Source of the DNA: Candidatus Electrothrix aestuarii
Lineage (GTDB): Bacteria; Desulfobacterota; Desulfobulbia; Desulfobulbales; Desulfobulbaceae
DNA: 64,000 nucleotides
Direction of reading: 5' to 3'
NCBI GenBank assembly: GCA_032595685.2
Contig: CP159373.1
Coordinates: 207,001-271,000 of the forward strand
Shown: positions 1-64,000 of the stretch, piece by piece
Layout: every line of letters starts with the position of its first letter
Numbering within the stretch: the stretch's first letter is position 1
Notes under the pieces: generated by a model
What the model was told of the DNA's origin: nothing
The model's database searches: none
Seen by the model: the letters and a program-made list of their open reading frames with translations, nothing else
Position numbers and translations under genes: made by a program

Positions 1-248
1 ATATAAGCCTTTTTCCAGTCACTGGTTCGTCCGATGGATTTCAGGCCGACCCTTTTTTTCTTCCCGCGCACCATAGTGGTCCTGACTGAGGCAACCTTTA
101 CATCAAACAACTGCTCAACAGCCTGAGTAATCTCTATTTTATTCGCTCTGGGATCAACCTTGAATACGATCGTTCCATCAGCTTCCTGCAGACGATTGGA
201 CTTCTCGGTCAGACAAGGACCCTTCACTATATTATGGAGTTCTTTCAT
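1..248 (-). CDS. rplW: 50S ribosomal protein L23 (3'-truncated by window edge)
   Basis: The frame starts MKELHNIVKGPCLTEKS and reads on to the left edge of the window. It matches the L23 family: an N-terminal LTEKS segment, then the basic KKKRVG stretch typical of the loop that contacts 23S rRNA at the exit tunnel. The ATG overlaps the rplD stop codon by four bases (ATGA), so the two are translationally coupled. About 82 residues are visible; L23 is usually 95-100, so only the C-terminus is missing. It is the last visible gene of the S10 operon part. Confidence 0.95.
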   Translation of the reverse strand, partial: MKELHNIVKGPCLTEKSNRLQEADGTIVFKVDPRANKIEITQAVEQLFDVKVASVRTTMVRGKKKRVGLKSIGRTSDWKKAY

Positions 249-868
249 ACCATGAGCCTCGTTTCAAGCTGTTCCAGACTTGACTGGATTACCATCAATT
301 TCGGATACTTTAAAATATCGTACACATTCAGTCCAGCAACAGGCAAAGTCTTGTAGCCCACTGCATTACGAACAGAGAGCTGAAGATTTTCACTCTCATC
401 ACCAGTTACAATAAGACATTGATCGAAATCAAAGTTTTTCATCACATTGACGAATTCCTTTGTCTTAGGTGCGTCCATTGCAAACTGATCAAGAATAACC
501 ACGTTGCCTTCGCTCATACGAGCAGAAAGGGCCATACGGAGAGCTAATCTACGAACTTTTTTGGGCAATGAGTAGCTGTAATCCCTTGGCTTAGGTCCAA
601 AGGTGGTTCCACCACCGCGCCAAACAGGGGAAGTCCTACTTCCTGCTCTGGCCCTACCTGTTCCTTTCTGGCGCCACGGCTTTGCACCACCACCGCGAAC
701 CTCGCCTTTGGTCTTTGTTGAGGCGGTTCCACGGCGTCTATTGGCACGCTGCATACAGACTACCTCATGGAGTATTCCTGTATCGACCTCGACACCGAAC
801 AAATTATCATTTACTTCAATTTCCGCGACCTTTTCAGCCGAGGTATTTACTACATCACAAACTGACAT
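245..868 (-). CDS. rplD: 50S ribosomal protein L4
   Basis: A 207-residue protein of normal L4 length. It carries the diagnostic internal loop rich in Gly/Arg/Lys (KPWRQKGTGRARAGS, near residues 64-78), which reaches into the peptide exit tunnel. A Shine-Dalgarno AAGGAG lies six bases before the ATG. It sits between rplC and rplW in the usual S10-operon order. In enterobacteria L4 represses its own operon; no leader for that is seen here, because rpsJ directly follows tuf. Confidence 0.97.
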   Translation of the reverse strand: MSVCDVVNTSAEKVAEIEVNDNLFGVEVDTGILHEVVCMQRANRRRGTASTKTKGEVRGGGAKPWRQKGTGRARAGSRTSPVWRGGGTTFGPKPRDYSYSLPKKVRRLALRMALSARMSEGNVVILDQFAMDAPKTKEFVNVMKNFDFDQCLIVTGDESENLQLSVRNAVGYKTLPVAGLNVYDILKYPKLMVIQSSLEQLETRLMV

Positions 869-896
869 GAGTATCTCCTTGCAGACACCTTAGCAC

Positions 897-1529
897 TTAG
901 GCTTTGGTATGAATACTGACCAAACCGTTTTTAGCGCCGGGGACCGCACCATGCACTAAGAGGATGTTCTCATCTTCACGAATATCCACTACTGTGAGGT
1001 TCTTCACTGTCTTTTTATCAGTCCCCATGTGTCCCGGCAGCTTCTTCCCCTTGATCACGCGTCCAGGATATGCACTACAACCGATTGAACCAGGCGCTCT
1101 CTGAAAACCAGAACCGTGGGTGGCCTTACCACCACCAAAACCATAGCGTTTCATAACACCCTGGAATCCGCGTCCCTTTGCTTTCCCGGTAATATCTACA
1201 CGGTCTCCGATCTTTACGATCTCAGCCAAAGTAATCTCCTGACCGATCTCGTAGGTCTCCGGCTCAGTTACCCGGAATTCTCGAATGTGGTAATACCCGG
1301 TCCCACCTGATCGCTTAAAATGTCCGGCTTCGGGTTTGTTCAATCTGGACTCTTTTTTCTCCAAAAAACCGACTTGGATGGCGTTATAACCTTCCTTTCC
1401 TACAGTTTTTTTCTGCAATACCTTACAGGGGCCAGCTTCGATCACGGTAACAGAAATAGACTGTCCCATTTCATTATAGACCCGGGTCATTCCTACTTTC
1501 CGCCCCAGTATTCCATTTGTATTCGGCAT
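897..1529 (-). CDS. rplC: 50S ribosomal protein L3
   Basis: A 210-residue L3 starting MPNTNGILGRKVGMTRVY. It has the conserved GFQGVMKRYGFGGGKATHGS region around residues 120-140; in E. coli the glutamine of a similar GSIGC/GSIGQ segment is methylated by PrmB. Here the segment reads PGSIGCSAYPGRV, with Cys at the usual acceptor position, so PrmB modification is unlikely (inference). It lies between rpsJ and rplD in S10-operon order. Confidence 0.97.
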   Translation of the reverse strand: MPNTNGILGRKVGMTRVYNEMGQSISVTVIEAGPCKVLQKKTVGKEGYNAIQVGFLEKKESRLNKPEAGHFKRSGGTGYYHIREFRVTEPETYEIGQEITLAEIVKIGDRVDITGKAKGRGFQGVMKRYGFGGGKATHGSGFQRAPGSIGCSAYPGRVIKGKKLPGHMGTDKKTVKNLTVVDIREDENILLVHGAVPGAKNGLVSIHTKA

Positions 1530-1600
1530 TTGTTTACCTGTATGCTAACTCTATTCAAAGCGATTCACGCTGATCTTTGGCACGTTGTAACAAAGAGCGG

Positions 1601-1915
1601 CTACGGCAGCTTAATCTCCACATCCACACCGGCTGACAGCTGAAGCTTCATTAATGAATCAATTGTCTGCTGCGTCGGCTCAAGAATATCCAGCAACCGC
1701 CGGTGAGTTCGCATCTCAAATTGCTCACGTGACTTCTTGTCCACATGCGGTGATCGTAATACCGTATACTTATTGATACTTGTAGGCAACGGAATCGGAC
1801 CGGCCACGGTTGCACCGGTTCTTCTGGCTGTCTCAACTATTTCACGAGTCGACTGATCAAGCAATTTATAATCATAGCCTTTCAGTCTGATGCGAATTTT
1901 ATCTGTGGGGATCAT
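1601..1915 (-). CDS. rpsJ: 30S ribosomal protein S10 / NusE
   Basis: A 104-residue protein with the S10 landmarks [16 protein letters not shown] at the N-terminus and the GPIPLPT loop followed by [21 protein letters not shown]10 serves in the 30S head and as NusE in transcription antitermination with NusB/NusG. It begins only nine bases after the tuf stop, so the S10 cluster is fused onto the str cluster (rpsL-rpsG-fusA-tuf) rather than having its own leader. Confidence 0.97.
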
Positions 1916-1924
1916 TTTTTCCTC

Positions 1925-3115
1925 TTACTCAATAATTTCGCTGATCACACCAGCACCTACCGTGCGACCACCCTCGCGAATAGCGAAGCGAAGTCCTTCC
2001 TGCATAGCGATAGGTGTAATCAACTCACCCGTGATATGAATATTATCTCCGGGCATTACCATTTCTACACCGTCCTCAAGAGTACAAATACCGGTCACGT
2101 CAGTTGTACGAAAGTAAAACTGGGGACGATACCCGTTAAAGAACGGGGTGTGACGACCACCCTCTTCTTTGGTCAAAATATAACACTCGGCCTTAAATTT
2201 CTTATGCGGAGTAATAGAACCCGGCTTAGCAAGAACCTGACCGCGAACAATCTCTTCACGCTTGGTACCGCGCAACAACGCGCCGATGTTATCACCTGCC
2301 TGACCTTCATCAAGAAGCTTGCGGAACATCTCAACACCGGTGATTGTGGTCTTCTGCGTTTCACGAATACCAACAATCTCAATCTCGTCTCCGACTTTAA
2401 TAATACCGCTCTCTACACGACCAGTAGCAACAGTACCACGACCAGAGATAGAGAAAACATCCTCAACCGGCATCAAGAAAGGCTTATCAACTTCACGCTC
2501 CGGTTCTGGAACCCAGGAATCAACAGCCTCAATCAGATCCCAGATGCACTTGGTATGACCTTCATCCTCTGGATTTTCCAAAGCCATCAGGGCAGAACCC
2601 TGGATAATCGGAGTATCGTCACCTGAGAATTCATAATTATCCAGCAACTCACGAAGCTCCATCTCTACAAGTTCAATCAGTTCTTCATCATCAACCTGAT
2701 CACACTTGTTCAGAAAAACAACCATTGCAGGAACACCAACCTGACGCGCCAGCAGGATATGCTCGCGAGTCTGCGGCATTGGACCGTCAGTAGCAGCTAC
2801 AACAAGAATAGCGCCATCCATCTGAGCAGCACCAGTAATCATATTCTTGATATAGTCAGCATGACCTGGACAGTCTACATGGGCATAATGACGCCCTTCA
2901 CTCTCATACTCAACATGAGCTGTAGCGATAGTAATACCACGCTCTTTTTCTTCAGGAGCCTTATCAATATCACTAAAATCTGTAAAGTTAGCCTGCCCCT
3001 TGGTCGCCAGCACTCGTGTGATAGCCGCTGTCAGGGTAGTTTTACCATGATCAACATGACCGATGGTTCCAACATTGACATGGGGCTTCGTCCGCTCAAA
3101 TTTCTCTTTCGCCAT
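1925..3115 (-). CDS. tuf: Elongation factor Tu (copy 1, str-operon copy)
   Basis: A 396-residue EF-Tu, full length. Visible GTPase motifs are G1 GHVDHGKT (residues 19-26), DCPGH (81-85) and NKCD (136-139). An AGAGG ribosome site precedes the ATG. It differs from the second copy at 18407-19597 at only two residues (Ala37 versus Ser37, Glu209 versus Asp209). The two genes are also nearly identical in DNA over long stretches, which points to gene conversion. It delivers aminoacyl-tRNA to the ribosome. It follows fusA by 24 bases. Confidence 0.98.
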
Positions 3116-3139
3116 CTGCCTTACCTCTTTGCTCTTAAA

Positions 3140-5218
3140 TCAAACGCCTCGAATCTTATGTATAATGGCCTCGGCCTGTTTCGCCGGAACCTCGGAAAAT
3201 GCCTTAAACTGCATCGTAAAGGTTGCCCGCCCCTGAGTGGCGGACCGCAGTGATGTCGAATAACCGAACATCTTGGAAAGCGGCACCCCTGCCTTTACCA
3301 CCTGTACGTTTCTTTCCGCTGCAACCCCATCAACATGAGCACCCTTCTTGTTCAAATCGTTGATGACCTCACCGAGATATTCATCCGGGGTGACAACTTC
3401 AACGGCCATTAGCGGCTCAAGGAGAATGGCTCCAGCCTTGGTCACCGCCTCTCTGCACGCCAATGCAGCAGCAACACCAAAGGCCATCTCTGTTGAATTT
3501 TCTTCGTCATATGAACCATCAATCAGTGCTACCTCCGCATCAATTAAGGGGTAGCCTATTAATGGTCCAGAATCAAAGGTGTCTCGCACACCCTTTTCAA
3601 TGGCGGCCAGAAATTCCTTTGGAATCTGTTTCGCATCCACACGACTGACAAACTGCAATCCAGAGCCGCGTTCTGCAGGTTTTAGTGCAAGAACAACATG
3701 TCCATATTGTTCTTTGCCTCCACCCTGGGTCTCAAAATGCCCTTCGCCTGATGCATCCTGAGTGATTGTCTCTTTATAGGCAACCTGAGGCGTACCTACA
3801 TTGGCAGAGACCTTAAACTCTTTGATCAAGCGATCAACGATTATTTCCAAATGGAGCTCGCCCATACCAGAAATAATCTGCTGGCCTGTCTCTTCGTTCA
3901 GACTGACTCGAAAACTCGGATCCTCACAGGCTATCTTTTCAAGACTTTCTGCAAGTTTCGCCTCATCAGCCTTACTTCTTGCTTCAATAGCAATACCAAT
4001 GACAGGCTCTGGAAAATCCATCTTATCCAGAACGATATAATCGCCCGCCTCGCAGAGTGTATCGCCTGTCATCGTAAACTTTAAGCCGACAACAGCACCG
4101 ATATCTCCAGCGCCAATCGATTGCACTTCCTCACGCTTATTTGCGTGAAGCTTTATTAATTTTGCGATCTTTTCTTGTTTCCGCTTCAGCGGATTAAAGA
4201 CCTTATCACCGACTTTCAGCTCACCAGAGTAAACTCTGATAAAAGCCAGATTACCGATGAATGGGTCTGATTGCAGCTTAAACACCAAGCCACAAAATTT
4301 TTCGCTCCGCTCCAGTTTGCGGACAAGCGGCGCACCGTCCTTGTCCTCCCCCTCTATTTGGGGGACATCTACGGGTGAGGGAAGGTACCATGTAACTGCA
4401 TCAAGTAATGGTTGAACACCTTTATTTTTAAAGGCTGAACCACACAGCACGGGAACCAATTGCAAGGCAAGCGTTGCATCACGCAAAGCCTTACGAATCT
4501 CACCGGGAGAGATCTCTTGCTCATCCAGATATTTTTCCATGATCCCCTCATCGAAGTCGGCCAACTTCTCGAGGAGAACCATACGGGCGGCCGATGACTT
4601 GCTTATTATATCATCAGGAATTTCTTCTTCATGAACCGTCCCCCCTTTATCGCTTTCATCATAGCGATAAAGCTTCTGCTCTATGAGGTCTATAGTTCCT
4701 GAAAAAGTATCTTCACTACCATACGGGAGGGACAAAACAACGGGGTTTGCTGCAAGAGAACTTTCTATCTCATCAACAACCGCGTCAAAATCCGCGCCTA
4801 TACGGTCCATCTTATTTACAAAGGCGATACGTGGAATATGGTAACTATCTGCCTGGCGCCAAACTGTTTCCGACTGAGGCTCTACACCACCAACCGCACA
4901 AAAAACAGCAACGACACCGTCTAACACACGCAGACACCGCTCAACCTCAACGGTAAAATCCACATGCCCCGGAGTATCAATAATATTTATCCGGGTGCCA
5001 CTCCACTCACAGGTCGTCGCAGCAGAGGTAATTGTTATCCCCCGCTCCTGTTCCTGCTCCATCCAGTCCATAACAGCCGTGCCATTATGAACCTCACCTA
5101 TCTTATGCGAACGACCTGTATAAAACAGAATGCGTTCTGTCGTCGTAGTTTTTCCCGCGTCAATATGGGCCATTATCCCAATATTACGAACACGGGATAA
5201 CGCTCCATTATCAGCCAC
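3140..5218 (-). CDS. fusA: Elongation factor G
   Basis: A 692-residue translocase of standard EF-G length. The N-terminal GTPase domain shows [17 protein letters not shown] (P-loop), the DTPGHVDF motif and NKMDR. The C-terminal [20 protein letters not shown] stretch is typical of domains IV-V. It sits between rpsG and tuf as in the classical str operon. The rather short rpsG-fusA spacing (59 bases) supports cotranscription. No second EF-G is visible in the window. Confidence 0.98.
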
Positions 5219-5277
5219 GGGTCATCCTACATGTTTTTATTCCCAGTTAACCACTTAGCCAAAGAAAGAAGCTGATT

Positions 5278-5751
5278 TTACCAGCGATAATGAGCAAAGG
5301 CTTTATTCGCCTCAGCCATCTTATGGGTATCATCACGCTTCTTCACCGCTGCGCCTCTATTATTATAGGCATCAATCAATTCCGCTGCGAGCTTCTCAGA
5401 CATAGAACGACCTGAACGACTCTTTGCAAAACTGATAATCCAGCGAATAGCCAAGGCATTACGGCGGTCAGGACGAACTTCAACAGGAACCTGATAGGTA
5501 GCACCACCAACCCGACGACTTTTAACCTCTACCTTCGGACGAACATTCTCCATAGCTGCTTCAAAAACTACCAAAGGCTCCTCATCAGCAACCTTCCCTT
5601 CCACAACAGCCATAGCATCATAAAACGTACGCCGAGCCAGAGTTTTTTTTCCGTCCAGCATCAGACCGTTAGTAAACCTGGATACCAAAACAGAATTATA
5701 CTTCGGATCAGCTTCTATAGCACGCTTGCCCTGCAACTTCTTTCTCGGCAT
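5278..5751 (-). CDS. rpsG: 30S ribosomal protein S7
   Basis: A 157-residue S7, starting [20 protein letters not shown] and ending [13 protein letters not shown], the common C-terminus in bacteria. The [16 protein letters not shown] segment (residues about 83-98) is the conserved rRNA-binding beta-hairpin. S7 nucleates assembly of the 30S head. It lies between rpsL (31 bases upstream) and fusA. Confidence 0.97.
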
Positions 5752-5782
5752 AGCCTTACACTCCGATAAATATCACAAATAC

Positions 5783-6154
5783 TTATTTAGGACGCTTCGC
5801 GCCATATTTAGACCGCCCCTGCTTCCGGTCATTCACACCGAGAGCATCCAGCGTACCACGAACGATATGATAGCGCACACCAGGCAAATCCTTAACACGA
5901 CCACCACGGACCAAAACAACGGAATGCTCCTGGAGATTATGACCAATCCCAGGAATATAAGAAGTCACTTCAATTCCGTTTGTCAACCGCACCCTGGCAA
6001 CTTTACGCAAAGCAGAGTTCGGCTTCTTAGGGGTCGTCGTATAGACACGAACACAGACACCACGCCTCTGCGGACAGTTCTGCAGCGCAGGCGTATCTGA
6101 ACGCTTAACCTGCTTCTTCCTTCTCTTTCTTACGAGCTGATTAATAGTGGGCAT
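5783..6154 (-). CDS. rpsL: 30S ribosomal protein S12
   Basis: A 123-residue S12. The decoding-site loops are visible: [17 protein letters not shown] (with the lysine usually called K42/K43) and [14 protein letters not shown] (K87/K88 region). Both carry the residues found in streptomycin-sensitive strains. It is the first str gene and lies 106 bases downstream of rpoC with no terminator in between, so it is probably transcribed through from rpoBC as well. Confidence 0.97.
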
Positions 6155-6260
6155 CTTCCCTTACCTTTTCAATATAAAATACTGTACCTACCTGCGCAAA
6201 AAGCAACAGGTAGATATTATATCATCATAAACCTATCGAGTCAAGAAAAAATGATCGACA

Positions 6261-10319
<4,059 letters not shown>

Positions 10320-10415
10320 GAAGATTACCCTCCCCTGTTAGTACAGCAGTATCTGCTGCTTCAAAATCATAAACTAAAATGCTTGATTGCTACGTTGTTG
10401 CCTGGTTGTTCCGCG

Positions 10416-14504
<4,089 letters not shown>

Positions 14505-14620
14505 GATCCCCTCTTTTATACAATCTGCAAAATTCAGCTTTAACAACGAGTTGCACTGCATCCAGTATGTTTTTTTTCTTTCATGGATACGAGTTACTTC
14601 GTTGGCCGGTCCACAAACGC

Positions 14621-14656
14621 AGTAACGCTACGAGGGAGATCCCCCATAGCGTTACT
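14621..14656 (-). promoter_or_regulatory. rplL-rpoB intergenic RNA hairpin
   Basis: In the 210-base gap between rplL and rpoB the transcript can fold a ten-base-pair stem (AGTAACGCTA pairing with TAGCGTTACT) around an inner GGGGGATCTCCC. It lacks a following T-tract, so it is not a complete terminator. By analogy with the E. coli rplL-rpoB space it may be an attenuator or RNase III processing site that sets the ratio of L7/L12 to RNA polymerase. The pairing is seen; the role is inferred. Confidence 0.6.
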
Positions 14657-14714
14657 TAGAAATGACTTCTTTGACTGAAAGCGATCTCAGTCAGAAACAG
14701 CTGAAGCTGTGGTG

Positions 14715-15098
14715 TTACTTGATTTCCACAGAACCACCTACGGCTTCAATCTTTGTTTTGATCTCTTCGGCTTCCTCTTTGGTTACGCCTTCTTTAATTG
14801 GAGAAGGTGCGCCCTCTACCAATTCTTTTGCCTCTTTCAGGCCCAGAGAGGTGATCCCGCGAACTTCTTTAATAACTTTGATCTTCTGGTCACCAGCAGC
14901 GGTCAGAACAGCGTCAAACTCTGTTTTCTCGGCTGCGGCTCCACCTGCATCACCACCAGCGCCAGGCATAGCTGCCATTGCAACCGGTGCAGCTGCGGAT
15001 ACACCAAACTTATCTTCAAGCGCTTTAACGAGTTCAGCAACCTCAAGAAGAGTCATTTTCTCTACAAGTTCAACTACCTGCTCAATAGCTTCAGACAT
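14715..15098 (-). CDS. rplL: 50S ribosomal protein L7/L12
   Basis: A 127-residue acidic protein with the three L7/L12 parts. These are an N-terminal dimerisation helix ([20 protein letters not shown]), an Ala/Gly-rich hinge at about residues 33-55, and the C-terminal factor-binding domain ([20 protein letters not shown]). It forms the ribosome stalk with L10, whose gene is 28 bases upstream. Confidence 0.97.
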
Positions 15099-15126
15099 TT
15101 TTCATTCCTCCGAATATAATAATAGC

Positions 15127-15645
15127 TTAATTCTCTTTCTGATCTTTTATCGCCTGCAGCGCATAGACCAAATTACTTGGTGCAGCATTCAATGTACGGA
15201 CAAGTTTTGTCGGTACGGCATTGAGCACGCTGCACAATTGACCAAGCAATTGCTCTTTGCTCGGCAGTTTTGACAGAGCTACCAGATCATCTGGACTCAG
15301 CATTTTTCCTTCAAAAACTGCTGAGCGGACGACCAAAGCTTCATTTTCCTTTGTAAAATCAGCTAAAGCTTTAGCCGACCCTACAGGGTCATCAAAACTG
15401 ACAGCTACCGCTGTTGTACCGGCGAAGTCCTGCGTTAAACCTTCAAAATCTGTCCCTTGTACGGCCAGCTTAAGAAGGGTATTTTTGGCAACTTGAATTT
15501 GTCCTCCCTGCTCACGCAGAGAGACACGCAGTTGCTCAAATTCACTTACTTTCAATCCGCGGTAATCAGCTACTACAGCGAATTTGGCATTGGCAAAGGT
15601 ATCCTTCAGTTCATCTACCTTTTTCGCCTTATTTTCGCGATTCAA
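15127..15645 (-). CDS. rplJ: 50S ribosomal protein L10
   Basis: A 172-residue L10, the stalk base that binds L7/L12 dimers through its C-terminal helix. The VVADYRGLKVSEFEQLR segment is typical. The start is TTG (TTG AAT CGC), supported by a strong AGGAGGTG eight bases upstream; no ATG is available in that position. A non-ATG start at a gene that is normally translationally autoregulated is worth noting. The upstream 225 bases form the L10 leader. Confidence 0.95.
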   Translation of the reverse strand: MNRENKAKKVDELKDTFANAKFAVVADYRGLKVSEFEQLRVSLREQGGQIQVAKNTLLKLAVQGTDFEGLTQDFAGTTAVAVSFDDPVGSAKALADFTKENEALVVRSAVFEGKMLSPDDLVALSKLPSKEQLLGQLCSVLNAVPTKLVRTLNAAPSNLVYALQAIKDQKEN

Positions 15646-15870
15646 CTGTTACACCTCCTAGAAATTAGGCACGGGATTGTCGCAGAACAACAGGAATGAA
15701 ATAGTGCTCATTATTCTTTTCGAGGCAATAGAAACATTGCTCTCGAATGGAATTCACTGGTCTCGGCTGGCAACCTAATGATTATTAAACAGTACTGTAC
15801 CCGCTGTCTATGACCGTCCCAAGCTATAAAAACAACCTTACTTCAACTTGTGTATCTTTCGTTGATACAT
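15646..15870 (-). promoter_or_regulatory. Probable L10 (rplJ) leader RNA
   Basis: These 225 bases lie between the terminator after rplA and the TTG start of rplJ and hold no credible ORF. The position and length are those of the L10 leader, to which the L10/L7/L12 complex binds to repress rplJL translation in many bacteria. A complementary pair is visible near the middle (GAGAGCAATG followed shortly by CATTGCCTC-like pairing around ATTTCTATTGCC). The full kink-turn fold was not computed. Confidence 0.5.
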
Positions 15871-15919
15871 AAAAAAAACTCACTTACTCCATATACAATG
15901 CTGCATAGGAGTAAGTGAA
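15871..15919 (-). terminator. Intrinsic terminator/attenuator after rplA
   Basis: In transcript orientation a stem CACTTACTCC pairs with GGAGTAAGTG (ten pairs, extendable), encloses about 17 loop bases and runs straight into eight T residues. This is a textbook rho-independent terminator between rplKA and rplJL. Partial read-through would be needed to express rplJL-rpoBC unless a promoter lies in the L10 leader. Confidence 0.8.
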
Positions 15920-15925
15920 GAAATA

Positions 15926-16633
15926 TTAGGCCTTAATTAAGGTCCGAACCTGCATTGTGTCAACTTTAACACCAGGTCCCATCGTGCTTGAAAGGCCGAT
16001 TGATCGTAAATATATTCCTTTGCTGGTTGACGGCTTCAACTGCACTAACTTATCAACAAAATGACAAGCATTAGCTATCAACTTATCAGCACCAAAGGAA
16101 CGTTTACCGATCAAGGCATGAATAACACCAGCCTTATCCGACTTAAAATCTACTTTTCCTTTTTTTGTCTCCTGAACAACCCGGCCAATATCAAAAGTTA
16201 CAGATCCGAGTTTTGCATTGGGCATCAGATTACGCGGTCCAAGAATACGACCGATCTTACCGACCTCACCCATCATATCAGGAGTGGCTATAGTTTTATC
16301 AAACTCAAGCCAACCATCTTTAATTTTAGCTACCAGTTCTTCTGAACCAGCATAATCAGCACCAGCTTCCAAGGCCTCGGCCTCTTTCTCGCCTTTAGCA
16401 AAAACGAGGACACGAACTTCTTTTCCGGTACCGTGCGGCAGAATGACAGAAGAACGAACCATTTGATCTGCATGACGAGGATCAATTCCCAGACGTACAG
16501 CGATATCTATTGATTCATCAAATTTTGCGCAATTATGAGCAAGCAGAAGATTCATTGCGTCTTCTAATGTATAAAGTGTACTTCTGTCTATCCCTTCTGC
16601 TGCTTGGCGATACTGCTTACCATGTTTCGGCAT
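15926..16633 (-). CDS. rplA: 50S ribosomal protein L1
   Basis: The start is taken at ATG CCG AAA CAT because AGAGG lies six bases upstream; a TTG two codons earlier is less likely. The 235-residue protein has the L1 signature KKGKVDFKSDKAGVIHALIG and the GPRNLMPNAKLGSVT segment that binds 23S rRNA helices 76-78. L1 also represses its own operon in several bacteria by binding mRNA near rplK. rplK lies 78 bases upstream. Confidence 0.96.
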   Translation of the reverse strand: MPKHGKQYRQAAEGIDRSTLYTLEDAMNLLLAHNCAKFDESIDIAVRLGIDPRHADQMVRSSVILPHGTGKEVRVLVFAKGEKEAEALEAGADYAGSEELVAKIKDGWLEFDKTIATPDMMGEVGKIGRILGPRNLMPNAKLGSVTFDIGRVVQETKKGKVDFKSDKAGVIHALIGKRSFGADKLIANACHFVDKLVQLKPSTSKGIYLRSIGLSSTMGPGVKVDTMQVRTLIKA

Positions 16634-16711
16634 AATCAACCTCTATTTGTCTCCCACACTTTCCATCTGTCAGCGTGGTCCAAACGAAAAATATTTTCGG
16701 TTTAAATGTAA

Positions 16712-17137
16712 TTAGTCAAGAACCGTAATTCCACAACTACGAGCTGTACCTTCGACAATCTTCATTGCCTGCTCTATAGTGTATGCGTTCAAATCCGGCA
16801 TCTTAATTTCTGCAATCTCGCGAATCTTGTCTTTTCCGATTTCAGCAACACGCTCTTTTTTCGGATTACTGGAACCTTTCTGAAGACCAGCAGCTTTAAA
16901 AAGCAGAACAGATGCAGGTGGTGTCTTGGTAATAAAGGTAAAGGAACGATCATTAAAAACTGTAATAACTACAGGAATGATCATATCACCTTCTGACTGA
17001 GTCTTCGCATTGAAGGCTTTACAGAAGTCCATAATATTGACACCGTGCTGACCCAATGCCGGTCCTACCGGGGGGGACGGATTGGCCTTACCGGCCGGTA
17101 TTTGCAACTTAATGTATGCTTGAATTTTTTTTGCCAT
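16712..17137 (-). CDS. rplK: 50S ribosomal protein L11
   Basis: A 141-residue L11. The N-terminal domain has [20 protein letters not shown], the proline-rich part that binds thiostrepton together with 23S rRNA. The C-terminal domain ends with [14 protein letters not shown]. The protein sits at the GTPase-associated centre. A GGAGGAG ribosome site precedes the ATG. It is 34 bases downstream of nusG. Confidence 0.97.
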
Positions 17138-17171
17138 TATTCACTCCTCCACGGACCAACCTGGAGTCTTT

Positions 17172-17738
17172 TTAATTATTGCTTACCTGCATATATTCAA
17201 GCTCAACGGGAGTTGAACGCCCAAAGATAGAGACCATAACCCGAACCCTACCCTTGTCAGGAAAAACCTCGTCAACGGTTCCTTCAAAATTTGCAAAAGG
17301 ACCTTCAGTCACTCGAACAATATCTCCTACCTCAAAGACTACTTTAGGTATGGGTTTCTCTGCGCCTTCTTCAATGCGCATAATGATTTTGTTCGCTTCC
17401 TGATCTGTTAACGAAGGTATCAGCTTATAAATTTCACCGCTGGCTGCTGCACCCTGACCACTATTTACCCCAACAAAGCCTGTGACTCGTTGGGTTTCCA
17501 TAACAGTGTGCCAGGAATGCTCATTCATTTCCATCTGAACCAGTATATAGCCTGGGAAAAACTTCCGCTCAGAAGTCTTCCGCTCACCTTTCACCATCTC
17601 CACAACCTGCTCGGTAGGAACCAGGATATCCCCAAAGAATTCTTCCTGCCCAGCTTGCCTGATATTATCCTCAAGCGTTGCTTTTACCTTCACCTCAAAG
17701 CCGGTGTGAGTGTGAACTATATACCATTTCTTTGCCAT
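17172..17738 (-). CDS. nusG: Transcription termination/antitermination factor NusG
   Basis: A 188-residue NusG. It begins with the NGN domain ([20 protein letters not shown]) and ends with a KOW domain ([21 protein letters not shown]...). It binds RNA polymerase across the clamp and couples transcription to ribosomes through S10, which is also encoded in this block. It follows secE by seven bases, in the nearly universal secE-nusG order. Confidence 0.97.
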
Positions 17739-17745
17739 GACACGC

Positions 17746-18000
17746 CTATTGCAGAACCAGCCCTACTAACTTTCCAAGAATCAAATCAACAGCCCCTAAA
17801 TAAATGGAAAGCAGCACAGTCAGTAGAATGACAAAACCTGACAACCCAAAAGTTACCTTGCGGTCAGGCCAGACAATTTTTTTAAATTCAGCGACAACCT
17901 CATGGTAAAAACGGCGAATGTTACTTGGAGCAAGCACAAAGGAAGAAGCACCTTCTTCTGCTGCGCTTACTTTTGCATTATTTTTATTTTTACTCGACAT
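17746..18000 (-). CDS. secE: Preprotein translocase subunit SecE
   Basis: An 84-residue SecE of the single-span type. The conserved amphipathic segment FYHEVVAEFKKIVWPDRKV (residues about 30-48) precedes the transmembrane helix GLSGFVILLTVLLSIYLGAVDLILG. The N-terminal 28 residues are a low-complexity acidic/Ser extension. AAAGGA precedes the ATG. It clamps SecY in the inner membrane. It lies between tRNA-Trp and nusG. Confidence 0.95.
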   Translation of the reverse strand: MSSKNKNNAKVSAAEEGASSFVLAPSNIRRFYHEVVAEFKKIVWPDRKVTFGLSGFVILLTVLLSIYLGAVDLILGKLVGLVLQ

Positions 18001-18029
18001 TTCCTTTCAGCACCCAGCGGAAAAAAAAA

Positions 18030-18106
18030 TGGCAGGCCAGGAGGGACTCGAACCCCCAGCCCTCGGATTTGGAGTCCGATGCTCTACCAATTAGAGCTAC
18101 TGGCCT
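18030..18106 (-). tRNA. trnW: tRNA-Trp (CCA anticodon)
   Basis: The strand folds into a cloverleaf: acceptor AGGCCAG pairs with CTGGCCT, the anticodon loop reads CTCCAAA (anticodon CCA), and the T-loop is GGTTCGAGTCC. The 3' CCA is encoded. It lies between rpmG and secE, a common place for trnW in proteobacteria. Confidence 0.95.
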
Positions 18107-18161
18107 GCACAACATTCGCTACAAATCTACCTATACAGCTTAAATCAACTTGCGCTTAAAA

Positions 18162-18311
18162 CTATTTCGTTTCTTTATGCACTGTATGCGTTCTACAGAA
18201 CGGGCAGTACTTTTTCAGCTCAAGCTTATGAGGTATAGTTCTTTTATTTTTTGTGGTTGTATAGTTTCTCTGCTTACAGTCCATACAAGCCAGCGTGATG
18301 ATATCTCTCAT
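18162..18311 (-). CDS. rpmG: 50S ribosomal protein L33
   Basis: A 49-residue protein translated as [20 protein letters not shown] and onward, ending in THTVHKETK. It has the two CxxC pairs (CMDC and CPFC), so it is the zinc-binding C+ form of L33. Position between tuf and tRNA-Trp/secE is the typical order in this phylum. It is short and easily missed; the start is the only ATG that fits. Confidence 0.95.
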
Positions 18312-18331
18312 ACCGCACCCCCTGATATATA

Positions 18332-18363
18332 GACTCCGGCGACCAAAAGGTCAAACCGGAGTC
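18332..18363 (-). other. tuf-rpmG intergenic hairpin
   Basis: A strong inverted repeat: GACTCCGG pairs with CCGGAGTC, with an inner GACC-TTTT-GGTC stem. There is no T-tract behind it, so it does not look like a terminator. It may be an RNase processing site separating tuf mRNA from the rpmG-trnW-secE part. The fold is seen, the function inferred. Confidence 0.5.
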
Positions 18364-18406
18364 TCACTCTTCAAGTACAGCTCTATCCAGTACACTGAAC
18401 AGAGTC

Positions 18407-19597
18407 TTACTCGATAATCTCACTAATTACGCCAGCACCTACTGTACGACCACCCTCGCGGATAGCGAAGCGAAGTCCTTCCTGCATAGCGATAGGTGTA
18501 ATCAACTCACCCGTGATATGAATATTATCTCCGGGCATTACCATTTCTACACCGTCCTCAAGAGTACAAATACCGGTCACGTCAGTTGTACGAAAGTAAA
18601 ACTGGGGACGATACCCGTTAAAGAACGGGGTGTGACGACCACCCTCTTCTTTGGTCAAAATATAACACTCGGCCTTAAATTTCTTATGCGGAGTAATAGA
18701 ACCCGGCTTAGCAAGAACCTGACCGCGAACAATTTCTTCACGCTTGGTACCGCGCAACAACGCGCCGATGTTATCACCTGCCTGACCTTCATCAAGAAGC
18801 TTGCGGAACATCTCAACACCGGTGATTGTGGTCTTCTGCGTTTCACGAATACCAACAATCTCAATCTCGTCTCCGACTTTAATAATACCGCTCTCTACAC
18901 GACCAGTAGCAACAGTACCACGACCAGAGATAGAGAAAACATCCTCAACTGGCATCAGGAAAGGTTTGTCAACATCACGCTCCGGTTCCGGAACCCAGGA
19001 ATCAACAGCCTCGATCAGATCCCAGATGCACTTAGTGTGACCTTCATCCTCTGGATTTTCCAAAGCCATCAGGGCAGACCCCTGGATAATTGGAGTATCG
19101 TCACCTGAAAATTCATAATTATCCAGCAACTCACGAAGCTCCATCTCAACAAGTTCAATCAGCTCTTCATCATCAACCTGATCACACTTATTCAGAAAAA
19201 CAACCATTGCAGGAACACCAACCTGACGCGCCAGCAGGATATGCTCGCGAGTCTGTGGCATTGGACCGTCAGTAGCAGCTACAACAAGAATAGCGCCATC
19301 CATCTGAGCAGCACCAGTAATCATATTCTTGATATAGTCAGCATGGCCTGGACAGTCTACATGGGCATAATGACGCCCTTCACTCTCATACTCAACATGA
19401 GCTGTAGCGATAGTAATACCACGCTCTTTTTCTTCAGGAGCCTTATCAATATCACTAAAATCTGTAAAGTTAGCCTGACCCTTTGTTGACAACACCCGCG
19501 TGATAGCCGCCGTCAGGGTAGTCTTCCCATGATCAACATGACCGATGGTTCCAACATTGACATGCGGCTTCGTCCGCTCAAACTTCTCTTTTGCCAT
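18407..19597 (-). CDS. tuf: Elongation factor Tu (copy 2, tRNA-linked copy)
   Basis: A 396-residue EF-Tu equal to the copy at 1925-3115 except Ser37 and Asp209. It follows four tRNA genes in the order Thr-Tyr-Gly-Thr, exactly as tufB follows thrU-tyrU-glyT-thrT in E. coli. It therefore corresponds to tufB, and the tRNA promoter at 20139-20167 likely drives it. Codon differences concentrate at the 5' third and around codon 205; most of the rest is identical in DNA to copy 1. Confidence 0.98.
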
Positions 19598-19660
19598 TAC
19601 TATGTCTCCCCAGACAATCTTTCCCTTTCTCTACCGACTATCACTCCACATCGGCAAACA

Positions 19661-19735
19661 TGGAGCCCACGACCGGACTTGAACCGGTGACTTCCTCCTT
19701 ACCAAGGAGGTACTCTACCACTGAGTTACGTGGGC
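19661..19735 (-). tRNA. trnT: tRNA-Thr (GGT anticodon)
   Basis: Acceptor GCCCACG pairs with CGTGGGC. The anticodon arm CTCCTTGGTAAGGAG gives anticodon GGT, and the T-loop is GGTTCAAGTCC. The 3' CCA is encoded. Fourth tRNA of the cluster, directly upstream of tuf copy 2. Confidence 0.95.
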
Positions 19736-19759
19736 ACTAACAAAAAAACAAGAAATACA

Positions 19760-19835
19760 TGGAGCGGGAAACGAGACTCGAACTCGCAACCCTCAGCTTG
19801 GAAGGCTGATGCTCTACCAATTGAGCTATTCCCGC
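19760..19835 (-). tRNA. trnG: tRNA-Gly (TCC anticodon)
   Basis: Acceptor GCGGGAA pairs with TTCCCGC. The anticodon arm CAGCCTTCCAAGCTG gives TCC, and the T-loop is AGTTCGAGTCT. CCA is encoded. Third tRNA of the cluster. Confidence 0.95.
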
Positions 19836-19888
19836 TTACGCTCAAAAAAAACAGGCAGCACACACGCACTGCCTATCATGAGCAAAAA

Positions 19889-19973
<85 letters not shown>

Positions 19974-20043
19974 AATTTTGAAAAACAATGAACAACCGTC
20001 AAACCTTAACCAGCCTGACTTCTCTCCATCAACTTTCGTCTTC

Positions 20044-20119
<76 letters not shown>

Positions 20120-20138
20120 GCTATATCTTGTGGCGGAC

Positions 20139-20167
20139 ATTATATATCAGAGCTTTTCCCTTTGCAA
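20139..20167 (-). promoter_or_regulatory. Sigma70-type promoter of the tRNA-tuf operon
   Basis: On the minus strand TTGCAA and TATAAT are separated by exactly 17 bases. A GC-rich stretch (GTCCGCC) follows the -10 box, as in promoters of stable RNA genes under stringent control. Transcription would start a few bases before tRNA-Thr(TGT). This is the clearest promoter in the window. Confidence 0.8.
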
Positions 20168-20187
20168 GCTTTTTTTTCAATTTAAAC

Positions 20188-20219
20188 AAAAAAACCAGAC
20201 TCGAAAGTCTGGTTTTTTT
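20188..20219. terminator. Bidirectional intrinsic terminator after qmoC
   Basis: A seven-base-pair stem CCAGACT/AGTCTGG with a CGAA tetraloop is flanked by seven A on one side and seven T on the other, so it can end transcription from either direction. It separates the qmo operon from the tRNA promoter that lies 20 bases downstream. Confidence 0.9.
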
Positions 20220-20252
20220 GTTTTCCTCAAAGGAAGCCAAAAAAGCGCCTGC

Positions 20253-21476
20253 TTATCCCTTATTTACCGGGTTTTTCACATACGCAGAGTCTCTGTACTT
20301 CTCAAAGGTCATTGCACAAGTTCTATAAACCAGATGCGCAAATTTAGTGTAGGGCATATAGAGGAACAGCATCATAACAGATACCAAATGCAGGTAATAA
20401 ACAAGGTATCCCAGCTTTACTGTCCCTAACAGGCGCAATATCTCGGCACCCAGACCGGTTACACCAACTCCGGCAATCATCCAGATCAGAAACCAGTCAT
20501 AGAAGGTATTACCAGCCTGCTTCTTCTCTACCATTTGATTGCGATTGCCCCAGAGAATGGCAATACCGACAATCAACGCGATCGCAGCAACGTTAGCTAC
20601 CATCTTTACAGGATTCATCATAGACATAGGTCCATGCAATGACGGCCAAAAGCGACCGAGAACATCCTGAGAAACCAATGAGTAGATCGTAACGAAGAAC
20701 AGCGCAATAAAGGCCCACATCAGCGGCTGATGACCACGAACTCGATCCTGATTGGTCTCGCATTTCTTGAAGCGATCATGCTGAACAATCTCGATAACAG
20801 AAGGCCAGAGAAATTCTTTGACAAACTGAGGAACCGAAGGACGATACAGGGCTTCACCAACGCCAGCGTTATCACTCATCTTCTTCCACAGCGCTGTCAC
20901 CCCTTTAAAGGAGGCAAAAGCCGCCAAGGTAGCGGTGGGAATCATAAAGGAGTTAATAAAAGTCACGTTCTTGGTCAACAGCTTAATGCCGAAGATGCTT
21001 ACATAGCCTCCACCAAAGAAATTAGTATAACCGGCATGAAGAAACTCTTCCGCAGAAAGAACATGTGAGCCGGAAATCAGCCACACCAGGAGAACCACGA
21101 CGGCTGGTATCAAAACAAGAAAAGGTAAGTTCTTTCCTGATGAAGCTAAGTTAGCCAACGGCGCAGGCCAACCATAAAATTTGTAGGCATAGGCGCGAAT
21201 TGCCCCCATGACATCACCCGGCTTTGCACCGCGCGGGCAATAGGCTGTACAATCACCGCAGTGGTGACAGAGCAGCGTGTTAGGATCACCCATCAATTTA
21301 TCCTTCAATCCCCATTGCGAATAAATCATCTGCTGACGGGGAAAAGGATTTTCATCGGTGGAAAGAGGACAGACCACGGAACAGGTGGCGCACTGGAAGC
21401 ATTTTTTCAGGGTATCGCCCCCGGCCTCCTTCATGTCCTTAATAAATTCAATATCTGGTTGGACGTTCATAGACAT
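20253..21476 (-). CDS. qmoC: Quinone-interacting membrane-bound oxidoreductase subunit C
   Basis: The start is the ATG of MSMNVQPDIEFIKDM because AGGAGG lies five bases upstream; the open frame runs ten codons further up. The 407-residue protein fuses an HdrC-like ferredoxin domain (CFQCATCSVVCPL and CHHCGDCTAYCPRG, first 90 residues) to an HdrE-like cytochrome b membrane part with about six helices. It is the quinol-facing subunit of QmoABC. In sulfate reducers Qmo is thought to pass electrons from menaquinol to AprBA. Last gene of the operon. Confidence 0.96.
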   Translation of the reverse strand: MSMNVQPDIEFIKDMKEAGGDTLKKCFQCATCSVVCPLSTDENPFPRQQMIYSQWGLKDKLMGDPNTLLCHHCGDCTAYCPRGAKPGDVMGAIRAYAYKFYGWPAPLANLASSGKNLPFLVLIPAVVVLLVWLISGSHVLSAEEFLHAGYTNFFGGGYVSIFGIKLLTKNVTFINSFMIPTATLAAFASFKGVTALWKKMSDNAGVGEALYRPSVPQFVKEFLWPSVIEIVQHDRFKKCETNQDRVRGHQPLMWAFIALFFVTIYSLVSQDVLGRFWPSLHGPMSMMNPVKMVANVAAIALIVGIAILWGNRNQMVEKKQAGNTFYDWFLIWMIAGVGVTGLGAEILRLLGTVKLGYLVYYLHLVSVMMLFLYMPYTKFAHLVYRTCAMTFEKYRDSAYVKNPVNKG

Positions 21477-21534
21477 TTTCTCCTCCTGTCCTGAAAGCTT
21501 TTTCAAGATGTCGAAACGATGATTTTTAACAGAA

Positions 21535-21570
21535 AATCCGTATCCACCTTAACAGAGGCGAATACGGATT
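21535..21570 (-). other. qmoB-qmoC intergenic hairpin
   Basis: The transcript between qmoB and qmoC folds a 14-base-pair stem (AATCCGTATTCGCC with GGTGGATACGGATT, two G-T pairs) with an eight-base loop and no T-tract. It probably stabilises or processes the mRNA rather than terminating it. It may set the level of qmoC relative to qmoAB. Confidence 0.55.
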
Positions 21571-21586
21571 CAACACAACAGAGAGG

Positions 21587-23839
21587 TTAGAAGCCCTTGA
21601 ACGGGTTCGGCCCCATCTCAATAATCGACTCAACAAACTCGTCAATAATTTCAGGAATCTTATCGTAGTCGGAGATAGCTACCTGCTCGGCAGCACAACG
21701 CTCCGGCTCAAGCCCCAGGGTCCCCAGGGTTTCACCGATATTCTCCATACGCTTACTGGCGATTTCAGAGCCTTTGACAAAATGACACTGGTAGTTATCG
21801 CCGTAGCGACAACCGAGGAGCAGAACACCGTCCATACCCGAGGACATCGCATCCTTGATCCAAACCATATTCACGGAACCAAGACAACGGACCGGAATGA
21901 AACGGACCAGAGTATTCATCTTGTTGTGGCGCATACCAGACATATCGATTGCAGGGTACGCATCGTTCTCGCAGACAAAAACTGCGATGCGGAGCTTATC
22001 CTCATCATCATCCGGAACTTCGATGGACTTAACCATAGAGCCGATCATATCGACGTTGTAATCTGCAAAACCGATAATACGCTCAGGGCAAGCACCCATA
22101 CAGGTACCGCAACGACGACAACGGGTCGGGTTAGGCAGCGGGGTTCCCTTGGCATCATCATCCAGAGCGCCAAAGGGGCATTCCTCTGTACAGCGCTTAC
22201 ACTGGGTACAACGCTGGAAGAAGAAATCAGGATAGGTCTGATCACCGGAACGCGGATGAACCGCCACACCACGATCAGCAGACTCAATACATTGAATAGC
22301 CTTCAGTGCAGCACCGGTGGCATCATCAATGGTCTCTTCCATAGTCTCTGCTTTACGAACGCCACCACAGGCGTAGACGCCGGTACGGCGGGTCTCGTAT
22401 GGAAAGCAGATGAAGTGCGAATCAGCATACCCATCAAAAAGATCCAGGTCCAGGAAGCCCGGTCCCTGACGATAGGCCAGGTTAATGGTGGACTCGTCTA
22501 CGGTGGTCGGAACCATACCGGCTGCCAGAACAACCATGTCCACGTTAAGCTCAAGGTCTTCGCCCAGCAGGGTATTCTCGGCACTCACCTTTAGGCTCCC
22601 GCCAGCTTCTTCCACCTTAGTGACAGTCGCCTTGGTCATGAAGACACCATCACGCTGCTGCATCCCCTTATAGAACAACTCGGTATTCCCCGGGGTACGC
22701 ATATGCTGATAGAGAATATAGGCCTGGGCATTATCACCGTTGTCATCACAGACATACTGAGCCTGCTTCAGAGCAACCATAGAGGTAACGGAGTTACAGT
22801 ACGGGAAGTCACGATCATTATCGGTGCTACCAGGGCTCTGAATAAAGGCAACCTTGGCAGGTACTTTCCCCTGTTTTGCCAGACGCTCAAACTCAGCATT
22901 GGTCACAACGTTCTGCAGGGTGCCGTGTCCCAAGTGCTCGAATTCAGAAACATCTGCCGGACGCCAGCCTGTAGCCAGTACAACAGCACCAACTAACTCA
23001 GCATCAGGGTTGGTCTCGGTGTAGACTTTCAGACCGTCATTGGGATCTTCCATCTCCCCTTTCTCAATCTTATCACGCTCGTCAACACCAACTTTTGCCG
23101 GAGCATCCCACTCAGACTTAGTACCAGCGGCCTTCAGGGTAACCCGGAATTCACCAGGCGCACCGCTAATACGGGCAACCTCGGTTTCGGTTTTAATGGT
23201 GATCTTGTCATTGCTGGTAACAGCTGCGATCATCTGCTCAATGTTCGGCTCTTCCAGCTCGCTGTACGGATAAGAAGTAGGGAACATCTTACGCCATCCC
23301 AGAGCCTTACCGCCCAGCTTGTCAGTTTTTTCTATGATGGTTACTTCGTAGCCAGCCTTTGCTGCTTCAGTTGCAGCAGTCAAACCGGCAATACCACCAC
23401 CCATCACCAGAATGCTCTTGGTGATCTGCTCCATCTGATAAGGAACAGGCACCTCGCTCTTCTTAGCGCGGGTTACTGCCATGCGGACATAGTCCTCACC
23501 GACTTCCTGCAGGAACTCGGCTGCTGTCTCGTCTTCCTCATCTGGCTGAGCAGTCCATGCAACATGCTCACGCAGGTTACCACGAATGGTAATAGTTCCT
23601 TCGCCATAGCTAAAGGTGTCCTGCATTACCCGAGGAGAACAGGCGCAAACAACAACAGTGTTAACACCTTTTTCCTCTATATCCTTCTTGATCAGAGCCT
23701 GACCTTCTTCACCGCAGAGACAGGCATGCTCCTGCATCTCCATACCGGTTTCAGAAGCAGCGCTCTTCAGACCATCAACATCAAGAACGTCACCGATACT
23801 GCACCCTGTGCAAAGATACGCACCATATACTTTATCCAT
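21587..23839 (-). CDS. qmoB: Quinone-interacting membrane-bound oxidoreductase subunit B
   Basis: The start is the ATG of MDKVYGAYLCTGCSIG, behind GGAGGAAATCA. The 750-residue protein is HdrA-like. It has a FAD Rossmann motif (MGGGIAGLTAATEAAKAGYE, about residue 145), two 4Fe-4S sites (CTQCKRCTEECPFGA and CRRCGTCMGACPERI) and a C-terminal MvhD-like domain (HNKMNTLVRFIPVRCLGSVN, GVLLLGC). Cytoplasmic subunit of Qmo; the family is related to electron-bifurcating heterodisulfide reductases. It follows qmoA by ten bases. Confidence 0.96.
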   Translation of the reverse strand: MDKVYGAYLCTGCSIGDVLDVDGLKSAASETGMEMQEHACLCGEEGQALIKKDIEEKGVNTVVVCACSPRVMQDTFSYGEGTITIRGNLREHVAWTAQPDEEDETAAEFLQEVGEDYVRMAVTRAKKSEVPVPYQMEQITKSILVMGGGIAGLTAATEAAKAGYEVTIIEKTDKLGGKALGWRKMFPTSYPYSELEEPNIEQMIAAVTSNDKITIKTETEVARISGAPGEFRVTLKAAGTKSEWDAPAKVGVDERDKIEKGEMEDPNDGLKVYTETNPDAELVGAVVLATGWRPADVSEFEHLGHGTLQNVVTNAEFERLAKQGKVPAKVAFIQSPGSTDNDRDFPYCNSVTSMVALKQAQYVCDDNGDNAQAYILYQHMRTPGNTELFYKGMQQRDGVFMTKATVTKVEEAGGSLKVSAENTLLGEDLELNVDMVVLAAGMVPTTVDESTINLAYRQGPGFLDLDLFDGYADSHFICFPYETRRTGVYACGGVRKAETMEETIDDATGAALKAIQCIESADRGVAVHPRSGDQTYPDFFFQRCTQCKRCTEECPFGALDDDAKGTPLPNPTRCRRCGTCMGACPERIIGFADYNVDMIGSMVKSIEVPDDDEDKLRIAVFVCENDAYPAIDMSGMRHNKMNTLVRFIPVRCLGSVNMVWIKDAMSSGMDGVLLLGCRYGDNYQCHFVKGSEIASKRMENIGETLGTLGLEPERCAAEQVAISDYDKIPEIIDEFVESIIEMGPNPFKGF

Positions 23840-23849
23840 TGATTTCCTC

Positions 23850-25103
23850 CTACTGTGCGTTCTGGATTGCTTTAAGAGCTGCGGCAGTAGCAGATTGCGT
23901 ACTGGTGTACACATCGGATGCTGACTTGGCGCAACCGGCGGCGATCATACCTTTCTCCGGCTCAGAAACAACAAAACCGTTGCCGTCCATCTTCAGCCCA
24001 AGGGCCTGACCTTGCTCACCAAGAGCAGGCTGCATGCCTGTGGCCAAAACGCACATATCAACCTTCTGCTGCACCTTGCCGCCACCAACTGCATCCTCAG
24101 CCACAACGGTTACACCGCCATCAGTTTCAGCAACGATATCAGCAACCTTTCCTTTGATGAACTCTGCATTTTCATAGGTTCTGAGTTGCTCACGGAAATG
24201 CTCATACTTACCAGGAGTACGCAGATCAATGTAGAAAACATAGATCTTGGCATCAGGATAGCGCTCACGAACATAAGTCATCTGCTTAAAAGTAGCCATA
24301 CAGCAGATGTAGGAACAATATTCCAGGTGATTCTCATCACGCGAACCAGCACACTGAACAAATGCGATAGACTCAATCTCTTTGTCATCACCAGGACGCA
24401 GGATCTTTCCACCCGTCGGTCCATTGGGTGCAGCCATGCGCTCCATCATCATATTGCTGATAATGGCAGGAGAAGACTCAGGCTTCAGGTTCTCAAGTTT
24501 GCTCCGATCATACGGATTCCAACCTGTTGCCCAGACAATAGAACTTACATTTAATGTAAAGGTTTCGGCAGCCATCTCGGTATCAATGGCATTGTACTTA
24601 CAAGCACCTTTAATAGCCTCTAGACTATCAGCAGAACAGGCATCTTTTTCCAACACATAACGTCGAGGGAAAGCCATCTCATGGGGCAGGTAAATCGCCT
24701 TGCTTTTGTTCATGCCCAGGTTAAAGGCATTATCAATCTCGTCGGTGCATGCCTCGGCGCAATCTCCGCAAGCTGTACAATTGGAGTTGACATAACGAGG
24801 AGCTGTCTCCAGCGTCACCTCGTAGTTACCCGGTCCGCCAGACACTGACTTGACCGTGGTCATAGTGTAAGGACGGATTTTCCGGTTGTTCTTTACCCGC
24901 TTGAAATTGATTTCTAATCCGCAGGTGGGGGGACAAAGTTTCGGGAAATACTGGTTCAGCTGGGCCACACGGCCGCCGAAGTACGGATTTTTTTCGATAA
25001 TATAGACATCATTACCCACTTCCGCAGCTTCCAGCGCAGCGGTCAAACCGCTAATACCGCCGCCAACAACCAGTACCGCACCAGTTTTTGAAGCATCACT
25101 CAT
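23850..25103 (-). CDS. qmoA: Quinone-interacting membrane-bound oxidoreductase subunit A
   Basis: A 417-residue HdrA-type flavoprotein. It has VVGGGISGLTAALEAAEVGN near the N-terminus for FAD, the CPPTCGLEINFKRV segment (residues about 57-70), and a 4Fe-4S-like CTACGDCAEAC. GGAGG lies seven bases before the ATG. First gene of qmoABC. It starts 251 bases after aprA, across a terminator, so expression from read-through or an own promoter is possible. Confidence 0.96.
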   Translation of the reverse strand: MSDASKTGAVLVVGGGISGLTAALEAAEVGNDVYIIEKNPYFGGRVAQLNQYFPKLCPPTCGLEINFKRVKNNRKIRPYTMTTVKSVSGGPGNYEVTLETAPRYVNSNCTACGDCAEACTDEIDNAFNLGMNKSKAIYLPHEMAFPRRYVLEKDACSADSLEAIKGACKYNAIDTEMAAETFTLNVSSIVWATGWNPYDRSKLENLKPESSPAIISNMMMERMAAPNGPTGGKILRPGDDKEIESIAFVQCAGSRDENHLEYCSYICCMATFKQMTYVRERYPDAKIYVFYIDLRTPGKYEHFREQLRTYENAEFIKGKVADIVAETDGGVTVVAEDAVGGGKVQQKVDMCVLATGMQPALGEQGQALGLKMDGNGFVVSEPEKGMIAAGCAKSASDVYTSTQSATAAALKAIQNAQ

Positions 25104-25227
25104 GCCAAACCTCCATAAAAACTGCTGGTATTGATAAATTGGTTATTTCTGGTTCAATAGAAAAGCATATATATTCAATATGCTGCTCAATTCAAACAAA
25201 AAAACTCACGTTCTTTCCGCCGGACAC

Positions 25228-25261
25228 AAAAAACTCCAGACCTCGTAAACGGGGCCTGGAG
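25228..25261 (-). terminator. Intrinsic terminator after aprA
   Basis: In transcript orientation CTCCAGGCCCCG pairs with CGAGGTCTGGAG (one mismatch, one wobble) around a TTTA loop and is followed by TTTTTTGTG. It sits between aprA and qmoA. It could uncouple aprBA from qmoABC or let a fraction through, giving more AprBA than Qmo. Confidence 0.8.
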
Positions 25262-25354
25262 ATTTAATCTGACGATACCGGTTAAGTTCTGAATCAAACC
25301 TAACCGGGCAGAAGAATAAAGTCCTCTGCCCGTCATATTACCGCCCCTGAATCC

Positions 25355-27370
25355 TTAGATCCACGGATCGGTCTCTACGATGTTGATACACTCAACTTTC
25401 TCACACTTCCACTCCTGGGTCTTCGGATCGAAGGTGGAGTTAACGAAAGCCTTCCAGTTCTCGTCATCACAGGTCGGGAAGTCAGAGCGATAGTAGAAGC
25501 CCGGGTAGCGGGACTCTTTACGGAACTCGATGTGACGAATGTGGGTCTCAACACACCAGATACGGTGGTAGTTTTCCCAAGCGCGCATCAGCTCATGCAG
25601 GTCGCCAGCAGCCATCTTCTCAGCATCTTCACGCAGCATACGGAGGAGATCCAAACAGATGTTCAGAAGCTTACCAGAGGTCATGTAGTAGGTTGCAACA
25701 CCACCACCGTACTCATCGGTAGCCTTCATGAGACGCATCATCAGACCGGTCGGCTTGCAGTAGTTGGGGTTGACATCCTGATGGGTGGTTGCACCTACGT
25801 GCTCCAGGTAGCGGGTTACCGGGGCGTAGATCTCAGCAGCCAGCTCTTCAGCAGTCTGCGCCAACTCAGGCTGGAAATCAGCGTTGTCGCGACAGTATTT
25901 CACCATCTGCTTACCAACGATACGACCTTCGGTGTGTGAACCAGAGGAAAACTTATGACCAGAAGCACCAACACCATCACCAGCGGTGAACAGACCATCA
26001 ACGGTGGTCATACGGTTGTAGCCCCATTTGTACTGATGTGAACGAGGACCATCAACGGTTGGAACCCAATCTTCGTCCGGTCCAGAGGTCCAGATACCGC
26101 AACAACCGGAGTGAGATCCGAGCATGTACGGTTCGGTCGGCATAATTTCAGAACCAACTTTCTCCGGCTCAATGTTCATACCGGCCCACAGACCAGCCTG
26201 ACCAACGGACATATCCAGGAAATCTTCCCAAGCCTCAGACTCAAGATGCTTCCAGAATTTCTTTACGGACTTCTCGTCCATGCCAGCGTCACGACGCTCA
26301 TCCAAGAAGGCGTTCAGCGCTACGTCGGTAGCCATGTAGATCGGACCACGTCCTTCCTTCAGCTCATTAAGCATCAGGTGGTTACGCAGACAGGTCGGGG
26401 TAACAGCAGACTGACCGTAAGGCATGAACTTAGACAGCTCTTCCTTTACAGCGTCGGTATTGGCGTAGAACTCACCGTTACCATTCTGTACTTTAGCCTT
26501 GAACAGAAGGAACCAAGCACCAACAGGACCATAACCATCTTTGAAACGAGCCGGGGTGAAACGATTTTCCATCATGGTCAGGGTAGCACCAACCTGAGCA
26601 CACATGGTGTAGGTAGAACCTGCGTTCCATACTGGGTACCATGCTCGACCTTTACCCTCACCAGTAGAACGAGGACGGAAGATGTTTACCGCACCACCGC
26701 AAGCTACCAGAGCAGTCTTACATTTGAATACATGAACTTTGTTCTCACGGGTAGAGAAACCAACAGCACCAGCAATGTGGTTCTCTTTGTTCTTGTCGAG
26801 CAGCATCTTCACGATGAAGATACGCTCCATGATGTTCTCTTCACCCAGAGCCTTCTTAGCAGCCTCAGCAACGATGCACTTATAAGACTCACCGTTGATC
26901 ATGATCTGCCATTTACCGGTACGTACAGGCTGTCCACCCTCACGCAGGGTCGGAGCAGGCTTAGCACCGTCCAGGTTCTCGCCGTTCTCGTCTTTCTTCC
27001 AAATGGGCAGACCCCACTCTTCGAACAGCTTAACAGACTCATCCACGTGACGTCCGAGATCGTAGATCAAATCCTCACGAACAACGCCCATCAGGTCGTT
27101 ACGGACCATCTTTACGTAGTTCTCAATCTCATTCTCACCGATATAGGTATTGATAGCAGAAAGCCCCTGAGCAACAGCACCAGAACGCTCCATGGAAGCC
27201 TTATCAACCAGCTGAATTTTCAGATCAGCAGGTGCCCACTTTTTGATCTCAAAAGCTGCACCACAAGCTCCCATACCGCCACCGACGATCAGCACATCAG
27301 TCTCATGCTCTACAATCTCAGGGTTGGCAATAGCAGCCAGCTCACCTTTCGGCTTATTTGGTAACGCCAT
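25355..27370 (-). CDS. aprA: Adenylylsulfate reductase alpha subunit
   Basis: A 671-residue flavoprotein that reduces APS to sulfite and AMP in dissimilatory sulfate reduction. A FAD-binding VLIVGGGMGACGAAFEIKKW lies near residue 30, and the SGSHTEGRIVGKQMVKYC region toward the C-terminal half is typical of AprA. The ATG is chosen over a TTG two codons upstream because AAGGAG is eight bases before it. It partners with AprB, encoded 51 bases upstream. Confidence 0.98.
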   Translation of the reverse strand: MALPNKPKGELAAIANPEIVEHETDVLIVGGGMGACGAAFEIKKWAPADLKIQLVDKASMERSGAVAQGLSAINTYIGENEIENYVKMVRNDLMGVVREDLIYDLGRHVDESVKLFEEWGLPIWKKDENGENLDGAKPAPTLREGGQPVRTGKWQIMINGESYKCIVAEAAKKALGEENIMERIFIVKMLLDKNKENHIAGAVGFSTRENKVHVFKCKTALVACGGAVNIFRPRSTGEGKGRAWYPVWNAGSTYTMCAQVGATLTMMENRFTPARFKDGYGPVGAWFLLFKAKVQNGNGEFYANTDAVKEELSKFMPYGQSAVTPTCLRNHLMLNELKEGRGPIYMATDVALNAFLDERRDAGMDEKSVKKFWKHLESEAWEDFLDMSVGQAGLWAGMNIEPEKVGSEIMPTEPYMLGSHSGCCGIWTSGPDEDWVPTVDGPRSHQYKWGYNRMTTVDGLFTAGDGVGASGHKFSSGSHTEGRIVGKQMVKYCRDNADFQPELAQTAEELAAEIYAPVTRYLEHVGATTHQDVNPNYCKPTGLMMRLMKATDEYGGGVATYYMTSGKLLNICLDLLRMLREDAEKMAAGDLHELMRAWENYHRIWCVETHIRHIEFRKESRYPGFYYRSDFPTCDDENWKAFVNSTFDPKTQEWKCEKVECINIVETDPWI

Positions 27371-27421
27371 ATTCAAATCTCCTTATATATCAAACATTAG
27401 AAATATTATATCTACTCAGTA

Positions 27422-27847
27422 CTAAGCAAGCATGGTGGGCTTTTTCAGCTCAGTCTCAAGCGTCAGGCACTCGTCATCCAGATTTACACCTTTCTCATCA
27501 GGATAAGCGTTAGCACTACCTTCAGCAGTTGTGCGGATCGGGAACTTAAAACGCTTGACATTGCCGTTACGGAATTTGATGGTCCACATAATGGAGTCAG
27601 AAGAACGCATAGGATGTACCTGACCGCCCATAGGTACGAAGTCATCATAACCGCGAACAGCGATAGCACCCTGCGGACAGATCTTAACACAGGAGTAACA
27701 CTCCCAGCATGCATCCGGTTCCTGATTGTACGCCTTCATCTCTTCGGTGTTCAGCACCATCAGGTCATTGGGGCAGATGTACATACAAGCGGTTTTATCA
27801 CCACCCTTGCAACCATCACATTTCTCTGGATTTACGTAACTTGGCAT
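27422..27847 (-). CDS. aprB: Adenylylsulfate reductase beta subunit
   Basis: A 141-residue iron-sulfur protein with two 4Fe-4S sites: CDGCKGGDKTACMYICP (residues 10-26, with the insertion typical of AprB) and CWECYSCVKICPQGA. A C-terminal tail embraces AprA in known structures. AGGAGG precedes the ATG. It is the first gene of apr-qmo and passes electrons to the FAD of AprA. Confidence 0.98.
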   Translation of the reverse strand: MPSYVNPEKCDGCKGGDKTACMYICPNDLMVLNTEEMKAYNQEPDACWECYSCVKICPQGAIAVRGYDDFVPMGGQVHPMRSSDSIMWTIKFRNGNVKRFKFPIRTTAEGSANAYPDEKGVNLDDECLTLETELKKPTMLA

Positions 27848-28472
27848 TTAACTACCTCCTCATAGGATTTTCATTATGATAGCGCTCATCCGCCATCACA
27901 TTAAGATCTACCACAAAAAATTAAACTCAAAGATCCACCGCATTCAATTAGCATCCCGAGGGAGAGCAAATCAAGGCATTGCGTCTGCTATCTTTGTATT
28001 TCGTCCTAAAAATTTTATATTCACTCCTTACAACAATCACTGGATTATCTCTGGAGTGAGTCCTTTAATAATTTGTTGTTTGACGAATGTCAAGGAAAAA
28101 TCGAATGCCTCTTCATGCAAGTACCTGTTATCCTTTTTATCAAAAAAACTCATGATTTCTATCAAAAAACCATCAAAGTCATCTGTTTTTACCGTAATCT
28201 GAATAATAATCAGGAGGTCAGATGCTTTTCAAGGACGTTCCAACAGCACCCTGCTTGTGAAGGAATAAAGCACACCTCTGTAAGGGCTGGACAAGGACCG
28301 CTTCACAAAATCTATCTTGACAGAATTAAGGCAAAGGGGTACGAGTGTATCTATTTGGTTTCGTCGTACCTTATGGAGTTTTTTTCGTTTACCATTTTTA
28401 TATCCTTATAGCAATTCGCTGATAACGAGAACCTTCCTCCTTACACATGCATCTCCTGGGAAGACATTTACC
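27848..28472. other. Divergent intergenic region between aprB and apbE
   Basis: These 625 bases separate two divergently transcribed units and carry no convincing gene. A weak -35/-10 pair (TTAATG, 17 bases, TATCAT) points toward aprB, about 30 bases before its ribosome site. The AT-rich stretch around 28060-28200 could hold the apbE/nqr promoter, but I see no clean consensus. Several short open frames here lack ribosome sites and family features. Confidence 0.4.
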
Positions 28473-29540
28473 ATGAATAATTCCTCTAAGCGCCCCCAAC
28501 GAGGCCTGACCCGTCGTTCCTTCCTGCATATTGCCGCTATTGCCGGTCTTGTTGGTACTGCTGGTGCTGCCCGCTTTTTTCCTTTTTCTCCTGATGAACC
28601 CCGGCTTCTTACAGTCCGCAAGTCCTTTCCTCTGATGGGAACCATGCTCAATCTCACGGTGTACAGCCCGGACCAGGATCAGGCCGAGGCGGCAATCACG
28701 GCCATGATGACTCGTATGCAGGGTCTTGAAGGCAAACTCTCCCGCCATCAGCAGACAAGCGAGGTCGCGGCACTGAACCGCACCGGTTCGCTCGCCCAAC
28801 CGAGCGAAGAACTTCTTGCCGTCCTTGAGCTGGCTGATACCGTGCATCGCAAAACGGCAGGTGCTTTTGATATCACGGTGCTTCCTCTTCTGACCCTGTA
28901 TCAGCAGCAAAAAGAAGACCTTCGCAATCAACCGGCCCTTATCAAGAGCCTTGTCCACAATATCGACCAGGAACAGCTTCAGCTCACCTCCTCTCAAGTT
29001 CGTTTCGCCAGCAAGGACGCAGCAGGTAGCACAGCCGGAAACGCGGGAGACCTCGAAATAACCCTGGACGGCATCGGCAAGGGCTATATCGTGGATCAGG
29101 GCGTTGCCACTCTGAAATCTTTTGGTTTTCAGCAGGTATTAGTGGAAGCTGGCGGCGATCTGCTGGTTACCGGCGGCAAGCCTCACGGAGCACCCTGGCA
29201 AATCGGCATCAAAAAACCGCGCCCCGAGATGCCTGGAGAACTCCTCACTGTCGCAGGGGAAAACATGGCTGTGGCCACCTCGGGCGATTATTTCCAGCCC
29301 TTCAGCCCGGACCTGCTTTCTCATCATATCCTTAATCCCAAAACCGGCTTTTCCCCGCCCGAGCTGGCAAGCTGCACTATAACGGCCCCCAATGCGGCCT
29401 TGGCCGATGCCTTAGCAACGGGCTGTATGGTGCTGGGGACTAAAGACAGTATAGATATGCTGTCAGATATGCCAGGCTGCGAGGGACTGTTCATCGGAAA
29501 GGATTTATCTGTTCATAAAACTAAGGGATTTGCGGGCTGA
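28473..29540 (+). CDS. apbE: FAD:protein FMN transferase (ApbE), Tat-exported
   Basis: The start is the ATG of MNNSSKRPQRGLTRRSFLHI, which gives a twin-arginine signal (TRRSFLHIAAIAGLVGTAG). An open frame extends 52 codons upstream but adds nothing recognisable. The 355-residue protein has ApbE motifs: LDGIGKGYIVDQ, VEAGGDLLVTGG, VATSGDYF and HHILNPKTG. It attaches FMN to the SGAT-type threonines of NqrB and NqrC, both encoded downstream. First gene of the nqr operon; it ends one base before the nqrA ATG. Confidence 0.95.
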   Translation: MNNSSKRPQRGLTRRSFLHIAAIAGLVGTAGAARFFPFSPDEPRLLTVRKSFPLMGTMLNLTVYSPDQDQAEAAITAMMTRMQGLEGKLSRHQQTSEVAALNRTGSLAQPSEELLAVLELADTVHRKTAGAFDITVLPLLTLYQQQKEDLRNQPALIKSLVHNIDQEQLQLTSSQVRFASKDAAGSTAGNAGDLEITLDGIGKGYIVDQGVATLKSFGFQQVLVEAGGDLLVTGGKPHGAPWQIGIKKPRPEMPGELLTVAGENMAVATSGDYFQPFSPDLLSHHILNPKTGFSPPELASCTITAPNAALADALATGCMVLGTKDSIDMLSDMPGCEGLFIGKDLSVHKTKGFAG

Positions 29541-29541
29541 G

Positions 29542-30912
29542 ATGGCTTCTTCCAGAACGGAGTTCACCATAAGCAAGGGGCTGGATATTCCCATCAGCGG
29601 CGCACCGGAGCAACAGATCGGTGAGGGCAACCCGGTTTCAGAGATTGCCCTGCTCGGTATTGATTATGTTGGCCTGAAACCCACCATGAAGGTGCGAGTA
29701 GACGATCAGGTGGCAACGGGACAACTTCTTTTTACGGATAAAAAAAATCCCGGGGTCCGCTTTACTGCCCCTGCTCCGGGTAAAGTCATTGCCATTAATC
29801 GAGGATTTCGTCGTCGCTTTGAATCCCTGGTGATCAAACTGGAGGGAGAAAAAAAGCATACCTTTACCCCGCCCTGCCCTGCCCCAGAGCAACTCCCTGA
29901 TAGGGAGACCATCAAGAACGTTCTTATTGAATCCGGACAATGGACAAGCCTGCGGGCACGTCCCTACGGCAAAGTGCCCTTCCCCGATGCGGAAGCGACC
30001 TCCCTCTTTATCACGGCTATTGATACTCAGCCCTTAGCAGCAGATCCATCAATCATTATTAACGAGTACCGGGGTGATTTTATCTTAGGGCTGAACGCTC
30101 TTCAAACCCTGACAGCCAAAACCTTTCTCTGTTGCTCTCAGGACATAAGTCTGCGGAGAGCTGACCTCCCGAATATCGAGGTGGCTCATTTTTCCGGCCC
30201 CCATCCTGCCGGGCTGGCTTCAACCCATATCCATTTTCTTGATCCGGTGCATTCCGGCAAAGAGGTCTGGCATATCGGCTATCAGGATGTTATCGGGGTT
30301 GGTTACCTCTTCCGCACCGGTAAGCTCTGGGAGGAACGGGTTGTCGCCCTCACAGGGCCGTCCATCCAACGTCCGCGTTTAATAAAAACCTTGGCCGGGG
30401 CCTCTATTCCTGAGCTTTGCCAGGATGAGCTTGCTGATTCCCCGGCCCGCCTGATTGCCGGCTCGGTGTTGAACGGGCATGGGATGGGCGAAGAAAACGT
30501 TCACGGGTATTTGGGTCGTTATCAGCAGCAGGTCTGTGCCCTGCCGGAAAAAGACGGGAGCGGTCTGCTTAACTGGCTTCGCTTGGGAGGCGACCGCTAC
30601 TCCAGCCTTCCGATCTTCCTTTCTGCCTTTACAAAGAAAGCCGGGAGCAAATTTCCTCTCAGCACAGCAAGCTGGGGAGGAAAACGGGCCATCCTGCCCA
30701 TGGGAACTTATGAACAGGTTATGCCGCTGAACCTGATTGCCACGGCCCTGCTCAAGGCCATTGCCTCCGGCAATACGGAAAAGGCAGCTGCCTTGGGTTG
30801 CCTGGAACTGATTGAGGAGGACTTGGCTCTGTGCAGTTTTGTTTGTCCTGGGAAGAATAACTTCGGACCGATGTTGCGGGAGGTTTTGACCAGGATTGAG
30901 GAGGATGGGTAA
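29542..30912 (+). CDS. nqrA: Na+-translocating NADH:quinone reductase subunit A
   Basis: A 456-residue NqrA with the N-terminal FTISKGLDIPISGAPEQQIG segment typical of the family (Vibrio has a similar ITIKKGLDLPIAG). The peripheral subunit binds quinone. The ATG follows the apbE stop directly. A TTG four codons earlier is the alternative. The last 62 bases occur again, slightly diverged, at 31778-31838 beyond an inserted cassette. Confidence 0.94.
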   Translation: MASSRTEFTISKGLDIPISGAPEQQIGEGNPVSEIALLGIDYVGLKPTMKVRVDDQVATGQLLFTDKKNPGVRFTAPAPGKVIAINRGFRRRFESLVIKLEGEKKHTFTPPCPAPEQLPDRETIKNVLIESGQWTSLRARPYGKVPFPDAEATSLFITAIDTQPLAADPSIIINEYRGDFILGLNALQTLTAKTFLCCSQDISLRRADLPNIEVAHFSGPHPAGLASTHIHFLDPVHSGKEVWHIGYQDVIGVGYLFRTGKLWEERVVALTGPSIQRPRLIKTLAGASIPELCQDELADSPARLIAGSVLNGHGMGEENVHGYLGRYQQQVCALPEKDGSGLLNWLRLGGDRYSSLPIFLSAFTKKAGSKFPLSTASWGGKRAILPMGTYEQVMPLNLIATALLKAIASGNTEKAAALGCLELIEEDLALCSFVCPGKNNFGPMLREVLTRIEEDG

Positions 30913-31080
30913 GGAAGCGTAGACGAGCATGAGTCGCGTAGGTCTGCTTTCGCTCGGAGATGCCGGGACGTTGGAAAATTAAGATGAAGAATGATCCTCC
31001 TTGCAGCCGCTTACTCGGCATATTACCATAAGAGAGAAACGGGTAAGGCTTGCGTTCATATTTTATAAAGAGGCATTTCA

Positions 31081-31386
31081 ATGGGCATCTCCAAAAGTCG
31101 TAAAGAGTTCATCAAAGAACAGATCAGAAATATGCTCTGCCACGAAAAAGAAATTCAAAAAATAGTCCTGTTCGGGTCTTTTCTTCACTCGGATCAGCCC
31201 AATGATGTTGACATTGCTGTCTTCCAGAACAGCGATAAAAAATATCTCCCCCTTGCTCTCAAATATCGAAGGCTTGTTCGGGAAATTTCCAAGATACTCC
31301 CTGTTGATGTGCTTCCGCTGAAAGTAGCGGCAAAGGGCGCGTTCCTACGTGAAATAGAAGCCGGGGAAATAATCTATGAGAGATGA
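31081..31386 (+). CDS. MNT-domain nucleotidyltransferase, putative antitoxin
   Basis: A 101-residue minimal nucleotidyltransferase. The motif IVLFGSFLHSDQPNDVDIAV (residues 28-47) holds the GS and DxD parts of the active site. AGAGG precedes the ATG. It overlaps the HEPN gene by 11 bases. MNT/HEPN pairs act as toxin-antitoxin systems in which the MNT protein AMPylates the HEPN RNase. The chromosomal position inside the nqr operon is unusual. Confidence 0.85.
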   Translation: MGISKSRKEFIKEQIRNMLCHEKEIQKIVLFGSFLHSDQPNDVDIAVFQNSDKKYLPLALKYRRLVREISKILPVDVLPLKVAAKGAFLREIEAGEIIYER

Positions 31387-31762
31387 AACCCGGAAGTGGT
31401 TCCAATATGCAGAGGAGAACCTTGCTTCGGCAAGGCTCCTGCTTCAAAGCGATCTCTTCAATCCCTGCCTGCAAAACGTCCAACAGGCGGTGGAGAAAGC
31501 ACTGAAGGCGATTCTTGTCGAGAAGGCAATCAAGCTGCAAAAGACACATGATATTCTCACGATCAAATATCTTCTGCACGAACACGGCCTTGATATTGAT
31601 CTATCCGATGATGATTGCGATTTCCTGAATTCCATCTACCTGCCGTCTAAATATCCGGTAGGCAGTGTGCTTGCTGATTATGAACCCGATGAAACTATAT
31701 GTCGGGAAGCGATTTCCATTGCGGAAAGGGCGTTGCTGTCTGCTGGGAAGCTTATCGGGTAA
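31376..31762 (+). CDS. HEPN-domain protein, putative toxin
   Basis: A 128-residue PF05168-like HEPN protein: WFQYAEENLASARLLLQSDL, then NPCLQNVQQAVEKALKAILV and KLQKTHDI. This four-helix fold pairs with MNT proteins. I do not see a clear R-x4-6-H RNase motif, so RNase activity is uncertain. It overlaps the MNT gene and is cotranscribed with it. Confidence 0.82.
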   Translation: MRDETRKWFQYAEENLASARLLLQSDLFNPCLQNVQQAVEKALKAILVEKAIKLQKTHDILTIKYLLHEHGLDIDLSDDDCDFLNSIYLPSKYPVGSVLADYEPDETICREAISIAERALLSAGKLIG

Positions 31763-31777
31763 GTCGCGTAGGTCCAG

Positions 31778-31838
31778 TGAAGAACAAATTCGGCCGATGT
31801 TGCGGGAGGTTTTAACCTGGATTGAAGAGGATGGGTAG
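31778..31838 (+). pseudogene. Duplicated 3' end of nqrA
   Basis: This stretch repeats the end of nqrA (30851-30912). Both share CGATGTTGCGGGAGGTTTT and end GAGGATGGGTA followed by A or G as a stop. Differences are a one-base deletion and several single substitutions, mostly at third positions. It has no start codon. It is a scar of the event that brought in the MNT/HEPN cassette. Confidence 0.8.
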
Positions 31839-31873
31839 CAGTTTATCGATTTGGAAAATTGACATTCGACAAT

Positions 31874-32416
31874 ATGAAAAGTTCTCACTGTCTCGCTACC
31901 CAAAAAGAAAATTCAAATTCGCTTATTTTACATGCGACTCCAAGATGTATCGCAAGAAGAATACTAGCAGTCACAGCATGCTATCTAACATTCAATATTC
32001 CGTTTATATACATATTTTTCACCACCCACCGGCATAATTCCGTTATCGCAATTGCCATTATCCTTATATCAATAAGCAATATCTATGAAATATTTTCAAA
32101 AATAAATATTTATTTAAAAATAGACAAACCTAAAGATATGATTTTAGTAGAAAATTTATGGAGACACATCACAAAACAACCTATTAAAATAGACTGCAAA
32201 AAAATAAGAAATATCCTCATACAAGATAACGGAAGAGACAAAAAACAAGAACTATATGACTATTTCAATACCCTATCCTACTGGCATAGCCAGATTTTTA
32301 TCCAAACGAGAAAAGGCAAAAGTGTACGAATTTATTCAACATCATCAGATGCCGATTTAAATATAATCGCACATAAAGTTGGAAGGTATTTAAATTGCCC
32401 TGTATTTTCAGAATAA
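31874..32416 (+). CDS. Hypothetical AT-rich membrane protein
   Basis: About 180 residues, not recognised. Two hydrophobic segments (LAVTACYLTFNIPFIYIFF and SVIAIAIILISISNIYEIF, near residues 32-50 and 57-75) are followed by a charged cytoplasmic-looking part with many Lys/Asn/Ile. Base composition is far more AT-rich than nqrB next door, which suggests recent acquisition. No good ribosome site is seen before the ATG; TTG at 31859 is an alternative start. It lies between the nqrA scar and nqrB. Confidence 0.5.
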   Translation: MKSSHCLATQKENSNSLILHATPRCIARRILAVTACYLTFNIPFIYIFFTTHRHNSVIAIAIILISISNIYEIFSKINIYLKIDKPKDMILVENLWRHITKQPIKIDCKKIRNILIQDNGRDKKQELYDYFNTLSYWHSQIFIQTRKGKSVRIYSTSSDADLNIIAHKVGRYLNCPVFSE

Positions 32417-32472
32417 TCTGAACAGATTTAAAAACCCGTCAAGCTCAACGGCCTCGTCATTTCTCAATCGCT

Positions 32473-33687
32473 ATGAAACTCCTCAACACCCTCTTACAAA
32501 AAACCGCCCCCCTCTTTCATAAGGGTGGCCGCCTTGAGCGCTGGTACCCGGCCTTTGACGCGGTGGACTCCTTCCTCATGGGGAGCCGCCACACCACCGG
32601 CTCTGCGCCCCATGTCCGGGACGCAATGGACCTGAAGCGGATCATGATCCTGGTGGTGATCGCCCTCATCCCCTGCGTGTTCATGGCGATGTGGAATACC
32701 GGGTATCAGGCCAATCTGGCCCTACAAGCCTTGGGCCTGACAGGCCCTGCGGGCTGGCGCGGAGCAATAATGGCCGCGATGGGTATGCACTGCGCACCGG
32801 ACAGCTTCCTTGCCAATCTCATCCACGGCAGCCTCTATTTCCTGCCGATTTATCTGGTTTCCCTGACAGCAGGCGGACTCTGGGAGGTCATCTTTAACCT
32901 TGGCCGGGGCCATGAGATGTCCGAGGCCTTTCTGGTCACCAGCCTCCTCTTCCCCCTGACCCTGCCCCCGACCGTGCCCCTCTGGCAGGTGGCTCTGGGC
33001 ATCAGCTTCGGTATTATCTTTGCCAAAGAGGCCTATGGCGGCGTAGGACGCAATTTCATGAACCCGGCCCTGGTTGCACGGGCCTTTCTCTTTTTTGCCT
33101 ATCCCGGCAACATGAGCGGCGACACGGTCTGGGTGGGCGTGGATGGCCTGTCCAGTGCCACGGCCTTAGCCAAGGTGGCCGCAGCCCCTGCTGAGACCCC
33201 GCTTGCCAACTTCGATTTCAGCTGGGCAGATGCCTTTGTCGGCACCATTCCCGGTTCTATGGGGGAGACCTCGGTGGTGGCCTGCCTGCTGGGCGCGGCC
33301 TTGCTCCTGGTCTGCGGTATCGCCTCCTGGCGGATCATGGTCTCCATGCTCCTGGGCGGCCTGAGTCTGGCCCTGCTCTTCCAGTTTATCGCCTCCTCCT
33401 CCAACGCCCTGATCAACCTGCCCTTTTACTGGCACCCGGTACTGGGCGGCTTTGCCTTTGGCCTTATCTTTATGGCTACGGACCCGGTCACAGCTCCGCA
33501 TACCAATATCGGTCGTTGGTGCTATGGCTTTTTCATCGGCGCCTTGTCCATCCTGATTCGGGTGATCAACCCGGCGTATCCTGAGGGGGTGATGCTGGCG
33601 ATCCTGCTCGGTAACGTCTTTTCCCCGCTCTTTGACTACCCGGTCATCCAGGCCAATATCCGACAGAGGAGGCTCCGACATGGATAA
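32473..33687 (+). CDS. nqrB: Na+-translocating NADH:quinone reductase subunit B
   Basis: A 404-residue integral membrane protein with about ten helices. The covalent-FMN motif SSAT lies at residues 227-230 (DGLSSATALAKV), the ApbE target. The GRNFMNPALVARAFLFFAYP segment is conserved. It holds riboflavin and FMN and forms part of the sodium path. Its end overlaps nqrC by eight bases. The start is 1.56 kb from nqrA because of the insertion; a separate promoter is not apparent. Confidence 0.96.
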   Translation: MKLLNTLLQKTAPLFHKGGRLERWYPAFDAVDSFLMGSRHTTGSAPHVRDAMDLKRIMILVVIALIPCVFMAMWNTGYQANLALQALGLTGPAGWRGAIMAAMGMHCAPDSFLANLIHGSLYFLPIYLVSLTAGGLWEVIFNLGRGHEMSEAFLVTSLLFPLTLPPTVPLWQVALGISFGIIFAKEAYGGVGRNFMNPALVARAFLFFAYPGNMSGDTVWVGVDGLSSATALAKVAAAPAETPLANFDFSWADAFVGTIPGSMGETSVVACLLGAALLLVCGIASWRIMVSMLLGGLSLALLFQFIASSSNALINLPFYWHPVLGGFAFGLIFMATDPVTAPHTNIGRWCYGFFIGALSILIRVINPAYPEGVMLAILLGNVFSPLFDYPVIQANIRQRRLRHG

Positions 33688-34453
33688 GGAAACATCCACC
33701 GCTGCCTTTCGCGCCGTCATGGTCCTGGCCTTGGTCTGCTCTGTTCTGGTTGCCGGGGCTGCTGTGGGACTCAGGCCGCTCCAGGAGGCCAACCGCAAGC
33801 TTGATCGGAAGAAAAACATCCTCCGGGCAGCCGATCTTTATCAGGGCAAGGGTGATGTGGAGGAATTGTTTCAACAGGTGGAGACCAAGGTCGTTCGTCT
33901 GGCAGATGGCAGCTTTGTTCCGCCCGAGGAGATTGATCCTGCGGAATTTGACCAACTCGGCTCTCTCCAAAGCAAGGAGACCAGCAAAAAACTGGGCAAG
34001 GAAGAGGATAAGGCGGGACTGAATCGCCTGGAAAAATATTCTCTGGTCTATCTGGTGAAAAAGGACGGACAGCTGGACAAGGTGATCCTGCCCATTCGCG
34101 GCAAGGGCCTCTGGTCCACTCTGTACGGCTATCTGGCCCTGTCAGCGGATCTTTCCACCATCATCGGCATCACCTTTTATGAACACGGCGAGACCCCCGG
34201 CCTGGGCGGTGAGATAGAAAATCCTGACTGGCAGGCCGGTTGGCAGGGCAAACAGCTCTATGACTCCAATGACCCCAACGGACAACCTGCCCTTCAGGTT
34301 GTGAAAGGTCAGGGAAAAGGGCCACATCAGGTGGACGGGGTCTCCGGTGCCACCCTGACCATGAAAGGGGTCAATAACCTGATGCATTTCTGGTTCGGTG
34401 AGCACGGGTTCGGCCCGTTTCTGGAACGATTCAGGGGTGTTTCTAAAAAATAA
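33680..34453 (+). CDS. nqrC: Na+-translocating NADH:quinone reductase subunit C
   Basis: The start is the ATG of MDKETSTAAFRAVMVLAL, with GAGGAGG nine bases upstream. The 257-residue protein has an N-terminal membrane helix and a periplasmic FMN domain. The flavinylation motif is DGVSGATLT (SGAT at 222-225). A GxGLW segment (GKGLWSTLYGYLAL) is typical of RnfG/NqrC. Overlaps nqrB by eight bases. Confidence 0.95.
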   Translation: MDKETSTAAFRAVMVLALVCSVLVAGAAVGLRPLQEANRKLDRKKNILRAADLYQGKGDVEELFQQVETKVVRLADGSFVPPEEIDPAEFDQLGSLQSKETSKKLGKEEDKAGLNRLEKYSLVYLVKKDGQLDKVILPIRGKGLWSTLYGYLALSADLSTIIGITFYEHGETPGLGGEIENPDWQAGWQGKQLYDSNDPNGQPALQVVKGQGKGPHQVDGVSGATLTMKGVNNLMHFWFGEHGFGPFLERFRGVSKK

Positions 34454-34628
34454 CCGCATACCCCGAAGGGGTTATATTTATCCAGCTCGGGGTAACACCC
34501 CGAGTAACCGATCTGAATGCGTTCCGCATTTATCCCCAGGGTGGTACCCTGGGCTGATGAAATACAGCCCCGTTGGGGCATGGTGATGTCATAATTATAT
34601 GTAGGGGCACGGCGCGCCGTGTCCCTAC
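34454..34628. repeat. Cluster of palindromic REP-like elements between nqrC and nqrD
   Basis: Five inverted repeats follow one another without a gene: CCCCGAAGGGG, CTCGGGG-TAACA-CCCCGAG, CCCAGGGTGGTACCCTGGG, GCCCCGTTGGGGC, and a 28-base near-perfect palindrome at 34601-34628 (GTAGGG...CCCTAC around CACGGCGCGCCGTG). A related motif with CCGCCCCTAC occurs at 37325-37383. They look like dispersed extragenic palindromes. Confidence 0.7.
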
Positions 34629-34672
34629 CGGATTACAAAACCTTCGGACAAACCAAAAAGGGATCAACAACG

Positions 34673-35296
34673 ATGCCTGAGAAAAAAAGCGAACTCCTCC
34701 TCAACCCATTTTTCCAACGCAATCCCATTGCCCTGCTGGTGCTGGGGATCTGCTCGGCCCTGGCCGTGACCGGCAGCATGGCAACAGCTCTGGTCATGTC
34801 GGTCTGCCTTTCGCTGGTGGTGGCCTTTTCCAGCCTGATCATCAGCCTGATCCGCCAGCAGATCCCCAACACCGTGCGCATCGGCATCCAGATTACGGTG
34901 ATCGCCACCCTGGTTATCCTGGTGGATCAAATCCTCAAGGCCTTTTTCTATGATCTTGCCAAGCAGCTTTCCGTCTATGTGGGCCTGATCATCACTAACT
35001 GTATCGTGATGGGCCGGGCAGAGGGCTTTGCCATGAGCCACACGCCGGGCAAGGCCTTTATTGACGGGTTGGGCAACGGCATGGGCTACGGCTTTGTCCT
35101 GATGACCGTATCTTTTTGCCGGGAGCTGCTGGGTAGCGGCACCGTCTTCGGCCATGAGGTCCTGCCTCTGGTTGCCGATGGTGGCTGGTATCAGGGCAAC
35201 GGGTTGATGCTCCTGCCCAGCGGGGCCTTTTTCCTCATCGCCCTGGTGATCTGGGCCCTGCGCACGGTGTACCCCAACCAACAGGAGAAGGATTAA
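34673..35296 (+). CDS. nqrD: Na+-translocating NADH:quinone reductase subunit D
   Basis: The start is taken at ATG CCT GAG ([15 protein letters not shown]), with AAAAAGGGA upstream. A start 18 codons earlier would lie in the palindromic repeat. The 207-residue protein has six helices, with [19 protein letters not shown] being the conserved NqrD/RnfE half. With NqrE it binds an intramembrane Fe-S centre; the Cys in LIITNC is one ligand. Confidence 0.94.
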
Positions 35297-35904
35297 TGCT
35301 GCATTATTTTGAAATACTGTTCACCTCCCTGTTTATGGAGAACATGGTGCTCTCCTTTTTTCTGGGGATGTGTACCTTTCTGGCGATCTCCAAGCAGATC
35401 AATGCGGCTGCCGGTCTGGGCTTTGCCGTGCTTCTGATCCAGACCATCACCGTGCCCATCAATAACCTGATCTACCATTATCTGCTCAAACCGGATGCCC
35501 TTTCCTGGGCCGGTTTCCCCGGACTGGACCTGACCTTTCTCGGCTTGCTCATCTACATCGGGGTCATTGCCGCAGTGGTCCAGATCCTGGAAATGGCCCT
35601 GGATCGCTTTGCCCCTGCCCTGTACAACACCCTGGGGATTTACCTGCCCCTGCTCACGGTGAATTGCGCCATCCTGGGAGGCAGCCTCTTTATGGTGGAA
35701 CGCGAATACAGCTTCGGGGAAAGCGTGTTCTACGGCATCGGGTCTGGTGGCGGTTTTCTCCTGGCCGTGGTGGCTCTGGCCGGAATTCGGGAAAAGCTGG
35801 AATATGCCGATCCTCCGGCTGGCCTCCAGGGCCTCGGCCTGACCTTTATCACTGCCGGTCTGATGGCCCTGGCCTTTATGGGCCTGGCCGGAATTTCATT
35901 TTAA
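35296..35904 (+). CDS. nqrE: Na+-translocating NADH:quinone reductase subunit E
   Basis: A 202-residue six-helix protein with [16 protein letters not shown] and [17 protein letters not shown], the conserved NqrE/RnfA repeats whose Cys residues bind the 2Fe-2S centre shared with NqrD. TAATG joins the nqrD stop and nqrE start, so translation is coupled. Confidence 0.96.
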
Positions 35905-35917
35905 GGGATATCGCGAC

Positions 35918-37141
35918 ATGCAGGAAATTATTGCCGCCGTTCTTACCTTTCTCGCTCTCCAGTTTCTCTTGGTCTGCCTGATTGTGCTGGCAAAGAAGAA
36001 GCTCCAGCCGGGCGGAGAGGTCACCATTGAGATCAACGACAAAAAGGAGCTCCAGGTCAAGCCGGGGAGCCGTTTACTCACCACCCTGGCCAATGAGGAG
36101 ATCTTTATCTCCTCGGCCTGCGGCGGTGGAGGCAGCTGCGGGCAATGCCGGGTCACGGTCAAGGAAGGTGGAGGCAGTATCCTGCCCACTGAGCGGGGCT
36201 ATATCACGCGCCGGGAGGCCAGACAGGGCATGCGACTGGCCTGTCAGGTCCAGGTCAAGCGGGACATGCAGATTGAGGTGCCGCCAGAGATGCTGGAGAC
36301 CCGGAAATGGCAATGCACGGTGGTCTCCAACGAGAATATCGCCACCTTTATCAAGGAGCTGGTGCTCAAGCTGCCCGAGGGTGAGGAAATGGATTTCCGG
36401 CCCGGCGGCTATATCCAGATTGATATCCCGCCTCATGCTCTCTCCTTTAAGAGCTTTGATATTAATAAAAAATTCCTGTCCGACTGGAGCAAGTTCCGCC
36501 TGTTTCAGTACAAGTCCAATGTGACCATGCCCATCACCCGTGCCTATTCTATGGCCAACTATCCCGGTGAAAAAGGGCTGCTCAAGCTGGATGTCAAGAT
36601 CGCCTGTCCGCCTGGCGGCTGCGAAGAGCCACCCCCTCCGGGCAAGGCTTCTTCTTATATCTTTAACCTGAAACCGGGCGATGAGGTCACCATCTCCGGG
36701 CCTTACGGGGATTTCTACATCCACGAAGGCAAGCAGGAGATGATCTACGTGGGTGCCGGGGCAGGCATGGCCCCGCTGCGTAGCCAGATCCTGGAGCTGA
36801 TGAAGGGACGCCATTCCAACCGCAAGATATCCTACTGGTACGGCAGCCGTACTTTGCTGGAGGTTCCCTACCTGGATGACTTTACTGCCCTGTCTGAAAA
36901 GTATCCCAATTTCACCTTTCATCTCTGCCTGTCCCGCCCCAAAGAGGAGGATAACTGGACCGGCCCGGTGGGTCATGTCCATAATGTCCTGTACGAGGAA
37001 TACCTGAAAGACCACGAGGCACCCGAGGATATTCAATACTACACCTGCGGCCCGCCGATGATGACCCGCTCCCTGGTGAAGATGCTGATTGATCTCGGGG
37101 TGGAAGAAGATAATATCTATAAGGACGAGTTCGGCGGCTGA
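35918..37141 (+). CDS. nqrF: Na+-translocating NADH:quinone reductase subunit F
   Basis: A 407-residue NADH-oxidising subunit. An N-terminal membrane helix is followed by a 2Fe-2S domain with Cys68, Cys74, Cys77 and Cys109 ([13 protein letters not shown] ... LACQV), a FAD motif RAYSMANYP at 208-216, a NAD motif [12 protein letters not shown] at 278-289, and a terminal CGPPMMTRS. It ends one base inside the following nqrM start. Confidence 0.97.
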
Positions 37142-37326
37142 TGAAAATTCTCTTACTTACCGTTGGAATCAGCTTTCTCGTTATTGTCGGTTGCGCGTTG
37201 CTGATTAATTTCAGTAAGCGACGGCAGCGGAAATCCCCGCATGGCTTGACGGGGATGTGCCATAAGAGTGGCGGGGCGGTTTGTGGGAAGTGTGGGGAGC
37301 GGGTGAAAAAGGGGGAGATGCTGTAG
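37141..37326 (+). CDS. nqrM: Na+-NQR maturation protein NqrM (copy 1)
   Basis: A 61-residue protein: an N-terminal membrane helix (ILLLTVGISFLVIVGCALLI), then a Cys-rich tail with GLTGMCHKSGGAVCGKCG. NqrM (DUF539) is needed to build the NqrD/E iron centre and usually sits right after nqrF, as here. The ATG overlaps the nqrF stop by one base. A second, diverged copy lies at 38898-39062. Confidence 0.85.
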   Translation: MKILLLTVGISFLVIVGCALLINFSKRRQRKSPHGLTGMCHKSGGAVCGKCGERVKKGEML

Positions 37327-37383
37327 AGGCAAACCCGTGTGTTCGCCCTTTTATGCCGGACAGACACGCGGGTCCGCCCCTAC
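37325..37383. repeat. Inverted repeat after nqrM copy 1
   Basis: Left arm AGAGGCAAACCCGTGTGTTC pairs imperfectly with the right arm ending GACACGCGGGTCCGCCCCT. The right arm resembles the 34601-34628 palindrome. No gene is present between here and the TPR gene at 37639; the rest of that gap (37384-37638) shows no clear feature except the TPR ribosome site. Confidence 0.55.
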
Positions 37384-37638
37384 AATTCCGTCCAGAATCG
37401 GAGATTTTAATTTTTGTCGATTTCCTCATTAACGAGGAGTAAAAAGAAAAAGGGAAGAGAGGAAGGTTTGCGTTGTGTAGAGCGAAAAACACTTTTCCGC
37501 AGCATAGGGTGGGTGCAATGCCTGCTCTTCTTTCCCTCCCGACATTCCCCTTGACACCCCCCGTCCCCCGCTCTAGGTTGCTTGGCAGAACTTTTTCCCA
37601 GTTACTCAACGCATATCCTGAACAGAGGAGCCAAAACC

Positions 37639-38877
37639 ATGAATACTAAAAAACTTATCACATATCTGTCCATCCCGATGGTTTTGATTGGCATCGGTTT
37701 GATAGTATGGAACAGTTCCACAGAGAAGGCAAAAGTGGAATCCGTTGATACCAATGATACAACGGAAGATGCTGGAGAGAGTGCCACGGTAGAGATCCCG
37801 ACAGAGACAAAGGAGGAATTAACAGCATATCAAAAGGCGGTGGAGCGTGACCCGGATAATGCCCTGGGCTGGAATCGGCTGGGTGCTCTGTTGCTTCAGA
37901 CTGGGGAGCTTGCCCAGGCTGAAGAGGCATTTCGCAAGGTGCTGGCCTTGAGTGAGGCGCATCAGGATAAGAAGGAGCAAGCATGGGCATACAGCAATTT
38001 GGGTGATGTGTATGACAGACGTGGGGAGTCGGACAAAGCCGAGGAGATGTACCGGAAAGCTCTGGAGATTGATAAAGCCTTGGACAGCAAGCAAGGCATG
38101 GCAAGAACCTACACTAATCTGGGCAATATATATGGTAGACGCGGGGAACTGGACCGGGCTGAAGACATGCACCGGAAAGCCCTGGAGATTGACCAGGCCT
38201 TGAGTATCAAGGAAAATGTGGCAGATGATTACGCCAATATTGGCCTTGTGTATGATACACGTGGGGAGCTGGACAAGGCAGAAGAGATGTACGGGAAAGC
38301 TCTGGAGATCAATGAAGCCTTGGGCAACAAGGAAGATCTGACGGACGATTACAGCACTCTTGGTAATCTGTATGGTAGACGTGGGGAGAGGGGCAAAGCC
38401 GAAGAGATGTACCGGAAAGCTCTGGAGATTGATCAGGCCTTGGGCATCAAGGAAAATGTGGCGGATGATTACACCAGTCTGGGCAATGTGTATACGGACC
38501 CGGATAAAGCAGAGGAAATGTTCCAGAAAGCTCTGGAGATTCACCAGACTTTGGACAGCAAGCAAGGCATGGCGGAAGATTACACCAATCTGGGCAGTCT
38601 GTATTATAAACTCGGTGATCTGGACAGGGCCGAGGATATGCACTTGAAAGCTTTGGACTTTGATAAAGCCCTGGGCAACAAGGAAAATATGGCACAGGAT
38701 TACGGAACGCTAGGCCTTGTGTACTATGCAGGCGAAGACCTAGACAAGGCCGAAGAGGTGTGGAAGAAGAGTTTGAGCCTGTACGAGGAGATAGGGGCAA
38801 TGCAGGGCAACGATGCCAGGAAAGTGCAGCAAGCACTGAATAACCTGGCCGTACTGCGTAGCGTCTTTAACAAGTAA
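37639..38877 (+). CDS. Membrane-anchored TPR-repeat protein
   Basis: The start is the ATG of MNTKKLITYLSIPMVLIGIG, behind AGAGGAG. The 412-residue protein has one N-terminal helix, an acidic Thr/Glu linker (residues 34-65), then about eight TPR units of 40 residues with the pattern NLGxVYxRRGELDKAEEMYR. The repeats are also visible in DNA at 120-base spacing. One unit, near residue 295, lacks four residues (NVYTDPDKAEEM). TPR arrays bind proteins; the partner is unknown. It sits between two nqrM copies. Confidence 0.88.
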   Translation: MNTKKLITYLSIPMVLIGIGLIVWNSSTEKAKVESVDTNDTTEDAGESATVEIPTETKEELTAYQKAVERDPDNALGWNRLGALLLQTGELAQAEEAFRKVLALSEAHQDKKEQAWAYSNLGDVYDRRGESDKAEEMYRKALEIDKALDSKQGMARTYTNLGNIYGRRGELDRAEDMHRKALEIDQALSIKENVADDYANIGLVYDTRGELDKAEEMYGKALEINEALGNKEDLTDDYSTLGNLYGRRGERGKAEEMYRKALEIDQALGIKENVADDYTSLGNVYTDPDKAEEMFQKALEIHQTLDSKQGMAEDYTNLGSLYYKLGDLDRAEDMHLKALDFDKALGNKENMAQDYGTLGLVYYAGEDLDKAEEVWKKSLSLYEEIGAMQGNDARKVQQALNNLAVLRSVFNK

Positions 38878-38897
38878 CCCCACAGGCTATCAAGCAA

Positions 38898-39062
38898 GTG
38901 CCCTTGCTTACCATTGGAATCAGCTTTCTCGTTATTGCCGGTTCTGCGTTGCTGATTAATTTCAGTAAACGGCGGCAACGGAAATCACCGCATGGATTGA
39001 CCGGGATGTGTCATCGGACTGGTGGGGCGGTGTGTGGGAAGTGTAGTGAGAGAGAGCATTAA
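38898..39062 (+). CDS. nqrM: NqrM (copy 2, GTG start)
   Basis: A frame of 54 residues starting at GTG reads VPLLTIGISFLVIAGSALLI, then NFSKRRQRKSPHGLTGMCHR, TGGAVCGKCSEREH. It matches copy 1 at roughly 80% of positions and keeps the CHx...C..C residues, but the membrane helix lacks copy 1's Cys (GCALL has become GSALL). There is no ATG and no good ribosome site, so it may be silent. It is the right flank of the TPR insertion. Confidence 0.65.
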   Translation: MPLLTIGISFLVIAGSALLINFSKRRQRKSPHGLTGMCHRTGGAVCGKCSEREH

Positions 39063-39066
39063 CCGT

Positions 39067-39435
39067 ATGAAAAAATTAGGCTTGGGAATACAGGCATTAT
39101 CAGAATTCAAGGATAATGACTTCATCTATGTGGATAAGACTAAGCATATTCACAGGTTGATAGACGATGGAAAATACTATTTTCTTTCCCGTCCCCGGCG
39201 CTTCGGCAAATCGCTGCTGATCAATACGCTCAAGGAACTGTTTGAAGGCAACCGCAGGCTCTTTCAGGGCTGTTGGATTGAGGAAAAATGGCATTGGCAG
39301 CAAAAAAATCCGGTCATAAAAATAGACTTTACCCAGGTCGAATACCGGGAACTGGGCCTGAAAAAGGCCTTGGATCAATACCTGCTCCGAACGGCGGAGC
39401 AGCACAAGGTCAGCTTGGAGGCGGAAACCTATGCA
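39067..39435 (+). pseudogene. DUF1703-type AAA ATPase/PD-(D/E)XK gene, 5' part
   Basis: The first 123 codons of an AAA-ATPase-like/PDDEXK protein (PF09820 plus PF08011 type). They run from MKKLGLGIQALSEFKDNDFI through FLSRPRRFGKSLLINTLKEL, the Walker A-like motif, and stop at a Tyr-Ala codon pair. The ATGCA that ends this part is the target duplication of the insertion at 39436-43558. Joining it to 43564 restores one frame of 524 residues. Confidence 0.9.
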
Positions 39436-39477
39436 CTCGACTATCAAGTTTTTTCTTTTGCCCTTCTCGCCTCCATC

Positions 39478-40273
39478 TTAACAAACACCCCCCTTGTAGG
39501 ATAATGAAGGCGTTGCCTCCAGTCTTCCGAGATCCCGCCCACTCATATGTTTGCTGGAAGGAACAAGCTGAAAAAACTCTTTGACTTTTTTGCCTAACTT
39601 TTCAAGCTGTTTTCCGGCATTGTCCTGCTGAAGCAGAAACTGGATAAATTCAAGCAATCCTTCCATTTGAGTTCTTCGTCGTAGGCTGCCTACGGTAAAC
39701 GCAGGCAGTTTGTTATCTATGCGGGCTGCTTGCTCTGGATGAAGAAGGAGGCAGTGGTCGAACAGTAGACTCAGAATCAGGCTTCGGCTTGATCCCTTCT
39801 CGTCAAACTGTCGGGCCTCCTGCCCCCAACCCTCGTAAAGCTTCCAGTCCTCAAAGAAAACCTCCACAAGCCATCTCAAGGTGTAGGCTCGAATAATATC
39901 CTCTGTTCGCCAGCTCATATCAGTGGCAACGAGATAACGGTAGTTCCTTTCATCTTCATATTTAACAGCAATAACAAAGCGTTTTTTACCATGCGCTTTA
40001 ACATGGAGGCGAGCACTGGCCACAGTCATTGTAATTTCTTCACCGCCCCGGACACGCACTTTACGTATTGTCCCTTTGCAGGTTACATTAAAAAAATCAG
40101 ACAGATTCTTCTTTCGCCCTCGGTAATATATAATTTGGTTGGAATGAAGCTGACTTATAACCTGGCTTGTACCGAGTATGCTGCACCCCTTATCCATGAA
40201 ATCACCGGTTCCGTACAAGGCATCGGCCAGCAGGCATTGTACAGAGATTTCCGGGTGATTTTGTTTGAATTCT
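39478..40273 (-). pseudogene. Outer IS4-like transposase, C-terminal part
   Basis: This reads KEFKQNHPEISVQCLLADAL then YGTGDFMDKG and onward, with the ATDMSWRTEDIIRAYTLRW and EVFFEDWKLYEGWGQEARQ signatures of IS4-type DDE transposases (the Y..W..E region). Joining 43396-42843 to 40273-39478 gives 1350 bases, an in-frame 449-residue transposase. The nested IS interrupts it after LALELL. Confidence 0.85.
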
Positions 40274-40457
40274 TTAATTCTACTTTGGCAATCATAACTT
40301 CTTGATCTATCTGTAAAAATGACTTGAAATATCCCCGGAAAGTTGTATCCTTCATCAGGAGCAGTTTGATTGCTTTTTGAGCATACTGACTCCTAATAAC
40401 AGCTGTCAAAAAACAACACCCACAGTCAATCGCCCTGATGATAACTTTATTATTTCT

Positions 40458-40593
40458 ATGAACTCTCCTTGCCCCGAAAAAGAAAATCCCCATGAAAGAT
40501 TCCTTGAGCTGACAGACATCTCCCGGCAACTTGTGTCATTTCACGAAAGATATCAGCAGCTTTTCAGGAGACATACGGTAAGTTTGTCAGAGA
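40458..40593 (+). pseudogene. IS701-type transposase, N-terminal fragment
   Basis: It begins MNSPCPEKENPHERFLELTD, then ISRQLVSFHERYQQLFRRHT and VSLSE, and stops where the third element begins. The continuation (PDKAFQYLKGLFQSDKK) appears after that element at 41543. A start at 40377 in the same frame is possible. Confidence 0.7.
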
Positions 40594-41542
40594 ACTGATT
40601 TAAACTTTTCATATGAGGATTTAATTGCCTTGATATTATTTGTTATAGTTATCCAGAGAAGCAAATACTTCAAGGAGGATGACTATGAGCAAAATACCGA
40701 CAAATCTGACACCGGCAGAGTTTGAAGAATACGTTGATCCTTATCTAAGTAAGGCGAAACGAGGATACACATGCTCTATCCCTTTGTATAAAATTTTTAA
40801 CTATATACTTTACTTTCTGCACACCGGTTGTCAATGGGAAATGATTCCCATCGATAAAGATCCAAATGATCCCGATAAACAGGAGATCAGCTGGCAGGCT
40901 ATTTACCATCATTTTCGAAAATGGTCTAATGACGGCAGTTTGAAAAAATTATGGAATGAGAGTGTCGAGAGCATCAGGTCACTTCTTAATCTGTCAGAGC
41001 TGAACTTGGACGGAACCCATACTATAGCCAAAAAAGGAGGTAAATCAGCTAAGTACCAAGGGAGGAAAAAGGCTAAAACAACCAATATCCTGCCCCTTTT
41101 GGATAAAAACGGTTATCCAATTGCTTCGACGGAAATCATTGCGGGCAATCATAATGATGCATTCGAGCTTGAAAAGAATATACGTTATCTTTTCAAAGAG
41201 ATGAAGCACAGAAAACTGCCGATCTTCGGTTCTTATTTTAATGCAGATTCAGCATTTGACACCAAAGGAGCCCGGAAAGTCTGTTTCAATAACGGTGTCA
41301 TACCGAATATAGCTGAAAATAAACGTGGGCGTAAAAAGCCGAAAAGAGGACGCAAAAGGCTTTTTAACGAAAAAATATATAAAAACCGATTTGGTACCGA
41401 ACGAACATGGGCATGGGTTGATAAATTCAAACGCCTGCTCATACGTTTTGAACGGAATGACACATATTTTTTCGGACTTCACTGCATTGCTTTTTCGATG
41501 ATTAACCTCCGAAGTCTAATCGGAAAAAAAGTTTAAATCAGT
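40594..41542 (+). mobile_element. IS5-type insertion sequence (innermost element)
   Basis: Perfect 16-bp terminal inverted repeats ACTGATTTAAACTTTT and its complement enclose one complete transposase gene. It lies inside the IS701 transposase. I could not find a clean target duplication: the flanks are CAGAGA on the left and CCAGAT on the right. The length of 949 bp suits the small IS5 groups (IS427/IS1031-like). Confidence 0.85.
40685..41536 (+). CDS. IS5-type transposase (intact)
   Basis: 283 residues starting MSKIPTNLTPAEFEEYVDPY; the ATG has AAGGAGG six bases upstream. The DDE signs are NLDGTHTIAKKGGKSAKYQG (first Asp), SYFNADSAFDTK (second Asp) and the C-terminal FGTERTWAWVDKFKRLLIRF (Glu with the usual RTxAWxDxFKRLLxR). 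It has an N-terminal DUF4096-like helix domain. It is the only undamaged transposase in the nest, and probably the last arrival. Confidence 0.88.
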   Translation: MSKIPTNLTPAEFEEYVDPYLSKAKRGYTCSIPLYKIFNYILYFLHTGCQWEMIPIDKDPNDPDKQEISWQAIYHHFRKWSNDGSLKKLWNESVESIRSLLNLSELNLDGTHTIAKKGGKSAKYQGRKKAKTTNILPLLDKNGYPIASTEIIAGNHNDAFELEKNIRYLFKEMKHRKLPIFGSYFNADSAFDTKGARKVCFNNGVIPNIAENKRGRKKPKRGRKRLFNEKIYKNRFGTERTWAWVDKFKRLLIRFERNDTYFFGLHCIAFSMINLRSLIGKKV

Positions 41543-42828
41543 CCAGATAAAGCATTCCAGTACCTGAAAGGTTTATTCCAGTCTGACAAAAAAACATGGA
41601 ACGTATGGAGGAAAAGGTTCCGGGTGCTAAATATGATCCCCTCCAATATTTTCTTTCCGACTCGAACTGGGATTGGCACCCTGTAAATGATCAACTAGCT
41701 AAAGATGCGGATAAACTATTAGGAGGAAGGAAGGATAGCGCTCTTCTTATTGATGAATGCGGAATACCCAAAAAGGGGAAGATGTCTGTCGGGGTTTCTC
41801 GTCAATGGTGCGGGCAGCTTGGTAAAAACGACAATTGTCAGGTAGCAGTGTTCGCAACGTTGGGGTATGGTCGTTTTTCCATGCCGATTGACTATCGGCT
41901 GTATTTGCCGAAAAGCTGGACAAATGACGAGGAACGTTGTCTTAGGGCCAAGGTTCCTGCCGACAAAATTGTTTTCCAAACAAAGCATGAACAGGCTCTT
42001 GATATGGTCTTCCATGCGAGAAAGAATGGAGTTCGTTTTAACTGGGTGGGTTGTGATGGTTTTTACGGAAAAAATTCCAAATTTCTTCGGGTGCTTGAGG
42101 ATAACGATGAAACATTCATGGCAGATGTTCATAAAAATCAGCTAGTTTATCTCGAAAATCCAAATCCTGAAGTCCCAGAAGCAAAATCGAACAAAGGAAA
42201 ATGCCCAAGCAAGCTCAAAGCACAAGAGCAGGATATACGTGTTGACGAATGGGTCAAGCAACAGCCTGATAATGCCTGGAAACGAACGAAAGTTCGGAAA
42301 ACTACCAAAGGCCATCTCATTGTGGATATTCTGCATAGGGAAGTTTGGTTATGGGACGGTGAAGAGGCTGAAGCGAGGAAATGGCATTTAGTTGTCAGGC
42401 GTGAGATTAACTCCCCAGGGGAAATCAAATACAGCCTGAGTAATGCGCCAAGTAATACGTCAACAAGACGACTTGCGTATATGCAAGCTCAACGGTATTG
42501 GGTTGAACGACCATTTCAGGATGCAAAAAATGAATGTGGGATGGGTGATTATCAGGCTCGGGGATGGCTGGCCTGGCATCATCATATGACTATGGTTATG
42601 ATGGCCATGTTGTTCATGGTCGAGCAACGATTGCACCACCAAGTCGGTGTTCCGTTATTGAGCTGTACTGATATAACGACATTACTCAAGTCAATTCTAC
42701 CACGTCGAGATGTGGGCGAAGATGAAATTATAAGGCAGCTTCGTGAACGACATAGAAAGAGGCAGGCTTCAATAGATTTCGCATGCGAAAAACAACGGAA
42801 TAGTGATTTGTTACCACAGCCTTTGTGA
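41543..42828 (+). pseudogene. IS701-type transposase, main part with frameshift
   Basis: The first codons (PDKAFQYLKGLFQSDKK) are in one frame. After seven A residues at about 41588-41594 the rest (MERMEEKVPGAKYDPLQYFL and onward, to 42828) continues in the -1 frame. The DDE catalytic core is visible: LLIDECGIPKKGKMSVGVSR, WVGCDGFYGKN and the late WVERPFQDAKNECGMGDYQA. A single missing A, or -1 slippage on the A-tract, would join the frames. Confidence 0.8.
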
Positions 42829-42842
42829 GTGCCAAAGTAGAA

Positions 42843-43396
42843 TTAAGCAGCTCCAGTGCCAGGCTCTGTTTTGTCGGATATTCTGGATCAGGATCGGGGC
42901 TCACTGGTCTTTTCTCCTTTGGAACCCCTTTCTTGCGAAGTTTTTTATCCTCTTTCTTCCAGGCAGTTTGAACAGGGTCGGGCATATAGAATTTGAAACC
43001 AACCGGAAAAGTAATGCTGTCCGTCACCAGAAGTAAGAGAACAACAGTTTGACCATTAACGTAACCACCTGTTTTCTTATCTTTCTGTTTGTATGCCTTA
43101 TGGATCCTTTTTGTTTTTTTACAACGGGCCCGGTCCAGCTCATCCAACACAGCAATGCCTTCTTTTATATCGTATTGTCGCAAAACAAGCTTGACACTTG
43201 CGATCAGCAGATGACCCCAGAATATTTTGCCGTGACGAAACATCCACGAAAGAGCGGCTTTTTTATATCCGCCAAAACCGGCACGTTCAAAGCTCGCCCA
43301 GTTTATAGAGTTCATCATCAATATGCCGAAGATACAAAATGATAGCCATTTTCTCTGAATACGGGAAAGTCCGGCTTCAGGGTCATGTTTTTTCAA
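42843..43396 (-). pseudogene. Outer IS4-like transposase, N-terminal part
   Basis: It reads from a TTG-initiated LKKHDPEAGLSRIQRKWLSF to the TTAA target. The first catalytic Asp lies in GIAVLDELDRARCKKTKR. In-frame stop codons exist upstream, and an ATG further up (MTLPYHTS) is in another frame, so the N-terminus may carry a small indel. It continues at 40273 after the nested element. Confidence 0.75.
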
Positions 43397-43563
43397 ACTG
43401 CTGTCAAGCTCATCGACAAATGTTTTAATAAATGCAGGGGAATCGTGAAGTATGATAAGGCAATGTCATGTAAAAAGTTAATGGGATAAATGAAGAAATC
43501 CATCAACTATAACAGTTCATGCCCAACGTTGCCTAACTTTAAAAACTTGATAGTCGAGATGCA

Positions 43564-44769
43564 GGGAAATTCCTGGAACTGATCACGACATTGGGGGGAA
43601 AATCAGGCACGGTTATCCTGATTGATGAGTATGACAAGCCCATTATTGATTATCTTGAGGCGTCAAACATAGAGCAGGCCGAAGAAAACCGGGAAATTCT
43701 CAAAACCTTGTACGCCGGGGTAAAGGGGCTGGATGAGCATATCCGTTTTTTTCTGCTCACCGGTGTTTCCAAGTTCAGCCGGGTCTCGATTTTCAGCGAT
43801 CTCAACCACCTCAGAGACCTGAGCATTTCAGAAAGCGGTGCCGGGCTGCTCGGCTATACCGAGCAGGAAATTCGGGACAATTATCACCCCTATCTTGAGC
43901 AACTGGCTGACAGCTTCGATACCACGCAAGACAGAATCATGGAGCAGATCAAGACCTGGTATAACGGCTACTCCTGGGACGGCAGAACCTTTGTTTATAA
44001 CCCCTATTCGACCCTGAGTCTTCTCTCCTCAAGGGCCTTTAAAAACTTCTGGTTTGAGACCGGCACCCCGACCTTTCTGACCCAACATATCAAGGAATCA
44101 GGGGTAAAGATCAATGAATCGTTGAATAAACCAGTAAGAGAAAATGCCTTTAACGCCTATGATATCGACAATCTCAACACCACCGCTATTCTGTTTCAGA
44201 CCGGTTATCTGACCATCAAGCAATGGGACCGGCTGGAAAATACCTATGTGCTGGATTTCCCCAACCGGGAAGTGAAGGAATCGTTTCTTGATTTTATGGT
44301 GAAAAACTACGCTGACAGCTCTGCCGAAGAGATGGGGCATATTGTCGCGGTGCTGACTGAGGCCCTACGGGTAAACGATATCTGCCGGTTTTTTGAGGCC
44401 ATGCAGGCCCTGTTCAGCTCCATCACGGCAAAACAGCTGGAAAAAGTAAAGGCATACGAGGGGTTTTATCATTCGATCATCTATATCACCCTGAAGATGC
44501 TCGGGGTTCGGATCGACTGCGAGGTGCAGTCCAGCTTCGGGGCCACTGATGCGGTGATCAAAAACGACGAGTATATTTACGTTATTGAATTCAAAATGGG
44601 AACCGCTGAGGAGGCCCTGCGGCAGATTACAGAAAAACGCTCTAACGCTCCGTTTGCCGCTGACGGGCGGGCGGTTATCATGGTCGGGATCGGTATTGAT
44701 AAAGGAGTGCGGAATTTGACGGATTTTGTGACGGGGACTGCGGATCGGGGTGGAGAGAGAGAAAGATAA
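43564..44769 (+). pseudogene. DUF1703-type AAA ATPase/PD-(D/E)XK gene, 3' part
   Basis: It resumes GKFLELITTLGGKSGTVILI and continues with Walker B-like ILIDEYDKPIIDYL, the sensor-like FLLTGVSKFSRVSIFSDLNH and, near the end, the nuclease motif VIKNDEYIYVIEFKMGTAEE (PDDEXK core E-x-K). The function is unknown; such proteins are abundant in genomes rich in mobile DNA. Translation from an internal ATG (43591) could yield a fragment with the nuclease domain. Confidence 0.88.
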
Positions 44770-45066
44770 AAGGGTCGGTTTGAAACAAACGTGGTCTATC
44801 CAACTTTTACCATCCTCTTTTACCCTAACATTTTTTGTCAGGGTTCACACTATTTCAAAAATCCCCTTGCGGTACAATAAAATCACCAGAAAACGACATA
44901 GGCAAATATCACCATCTGTTCGACTTTACAGAAAAACGCCTTGACCATCTCAATGAGCTATGTTAGCTTTTCCCGTCATCACTTTCAGAATATGATGCAA
45001 ACGGAAAGAATGCGCCACCTAGAAAACAAACGAAGCCTTTAAAAAAGATGAAAGGAGAGAGTATTC

Positions 45067-45360
45067 ATGAAAAACACAATCATTATAGCTTGTTTACTAT
45101 CTTTATTATCTGCAACAACAGTACTTGCAGGCGATGCATGCCTACATGGAACTGCTAAGTGGAGAAGTGGTTCTAAAATTGACGGGTCAAGCCGCATCAG
45201 CACCTCGTGGAACGACAAAGAGTCTTATCCAAAAAACGGTAATTATCGTTTGTGCTTGGGTAGTAATCCAAAACAAAAAATTACTATTTATTTGAACGGA
45301 AAAAAATACACTGAGATGTATATAGATGGAGATACTCGTTTGGATATAGTCCGGGATTAA
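45067..45360 (+). CDS. Small exported protein, unknown function
   Basis: 97 residues. A clear Sec signal peptide (MKNTIIIACLLSLLSATTVL, cleavage near AGD) precedes a 75-residue mature part with two Cys (ACLHG and RLCLG) that may form a disulfide. AAAGGAGAG precedes the ATG. I do not recognise the family. It stands alone between the nuclease remnant and a convergent exported-protein gene. Confidence 0.7.
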   Translation: MKNTIIIACLLSLLSATTVLAGDACLHGTAKWRSGSKIDGSSRISTSWNDKESYPKNGNYRLCLGSNPKQKITIYLNGKKYTEMYIDGDTRLDIVRD

Positions 45361-45511
45361 TCAAAAAACTGCATAGCAAATAGGGGGGGGTAAACAGGAC
45401 CGTCACATTGACTGAAAATCTCTGTTCGCCATAAGCGACTCTGCTACACCAATAAATCTATCCTTAATGCGCCCCTCATCAAAACCAAAGGCAGCACAAA
45501 ACAACCACCTG

Positions 45512-46138
45512 TTAAAACTGAATATCAAGCTCTTTCTTTTTATACCAGTCAAGAGATTCATGCAACAGCTTTGGATCATACAAACTCATAACCAAAATAG
45601 GATCAGGTTCCCCATCCCCACGGTTTATATACTTTGAGAATTCAATATCCAGCGATTTCTCCTTATCATTCTCTCCTACCCACTTTCCTTTCCACACCTT
45701 ATCAGAAGAATCTGATATATCGGTTTTACACCCTCCCCAACACATAGAATATCTTTCTTCACCATCCGACCTACGTCTGACTGTCCCTGAAAATTTTGGT
45801 TCGCCATATTTCGAACGTATTTTTTCAAAAATCTGTTTGTAATCAGATTTATTATCATAAAACCAAAAAACTTTAGTCATACGATATAATTTTTCATTGT
45901 GTTCAAATTCAAACCTAAAAAAACCATCTTTCCCGTAATCGCATTGAAGGTCTATAGAACTAACTTTTCCATTAAGATATTTTTTATCTATTTCTGGGTT
46001 TTGACATGATATTTTTTTTAAAACAGTAGAAAAACTCTCTCCAAGTCTGAACCCTTGAATATCAAAAATTGATACATCAGCAGAAAACGCATTACTTACA
46101 ATAGACACCATAAAAAAGAATAAGAAAATAATTTTCAC
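45512..46138 (-). CDS. Exported protein, unknown function
   Basis: 208 residues with a Sec signal (MKIIFLFFFMVSIVSNAFSA, cleavage after ADV possible). The mature part contains FRLGESFSTVLKKISCQNPE and the MCWGGCKTD motif; four Cys could make disulfides. The FRLG-x-S pattern recalls small periplasmic proteins of unknown role found beside mobile DNA. It is AT-rich compared with the nqr genes. Confidence 0.7.
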   Translation of the reverse strand: MKIIFLFFFMVSIVSNAFSADVSIFDIQGFRLGESFSTVLKKISCQNPEIDKKYLNGKVSSIDLQCDYGKDGFFRFEFEHNEKLYRMTKVFWFYDNKSDYKQIFEKIRSKYGEPKFSGTVRRRSDGEERYSMCWGGCKTDISDSSDKVWKGKWVGENDKEKSLDIEFSKYINRGDGEPDPILVMSLYDPKLLHESLDWYKKKELDIQF

Positions 46139-46376
46139 GAGTTACCTCTTTTAAAAATCTTTCAAGGAAAGGAAAACCAAACACGGGCTGTCCAGCAAAT
46201 ATGGGACCAAAAAAACTGGTAACCACCAGTATATAATTCACGTAAAGTTAGCAACTTTTTAAATAATTAGGGGGGATTTTACCACCTATTTGCCATTTCA
46301 TCAAGATAGGGTATAGTAAACTCACCAAAGAGACGCAGTAACCCCAATCGCAAAAAACTGCCCAGCCGCCAAAACC

Positions 46377-47270
46377 ATGCTCACCAAAGAACGCTATATC
46401 AACCTCTTCACCGACTACGGCTTCAAAAAGATCTTCGGCGAAGAGCCCAACAAAAACCTGCTTCTGGATTTCCTCAACGAGCTGCTCAAAGAGGAACAGG
46501 GAGAAATCCGGGATCTCACCTACCTGAAGACCGAACAACTCGGCGATACTGATATCGACCGCAAGGCCATCTTCGATCTTTACTGCGAAAACGAACGCGG
46601 CGAGAAATTCATTGTCGAACTCCAGAAGAGCAAACAGAATTTCTTCAAAGACCGCGCCCTCTACTACTCCACCTTCCCCATCCGCGAACAGGCGGAACGG
46701 GGTGACTGGAATTTCAAGCTCAAGGCCGTTTATACCGTGGCAATCCTGGACTTTGTCTTTGACGAGGATAAGAATCAGCCGGAAAAGTACCGCTATGATG
46801 TCAAGCTGTCAGATATTGAAACAAATAAGGTCTTCTATGATAAACTGACTTTTATCTACCTGGAGATGCCCAAATTCACCAAGGAGCTGGACGAACTGAC
46901 CACCCGATTTGACAAGTGGCTCTACGTTATCAGGAACCTGAACCGACTGGAGAAGCTCCCGGAAACCTTACGAGAAGAAGTTTTTGAGCAACTCTTTGCC
47001 TCAGCCGAGATTGCCCGCTTCACCCCGGAGCAAGTCCTTTCCTATGAGAAGAGCCTGAAGTATTATCGCGATATGAAAAACTCGCTTGATACGGCTTTTG
47101 AGGAAGGAATAGAAGAAGGAAAAGAAATAGGAATAGCGGAAAATCAGCGAAAAACAGCTATCATAGGACTGAAGCAGGGACTTGATAAAAAAATAATAGC
47201 TGATTTGACGGGATTACCGATTGAAGAGATTGAGAAAATCGCAGAGGAACTCCATGAAGATAAGCCGTAA
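46377..47270 (+). CDS. Rpn-family PD-(D/E)XK nuclease/putative transposase (intact copy)
   Basis: 297 residues. The N-terminal YINLFTDYGFKKIFGEEPNK and the central AIFDLYCENERGEKFIVELQ (D...E-x-Q, PDDEXK_2 core at residues 64-83) identify the PF12784-type family, which promotes RecA-independent recombination in E. coli (RpnA). A coiled, Glu/Lys-rich C-terminus (EEGIEEGKEIGIAENQRKTA) is typical. It is the full-length member of three related copies here. Confidence 0.9.
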   Translation: MLTKERYINLFTDYGFKKIFGEEPNKNLLLDFLNELLKEEQGEIRDLTYLKTEQLGDTDIDRKAIFDLYCENERGEKFIVELQKSKQNFFKDRALYYSTFPIREQAERGDWNFKLKAVYTVAILDFVFDEDKNQPEKYRYDVKLSDIETNKVFYDKLTFIYLEMPKFTKELDELTTRFDKWLYVIRNLNRLEKLPETLREEVFEQLFASAEIARFTPEQVLSYEKSLKYYRDMKNSLDTAFEEGIEEGKEIGIAENQRKTAIIGLKQGLDKKIIADLTGLPIEEIEKIAEELHEDKP

Positions 47271-47281
47271 GGAGGCTTGCC

Positions 47282-47665
47282 ATACCCACCAAAGAACGCT
47301 ACATCAACCTCTTCACCGATTACGGCTTCAAAAAGATCTTCTCCACGGCAGAAATTGCCCGCTTTACCCCGGACCAGATACGCTCCTACGAGAAGAGCCT
47401 CAAATATTACAGGGACATGAAGAACCCCCTTGATACAGCCTTTGATGAGGGGAGAGCGGAAGGAAAGGAAGAAGGAAGAATAGAAGAAAAAAGGCAGGTC
47501 GTCATCAATGGATTGCAACAGGGCCTGAGTATACAAATGATAGCAACTTTAACAGGATTATCTGAAGAAGAGATTGTGAAAATCGTTTGGGAGATCAGCG
47601 AGGAAGACACCGCCCGCCCCCTGAGTAAATTGGTAAATTGGGATCAAACCACCTTTACTCACTGA
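47282..47665 (+). pseudogene. Rpn-family nuclease, internally deleted copy
   Basis: A good GGAGG site is followed by ATA instead of ATG, then PTKERYINLFTDYGFKKIF joined directly to STAEIARFTPDQIRSYEKSL. About 200 codons including the catalytic core are gone, in frame. The C-terminal tail (EEGRIEEKRQVVINGLQQGL) is longer and diverged. It cannot be an active nuclease. A shorter product could start at 47417. Confidence 0.85.
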
Positions 47666-47801
47666 TAATTCAGCTTGATCAACCTGAACGTGACAGCCAA
47701 TTCCAGTCTTTAGTGAGCAGCAGTTGACAGAAAGGTATTACCAGAGTTATACTCTTATACAAGACAACAAGGAAAGGAAATAATTACTGGAGTGAACCTA
47801 T

Positions 47802-48038
47802 ATGAAGACAGCTGTTTCTATCCCAAATAAACTCTTTGATGCTGCGGATAATTATGCCAAGAAACATGGATTTTCGCGTAGCCACCTTTATGCGAAGGCC
47901 CTGGCAACATTTCTTGAACAACATCCGGCAGATTATATTACCGACCAACTCAACAAGGTTTATCCTGATGAATCGTCTCAGTTGGATCAGGTTGTTTTTG
48001 ATATGCAAATGAATACTATTGAGAAAGAAGAATGGTAA
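47802..48038 (+). CDS. Ribbon-helix-helix antitoxin (MazE/CopG-like)
   Basis: 78 residues: MKTAVSIPNKLFDAADNYAK then KHGFSRSHLYAKALATFLEQ, an RHH DNA-binding domain of the CopG/MazE type. The acidic C-terminus would neutralise the toxin. The gene overlaps the mazF-like gene by seven bases, the usual antitoxin-first order. It likely represses its own operon. Confidence 0.88.
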   Translation: MKTAVSIPNKLFDAADNYAKKHGFSRSHLYAKALATFLEQHPADYITDQLNKVYPDESSQLDQVVFDMQMNTIEKEEW

Positions 48039-48376
48039 TCAAGCGGGGGCAGATATGGTGGGCAGAGTTGCCCGATCCTGTCGGTTCAGGGCCAGGCTAT
48101 AGAAGACCGTTGCTGATTATTCAATCCAACGACTTTAATCGAAGCAATATCAATACGGTGATTGCGGCTGTTATAACCAGCAACCTACGCTTGGCAGAGG
48201 CACCGGGTAATGTTGTGCTTACACGCAAGGTTTCAAAGTTGAGCAAAAAAAGTGTGGTCAACGTATCTCAGCTCATCACTCTTGACAAAGTGTTGTGTAC
48301 AGAAAAAATACATGCTTTGCCAAGCGATGTCATGACTGAAATAGACAACGGAATCAGGACGATATTAAACCGTTAA
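48032..48376 (+). CDS. mazF: MazF/PemK-type toxin endoribonuclease
   Basis: 114 residues. VIKRGQIWWAELPDPVGSGP then GYRRPLLIIQSNDFN carries the conserved GxxRP with the catalytic Arg. The NVSQLITLDKVLCTEKI and the C-terminal helix are typical of the family. It cleaves mRNA at short sequence-specific sites. It pairs with the antitoxin just upstream. Confidence 0.9.
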   Translation: MVIKRGQIWWAELPDPVGSGPGYRRPLLIIQSNDFNRSNINTVIAAVITSNLRLAEAPGNVVLTRKVSKLSKKSVVNVSQLITLDKVLCTEKIHALPSDVMTEIDNGIRTILNR

Positions 48377-48460
48377 GGGCCAAGACAAAAGGGGACTGGC
48401 CACCTTTTTCCTGCTATTTGCCTTTTTATCACGATAGGGTAGAGTAAACGCATCCAAATA

Positions 48461-50115
48461 GATTGTCCTTAAAAACTCTCAGTGCGCTGATTTTAAATGA
48501 AAAAGCTGTAAAAATATTGTAAAATATGCATGTTTTTGACGTTCACCCCCTCATAAGGCATGCACATGATCAGGTACACCAGTGACAGACAGCTTACACT
48601 TGAAGGATTCAGCCTTCCGTTTGGAGGCAAACTGAACCCTGAAAACAGATGGATCAAATGGCATAAAGTTATTCCGTGGGATGAGTTCGCCATCAGATAT
48701 TACCGAACATTGGACCCGCGTCAGGGGCGACCTGCCAAAAATGCCAGATTGGTGATCGGCGCGTTAATCATTAAACATAAGCTGACGCTCAGTGACGAAG
48801 AAACCGTACTCCAGATTCAGGAGAACCCCTATCTTCAGTATTTTGTTGGGTTTTCTTCTTTTCAAGACAAGCAACCTCTAGCTCCCAGCCTGTTTGTTGA
48901 GATTCGAAAACGGATGGGAAAGGATGTCTTTTCTGCGTTTGAAGAAGTGATTTTGGAAAAACTTGCTCTCTCAAAGAAAAGTACGACAAATGAAGATGAG
49001 AAAGAGGATAAGGGTGAGGAAGAGCCCGTTGAAAATAAGGGGAAAATGCTTGTCGATGCAACGGTTGCTGAGCAAGCGATTCGTTACCCGACTGATCTGA
49101 GTTTACTCAACGAAGCCCGTGAGATTTCCGAGCAGCTGATTGATGATCTGTACAAACAGAGTGACTACCCCAAAAAGCCCAGGACATATCGGAGAGTTGC
49201 TCGCAAAAACTACCTGAACCTGGCTAAAAAAAAGAAACCAGGCAAAAAAATCTGCGGCGCGGACTTCGGCAGCAACTCCAGTACGTCCGAAGAAATCTGC
49301 GATATATTGATGAGTTGCTTGACAATGTTGGATCGGCATCTTTTCCACTTCCCCATCAGCAACAACGACAGTATTGGATCATTCAGCATGTGTATCGCCA
49401 GCAGGATGAGATGTACAAAAAACGAAAACGACGCTGCGATGACCGAATTGTTTCCATTGCCCAACCTCATGTACGACCAATAGTTCGTGGGAAAGCAGGT
49501 AAAAATGTGGAGTTCGGTGCCAAACTCAGCGTGAGCATGGTCGATGGTTTGGCTTTTGTTGATTATATCGGTTGGGATGCCTTCAACGAAGGCACGGATT
49601 TGCAGGCGCAGGTGGAAAACTACAAACGCCGAAATGGCTACTATCCTGCAGCAGTACTTGCTGATCAAATTTACGGAACAAGAGAAAATCGTAAATATCT
49701 CAAAGAGAAAGGTATTCGATTTGGTGGTAAACGAATGGGCAGGTCCCCGAAAGAGACAGAAGAAAACAAAGAACGTCTTCGGGAACTGAAAGCACAACGA
49801 ATTCGGGATAGTCGAGAACGGATCCCCATTGAGGGAAAATTTGGCCAAGGAAAAAACGGCTACCGACTCAACTACATCCGGGCAAAACTTCAGAGGACCT
49901 CTGAAGCATGGATTAACTGTATCTTCCTGGTCATGAATCTGATGGTTCTGCTCAGGAAGTTGCAGGAACAGCTTGAAAATTTATATCTTTCACGGTTTTT
50001 ACTTTTACGCAGCCAGCTGAATCATATTAGCGCTCGATTTTTTGCGTTCTTTGAACAAATGCCAAGGCAAGTCTTGCAGTATTGCCTGTATGAGAGGTTG
50101 GCTTTTTGAGGATGC
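48461..50115 (+). mobile_element. IS5/IS1182-type insertion sequence with 8-bp target duplication
   Basis: TCCAAATA stands on both sides (48453-48460 and 50116-50123). The sequence just outside, once joined, reads like the leader before the intact Rpn gene (46306-46376), so the empty site can be reconstructed. Ends are imperfect inverted repeats (GTCCTTAAAAAC versus ATCCTCAAAAAG, offset by one or two bases). Length is 1655 bp. Confidence 0.8.
48566..50109 (+). pseudogene. IS5/IS1182-type transposase with a frameshift at an A7 tract
   Basis: The first frame begins MIRYTSDRQLTLEGFSLPFG (DUF772-like N-terminus) and includes MLVDATVAEQAIRYPTDLSL with the first catalytic Asp. At seven A residues (about 49243-49250) the reading moves to the -1 frame: LRRGLRQQLQYVRRNLRYID and on to the second Asp (YYPAAVLADQIYGTRENRKY) and the Glu region (RIPIEGKFGQGKNGYRLNYI). 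The whole would be about 510 residues. Confidence 0.82.
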
Positions 50116-50168
50116 TCCAAATACACGCAGTAACCAGAATCGCAAAAAACTGCCCATCCGCCAAAACC

Positions 50169-51283
50169 ATGCCCACCAAAGAACGCTACATCAACCTGTT
50201 CACCGATTACGGCTTCAAAAAGATCTTCGGCGAAGAACCCAACAAGAACCTGCTCCTGGATTTCCTCAACGAGTTACTCAAAGAGGAACAGGGAGAAATC
50301 CGGGATCTCACCTACCTGAAGACCGAACAGCTCGGCGACACCGATATCGACCGCAAGGCAATCTTCGACCTCTACTGCGAGAATGAACGCGGTGAGAAAT
50401 TCATTGTCGAACTCCAGAAGAGCAAACAGAATTTCTTCAAAGACCGCGCCCTCTACTACTCCACCTTCCCCATCCGCGAACAGGCGGAACGGGGTGACTG
50501 GAATTTCAAGCTCAAGGCCGTTTATACCGTGGCAATCCTGGACTTTGTCTTTGACGAGGATAAGAATCAGCCGGAAAAGTACCGCTATGATGTCAAGCTG
50601 TCAGATATTGAAACAAATAGGGTGCGGCTCTTCTGTTTTGATGTTAACATATTTATAATATATCAATTGTAGATTTCAAATTGAGTGTTACTCGCTCGAA
50701 CTGCTCTACTTTTAATCCGGTAAAAATAGACCCCATAATTACCACCACATTAACAGGAGCAGTTTAGACAAATAGCACTTAAAGTGAAATGAAGTATTGG
50801 CACTTTTTCAATACCCTAGCTTTGATTTAGAAGAGCCGCACCCAAACAAATAAGGTCTTCTATGATAAACTGACCTTTATCTACCTGGAGATGCCCAAAT
50901 TCACCAAGGAGCTGGACGAACTGACCACCCGGTTTGACAAGTGGCTCTACGTTATCAGGAATCTCAACCGGCTGGAGCGGATACCGGACACCTTACGGGA
51001 ACAGGTGTTTGAGCAGCTTTTTGCCACAGCAGAGATTGCCCGCTTTACCCCGGAACAAGTTCTTTCCTACGAGAAGAGCCTGAAGTATTATCGCGATATG
51101 AAAAACTCGCTTGACACGGCATTTGATGAGGGAAAAGAAGAGGGAATAGCCGAAAACCAGCGAAAAATAGTTATTAGAGGACTGAAGCAGGGATTTGATA
51201 AAAAATTAATATCTGACTTGACGGGATTAACGATTGAAGAGATTGATAAAATCGCAGAGAAGCTCCATGAAGATAAGCCATAA
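50169..51283 (+). pseudogene. Rpn-family nuclease, copy cut by a MITE
   Basis: It starts MPTKERYINLFTDYGFKKIF and is nearly identical to the intact copy at 46377 up to DIETN. It is then interrupted by 224 bases plus a 9-base duplication and resumes KVFYDKLTFIYLEMPKFTKE to the stop at 51283. Removing the insertion gives one open frame of about 293 residues. The upstream flank (CGCAGTAACC...CAAAACC) is shared with the first copy. Confidence 0.9.
50620..50843. mobile_element. 224-bp MITE
   Basis: 15-bp perfect terminal inverted repeats GGGTGCGGCTCTTCT and its complement are flanked by the direct repeat AAACAAATA (50611-50619 and 50844-50852). The interior is AT-rich and codes for nothing. The intact paralogue at 46377 carries the empty site. 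No transposase with matching ends is in this window, so the helper element is elsewhere. The family is not assigned. Confidence 0.93.
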
Positions 51284-51911
51284 GGATGCTTATAATGCCG
51301 ACTAAAGTGAATAATCAGGGTTAAACCTCAATTTACCACTCATAACCTTGACCGATCGCCCACTCCTCTGGTTCACTTCAATCAGCCAACAATCCTGTTC
51401 CCTTGTCCCAAATATCCTTTCCTCTCACTGATCATCACACAACATGCCCTGCCACTTCATAAAATCAGACAGTTGCAGCTTGAAACGACTGATATTGCCT
51501 TCATGAATTTTGGCACGATTTGTTAGTATCGCGCCCCAAAAAGGTCATATCAAGAATGGAGACATAGTGCATGTGAGCATTGATTCGATAGTCAGTGTCC
51601 ACTCTGGAAACTCCGAAGATTGATTCACTGTCCCCCAGGAGATTTTCTACGATATCCTGGAACACAACAGGTGAGAGAAGAGCCACTCGACGAGTAACAT
51701 CGCGAAAAATCGCACTCAAGTGATCTTTATATGAGAAAAAAAACGTCCTTTACAACTCAAGTTTGGTTGACCTAAAAATCTCTTCAAGGTAAACTAAGCA
51801 CGAGATAAATTACATCTCCACTCTTTCTTGACCAACCTGTCAACGAATTACATTTCCGTTTTAATTGCCACACCATCCATTAACAGAAAATAAGAGAGGT
51901 TTACCTTAACG
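51284..51911. other. Intergenic region upstream of the Tat protein
   Basis: 628 bases. Apart from a candidate promoter at 51767-51795 I see no supported gene. A 72-codon minus-strand frame at 51501-51719 has no ribosome site and no family I recognise; it may be a transposase remnant. Confidence 0.4.
51767..51795 (+). promoter_or_regulatory. Candidate sigma70 promoter for the Tat/PqqD/HprK-like cluster
   Basis: TTGACC and TAAACT are 17 bases apart. Transcription would begin about 110 bases before the ATG at 51912. It is the best match in the upstream region but has no other support. Confidence 0.4.
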
Positions 51912-52679
51912 ATGCCCATTAACGAAACAGAGCACCTCAACAATGATACAGCCGATCAGTCTCTGCAACCCGTCGACCAAGAGCAGAACATCAGCAGAAG
52001 AGCAATCATTAAAAAAATTGCTGTTGGAAGTGCAGCTCTGGCCGGATGCAGCATACTGCCGGAAAAATGGACAGCCCCTATTATGGAATTTGGTGCCCTT
52101 CCTGCCCATGCCGTGACCTCCGGGGAACTCATAGAAGCCCTGGAGGCTGTTACAGCAAAATCAGAAACAACCACAGCAAGTGATGAGGACACTGTTACAG
52201 CGGCGCCCCAAGCCGTAAGCGCCCAAAAGGCTCAAACCAGCAGCTCAACAGGAACAGGAAAATTTAGTTTGGCTTTTTACCAAACCGTCATGGCCTGTGC
52301 TAGTTGCGGTATATGGTTTGACTCAGCAAAGCTTGTGGTTGAGCACAGCGCAGGTACTTTCACCAGTTCGCAATCTGGTTCTCTACTGATTAAAAGAACA
52401 CGGGGACCGGGCTATTTCAATGCCAATATGAGTTCTATCCCAGCATCTGCAACGATCCGTAAGGCCACCTTGATTATGTCGCTCAATGCGCATGAGGGGA
52501 TTGCCAATTCTGACAACAGAAGCGTTATTGAGGCCTATGACTATTCCAGCGGCAGCAAAGGTAATTTTGTGAGAACCATAACCGCAGCGGGTGATATCAA
52601 AGGGAGAGGATACAGCAAGAGCAACCCCCATGTACCCATTGATTTTACCAGCTATGCCAAACAGGTACATGGACAATAA
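51912..52679 (+). CDS. Tat-signal protein with DNRLRE-like C-terminal domain
   Basis: 255 residues. SRRAIIKKIAVGSAALAGCS (residues 28-47) is a twin-arginine signal, followed by WTAPIMEFGALPAHA, a motif often seen at the N-termini of proteins next to HprK-related/PqqD genes. A Ser/Thr/Ala linker (70-120) leads to FYQTVMACASCGIWFDSAKL and a beta-rich part (MSSIPASATIRKATLIM, then DNRSVIEAYDYSS) like DNRLRE domains of secreted proteins. It may be the substrate of the three genes downstream. Function unknown. Confidence 0.7.
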   Translation: MPINETEHLNNDTADQSLQPVDQEQNISRRAIIKKIAVGSAALAGCSILPEKWTAPIMEFGALPAHAVTSGELIEALEAVTAKSETTTASDEDTVTAAPQAVSAQKAQTSSSTGTGKFSLAFYQTVMACASCGIWFDSAKLVVEHSAGTFTSSQSGSLLIKRTRGPGYFNANMSSIPASATIRKATLIMSLNAHEGIANSDNRSVIEAYDYSSGSKGNFVRTITAAGDIKGRGYSKSNPHVPIDFTSYAKQVHGQ

Positions 52680-52739
52680 TACAGGAGGCCATTTGGAAAA
52701 GGTTCACCCTGCCGATACTCCCAGCGAAAAAGGTAGCCG

Positions 52740-53036
52740 ATGAATAAAGACAGCATTATTACCCTGGAAGCGGACTATCTGCTTGAGAAGATTGAGAACG
52801 AGATTACCGTGTATCACCCATCTCTCACCACCTCGATCTATCTCAACGAAAGCGGTGCGGTCATCTGGGAGCTCTGTGATGGCAAAAGAACCATCGCTGA
52901 AATTATCGATATTTTGGTCGCAGCCTATCCAGAAAACGCTGAGTCTATCGAAGCAGATGTGCTGGACATTATTGGCAGGCTGGTTGATAAAAACATTGCC
53001 CGCCTCAGGCAGGAAAACAAGGCACCATCCTGTTAA
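52740..53036 (+). CDS. PqqD-family peptide chaperone-like protein
   Basis: 98 residues with the PqqD fold: YHPSLTTSIYLNESGAVIWE then LCDGKRTIAEIIDILVAAYP. PqqD-like proteins bind leader peptides for radical SAM and other RiPP enzymes. PQQ itself is not made here (no pqqA/B/C/E). Together with the HprK-like kinase it matches the NCBIfam notion of an HPr-rel-A system PqqD. It begins 61 bases after the Tat gene. Confidence 0.82.
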   Translation: MNKDSIITLEADYLLEKIENEITVYHPSLTTSIYLNESGAVIWELCDGKRTIAEIIDILVAAYPENAESIEADVLDIIGRLVDKNIARLRQENKAPSC

Positions 53037-53048
53037 TGCAAAAGGCTC

Positions 53049-53906
53049 ATGCCTGAATATCCCATTCAATTTGCCGGAACAACGGTCACGATCATCTACG
53101 AAGAGGAAGAGGTTTATCGTTTCCTCGCCTTCCTCTTCGCAGATGTGCATTGTTGCACAGGTGGAGTTCCCGCTACACGCCTGATATTTGCCCGCCAGGA
53201 CGACGGACAGTACACCCTAAGTATCAATGAGGAGCGGCGGTACACGGGCCGCCTTGGGGTACAATGTGCCGCGATCTTATTTGATCTGGTTATCTTTAAC
53301 CTCCTCAAAGACAACAGCTCCGGGGTTGCGGTGCATGCTGGCGCTGTTGTCGCACAAGAGCAGAATAAGGACCGCGTCATCTTACTGCCTGGAGCGAGCG
53401 GATCTGGGAAAAGCAATTTGTCTGCCTGGCTGACTGCTCAGGGCCATTCCTACCTGACAGACGAGCTTGTCTTTTTCCCCACTGAGCAACCGGAGCAGCT
53501 TCTTCCTTTTACCCGACCATTCTGCATAAAATCCGCAGCCGTGGAAGTCATCAACAAACTGCTCCCGCATAATCCGCCATTCTCCCCTCTACAAGACGAG
53601 CAGGGAGCTGTCGTGCCACATCGAGCACTCAATCCGCTCTATACCGGCATATCGGCTCCACCCGGCTTGATACTCTTCCCAACCTATACAGCTGAAACCA
53701 CTCTTCGTATAGAAAAAATCTCAGGTGCCCGGGCAGCCTCATTGCTCATGGCCTGTCATGTCAACGCACGCAACCTCTCGGGCCACGGTTTTCAGCAGGT
53801 AGTACAACTTGCCCGATCAACACCAGCTTACCGACTGAGCTACAGCAGCTTTGCGGGCCTCAAGGATGCGCTGGACGATCTTATGAGCTCGTTACAGAGC
53901 TCGTAG
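53049..53906 (+). CDS. HprK-related kinase (HPr-rel-A type)
   Basis: 285 residues. The Walker A motif GASGSGKS is at 115-122 and the AVHAGAV strand at 94-100, as in HPr kinase-like proteins. Later segments (SYLTDELVFFP) fit the HprK DxELVF pattern. No HPr gene is nearby, so the target is unknown; it may phosphorylate or adenylate a peptide. It lies 12 bases behind the PqqD gene. Confidence 0.82.
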   Translation: MPEYPIQFAGTTVTIIYEEEEVYRFLAFLFADVHCCTGGVPATRLIFARQDDGQYTLSINEERRYTGRLGVQCAAILFDLVIFNLLKDNSSGVAVHAGAVVAQEQNKDRVILLPGASGSGKSNLSAWLTAQGHSYLTDELVFFPTEQPEQLLPFTRPFCIKSAAVEVINKLLPHNPPFSPLQDEQGAVVPHRALNPLYTGISAPPGLILFPTYTAETTLRIEKISGARAASLLMACHVNARNLSGHGFQQVVQLARSTPAYRLSYSSFAGLKDALDDLMSSLQSS

Positions 53907-53921
53907 GGAGTTCCTAAGTAG

Positions 53922-55106
53922 ATGATCCAGGCTATCCTTGCACTCTGCGCCCGTGATTTGAGCCATGCCACCATGCTTACCCAGCTGGATCAATCTCTTG
54001 CTGCATTTCAGAGGCATGGAGGCTCCTGGAGCCAACTGATCCGGGAGGCGGAAAGGCAAGGCGTCGCCCCTTTGCTCTATAAGCACACCCGCTTACTGAA
54101 CTACGCCATACCAGTCAATGAGCGACGCATGCTCCAAGGCCTGTACTTGCGGAACCGGCATTCCAATCGCATCAGAAACAAGGCGGTTCAAGAGATTCTT
54201 CACCTCTGTTCCCAACAAGGTACCCCTCTCCTTCTCGTCAAGGGGATCGCCCTGGCCAATTTCGCCTATGATGAAATCGGGCTGCGCCCTATGCGGGACA
54301 TTGATCTTCTCATACACAAAGACGATATTGGCAAAGTTAAGGATATTCTTTACCAGCTTGGCTATAGGCCTGATGAAAAGCATGCTGTCCCGGATGACTA
54401 TTACCATCTTACCCCGATGAACAAAAACATTGACGGGCTTCCGGTAAGCATGGAGGTCCATCACAACCTACTCCCCTTTCATCCCCAATATCCCTTATGG
54501 CCCCTGGAAAAGTCTTACAACACAGCTTGGGAATTTAAGATTAATGGCATTACAGCTCGCACACTCAACCTGGAAGACACCTTATGGTACGTGTACCTGC
54601 ATGGCTTCCGGGCACCTCTGACCTATGAGCCATTCAGGCTTGTCCATGTTGCCGACCTGGTCACCCTTGTTGAAAAATTCTCTGACAAGATAGACTGGCA
54701 AAGCCCCAGCAAAGAGATGCGCATCCTTGGCAATGCACTCTCCTGCTTGCACCACCTTACCCCGTGGCCCCAGCATATCCGCGAAGAGGTTAAGCTGAAC
54801 ATACCTGATCGCCCACAGCGCGTTGGCTTCCCTTATGAAGGCTGGCCTCTACGAAAAATACAAAAAACACCGTGGGCAAAGCTGCCACAGCTTGCCCGAA
54901 AAACCCTCTGGCCGTCTCAGTGGTGGGTGCAGCTTTATTATGGTCATATGCAGGGACGTGGTTATTGGAAGGCACGATGCATTGATCATCCACGCATGCT
55001 GTGGCGATGGATCAAGGCCTATTGGCATGCACATCGCACAGCACTACTGCCCACCGAGACCGAAATTCCGCAAAGCCGTTCGAAAGGCATTAGCAGGGCT
55101 GAATAA
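53922..55106 (+). CDS. NTP_transf_5-type nucleotidyltransferase-fold protein
   Basis: 394 residues. The motif TPLLLVKGIALANFAYDEIG then LRPMRDIDLLI (DxD at 126-128) marks the PF14907 family, which often lies beside HprK-related and PqqD genes. The active site Asp pair is present. It may nucleotidylate the Tat protein or a partner (inference). It starts 15 bases after the kinase gene; its last 63 bases overlap a convergent gene. Confidence 0.85.
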   Translation: MIQAILALCARDLSHATMLTQLDQSLAAFQRHGGSWSQLIREAERQGVAPLLYKHTRLLNYAIPVNERRMLQGLYLRNRHSNRIRNKAVQEILHLCSQQGTPLLLVKGIALANFAYDEIGLRPMRDIDLLIHKDDIGKVKDILYQLGYRPDEKHAVPDDYYHLTPMNKNIDGLPVSMEVHHNLLPFHPQYPLWPLEKSYNTAWEFKINGITARTLNLEDTLWYVYLHGFRAPLTYEPFRLVHVADLVTLVEKFSDKIDWQSPSKEMRILGNALSCLHHLTPWPQHIREEVKLNIPDRPQRVGFPYEGWPLRKIQKTPWAKLPQLARKTLWPSQWWVQLYYGHMQGRGYWKARCIDHPRMLWRWIKAYWHAHRTALLPTETEIPQSRSKGISRAE

Positions 55107-55415
55107 GGCATCGCCGACAATAATAGCATAGCCAAACCAGTGAAAAAAAGTCGGCGTTTCCTGGAGGGAAAAATACATATAGGTCAGCAAGGCCGTAGAG
55201 ACAATCAGGGCGATGACAGAAAAGGTGGTATCCAGCAGAAAGGACACTAAACCAATATCCCCAGACTTGACAAACTCGATAAAGAGCACCACCACCACCA
55301 AGCCGATAAAGGTATATCCAGAAGGCCCTTCCAAAGAAAAATTAAGCCGGTACGCCACCAAGAGATAGATGATAGGGGTAAAAATCCAGGGAAACCTTCC
55401 CAATGTTTTTAGCAT
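55044..55415 (-). CDS. Small four-helix membrane protein, unknown
   Basis: 123 residues from ATG CTA AAA (GGAG seven bases upstream; a TTG start four codons earlier is worse). Four hydrophobic helices are visible: IFTPIIYLLVAYRLNF, GYTFIGLVVVVLFIEFV, DTTFSVIALIVSTALLTYMY and the FHWFGYAIIVGDALF segment. It overlaps the nucleotidyltransferase gene tail-to-tail by 63 bases. I do not recognise the family. Confidence 0.65.
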   Translation of the reverse strand: MLKTLGRFPWIFTPIIYLLVAYRLNFSLEGPSGYTFIGLVVVVLFIEFVKSGDIGLVSFLLDTTFSVIALIVSTALLTYMYFSLQETPTFFHWFGYAIIVGDALFSPANAFRTALRNFGLGGQ

Positions 55416-56306
55416 GGAACTCTCCAATTATTCAATTCATTGCGCGAATACGGCGAGCCACTCTCCACAGCTCACCAAGATAAGTGTGCAGAAACACACC
55501 AAGGTAGCAGAAACGTCTCTTTGTCCAGATGTCCAGATAGTGAAGACGTCAATCTGATAAATTTTAATGCATCTCCCATAACGTGTAAATAGCTTTACCC
55601 GTCAATTCATCGGAATATCCCATCAGGAACTGGGGAGATACCGTATACAAGGTATGTAACCCACTTCCGAGCCCTTTCTTTTTCAGCTCAATCTCGATAT
55701 AGTATACTTTGGCGTTACCCAAGTACTGGCAGCTCCTTTTTCGTGGCCCTGCAACTCTTTTGAGCGATCGCTTGTAAAATAGCCCCCGACTCCATGCGCA
55801 CAACAAAGATTTGGGAGAATATCAATCAACTAAAAAGAATATCAAGTATTAAATTTATTATATTTCAAGAAAAATTTTCCAAACTTTTTTTTTTGGTATA
55901 CTATAATTTCAACATGTTAAAAGTTTATAATTTTTTAAACAGTAATGTATTGGGGGTTACGTAGTTGACAGAAATCAGTTACTATGCCAATGAAACGAGA
56001 CAAGTCTAACAAGAGGCAGAAACTTTCTTTTTCCAATAAAATTGGAGCTATAAAATCAATTAAAAAAATAACAGTTCAATATAAAATTATTTTCCCGAAC
56101 AGACAGACCTGTTGGAGACAAAGAATACAGCTTTAGATTTTTACAAACGATCAACACTCTGGGATTGAGATATGGTATGGAAACAGAATTCGGCTCTTAT
56201 CAGCTGGAACTATTCAATGAAAACGGAGACGCCGAAATCGAATCCACTATGTAGACCAGACAAGCTCAACCTGTCAGTATTGTATTAAATTCCAGGGTAT
56301 TGAAAG
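55416..56306. other. Intergenic region with gene remnants
   Basis: Of these 891 bases, 55564-55806 (minus) has an open frame with no ribosome site. 56090-56253 (plus) reads RTDRPVGDKEYSFRFLQTIN then TLGLRYGMETEFGSYQLELF without a start codon, so it looks like the tail of a decayed gene. The stretch 55850-55930 is very AT-rich with a TATAAT at about 55901, a possible promoter for the transporter. Confidence 0.4.
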
Positions 56307-58145
56307 ATGCACTTTAATATACAAACTATAAACTACCTGAAAGAATCAAAGCTTTTTTCGCTTTGCTCAAATACTGATCTTGCTCGCATTGCTCCCTTTA
56401 TCTCTGAAATTTCTCTCAATACAGGAGATCTCTTATTCTATACCGGAGAGCACGCCGAAAGCCTGTTCCTGCTCATGGATGGTCAAATTGAAATCCAGTC
56501 AGGAAGGAGAATTTTAAATACAATAAAGTCAGGAACCTTAGGAGAAGAAAGCGTTAATAGAAAGGGAAAATATCTCACAACGGCTGTTGCACTGCAAGAT
56601 GCAAAGCTCCTGAAAATTCCACAAAAGCAGCTCCTCCGCTTACTCAAGAAGTACCCAGAGATGAAGGACAAGGTCTATTCATCCCTGGTAAATCACCACG
56701 CTTACATTAAAATTGAGGATAAGACAAACAAAGAGGTCAAAAAAGACGACGCTGAAATCATCACGGTTATCGGCTGGATCTTTGCTATTCTCTTACCCTT
56801 AGCTACCTATTATTATGCCGACAATCTCGCCTTTGACTGGAAGAGTAAGATATTCTTAACCGTTGCCATTGCAACGGTGGTTATGTGGATCTTCAGGCTG
56901 GTTGATGAGTATATCCCCAGTATTATGGCCATCATAGCAATACTGGTTCTGGATATAGCGCCGCCCGATGTCGTCCTCTCGGGCTTTACCTCGGGAAGTT
57001 TTTTTATGGCGCTGAGTATTTTTGGGCTCAGTGCCATTCTAACAACGAGTGGGGTAACCTACAGAATCGTTATCAATTTATTCAGATTTCTTCCCTTATC
57101 GCAATTCTGGCATTCCCTGGCAATCTTTATAACCGGTATCTTTCTTACTCCACTTTTTCCCTCTGCAAATGGACGTATAGGGATTGCCACACCTATCTTA
57201 TTGGATATGGCAGAATCTCTTGGTTATAGGAAAGGAGGCAAGGCCGCAACACGTCTTGCCATTGCAACCTTTTCTGGTTTCACATTATTTTCCAGCATCT
57301 TCCTGAGTAGTAAGTCCATGCATTTTATTGTCTTCGGCATCCTTCCTCTTCAAGTACGGGAACGATTCAGCTGGGGATATTGGTTGTATGCCTCCCTGAT
57401 TGCCGGGCTTGTTCTCATGGGCTTTTACTTCCTCCTAACGCAGGTCATGTTTCAAAACAGTGATAAGCCGAGGCTCTCCCGAGATATCATAAAAGCGCAG
57501 TATGAAGTACTGGGACCGTTATCTGCTCAGGAATGGGCCGCTATCGGCGGTATTGCTCTTTTTGCTCTGGGTGTTGCGACCTCATCAATCCACAAAATCC
57601 AACTCCCCTGGGTGGGTTTTGCAGTTCTCTATCTCATCCTCGTCCTCGGATTTCTTTCAAAAAGAGACTTCAAAACCCATGTGGACTGGACCTTTCTCCT
57701 CTACCTTGGCGCACTCATCGGCCTGATAAAAACAATATCATATCTTGGGCTCGATACCCTGCTTGGACAGGAATTCGTGTGGTTAGGGAAATATATGAAG
57801 GACGATTTTTATCTGTTCGTTCCACTCCTTTCTATCTGCACGATGCTTCTCAGACTCTTTATTCCCAATACCGCAACAGTTGCGATTCTTTCCTCTGTTC
57901 TCTTTCCTATCGCCCTTTCAAACGGTATCAACCCCTGGATTATCGGATTTATTATCCTTATCATGAGTGATTCCTGGATCATGCCCTATCAGTGCTCTTA
58001 TTACCTTCTCTTTGATGAACTCACATCATCCAGAAAAATTTTTAGCAAGGCTATGATGTTGGAATTTAATCTCATTTCAATATTTTTCAGAGTAGCTGCA
58101 ATATATGCCTCCATACCGTTTTGGAAATCAATCGGAATTTTATAA
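56307..58145 (+). CDS. Cyclic nucleotide-binding domain fused to DASS/SLC13-type transporter
   Basis: 612 residues. The first 125 form a cNMP-binding domain (FSLCSNTDLARIAPFISEIS then GDLLFYTGEHAESLFLLMDG). A linker at 130-150 leads to about twelve helices of a divalent anion:Na+ symporter, with LFPSANGRIGIATPILLDMA and RLFIPNTATVAILSSVLFPI (paired SNT-like substrate motifs). Such an N-terminal sensor fused to a carboxylate/sulfate carrier is uncommon. It could gate uptake by cAMP or c-di-GMP-like signals; the RxA phosphate-binding motif is degenerate, so binding is uncertain. Confidence 0.8.
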   Translation: MHFNIQTINYLKESKLFSLCSNTDLARIAPFISEISLNTGDLLFYTGEHAESLFLLMDGQIEIQSGRRILNTIKSGTLGEESVNRKGKYLTTAVALQDAKLLKIPQKQLLRLLKKYPEMKDKVYSSLVNHHAYIKIEDKTNKEVKKDDAEIITVIGWIFAILLPLATYYYADNLAFDWKSKIFLTVAIATVVMWIFRLVDEYIPSIMAIIAILVLDIAPPDVVLSGFTSGSFFMALSIFGLSAILTTSGVTYRIVINLFRFLPLSQFWHSLAIFITGIFLTPLFPSANGRIGIATPILLDMAESLGYRKGGKAATRLAIATFSGFTLFSSIFLSSKSMHFIVFGILPLQVRERFSWGYWLYASLIAGLVLMGFYFLLTQVMFQNSDKPRLSRDIIKAQYEVLGPLSAQEWAAIGGIALFALGVATSSIHKIQLPWVGFAVLYLILVLGFLSKRDFKTHVDWTFLLYLGALIGLIKTISYLGLDTLLGQEFVWLGKYMKDDFYLFVPLLSICTMLLRLFIPNTATVAILSSVLFPIALSNGINPWIIGFIILIMSDSWIMPYQCSYYLLFDELTSSRKIFSKAMMLEFNLISIFFRVAAIYASIPFWKSIGIL

Positions 58146-58150
58146 AAGTC

Positions 58151-59164
58151 ATGAAAAATACAATAATTAGACTGTTAACTGTATCTTTCGTTACGATACT
58201 TATAATTTTTCTTGTTGTAACCAATCTCAGCAAACCGAGGATACTCGTCCTACACAGTTACAATCTTGATTTTACCTGGGTTGAAAATATTAATGTCGGC
58301 ATCCTCAGGGTTCTGGAAAAGAAGCCCTATTCCATACGGTGGCATTATATGGATACCAAAAGGAATCCATCACCAGAGTATAAGGAAAAGGCGGGAAGAA
58401 ATGCCATAAAGGCAATCAATCAGTGGAATCCGAATATTATTATTGCTGTAGACGATAATGCCCAAAAATTTGTGGCAATGCATTATAACAACAGCAAAGC
58501 GATAAATATTGTCTTCACAGGTGTAAATGCCTCTGTTGACACATACGGTTATGATAAAGCGAAAAATGTAACAGGCATTCTTGAACGCATTCCTTTCCAA
58601 GAATTCCGAGAAATCTTTGTGCAAATCTTACCAAAGAATAAACGACGCATTGTCCATATTTCCGACTCATCAGTCACCTCCCAATTAGTGCATGAAGAAT
58701 TAACCAATGTGGACTGGAGTCCGCTCAAGCTCGTTAAATCGTTTCAATGCGAAACCTTTAAAGAGTGGAAAGAGGTCATTAAAAATGTCGACAAAATAGG
58801 AGATATACTTCTCGTCACCCATTACCACACCCTTCAGGATGAAAATGGCAAAACAATGAGTCCAACAGATGTCATGGCGTGGACAGCTGAGAATGTAAAA
58901 ATACCCGATATCGGCTGTTGGGGATTCTTTGTCAAAGATGGTGGAATGATGTCAATAGCTGTTTCACCTTATGAACAGGGCGAAGAAGCTGCTAAAATGG
59001 CGGTAAAAATTATTGAGGAGAAGATCCCGCCCAACGAAATAGAGGTGAAAATCAACAGCCTCTATGTCGTCCACATGCGAGGAGACAAACTCAAAGAAAG
59101 AAATATATCTCCACCTAAAATGCTGGAAGCATTCGCGAAAGCGACAAATAATTATTACGAATAG
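58151..59164 (+). CDS. ABC-type substrate-binding-like protein
   Basis: 337 residues from the second ATG (MKNTIIRLLTVSFVTILII), giving an N-terminal membrane anchor/signal; an ATG at 58121 overlaps the transporter gene and is possible. The PF04392-like body contains RILVLHSYNLDFTWVENINV, NIIIAVDDNAQKFVAMHYNN and GEEAAKMAVKII. No ABC permease or ATPase is nearby, so it may act as a sensor domain or partner for the transporter before it. The gap is five bases. Confidence 0.72.
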   Translation: MKNTIIRLLTVSFVTILIIFLVVTNLSKPRILVLHSYNLDFTWVENINVGILRVLEKKPYSIRWHYMDTKRNPSPEYKEKAGRNAIKAINQWNPNIIIAVDDNAQKFVAMHYNNSKAINIVFTGVNASVDTYGYDKAKNVTGILERIPFQEFREIFVQILPKNKRRIVHISDSSVTSQLVHEELTNVDWSPLKLVKSFQCETFKEWKEVIKNVDKIGDILLVTHYHTLQDENGKTMSPTDVMAWTAENVKIPDIGCWGFFVKDGGMMSIAVSPYEQGEEAAKMAVKIIEEKIPPNEIEVKINSLYVVHMRGDKLKERNISPPKMLEAFAKATNNYYE

Positions 59165-59217
59165 GACAAAGAGAGAAAAACAGAAAAACTGTTCTCCTGC
59201 ATTCTTCAGGCCGAGGG

Positions 59218-60165
59218 TTAGCGCTCCGCATCGCCCATCTTTGTCCCATTACCGGCAGGATGATAATGCACATAGACCTTGCGGAGCATTTCTATCCCCT
59301 TCAAGAGCTTACTCTCCACCTGGTCGGCAATTTCATCTCCTTTCCTGACGGTCAGATCCCCATCAATGCAGATGGTCAGGTTGACCACGAGGTAGGGTCC
59401 AAAACGATGGGCGTGAATATCCTCAATGGCCTCTACCTCGATGACCTCCTCCAGCAGATCATAAATTTCCCGAGCCAGTTCCTCACTGGGCACATTATCC
59501 ATCAAATCCGAAGAAGCCTCACGAAGGATGTCCAGGCCTGTCTTCGCCATGATCACTGCCACAACAGCTCCGGCTACGGGGTCCACCCAGGGGGCACCCA
59601 TCTGGCTCAAAGTAATACCGATAGCAGCACCAGCTGAGGCAAAAATATCATTGAGATGGTCCTGAGCCAAGGCCTTGATCGCCAAGTTTCCTGTCTCCTG
59701 CCCGACCTTGCGCGCCTGAAGCATAAGCAATATCTTGGTAAAAATGGTGGCTAAGGCCACATACAGGGCAAACTGCCCTATGGGGTGTGACGGTACGGCG
59801 CCGGTAAATAATTTAAAGGCAAAATCTATGGAATCCCAGAAGATCGCTGCACCGGTGGTGATAACAAAGGCACCGATAACCAAGGCCGCTATGCTCTCAA
59901 GCTGGTGGTGTCCATAGGGATGCTCGCAATCTGCCGGTTTTCCAGAAAGCCGGACAAAGATCTTCACCGCGATAAAGTAGATCACGTCAGAAATTGAGTT
60001 AATACCATCGGCCAGTAAGGCCTGGCTATGCCCTATGATACCTGCAACCACCTTGACCAGGGCAAGGACGGTGTTGCAAAACAGGCCGACATTCACCACA
60101 TTTTCGGCTTTTTTCCGGCGGTGTTCCGAGTTGTCACAGCGAAGTGGGCTTAGAAGTTCAGCCAT
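59218..60165 (-). CDS. Cation diffusion facilitator family transporter
   Basis: 315 residues. Six helices with LADGINSISDVIYFIAV in helix 2, CEHPYGHHQLESIAALVIG (cytoplasmic His-rich loop then helix 3) and ALAQDHLNDIFASAG in helix 5 form the metal site typical of Zn/Fe CDFs. A C-terminal domain (DIHAHRFGPYLVVNLTICID) follows. It exports divalent metals from the cytoplasm by proton exchange. It lies 77 bases behind the last Gly/Cys-tail gene on the same strand. Confidence 0.88.
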   Translation of the reverse strand: MAELLSPLRCDNSEHRRKKAENVVNVGLFCNTVLALVKVVAGIIGHSQALLADGINSISDVIYFIAVKIFVRLSGKPADCEHPYGHHQLESIAALVIGAFVITTGAAIFWDSIDFAFKLFTGAVPSHPIGQFALYVALATIFTKILLMLQARKVGQETGNLAIKALAQDHLNDIFASAGAAIGITLSQMGAPWVDPVAGAVVAVIMAKTGLDILREASSDLMDNVPSEELAREIYDLLEEVIEVEAIEDIHAHRFGPYLVVNLTICIDGDLTVRKGDEIADQVESKLLKGIEMLRKVYVHYHPAGNGTKMGDAER

Positions 60166-60242
60166 GTATATTGTCCGTTCATAAAATTACCATTTAAAAA
60201 TCTCCTCCTGTCAGGCCGTCTCAGGCTAAAAGACAAAAGGTC

Positions 60243-60701
60243 TCAATTTCCTCCACAGCCACCGCAACCTCCACCTCCACCTCCACCTCCGCTGTAGCCA
60301 CTGCCTTCGCAACCGCTTCCGCCACCATAGCCTCCTCCGCACCCCTCATCACTCTCATCATCAATATCAACAAGGCTCCTCTTTTCAATCCCTATGAATT
60401 TTCTTTGCATATTTCCGATGACAATATACATAATGACACCAACAAACATCGTCCCCCACATAAGAGTAAAGCGAGACATGCCGCTTGCCTGTCCGGCTAT
60501 GAAACGAGCGGCCCCAACGGAAAGAAAAATGATCGTTGGCAGGAGCATTTTCCAACTATTATACTTTGCAAAAATCAATAAGAGAAACCAAAGAATATAA
60601 TAGCAGACAAGAAAGTCCCTCCCTTTCATATCTGGAGTCATGGAGAAGGTAAGATGAACGGTGCCTATCTCAAGCAGGAAAAAGACTATAAATTGCCACA
60701 T
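60243..60701 (-). CDS. Membrane protein with Gly/Cys-rich tail (paralogue 3)
   Basis: The start is ATG TGG CAG, behind GGAGGGGATT. 152 residues. About four helices run to residue 105 (EIGTVHLTFSMTP, FLVCYYILWFLLLIFAKY, SVGAARFIAGQASGMS). A charged stretch KRSLVDIDDESDEG precedes the Gly/Cys tail that ends GGGGCGGCGGN. It shares V-H-L...MTP, the LWF segment and the A-G-x-x-R-x-I-x-G motif with the two upstream genes. Confidence 0.75.
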   Translation of the reverse strand: MWQFIVFFLLEIGTVHLTFSMTPDMKGRDFLVCYYILWFLLLIFAKYNSWKMLLPTIIFLSVGAARFIAGQASGMSRFTLMWGTMFVGVIMYIVIGNMQRKFIGIEKRSLVDIDDESDEGCGGGYGGGSGCEGSGYSGGGGGGGGCGGCGGN

Positions 60702-60703
60702 AA

Positions 60704-61153
60704 TCAATCCCCTCCGCAGCCGCCGCAACCGCCTCCTCCGCCACAGCCACTACTACCACAGCCGCTACTCCCGCTACTTCCGCAACCTCCTCCGTAGCCA
60801 CCGCCAGAGCCAAATGTATCGGTACCAAGAACGATATATATAATTGTACCGCCGACCATCATAAGTACCAAATAGAAGAAGTTCGACATACCGTACTCTA
60901 TCCCTTCGAGTATACGAGCAAGCCCAGCAGAACAGTAGAGCATACTGGGTGCCAGTATTTCCGCTTCGATTAACCTCCCAGCAGCCAGGACAACAAACCA
61001 AAGAAAAAAATAATACAGCAAAAAGGCCTGGCCTTTCACACCAGGGGTCATGCAATGAGAAAGCTTCACTACCACAATTTCACAGAAGGAAAAAAGCAAC
61101 ACGCCTCTTGCAATCTCTTTTATCACCGTATCATCCATAAGTAGCTTACCCAT
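60704..61153 (-). CDS. Membrane protein with Gly/Cys-rich tail (paralogue 2)
   Basis: 149 residues. An N-terminal extension (MGKLLMDDTVIKEIARGVLL) precedes the same helical body as its neighbours (KLSHCMTPGVKGQAFLLYYF, LYCSAGLARILEGIEYGMSN). The tail reads GSSGSSGCGSSGCGGGGGCG then GCGGD. The ATG has AGAGG eight bases upstream. It starts 28 bases after paralogue 1 and ends two bases before paralogue 3. Confidence 0.75.
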   Translation of the reverse strand: MGKLLMDDTVIKEIARGVLLFSFCEIVVVKLSHCMTPGVKGQAFLLYYFFLWFVVLAAGRLIEAEILAPSMLYCSAGLARILEGIEYGMSNFFYLVLMMVGGTIIYIVLGTDTFGSGGGYGGGCGSSGSSGCGSSGCGGGGGCGGCGGD

Positions 61154-61181
61154 GTGAGCCTCTAATCATTTTCCACCTATC

Positions 61182-61607
61182 TCACCCTCCTCCACCTCCG
61201 CAACCACCACAGCCGCCTCCACCTCCACCGCCACAGCCGCCTCCAGAACCACTCATACCTCCTCCTCCACCGCAACCTCCTCCAGTACCAAATCCTCCTC
61301 CTGTTCCTTGAGAAAAATTCGCCAGCAGAAGATAAACAACTAGCCCCTCAAACATCGTAGCCCATATGCAACCAGCACCTGACAAGCCATACCCGTGCCC
61401 TGCGATAATACGTGTAACCCCAGCAGAAACGTAAACAACTATAGGCACAAGTATCTCCCAGTCGTTTAACTTGGTCATAATCAGCAGGACAAACCAGAGA
61501 ACAACATAATACAGCAGAAAGTTTGCATCTCCTATGAGGGGAGTCATAAGTAAAGAAAGATGCACGGCCCCGTATTCAATCAAGATGAACAAAAAACAAT
61601 TACTCAT
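61182..61607 (-). CDS. Membrane protein with Gly/Cys-rich tail (paralogue 1)
   Basis: 141 residues. The start ATG overlaps the radical SAM stop by eight bases, behind GAGGTGG. Helical body: YGAVHLSLLMTPLIGDANFL, LYYVVLWFVLLIMTKL, YVSAGVTRIIAGHGYGLSG. From residue 103 the sequence is almost only Gly with Cys and Ser, ending GGGCGGCGGGGG. It is translationally coupled to the radical SAM enzyme, the strongest hint that the tail is a substrate. Confidence 0.78.
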   Translation of the reverse strand: MSNCFLFILIEYGAVHLSLLMTPLIGDANFLLYYVVLWFVLLIMTKLNDWEILVPIVVYVSAGVTRIIAGHGYGLSGAGCIWATMFEGLVVYLLLANFSQGTGGGFGTGGGCGGGGGMSGSGGGCGGGGGGGCGGCGGGGG

Positions 61608-62628
61608 TCCTAACCACCTCTTTCACTGCTTCAGAGCGAACATAACACCCAGGGTCCCGTGTAAAAGGATCGCCATTCTTTGCCATTGCAAGGCATTTCA
61701 ACCCACCATGACAAGTCCTCGCATGTCTGCATTTTTCGCAGCCCCGAACAGAAAGGCTATTATCCTGAAGGCGTCTGAGCAGATCATTGGTCTCATATAT
61801 TTCTGAAAGGCTGTGTTCAAAGAGGTTACCCACCAGATATTCCATCCTTCTGCAAGGATAGACATCCCCATTAGGCATGAGGGCAAGCAGGGTTCGTCCG
61901 GCAGAGCACCGATACGGCCTTTGGAAGGGAAAGGAAAGGAATTGCAGGCCCCTGGCAAAAGAAATGCGGTTGCGGGTAAAGGGATGATGCAGATTGATGA
62001 GAACAGCCAGCCGCAAGAGCCAGATATACTTCCTGACCTCAGCAGGTCCAAGGGAAAGCCCCTCTGCATCTCCGGGGCTCGGTATCACCCGATCTGTCCA
62101 AAGATGGTTGATATTGAGGCGATTACAGAGAAAGGATAATTTCAATATATCCTTATAATTTTTCTTCGTTGCGGTGAAGGAGACACTTGTTCTGATACCT
62201 GCGGCGACCAGCTGCCTAATCCCCTGTACTGCCCTGGTAAAACTCCCCTTCCCTCGGATGAGCTCATGCTTCTCTTTGGTGCCGTCTAAGCTGATTTGCA
62301 CATAGGCAGGGGGATGTTTTTTCAGGAATTGAATACGCTCGGCATCGATATAATGCCCATTGGTGAGGAGGCTATAACTTCGGATGGTTTTCTGCGCATG
62401 CACCTTTTCTATCAGGGCCTCAAGGTGCGGGAACAAAAAGGGCTCGCCACCGGTGAGGGTAAGATGAAGAGGTCCCCGCGACCGGTATCTGATCCGGAAT
62501 TGCTCAATCTGGGTCAGCACCTGCTCTATCTCCTCCAACGAAAGCTCGCTGGCATCCTCATAGCTCTGCTGGTAGCAATGCAGGCAGCGAAGGTTACAGC
62601 GATTTGTAATATGCCATTGAAAGATCAT
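61600..62628 (-). CDS. Radical SAM/SPASM-domain protein
   Basis: 342 residues. The iron-sulfur motif CNLRCLHC (CxxxCxxC at 11, 15, 18) is followed by LTLTGGEPFLFPHLEALIE, the SAM-binding GGEP. The C-terminal SPASM part has PNGDVYPCRRMEYLVGNLF and GCEKCRHARTCHGGLKC. SPASM enzymes of this sort modify peptides (thioether, cyclophane, oxidation). It starts 22 bases after the helicase stop and overlaps paralogue 1. No PqqD partner is adjacent; the nearest is at 52740. Confidence 0.88.
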   Translation of the reverse strand: MIFQWHITNRCNLRCLHCYQQSYEDASELSLEEIEQVLTQIEQFRIRYRSRGPLHLTLTGGEPFLFPHLEALIEKVHAQKTIRSYSLLTNGHYIDAERIQFLKKHPPAYVQISLDGTKEKHELIRGKGSFTRAVQGIRQLVAAGIRTSVSFTATKKNYKDILKLSFLCNRLNINHLWTDRVIPSPGDAEGLSLGPAEVRKYIWLLRLAVLINLHHPFTRNRISFARGLQFLSFPFQRPYRCSAGRTLLALMPNGDVYPCRRMEYLVGNLFEHSLSEIYETNDLLRRLQDNSLSVRGCEKCRHARTCHGGLKCLAMAKNGDPFTRDPGCYVRSEAVKEVVRNE

Positions 62629-62650
62629 AACCTTGCCCTCAAATCACTAC

Positions 62651-64000
62651 CTACTGCCAACGTGTAAAGATATCTGCCCGGGCAAGGCCAGAACGAAGCA
62701 GCACTCCGACCTTGCCATCCACATAATCAATAACCAGGGCCTTCTTGCCCTCAGCTGGTCGCATGATCCGCCCCACCACTTGGAGGAGACGACCCTCAAA
62801 ACGAATCGGTGTTGCCAGCACCAGGGTGGCAAGACCAGGGCAATCAAAGCCCTCGCTGATCAGCTGCAAGGTGGAGAGCAGCACCTGGACCTCGCCCTTT
62901 TGCACCCGCCGAACAATATCGGCCCGCGCATTCAATGAAATACTGCCGGTGAGCATCTCAGCAATAATGCCCTCTTGTTGCAGACTGTTCAGCAAGGTCT
63001 GGCAATGAGCCACCCGATCAGAAACCAGCAGGATGGTCCCCTCATTGCCCTGCTGGATCATCGCCACCACATCTTCGACGATCTGTTGATTACGCTTGGG
63101 GTCCTTGGTCAGGGCCTTGATTAATTTGGGATACTCCCCGGAATAGGGGGCAAAGAACTCGGTCTCGTGCTGGATAAGATCGGGCCGGACAACCGCGCCT
63201 GTTTCAGCCAGCAGACCAGGGTCTACGGCATGGACCCGGTCCCCCATATAGCTATAGATGAGCTTGGTCATGCCCATCTCACGGCGAAAGGCCGTGGCAG
63301 ACAGCCCCAGCATGTAATAGGTATCAAATCCGCTCACCACATCGGTGAAAAGAGTCGACGGAACCCGATGGCATTCGTCGACTATGAGTTGACCAAAACG
63401 AGGCACCAAGTCATCCAGGCGATTACGAGCCGTGTTGACAATAGCCACAGTCACAGGCCGGGGATCATAACGGCCACCACCAGCCTGACCAGCCCGGATA
63501 TTGAGAAAGGCCGCGATGCGCTCCATCCATTGTTCCAGGAGCTCGCGGGAATGCACAAGAATGATGGTGGGTTGCCGACGCTCGGCAATAATCTTTAAGG
63601 CCATGACCGTCTTGCCGGAACCGGTGCCCGCCTCCAGCACCCCAAAGGAATGACCCGCAAAGGCCTGGACAGCCTCCTCCTGGTAGGGACGGAGTTCTCC
63701 CAAAAAATCACAATTGATGGGGGCCACTTTCCGCCGCTGATCAATCAGGACGGGGTCCTCCCCCATGAAGCGACGGCAAAGAAGGACAGCACGGTTACCG
63801 AAGCCTCGGGGAAAGACCAGGCTCTGCCCCTCCTGGCGATAGAAATGGAGTTTGGGTTTGAGCTGTTTGCCCACCCAACGGGAGTAACGCTGTGCATCCA
63901 GATATTTGGGATTATCAATGGTCAGCTGCTCCCGGATAGCGGTACACAGCTCCTCCGAGGCCCCGCTCAAAAAACACTCTGCGTTCACAATGAGCTGCGC
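62651..64000 (-). CDS. DEAD/DEAH-type helicase (Res-subunit-like), 5' end outside the window
   Basis: The frame is open to the right edge (AQLIVNAECFLSGASEELCT), so the start lies beyond 64000; a GTG at 63988 is unlikely to be the true start. Motifs: EAGTGSGKTVMALKII (Walker A), IVDECHRVPS (DECH), LGLSATAFR, and QVVGRIMRPAEGKK (motif VI). It resembles SSL2/restriction Res-type superfamily 2 helicases that act alone in repair. It directly precedes the radical SAM gene on the same strand. Confidence 0.85.
   Translation of the reverse strand, partial: AQLIVNAECFLSGASEELCTAIREQLTIDNPKYLDAQRYSRWVGKQLKPKLHFYRQEGQSLVFPRGFGNRAVLLCRRFMGEDPVLIDQRRKVAPINCDFLGELRPYQEEAVQAFAGHSFGVLEAGTGSGKTVMALKIIAERRQPTIILVHSRELLEQWMERIAAFLNIRAGQAGGGRYDPRPVTVAIVNTARNRLDDLVPRFGQLIVDECHRVPSTLFTDVVSGFDTYYMLGLSATAFRREMGMTKLIYSYMGDRVHAVDPGLLAETGAVVRPDLIQHETEFFAPYSGEYPKLIKALTKDPKRNQQIVEDVVAMIQQGNEGTILLVSDRVAHCQTLLNSLQQEGIIAEMLTGSISLNARADIVRRVQKGEVQVLLSTLQLISEGFDCPGLATLVLATPIRFEGRLLQVVGRIMRPAEGKKALVIDYVDGKVGVLLRSGLARADIFTRWQ

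Follow-up and report, generated by a model that had tools for sequence, protein, structure and literature searches.

The cable bacterium Ca. Electrothrix aestuarii encodes a radical SAM/SPASM enzyme next to small membrane proteins with Gly/Cys-rich tails, and this pairing recurs in bacteria of several phyla. We consider it probable that the enzyme is a maturase that acts, in a RiPP-like manner, on the Gly/Cys tails of dedicated membrane-anchored substrates. The pairing, the class of the enzyme and its clade are established at the level of sequence; the relation of the membrane bodies to the TIGR04222 (near_uncomplex) family is held less firmly. The locus lies in the window (the whole stretch of 64,000 nucleotides that was analyzed) and has the following features:

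61600..62628, minus strand: radical SAM/SPASM enzyme, 342 aa (Pfam Radical_SAM, 85.8 bits; SPASM, 37.1 bits)
61182..61607, minus strand: tailed membrane protein 1, 141 aa, four hydrophobic segments (ORF, alignment, hydropathy)
61185..61298, minus strand: Gly/Cys tail of protein 1, 38 aa, with 29 Gly and 4 Cys (residue count)
60704..61153, minus strand: tailed membrane protein 2, 149 aa (ORF, alignment, hydropathy)
60707..60805, minus strand: Gly/Cys tail of protein 2, 33 aa, with 20 Gly and 5 Cys (residue count)
60243..60701, minus strand: tailed membrane protein 3, 152 aa from an ATG, with a longer reading from a TTG at 60728 (ORF, alignment, hydropathy)
60246..60338, minus strand: Gly/Cys tail of protein 3, 31 aa, with 21 Gly and 3 Cys (residue count)
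59218..60165, minus strand: cation diffusion facilitator (CDF) transporter, 77 bases downstream (TIGR01297, 207 bits)

The enzyme gene and those of proteins 1, 2 and 3 follow one another in one tight operon, with an overlap of 8 bases between the first two and gaps of 28 and 2 bases before the genes of proteins 2 and 3. The radical SAM/SPASM gene is complete, and these coordinates agree with the preliminary description of its overlap with the first of three paralogues. The four-helix bodies that it proposed correspond to four hydrophobic segments in each protein, and the common motifs V-[HK]-L..MTP, LWF and S[AV]G-x-x-R are present in the alignment of the bodies. The GGCGGCGG-x end that it ascribed to all three proteins is not general, since protein 1 instead ends with GGCGGCGGGGG.

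The GCGGCGG codon pattern occurs three times in the 5.1-Mb host genome, always at this locus, and a reversed-pattern control gave no occurrences; thus, the tails are not due to chance. Nor are they a simple DNA repeat, since their Gly and Cys codons are mixed synonymous ones; a DNA-repeat artefact was ruled out on the basis of this codon usage. The view that bodies diverge while tails remain fixed is correct for the three paralogues. Set against G007, the genome nearest to the window, this view stands for the first gene (five amino acid changes in 103 body codons, none in 38 tail codons) but fails for the second, whose body differs by no amino acid and three silent changes in 116 codons, while its tail has three amino acid changes in 24 aligned codons and 10 gapped positions. 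Among the G007 copies, the second tail lacks the CGGCGG end, the third is interrupted by a stop codon in frame and the fourth is truncated, which counts against a dedicated enzyme-substrate relationship.

The enzyme contains an N-terminal CxxxCxxC motif (C11, C15 and C18) and seven cysteines in the SPASM region (C241, C259, C297, C300, C306, C312 and C328). All ten are invariant in 12 of 12 aligned sequences, and CxxxCxxC is present in each of the 48 rows of the enzyme tree. With this cluster motif and a SPASM domain that exceeds the Pfam cut-off, the protein belongs to the radical SAM/SPASM class. Since the gene starts directly at the core domain, it contains no RRE/PqqD domain; no separate leader or RRE was identified at the locus, a point against the proposed pair. 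Among the best 25 of 89 NCBIfam families matched at E<=1, the enzyme remained below every curated cut-off and qualifies for none of the named radical SAM maturases (ACGX, mycofactocin, PapB, StsB, PqqE and others). A profile search against solved structures placed two thioether formers, SkfB and 5wgg (the latter CteB), among the three best matches, and a fold search returned the same two among its three best, with PqqE between them. No enzyme match was found at 1e-40 in 72,556 plasmid records.

In the tree, the enzyme belongs to a clade with support of 100/99, inside which the cable-bacterium enzymes are nested, and the signature CxxCx5CxGGxxC is present in 18 of 18 clade rows. The tree did not include the partial enzymes of G448 and G1022, L136, L019-L024 or the majority of L030-L045, and the motif filter missed control rows L073 and L081.

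Members of the clade were found in 20 genomes, including records named Desulfomonile, Nitrospina, Nitrospiraceae, Verrucomicrobia, Spirochaetes and Bacillota, and all 20 encode a membrane protein with a Gly/Cys tail, which in one case runs off the end of the contig. The association noted at the window locus is therefore conserved over several phyla, as judged in part from record titles. The two genes are adjacent or one gene off in 19 of the 20 genomes; in G451 they are unlinked, which counts against a dedicated pair. In the five cable-bacterium genomes, the partner is a four-helix protein, and in the 15 others it is a TIGR04222 protein. The 43-bit TIGR04222 cut-off is passed by all seven proteins of loci L006-L012 (66.6-124 bits) as well as in G448, G270, G1033, G1093, G458, G452 and G451; the partner in G1022 is a fragment that scores 32.9 bits, below the cut-off. 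A TIGR04222 search of nine non-cable clade genomes gave exactly one protein in each. All close homologues of the enzyme from outside the genus (38-44% identity, L006-L013) adjoin tailed TIGR04222 proteins. Since the cable enzymes are nested in the clade, a TIGR04222 partner is probably ancestral, and since enzymes of this kind also adjoin tailed relatives of larger size in distant bacteria, the enzyme probably modifies the tails.

More distant radical SAM loci behave differently. No tail gene was found in the 1.5-kb flanks of 22 Desulfobacterota loci scoring 198-245 bits (four of these had shorter flanks), and no tailed neighbor was found at 16 family- or order-level loci (L030-L045) or at L014-L024. 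A Gly/Cys ORF at L018 was not counted as a tail, being 2.5 kb away and antisense to a kinase gene; neither was a flagged ORF at L081, which is Arg/Pro-rich and antisense. The sole exception among these genes is G1234, of the CxGC type, which adjoins a TIGR04222 protein scoring 56 bits. The genome searches were samples, the large ones scoring five to seven candidates per genome, and the scan that yielded L004-L024 is pattern-based and hence incomplete. Within Ca. Electrothrix, the enzyme is present in all five genomes with the four-helix body; both are missing from the other three of eight genomes, a further point against a dedicated enzyme-substrate relationship.

The link to near_uncomplex proteins hinted at in the preliminary description proved right and stronger than stated, as the bodies look like reduced TIGR04222 relatives in profile comparison. 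The four-helix body is probably no new fold and appears to match the TIGR04222 membrane core minus a soluble domain of ~115 residues, which is absent between the first and second shared helix of the aligned cable proteins. The hhalign score was 51.3 (probability 96.5), while 300 block shuffles reached at most 28.8; this comparison used a cut in the TIGR04222 alignment that was placed by hand after separate helix matches had been seen; the uncut comparison gave 36.5 against a maximum of 24.4 in 150 block shuffles, and random two-piece cuts reached up to 42.2 (47 scored). The TIGR04222 profile had 13 rows, G452 among them. Compared singly with the core, one of six cable proteins (w1) scored 21.2 and the other five 32.0-46.6. 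Of 86 control windows, one scored 31.6 and the rest 16.7 or less. The former, a membrane ORF of 207 aa close to the TIGR04222 gene of L010, is PAP2 phosphatase-like by eye; since its GVSRIYLG resembles the second shared helix, a match to that helix alone is weak evidence. The similarity of the membrane core thus goes beyond the shuffle controls, as expected for remote members of the TIGR04222 superfamily, and the idea of an unrelated new body with a transplanted tail was set aside in view of this profile match. The three window proteins had no match to NCBIfam TIGR04222 itself at E<=1 (cut-off 43 bits). An AlphaFold model of the four-helix protein was poor (mean pLDDT 52.7).

In the mechanism that we propose, the body would be the TIGR04222 membrane core, serving as a built-in leader and anchor, and the tail would be a core that stays attached to it. 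The body is a complete TIGR04222 protein in most of these bacteria. In Ca. Electrothrix, where it is present in one to four copies, the soluble domain would have been lost and a helix added at the N-terminus. The tail is the likely substrate because it is common to all partners and rich in residues used by thioether-forming SPASM enzymes. Its modification may take place in the cytosol, either ahead of export or with no export at all; our topology reading fixed no membrane side for the tail, which counts against the proposal. The product may be a set of Cys-to-Gly alpha-carbon thioether (sactionine-type) rings, glycine being described as an acceptor in sactipeptides in the available text of PMC8326336. 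Among possible crosslinks, a thioether is a guess, and a doubtful one. The likeliest biological role is metal or redox binding at the membrane.

An unlikely alternative is that the enzyme targets the membrane body or another pathway molecule, the tail being a general TIGR04222 feature independent of the enzyme, e.g., a flexible tether, a surface signal or a thiol metal ligand. The same tails indeed occur on TIGR04222 proteins without the clade enzyme. Nine of ten Verrucomicrobiota genomes with TIGR04222 over the cut-off lack it, and the tail with its CGGCGG end is present in all eight of their genes that were seen to the end (six of nine tails were measured and two more read; the L111 reading stops before the tail). 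The presence of a tail is thus not in itself a sign of the enzyme, and this finding counts against the proposed mechanism. Tailed relatives without a nearby radical SAM gene, named beforehand as evidence against the pairing, exist in the wider TIGR04222 family; small four-helix proteins, in contrast, come with the enzyme in five of five genomes. Pfam and NCBIfam scans of four Verrucomicrobiota partners, 170-180 aa long, gave no match. In addition, the stretch xGPxFLxxY, which precedes a helix in the body, is itself well conserved and common to both partner types. On the other hand, all 20 radical SAM-linked genes measured have Cys-rich tails (3-9 Cys each), whereas such Cys are missing from over 25% of TIGR04222 proteins according to the accessible part of a 2025 survey (PMC12452194), and the SPASM enzymes nearest by profile include two that act on Cys-containing peptides.

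In its accessible part, the same survey proposes TIGR04222 proteins as MNIO substrates, links many of them either to MNIO enzymes or to no enzyme, and reports 490 of 1372 TIGR04222 genomes without MNIO (PMC12452194). No radical SAM partner for TIGR04222 proteins was found in the literature searched, and no MNIO family was detected at the window locus among six ORFs of 59-64 kb (Pfam) and two further ORFs. One can imagine, at somewhat less than even chances, that a built-in, never-released RiPP-like core has been taken up by several unrelated maturases: MNIO (as proposed in the literature), the CxGGxxC radical SAM clade and a second, separate radical SAM lineage, that of G1234. The cable version would then be the minimum, a bare membrane core plus tail; on this view, what is conserved is the function of the tail, and one enzyme can replace another.

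Whether the CDF gene belongs to the system is uncertain, and its position could be mere genus synteny. It comes directly next in each of the four cable loci that can be read on the downstream side (window, G007, G006 and E. aarhusensis), as would be expected if the tails were unmodified Cys metal ligands, a membrane metal sink for the exporter, with the enzyme an incidental neighbor. However, the helicase on the other side is likewise kept in cable loci, so the adjacency may be plain synteny; a tblastn search with the window CDF protein gave no match at 1e-5 among 13 non-cable loci, and the enzyme-tail pairing crosses phyla. Such a sink is quite improbable. A contribution to the nickel-bis(dithiolene) conductive fibers, suggested by the cable-bacterium host and by the sulfur-rich nickel complex that the available text of PMC11247825 gives as the fiber cofactor, was dropped, as the absence of enzyme and body from part of the genus and the spread of the clade outside it bring this idea close to refuted.

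The four-helix bodies bear a weak likeness to DUF4345 (PF14248), which four of seven members match at E<=1; membership was rejected, the best score being 16.8 bits against a gathering score of 26.5. The top NCBIfam match of the enzyme is the ACGX-system radical SAM protein (TIGR04340), whose targets are Cys-Gly repeat peptides, but at 141.8 bits it misses the 400-bit cut-off and is no member. The SPASM maturases of sactipeptides and ranthipeptides (SkfB, 6efn; 5wgg) share the radical SAM and SPASM fold and the clusters of our enzyme and also have an adjacent Cys-rich substrate gene; in contrast to them, our enzyme lacks an RRE and has the CxGGxxC SPASM spacing, and its partner is a polytopic membrane protein instead of a short peptide with a cleavable leader. 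The MNIO-TIGR04222 pairs, as presented in the accessible part of the survey (PMC12452194), resemble the locus in their membrane core, C-terminal Gly/Ser/Cys low-complexity tail with a CGGCGG-type end and often adjacent maturation enzyme gene; the differences are that the maturase here is a radical SAM/SPASM enzyme and that the cable proteins lack the soluble domain and a TIGR04222 match. TIGR04222 tailed membrane proteins are widespread and lack an explanation; a consistent radical SAM partner adds to MNIO another class of enzyme that can be tested on this tail. The cable proteins (about 130-152 aa) offer a handy minimal substrate set, with one enzyme and three natural tail variants, and since the tails have few residue types, any modification should be easy to map.

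In the window, four genes lie side by side, all encoded on the minus strand:

61600-62628, minus strand: radical SAM/SPASM enzyme, 342 aa
61182-61607, minus strand: first tailed membrane protein, directly after the enzyme gene
60704-61153, minus strand: second tailed membrane protein
60243-60701, minus strand: third tailed membrane protein

By their spacing, the four genes appear to form a single operon: the enzyme gene and the first tailed gene overlap by 8 bases, as the preliminary description had noticed, then 28 bases separate the first tailed gene from the second and 2 bases the second from the third. Hydropathy analysis gave four hydrophobic segments in the body of each tailed protein, in agreement with the four helices described earlier. 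The tails are 31-38 residues long, mostly glycine, with 3-5 cysteines each; the GCGGCGG codon pattern occurs three times in the whole 5.1-Mb genome, which belongs to the genus Ca. Electrothrix, and always at this locus. In the four cable bacterium loci that show the downstream side, the tailed genes are followed directly by a CDF cation transporter gene (59218-60165 in the window), which had no match in the 13 non-cable loci searched. At 56307-58145, a Sodium:sulfate symporter-type transporter is fused to an N-terminal cyclic-nucleotide-binding domain, and its end and the start of an ABC_sub_bind protein ORF (58121-59164) overlap.

The enzyme carries the CxxxCxxC motif and passes Pfam Radical_SAM and SPASM; against NCBIfam maturase families it scores far below the cut-offs (best TIGR04340, 141.8 of 400 bits). 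Its AlphaFold model (mean pLDDT 75.7, with lower confidence at the SPASM end) best matches the folds of SkfB, PqqE and the 5wgg enzyme, and a profile search of solved structures placed SkfB first (4e-27) and 5wgg second. In a 48-row enzyme tree, the five enzymes of Electrothrix and 13 from genomes with TIGR04222 (near_uncomplex) proteins form one clade (support 100/99), with the Electrothrix enzymes nested inside it beside a Spirochaetes enzyme (97/92); the enzyme of Electrothrix genome G007 is 97% identical to that of the window. All 18 clade rows have CxxC-x5-CxGGxxC in the SPASM region. CxGC is found in 29 of the 30 remaining rows, the other being L014, the long-branch neighbour, which carries CxGGxxC.

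Genomes were assigned to the clade at more than 320 bits with a 12-sequence profile, or at least 38% identity in the collection scan; the next profile matches reached at most 257 bits. This gave Electrothrix G000, G004, G005, G006 and G007, the eight genomes behind loci L006-L013, G270, Nitrospinota G451, G452 and G458, and Nitrospirota G1022, G1033 and G1093. The neighbourhood conservation that the preliminary description proposed to look for is present: all 20 genomes hold a tailed TIGR04222 or four-helix gene, which is the gene next to the enzyme in 17. The partner's tail runs off the contig end in G005, and the partner in G1022 is reduced to a TIGR04222 fragment. The 17 include G1022 and also G448, whose pair is split across two contigs (L087 and L013). 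In G1033 and G1093 a single gene separates enzyme and tailed gene, and in G451 the two are unlinked. The clade was found in 2/297 Desulfobacterota (G000, G270) and 4/395 Nitrospirota genomes; TIGR04222 occurs in 5/77 Nitrospinota genomes, all five with the enzyme. In G1022 (L140:3469-4810), the enzyme frame is interrupted and continues into the C-terminal part of a TIGR04222 gene, tail included; a similar small gene end flanks this stretch on both sides, and the arrangement looks like a deletion by recombination.

Loci L006, L007, L009, L127, L129, L130, L138 and L139, from Desulfomonile, Nitrospinota and Nitrospirota, have a nucleotidyltransferase-like gene of ~250 aa (NTP_transf_2) close to the enzyme or to the pair, and in two of them it lies between enzyme and TIGR04222 gene; none was seen in cable loci. 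A Pfam scan of six of these eight genes put three just above the 21-bit cut-off and two below, with no match for one, and the remaining two were recognised by eye. It is a possible third component.

Outside the clade, no tailed neighbour of the radical SAM gene was seen in 22 Desulfobacterota loci (198-245 bits; flanks up to 1.5 kb, four shorter), in L030-L045, in the short loci L134 and L135, or in L136, where the enzyme frame itself is absent from the ORF listing. The only Gly/Cys ORF in L014-L024, in L018, is 2.5 kb off and antisense to a kinase gene. The single true exception is genome G1234, where a 239-bit CxGC-type enzyme adjoins a Cys-tailed TIGR04222 protein scoring 56 bits; this is a second radical SAM lineage with the same kind of partner.

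Conversely, the Gly/Cys tail is no mark of the clade enzyme. TIGR04222 exceeds its cut-off in 10 of 387 Verrucomicrobiota genomes, of which only G443 has the enzyme; the other nine gave no match at 1e-40. CGGCGG-type tails are present in all eight of the Verrucomicrobiota TIGR04222 genes without the enzyme that were seen to their end. The earlier expectation that tails and enzyme go together holds from enzyme to tail (20/20) and, among Verrucomicrobiota, fails from tail to enzyme (9/10 TIGR04222 genomes without it). In Verrucomicrobiota loci L104-L112, several such TIGR04222 genes follow a conserved gene or domain of 170-180 aa, fused to the TIGR04222 gene in L107 and L109, with a WSHAFAxRVIxEYKRF-like motif and matching no Pfam or NCBIfam family; this domain is a possible further partner of the tail.

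Within Electrothrix, three of eight genomes (G001-G003) lack both the enzyme and the four-helix body, and the only hit in G001 falls on the final helix and Gly tail of another protein. G001 also has two adjacent membrane proteins (L058:1498-2655) without family match, whose Gly-rich tails (CCGGGGG, ACGGGGG) have one or two Cys. In G007, the closest genome, the array of four tailed genes (L049:3300-4420) is partly decayed: copy three has an in-frame stop and copy four is truncated. The array seems to grow and decay rapidly.

The four-helix bodies have no NCBIfam TIGR04222 match. The preliminary description had hinted at near_uncomplex-type families, and a profile-profile comparison against 21 TIGR04222 bodies stripped of their tails scored 36.5 (probability 78), against maxima of 24.4 in 150 block shuffles keeping hydrophobic segments and 19.6 with the reversed profile and 62 control windows. 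With the TIGR04222 soluble domain, between the first and second helices, cut out by hand, 71 columns align at 51.3 (probability 96.5; maximum among 300 shuffles, 28.8), random cuts scoring up to 42.2. Common to both are, in this order, an xGPxFLxxY-helix, a G-x-x-[KR] helix and a third helix. Given the profile match and this shared helix line, the Electrothrix proteins most likely represent the TIGR04222 membrane core, lacking the soluble domain and carrying one extra N-terminal helix. We hold this as likely rather than certain because of the hand-placed cut, the random cuts, the score of 31.6 for one control window out of 86, a PAP2-like ORF, and the window's first protein, which taken singly scores only 21.2 against the core.

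Since the enzyme is built like the SPASM peptide maturases and has a Cys-rich tail as constant partner, the simplest reading is that it would modify the Gly/Cys tail while the body anchors it. The tail offers few target residues (Gly, Cys, Ser). Our best guess at the product would be alpha-carbon thioethers that link Cys to Gly, a residue documented as an acceptor in PMC8326336. Loop charges of the four-helix proteins, counted from alignment and hydropathy, lean slightly to an internal C terminus; PMC12452194 places TIGR04222 tails in the periplasm.

The latter paper, a 2025 survey, proposes subsets of TIGR04222 as MNIO substrates, reports that more than a quarter of TIGR04222 proteins have no C-proximal Cys and that MNIO is missing from a third of TIGR04222 genomes, and contains 'radical SAM' twice, both in reference-list titles. 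The pairing was not found in open-licence PMC papers on TIGR04222, on cable bacteria and radical SAM, or on radical SAM substrates that are membrane-anchored or rich in glycine and cysteine; it may be described in subscription literature. Both the enzyme class and the tailed family are already known; what appears to be new is the consistent pairing of the two, together with the reduced membrane core.
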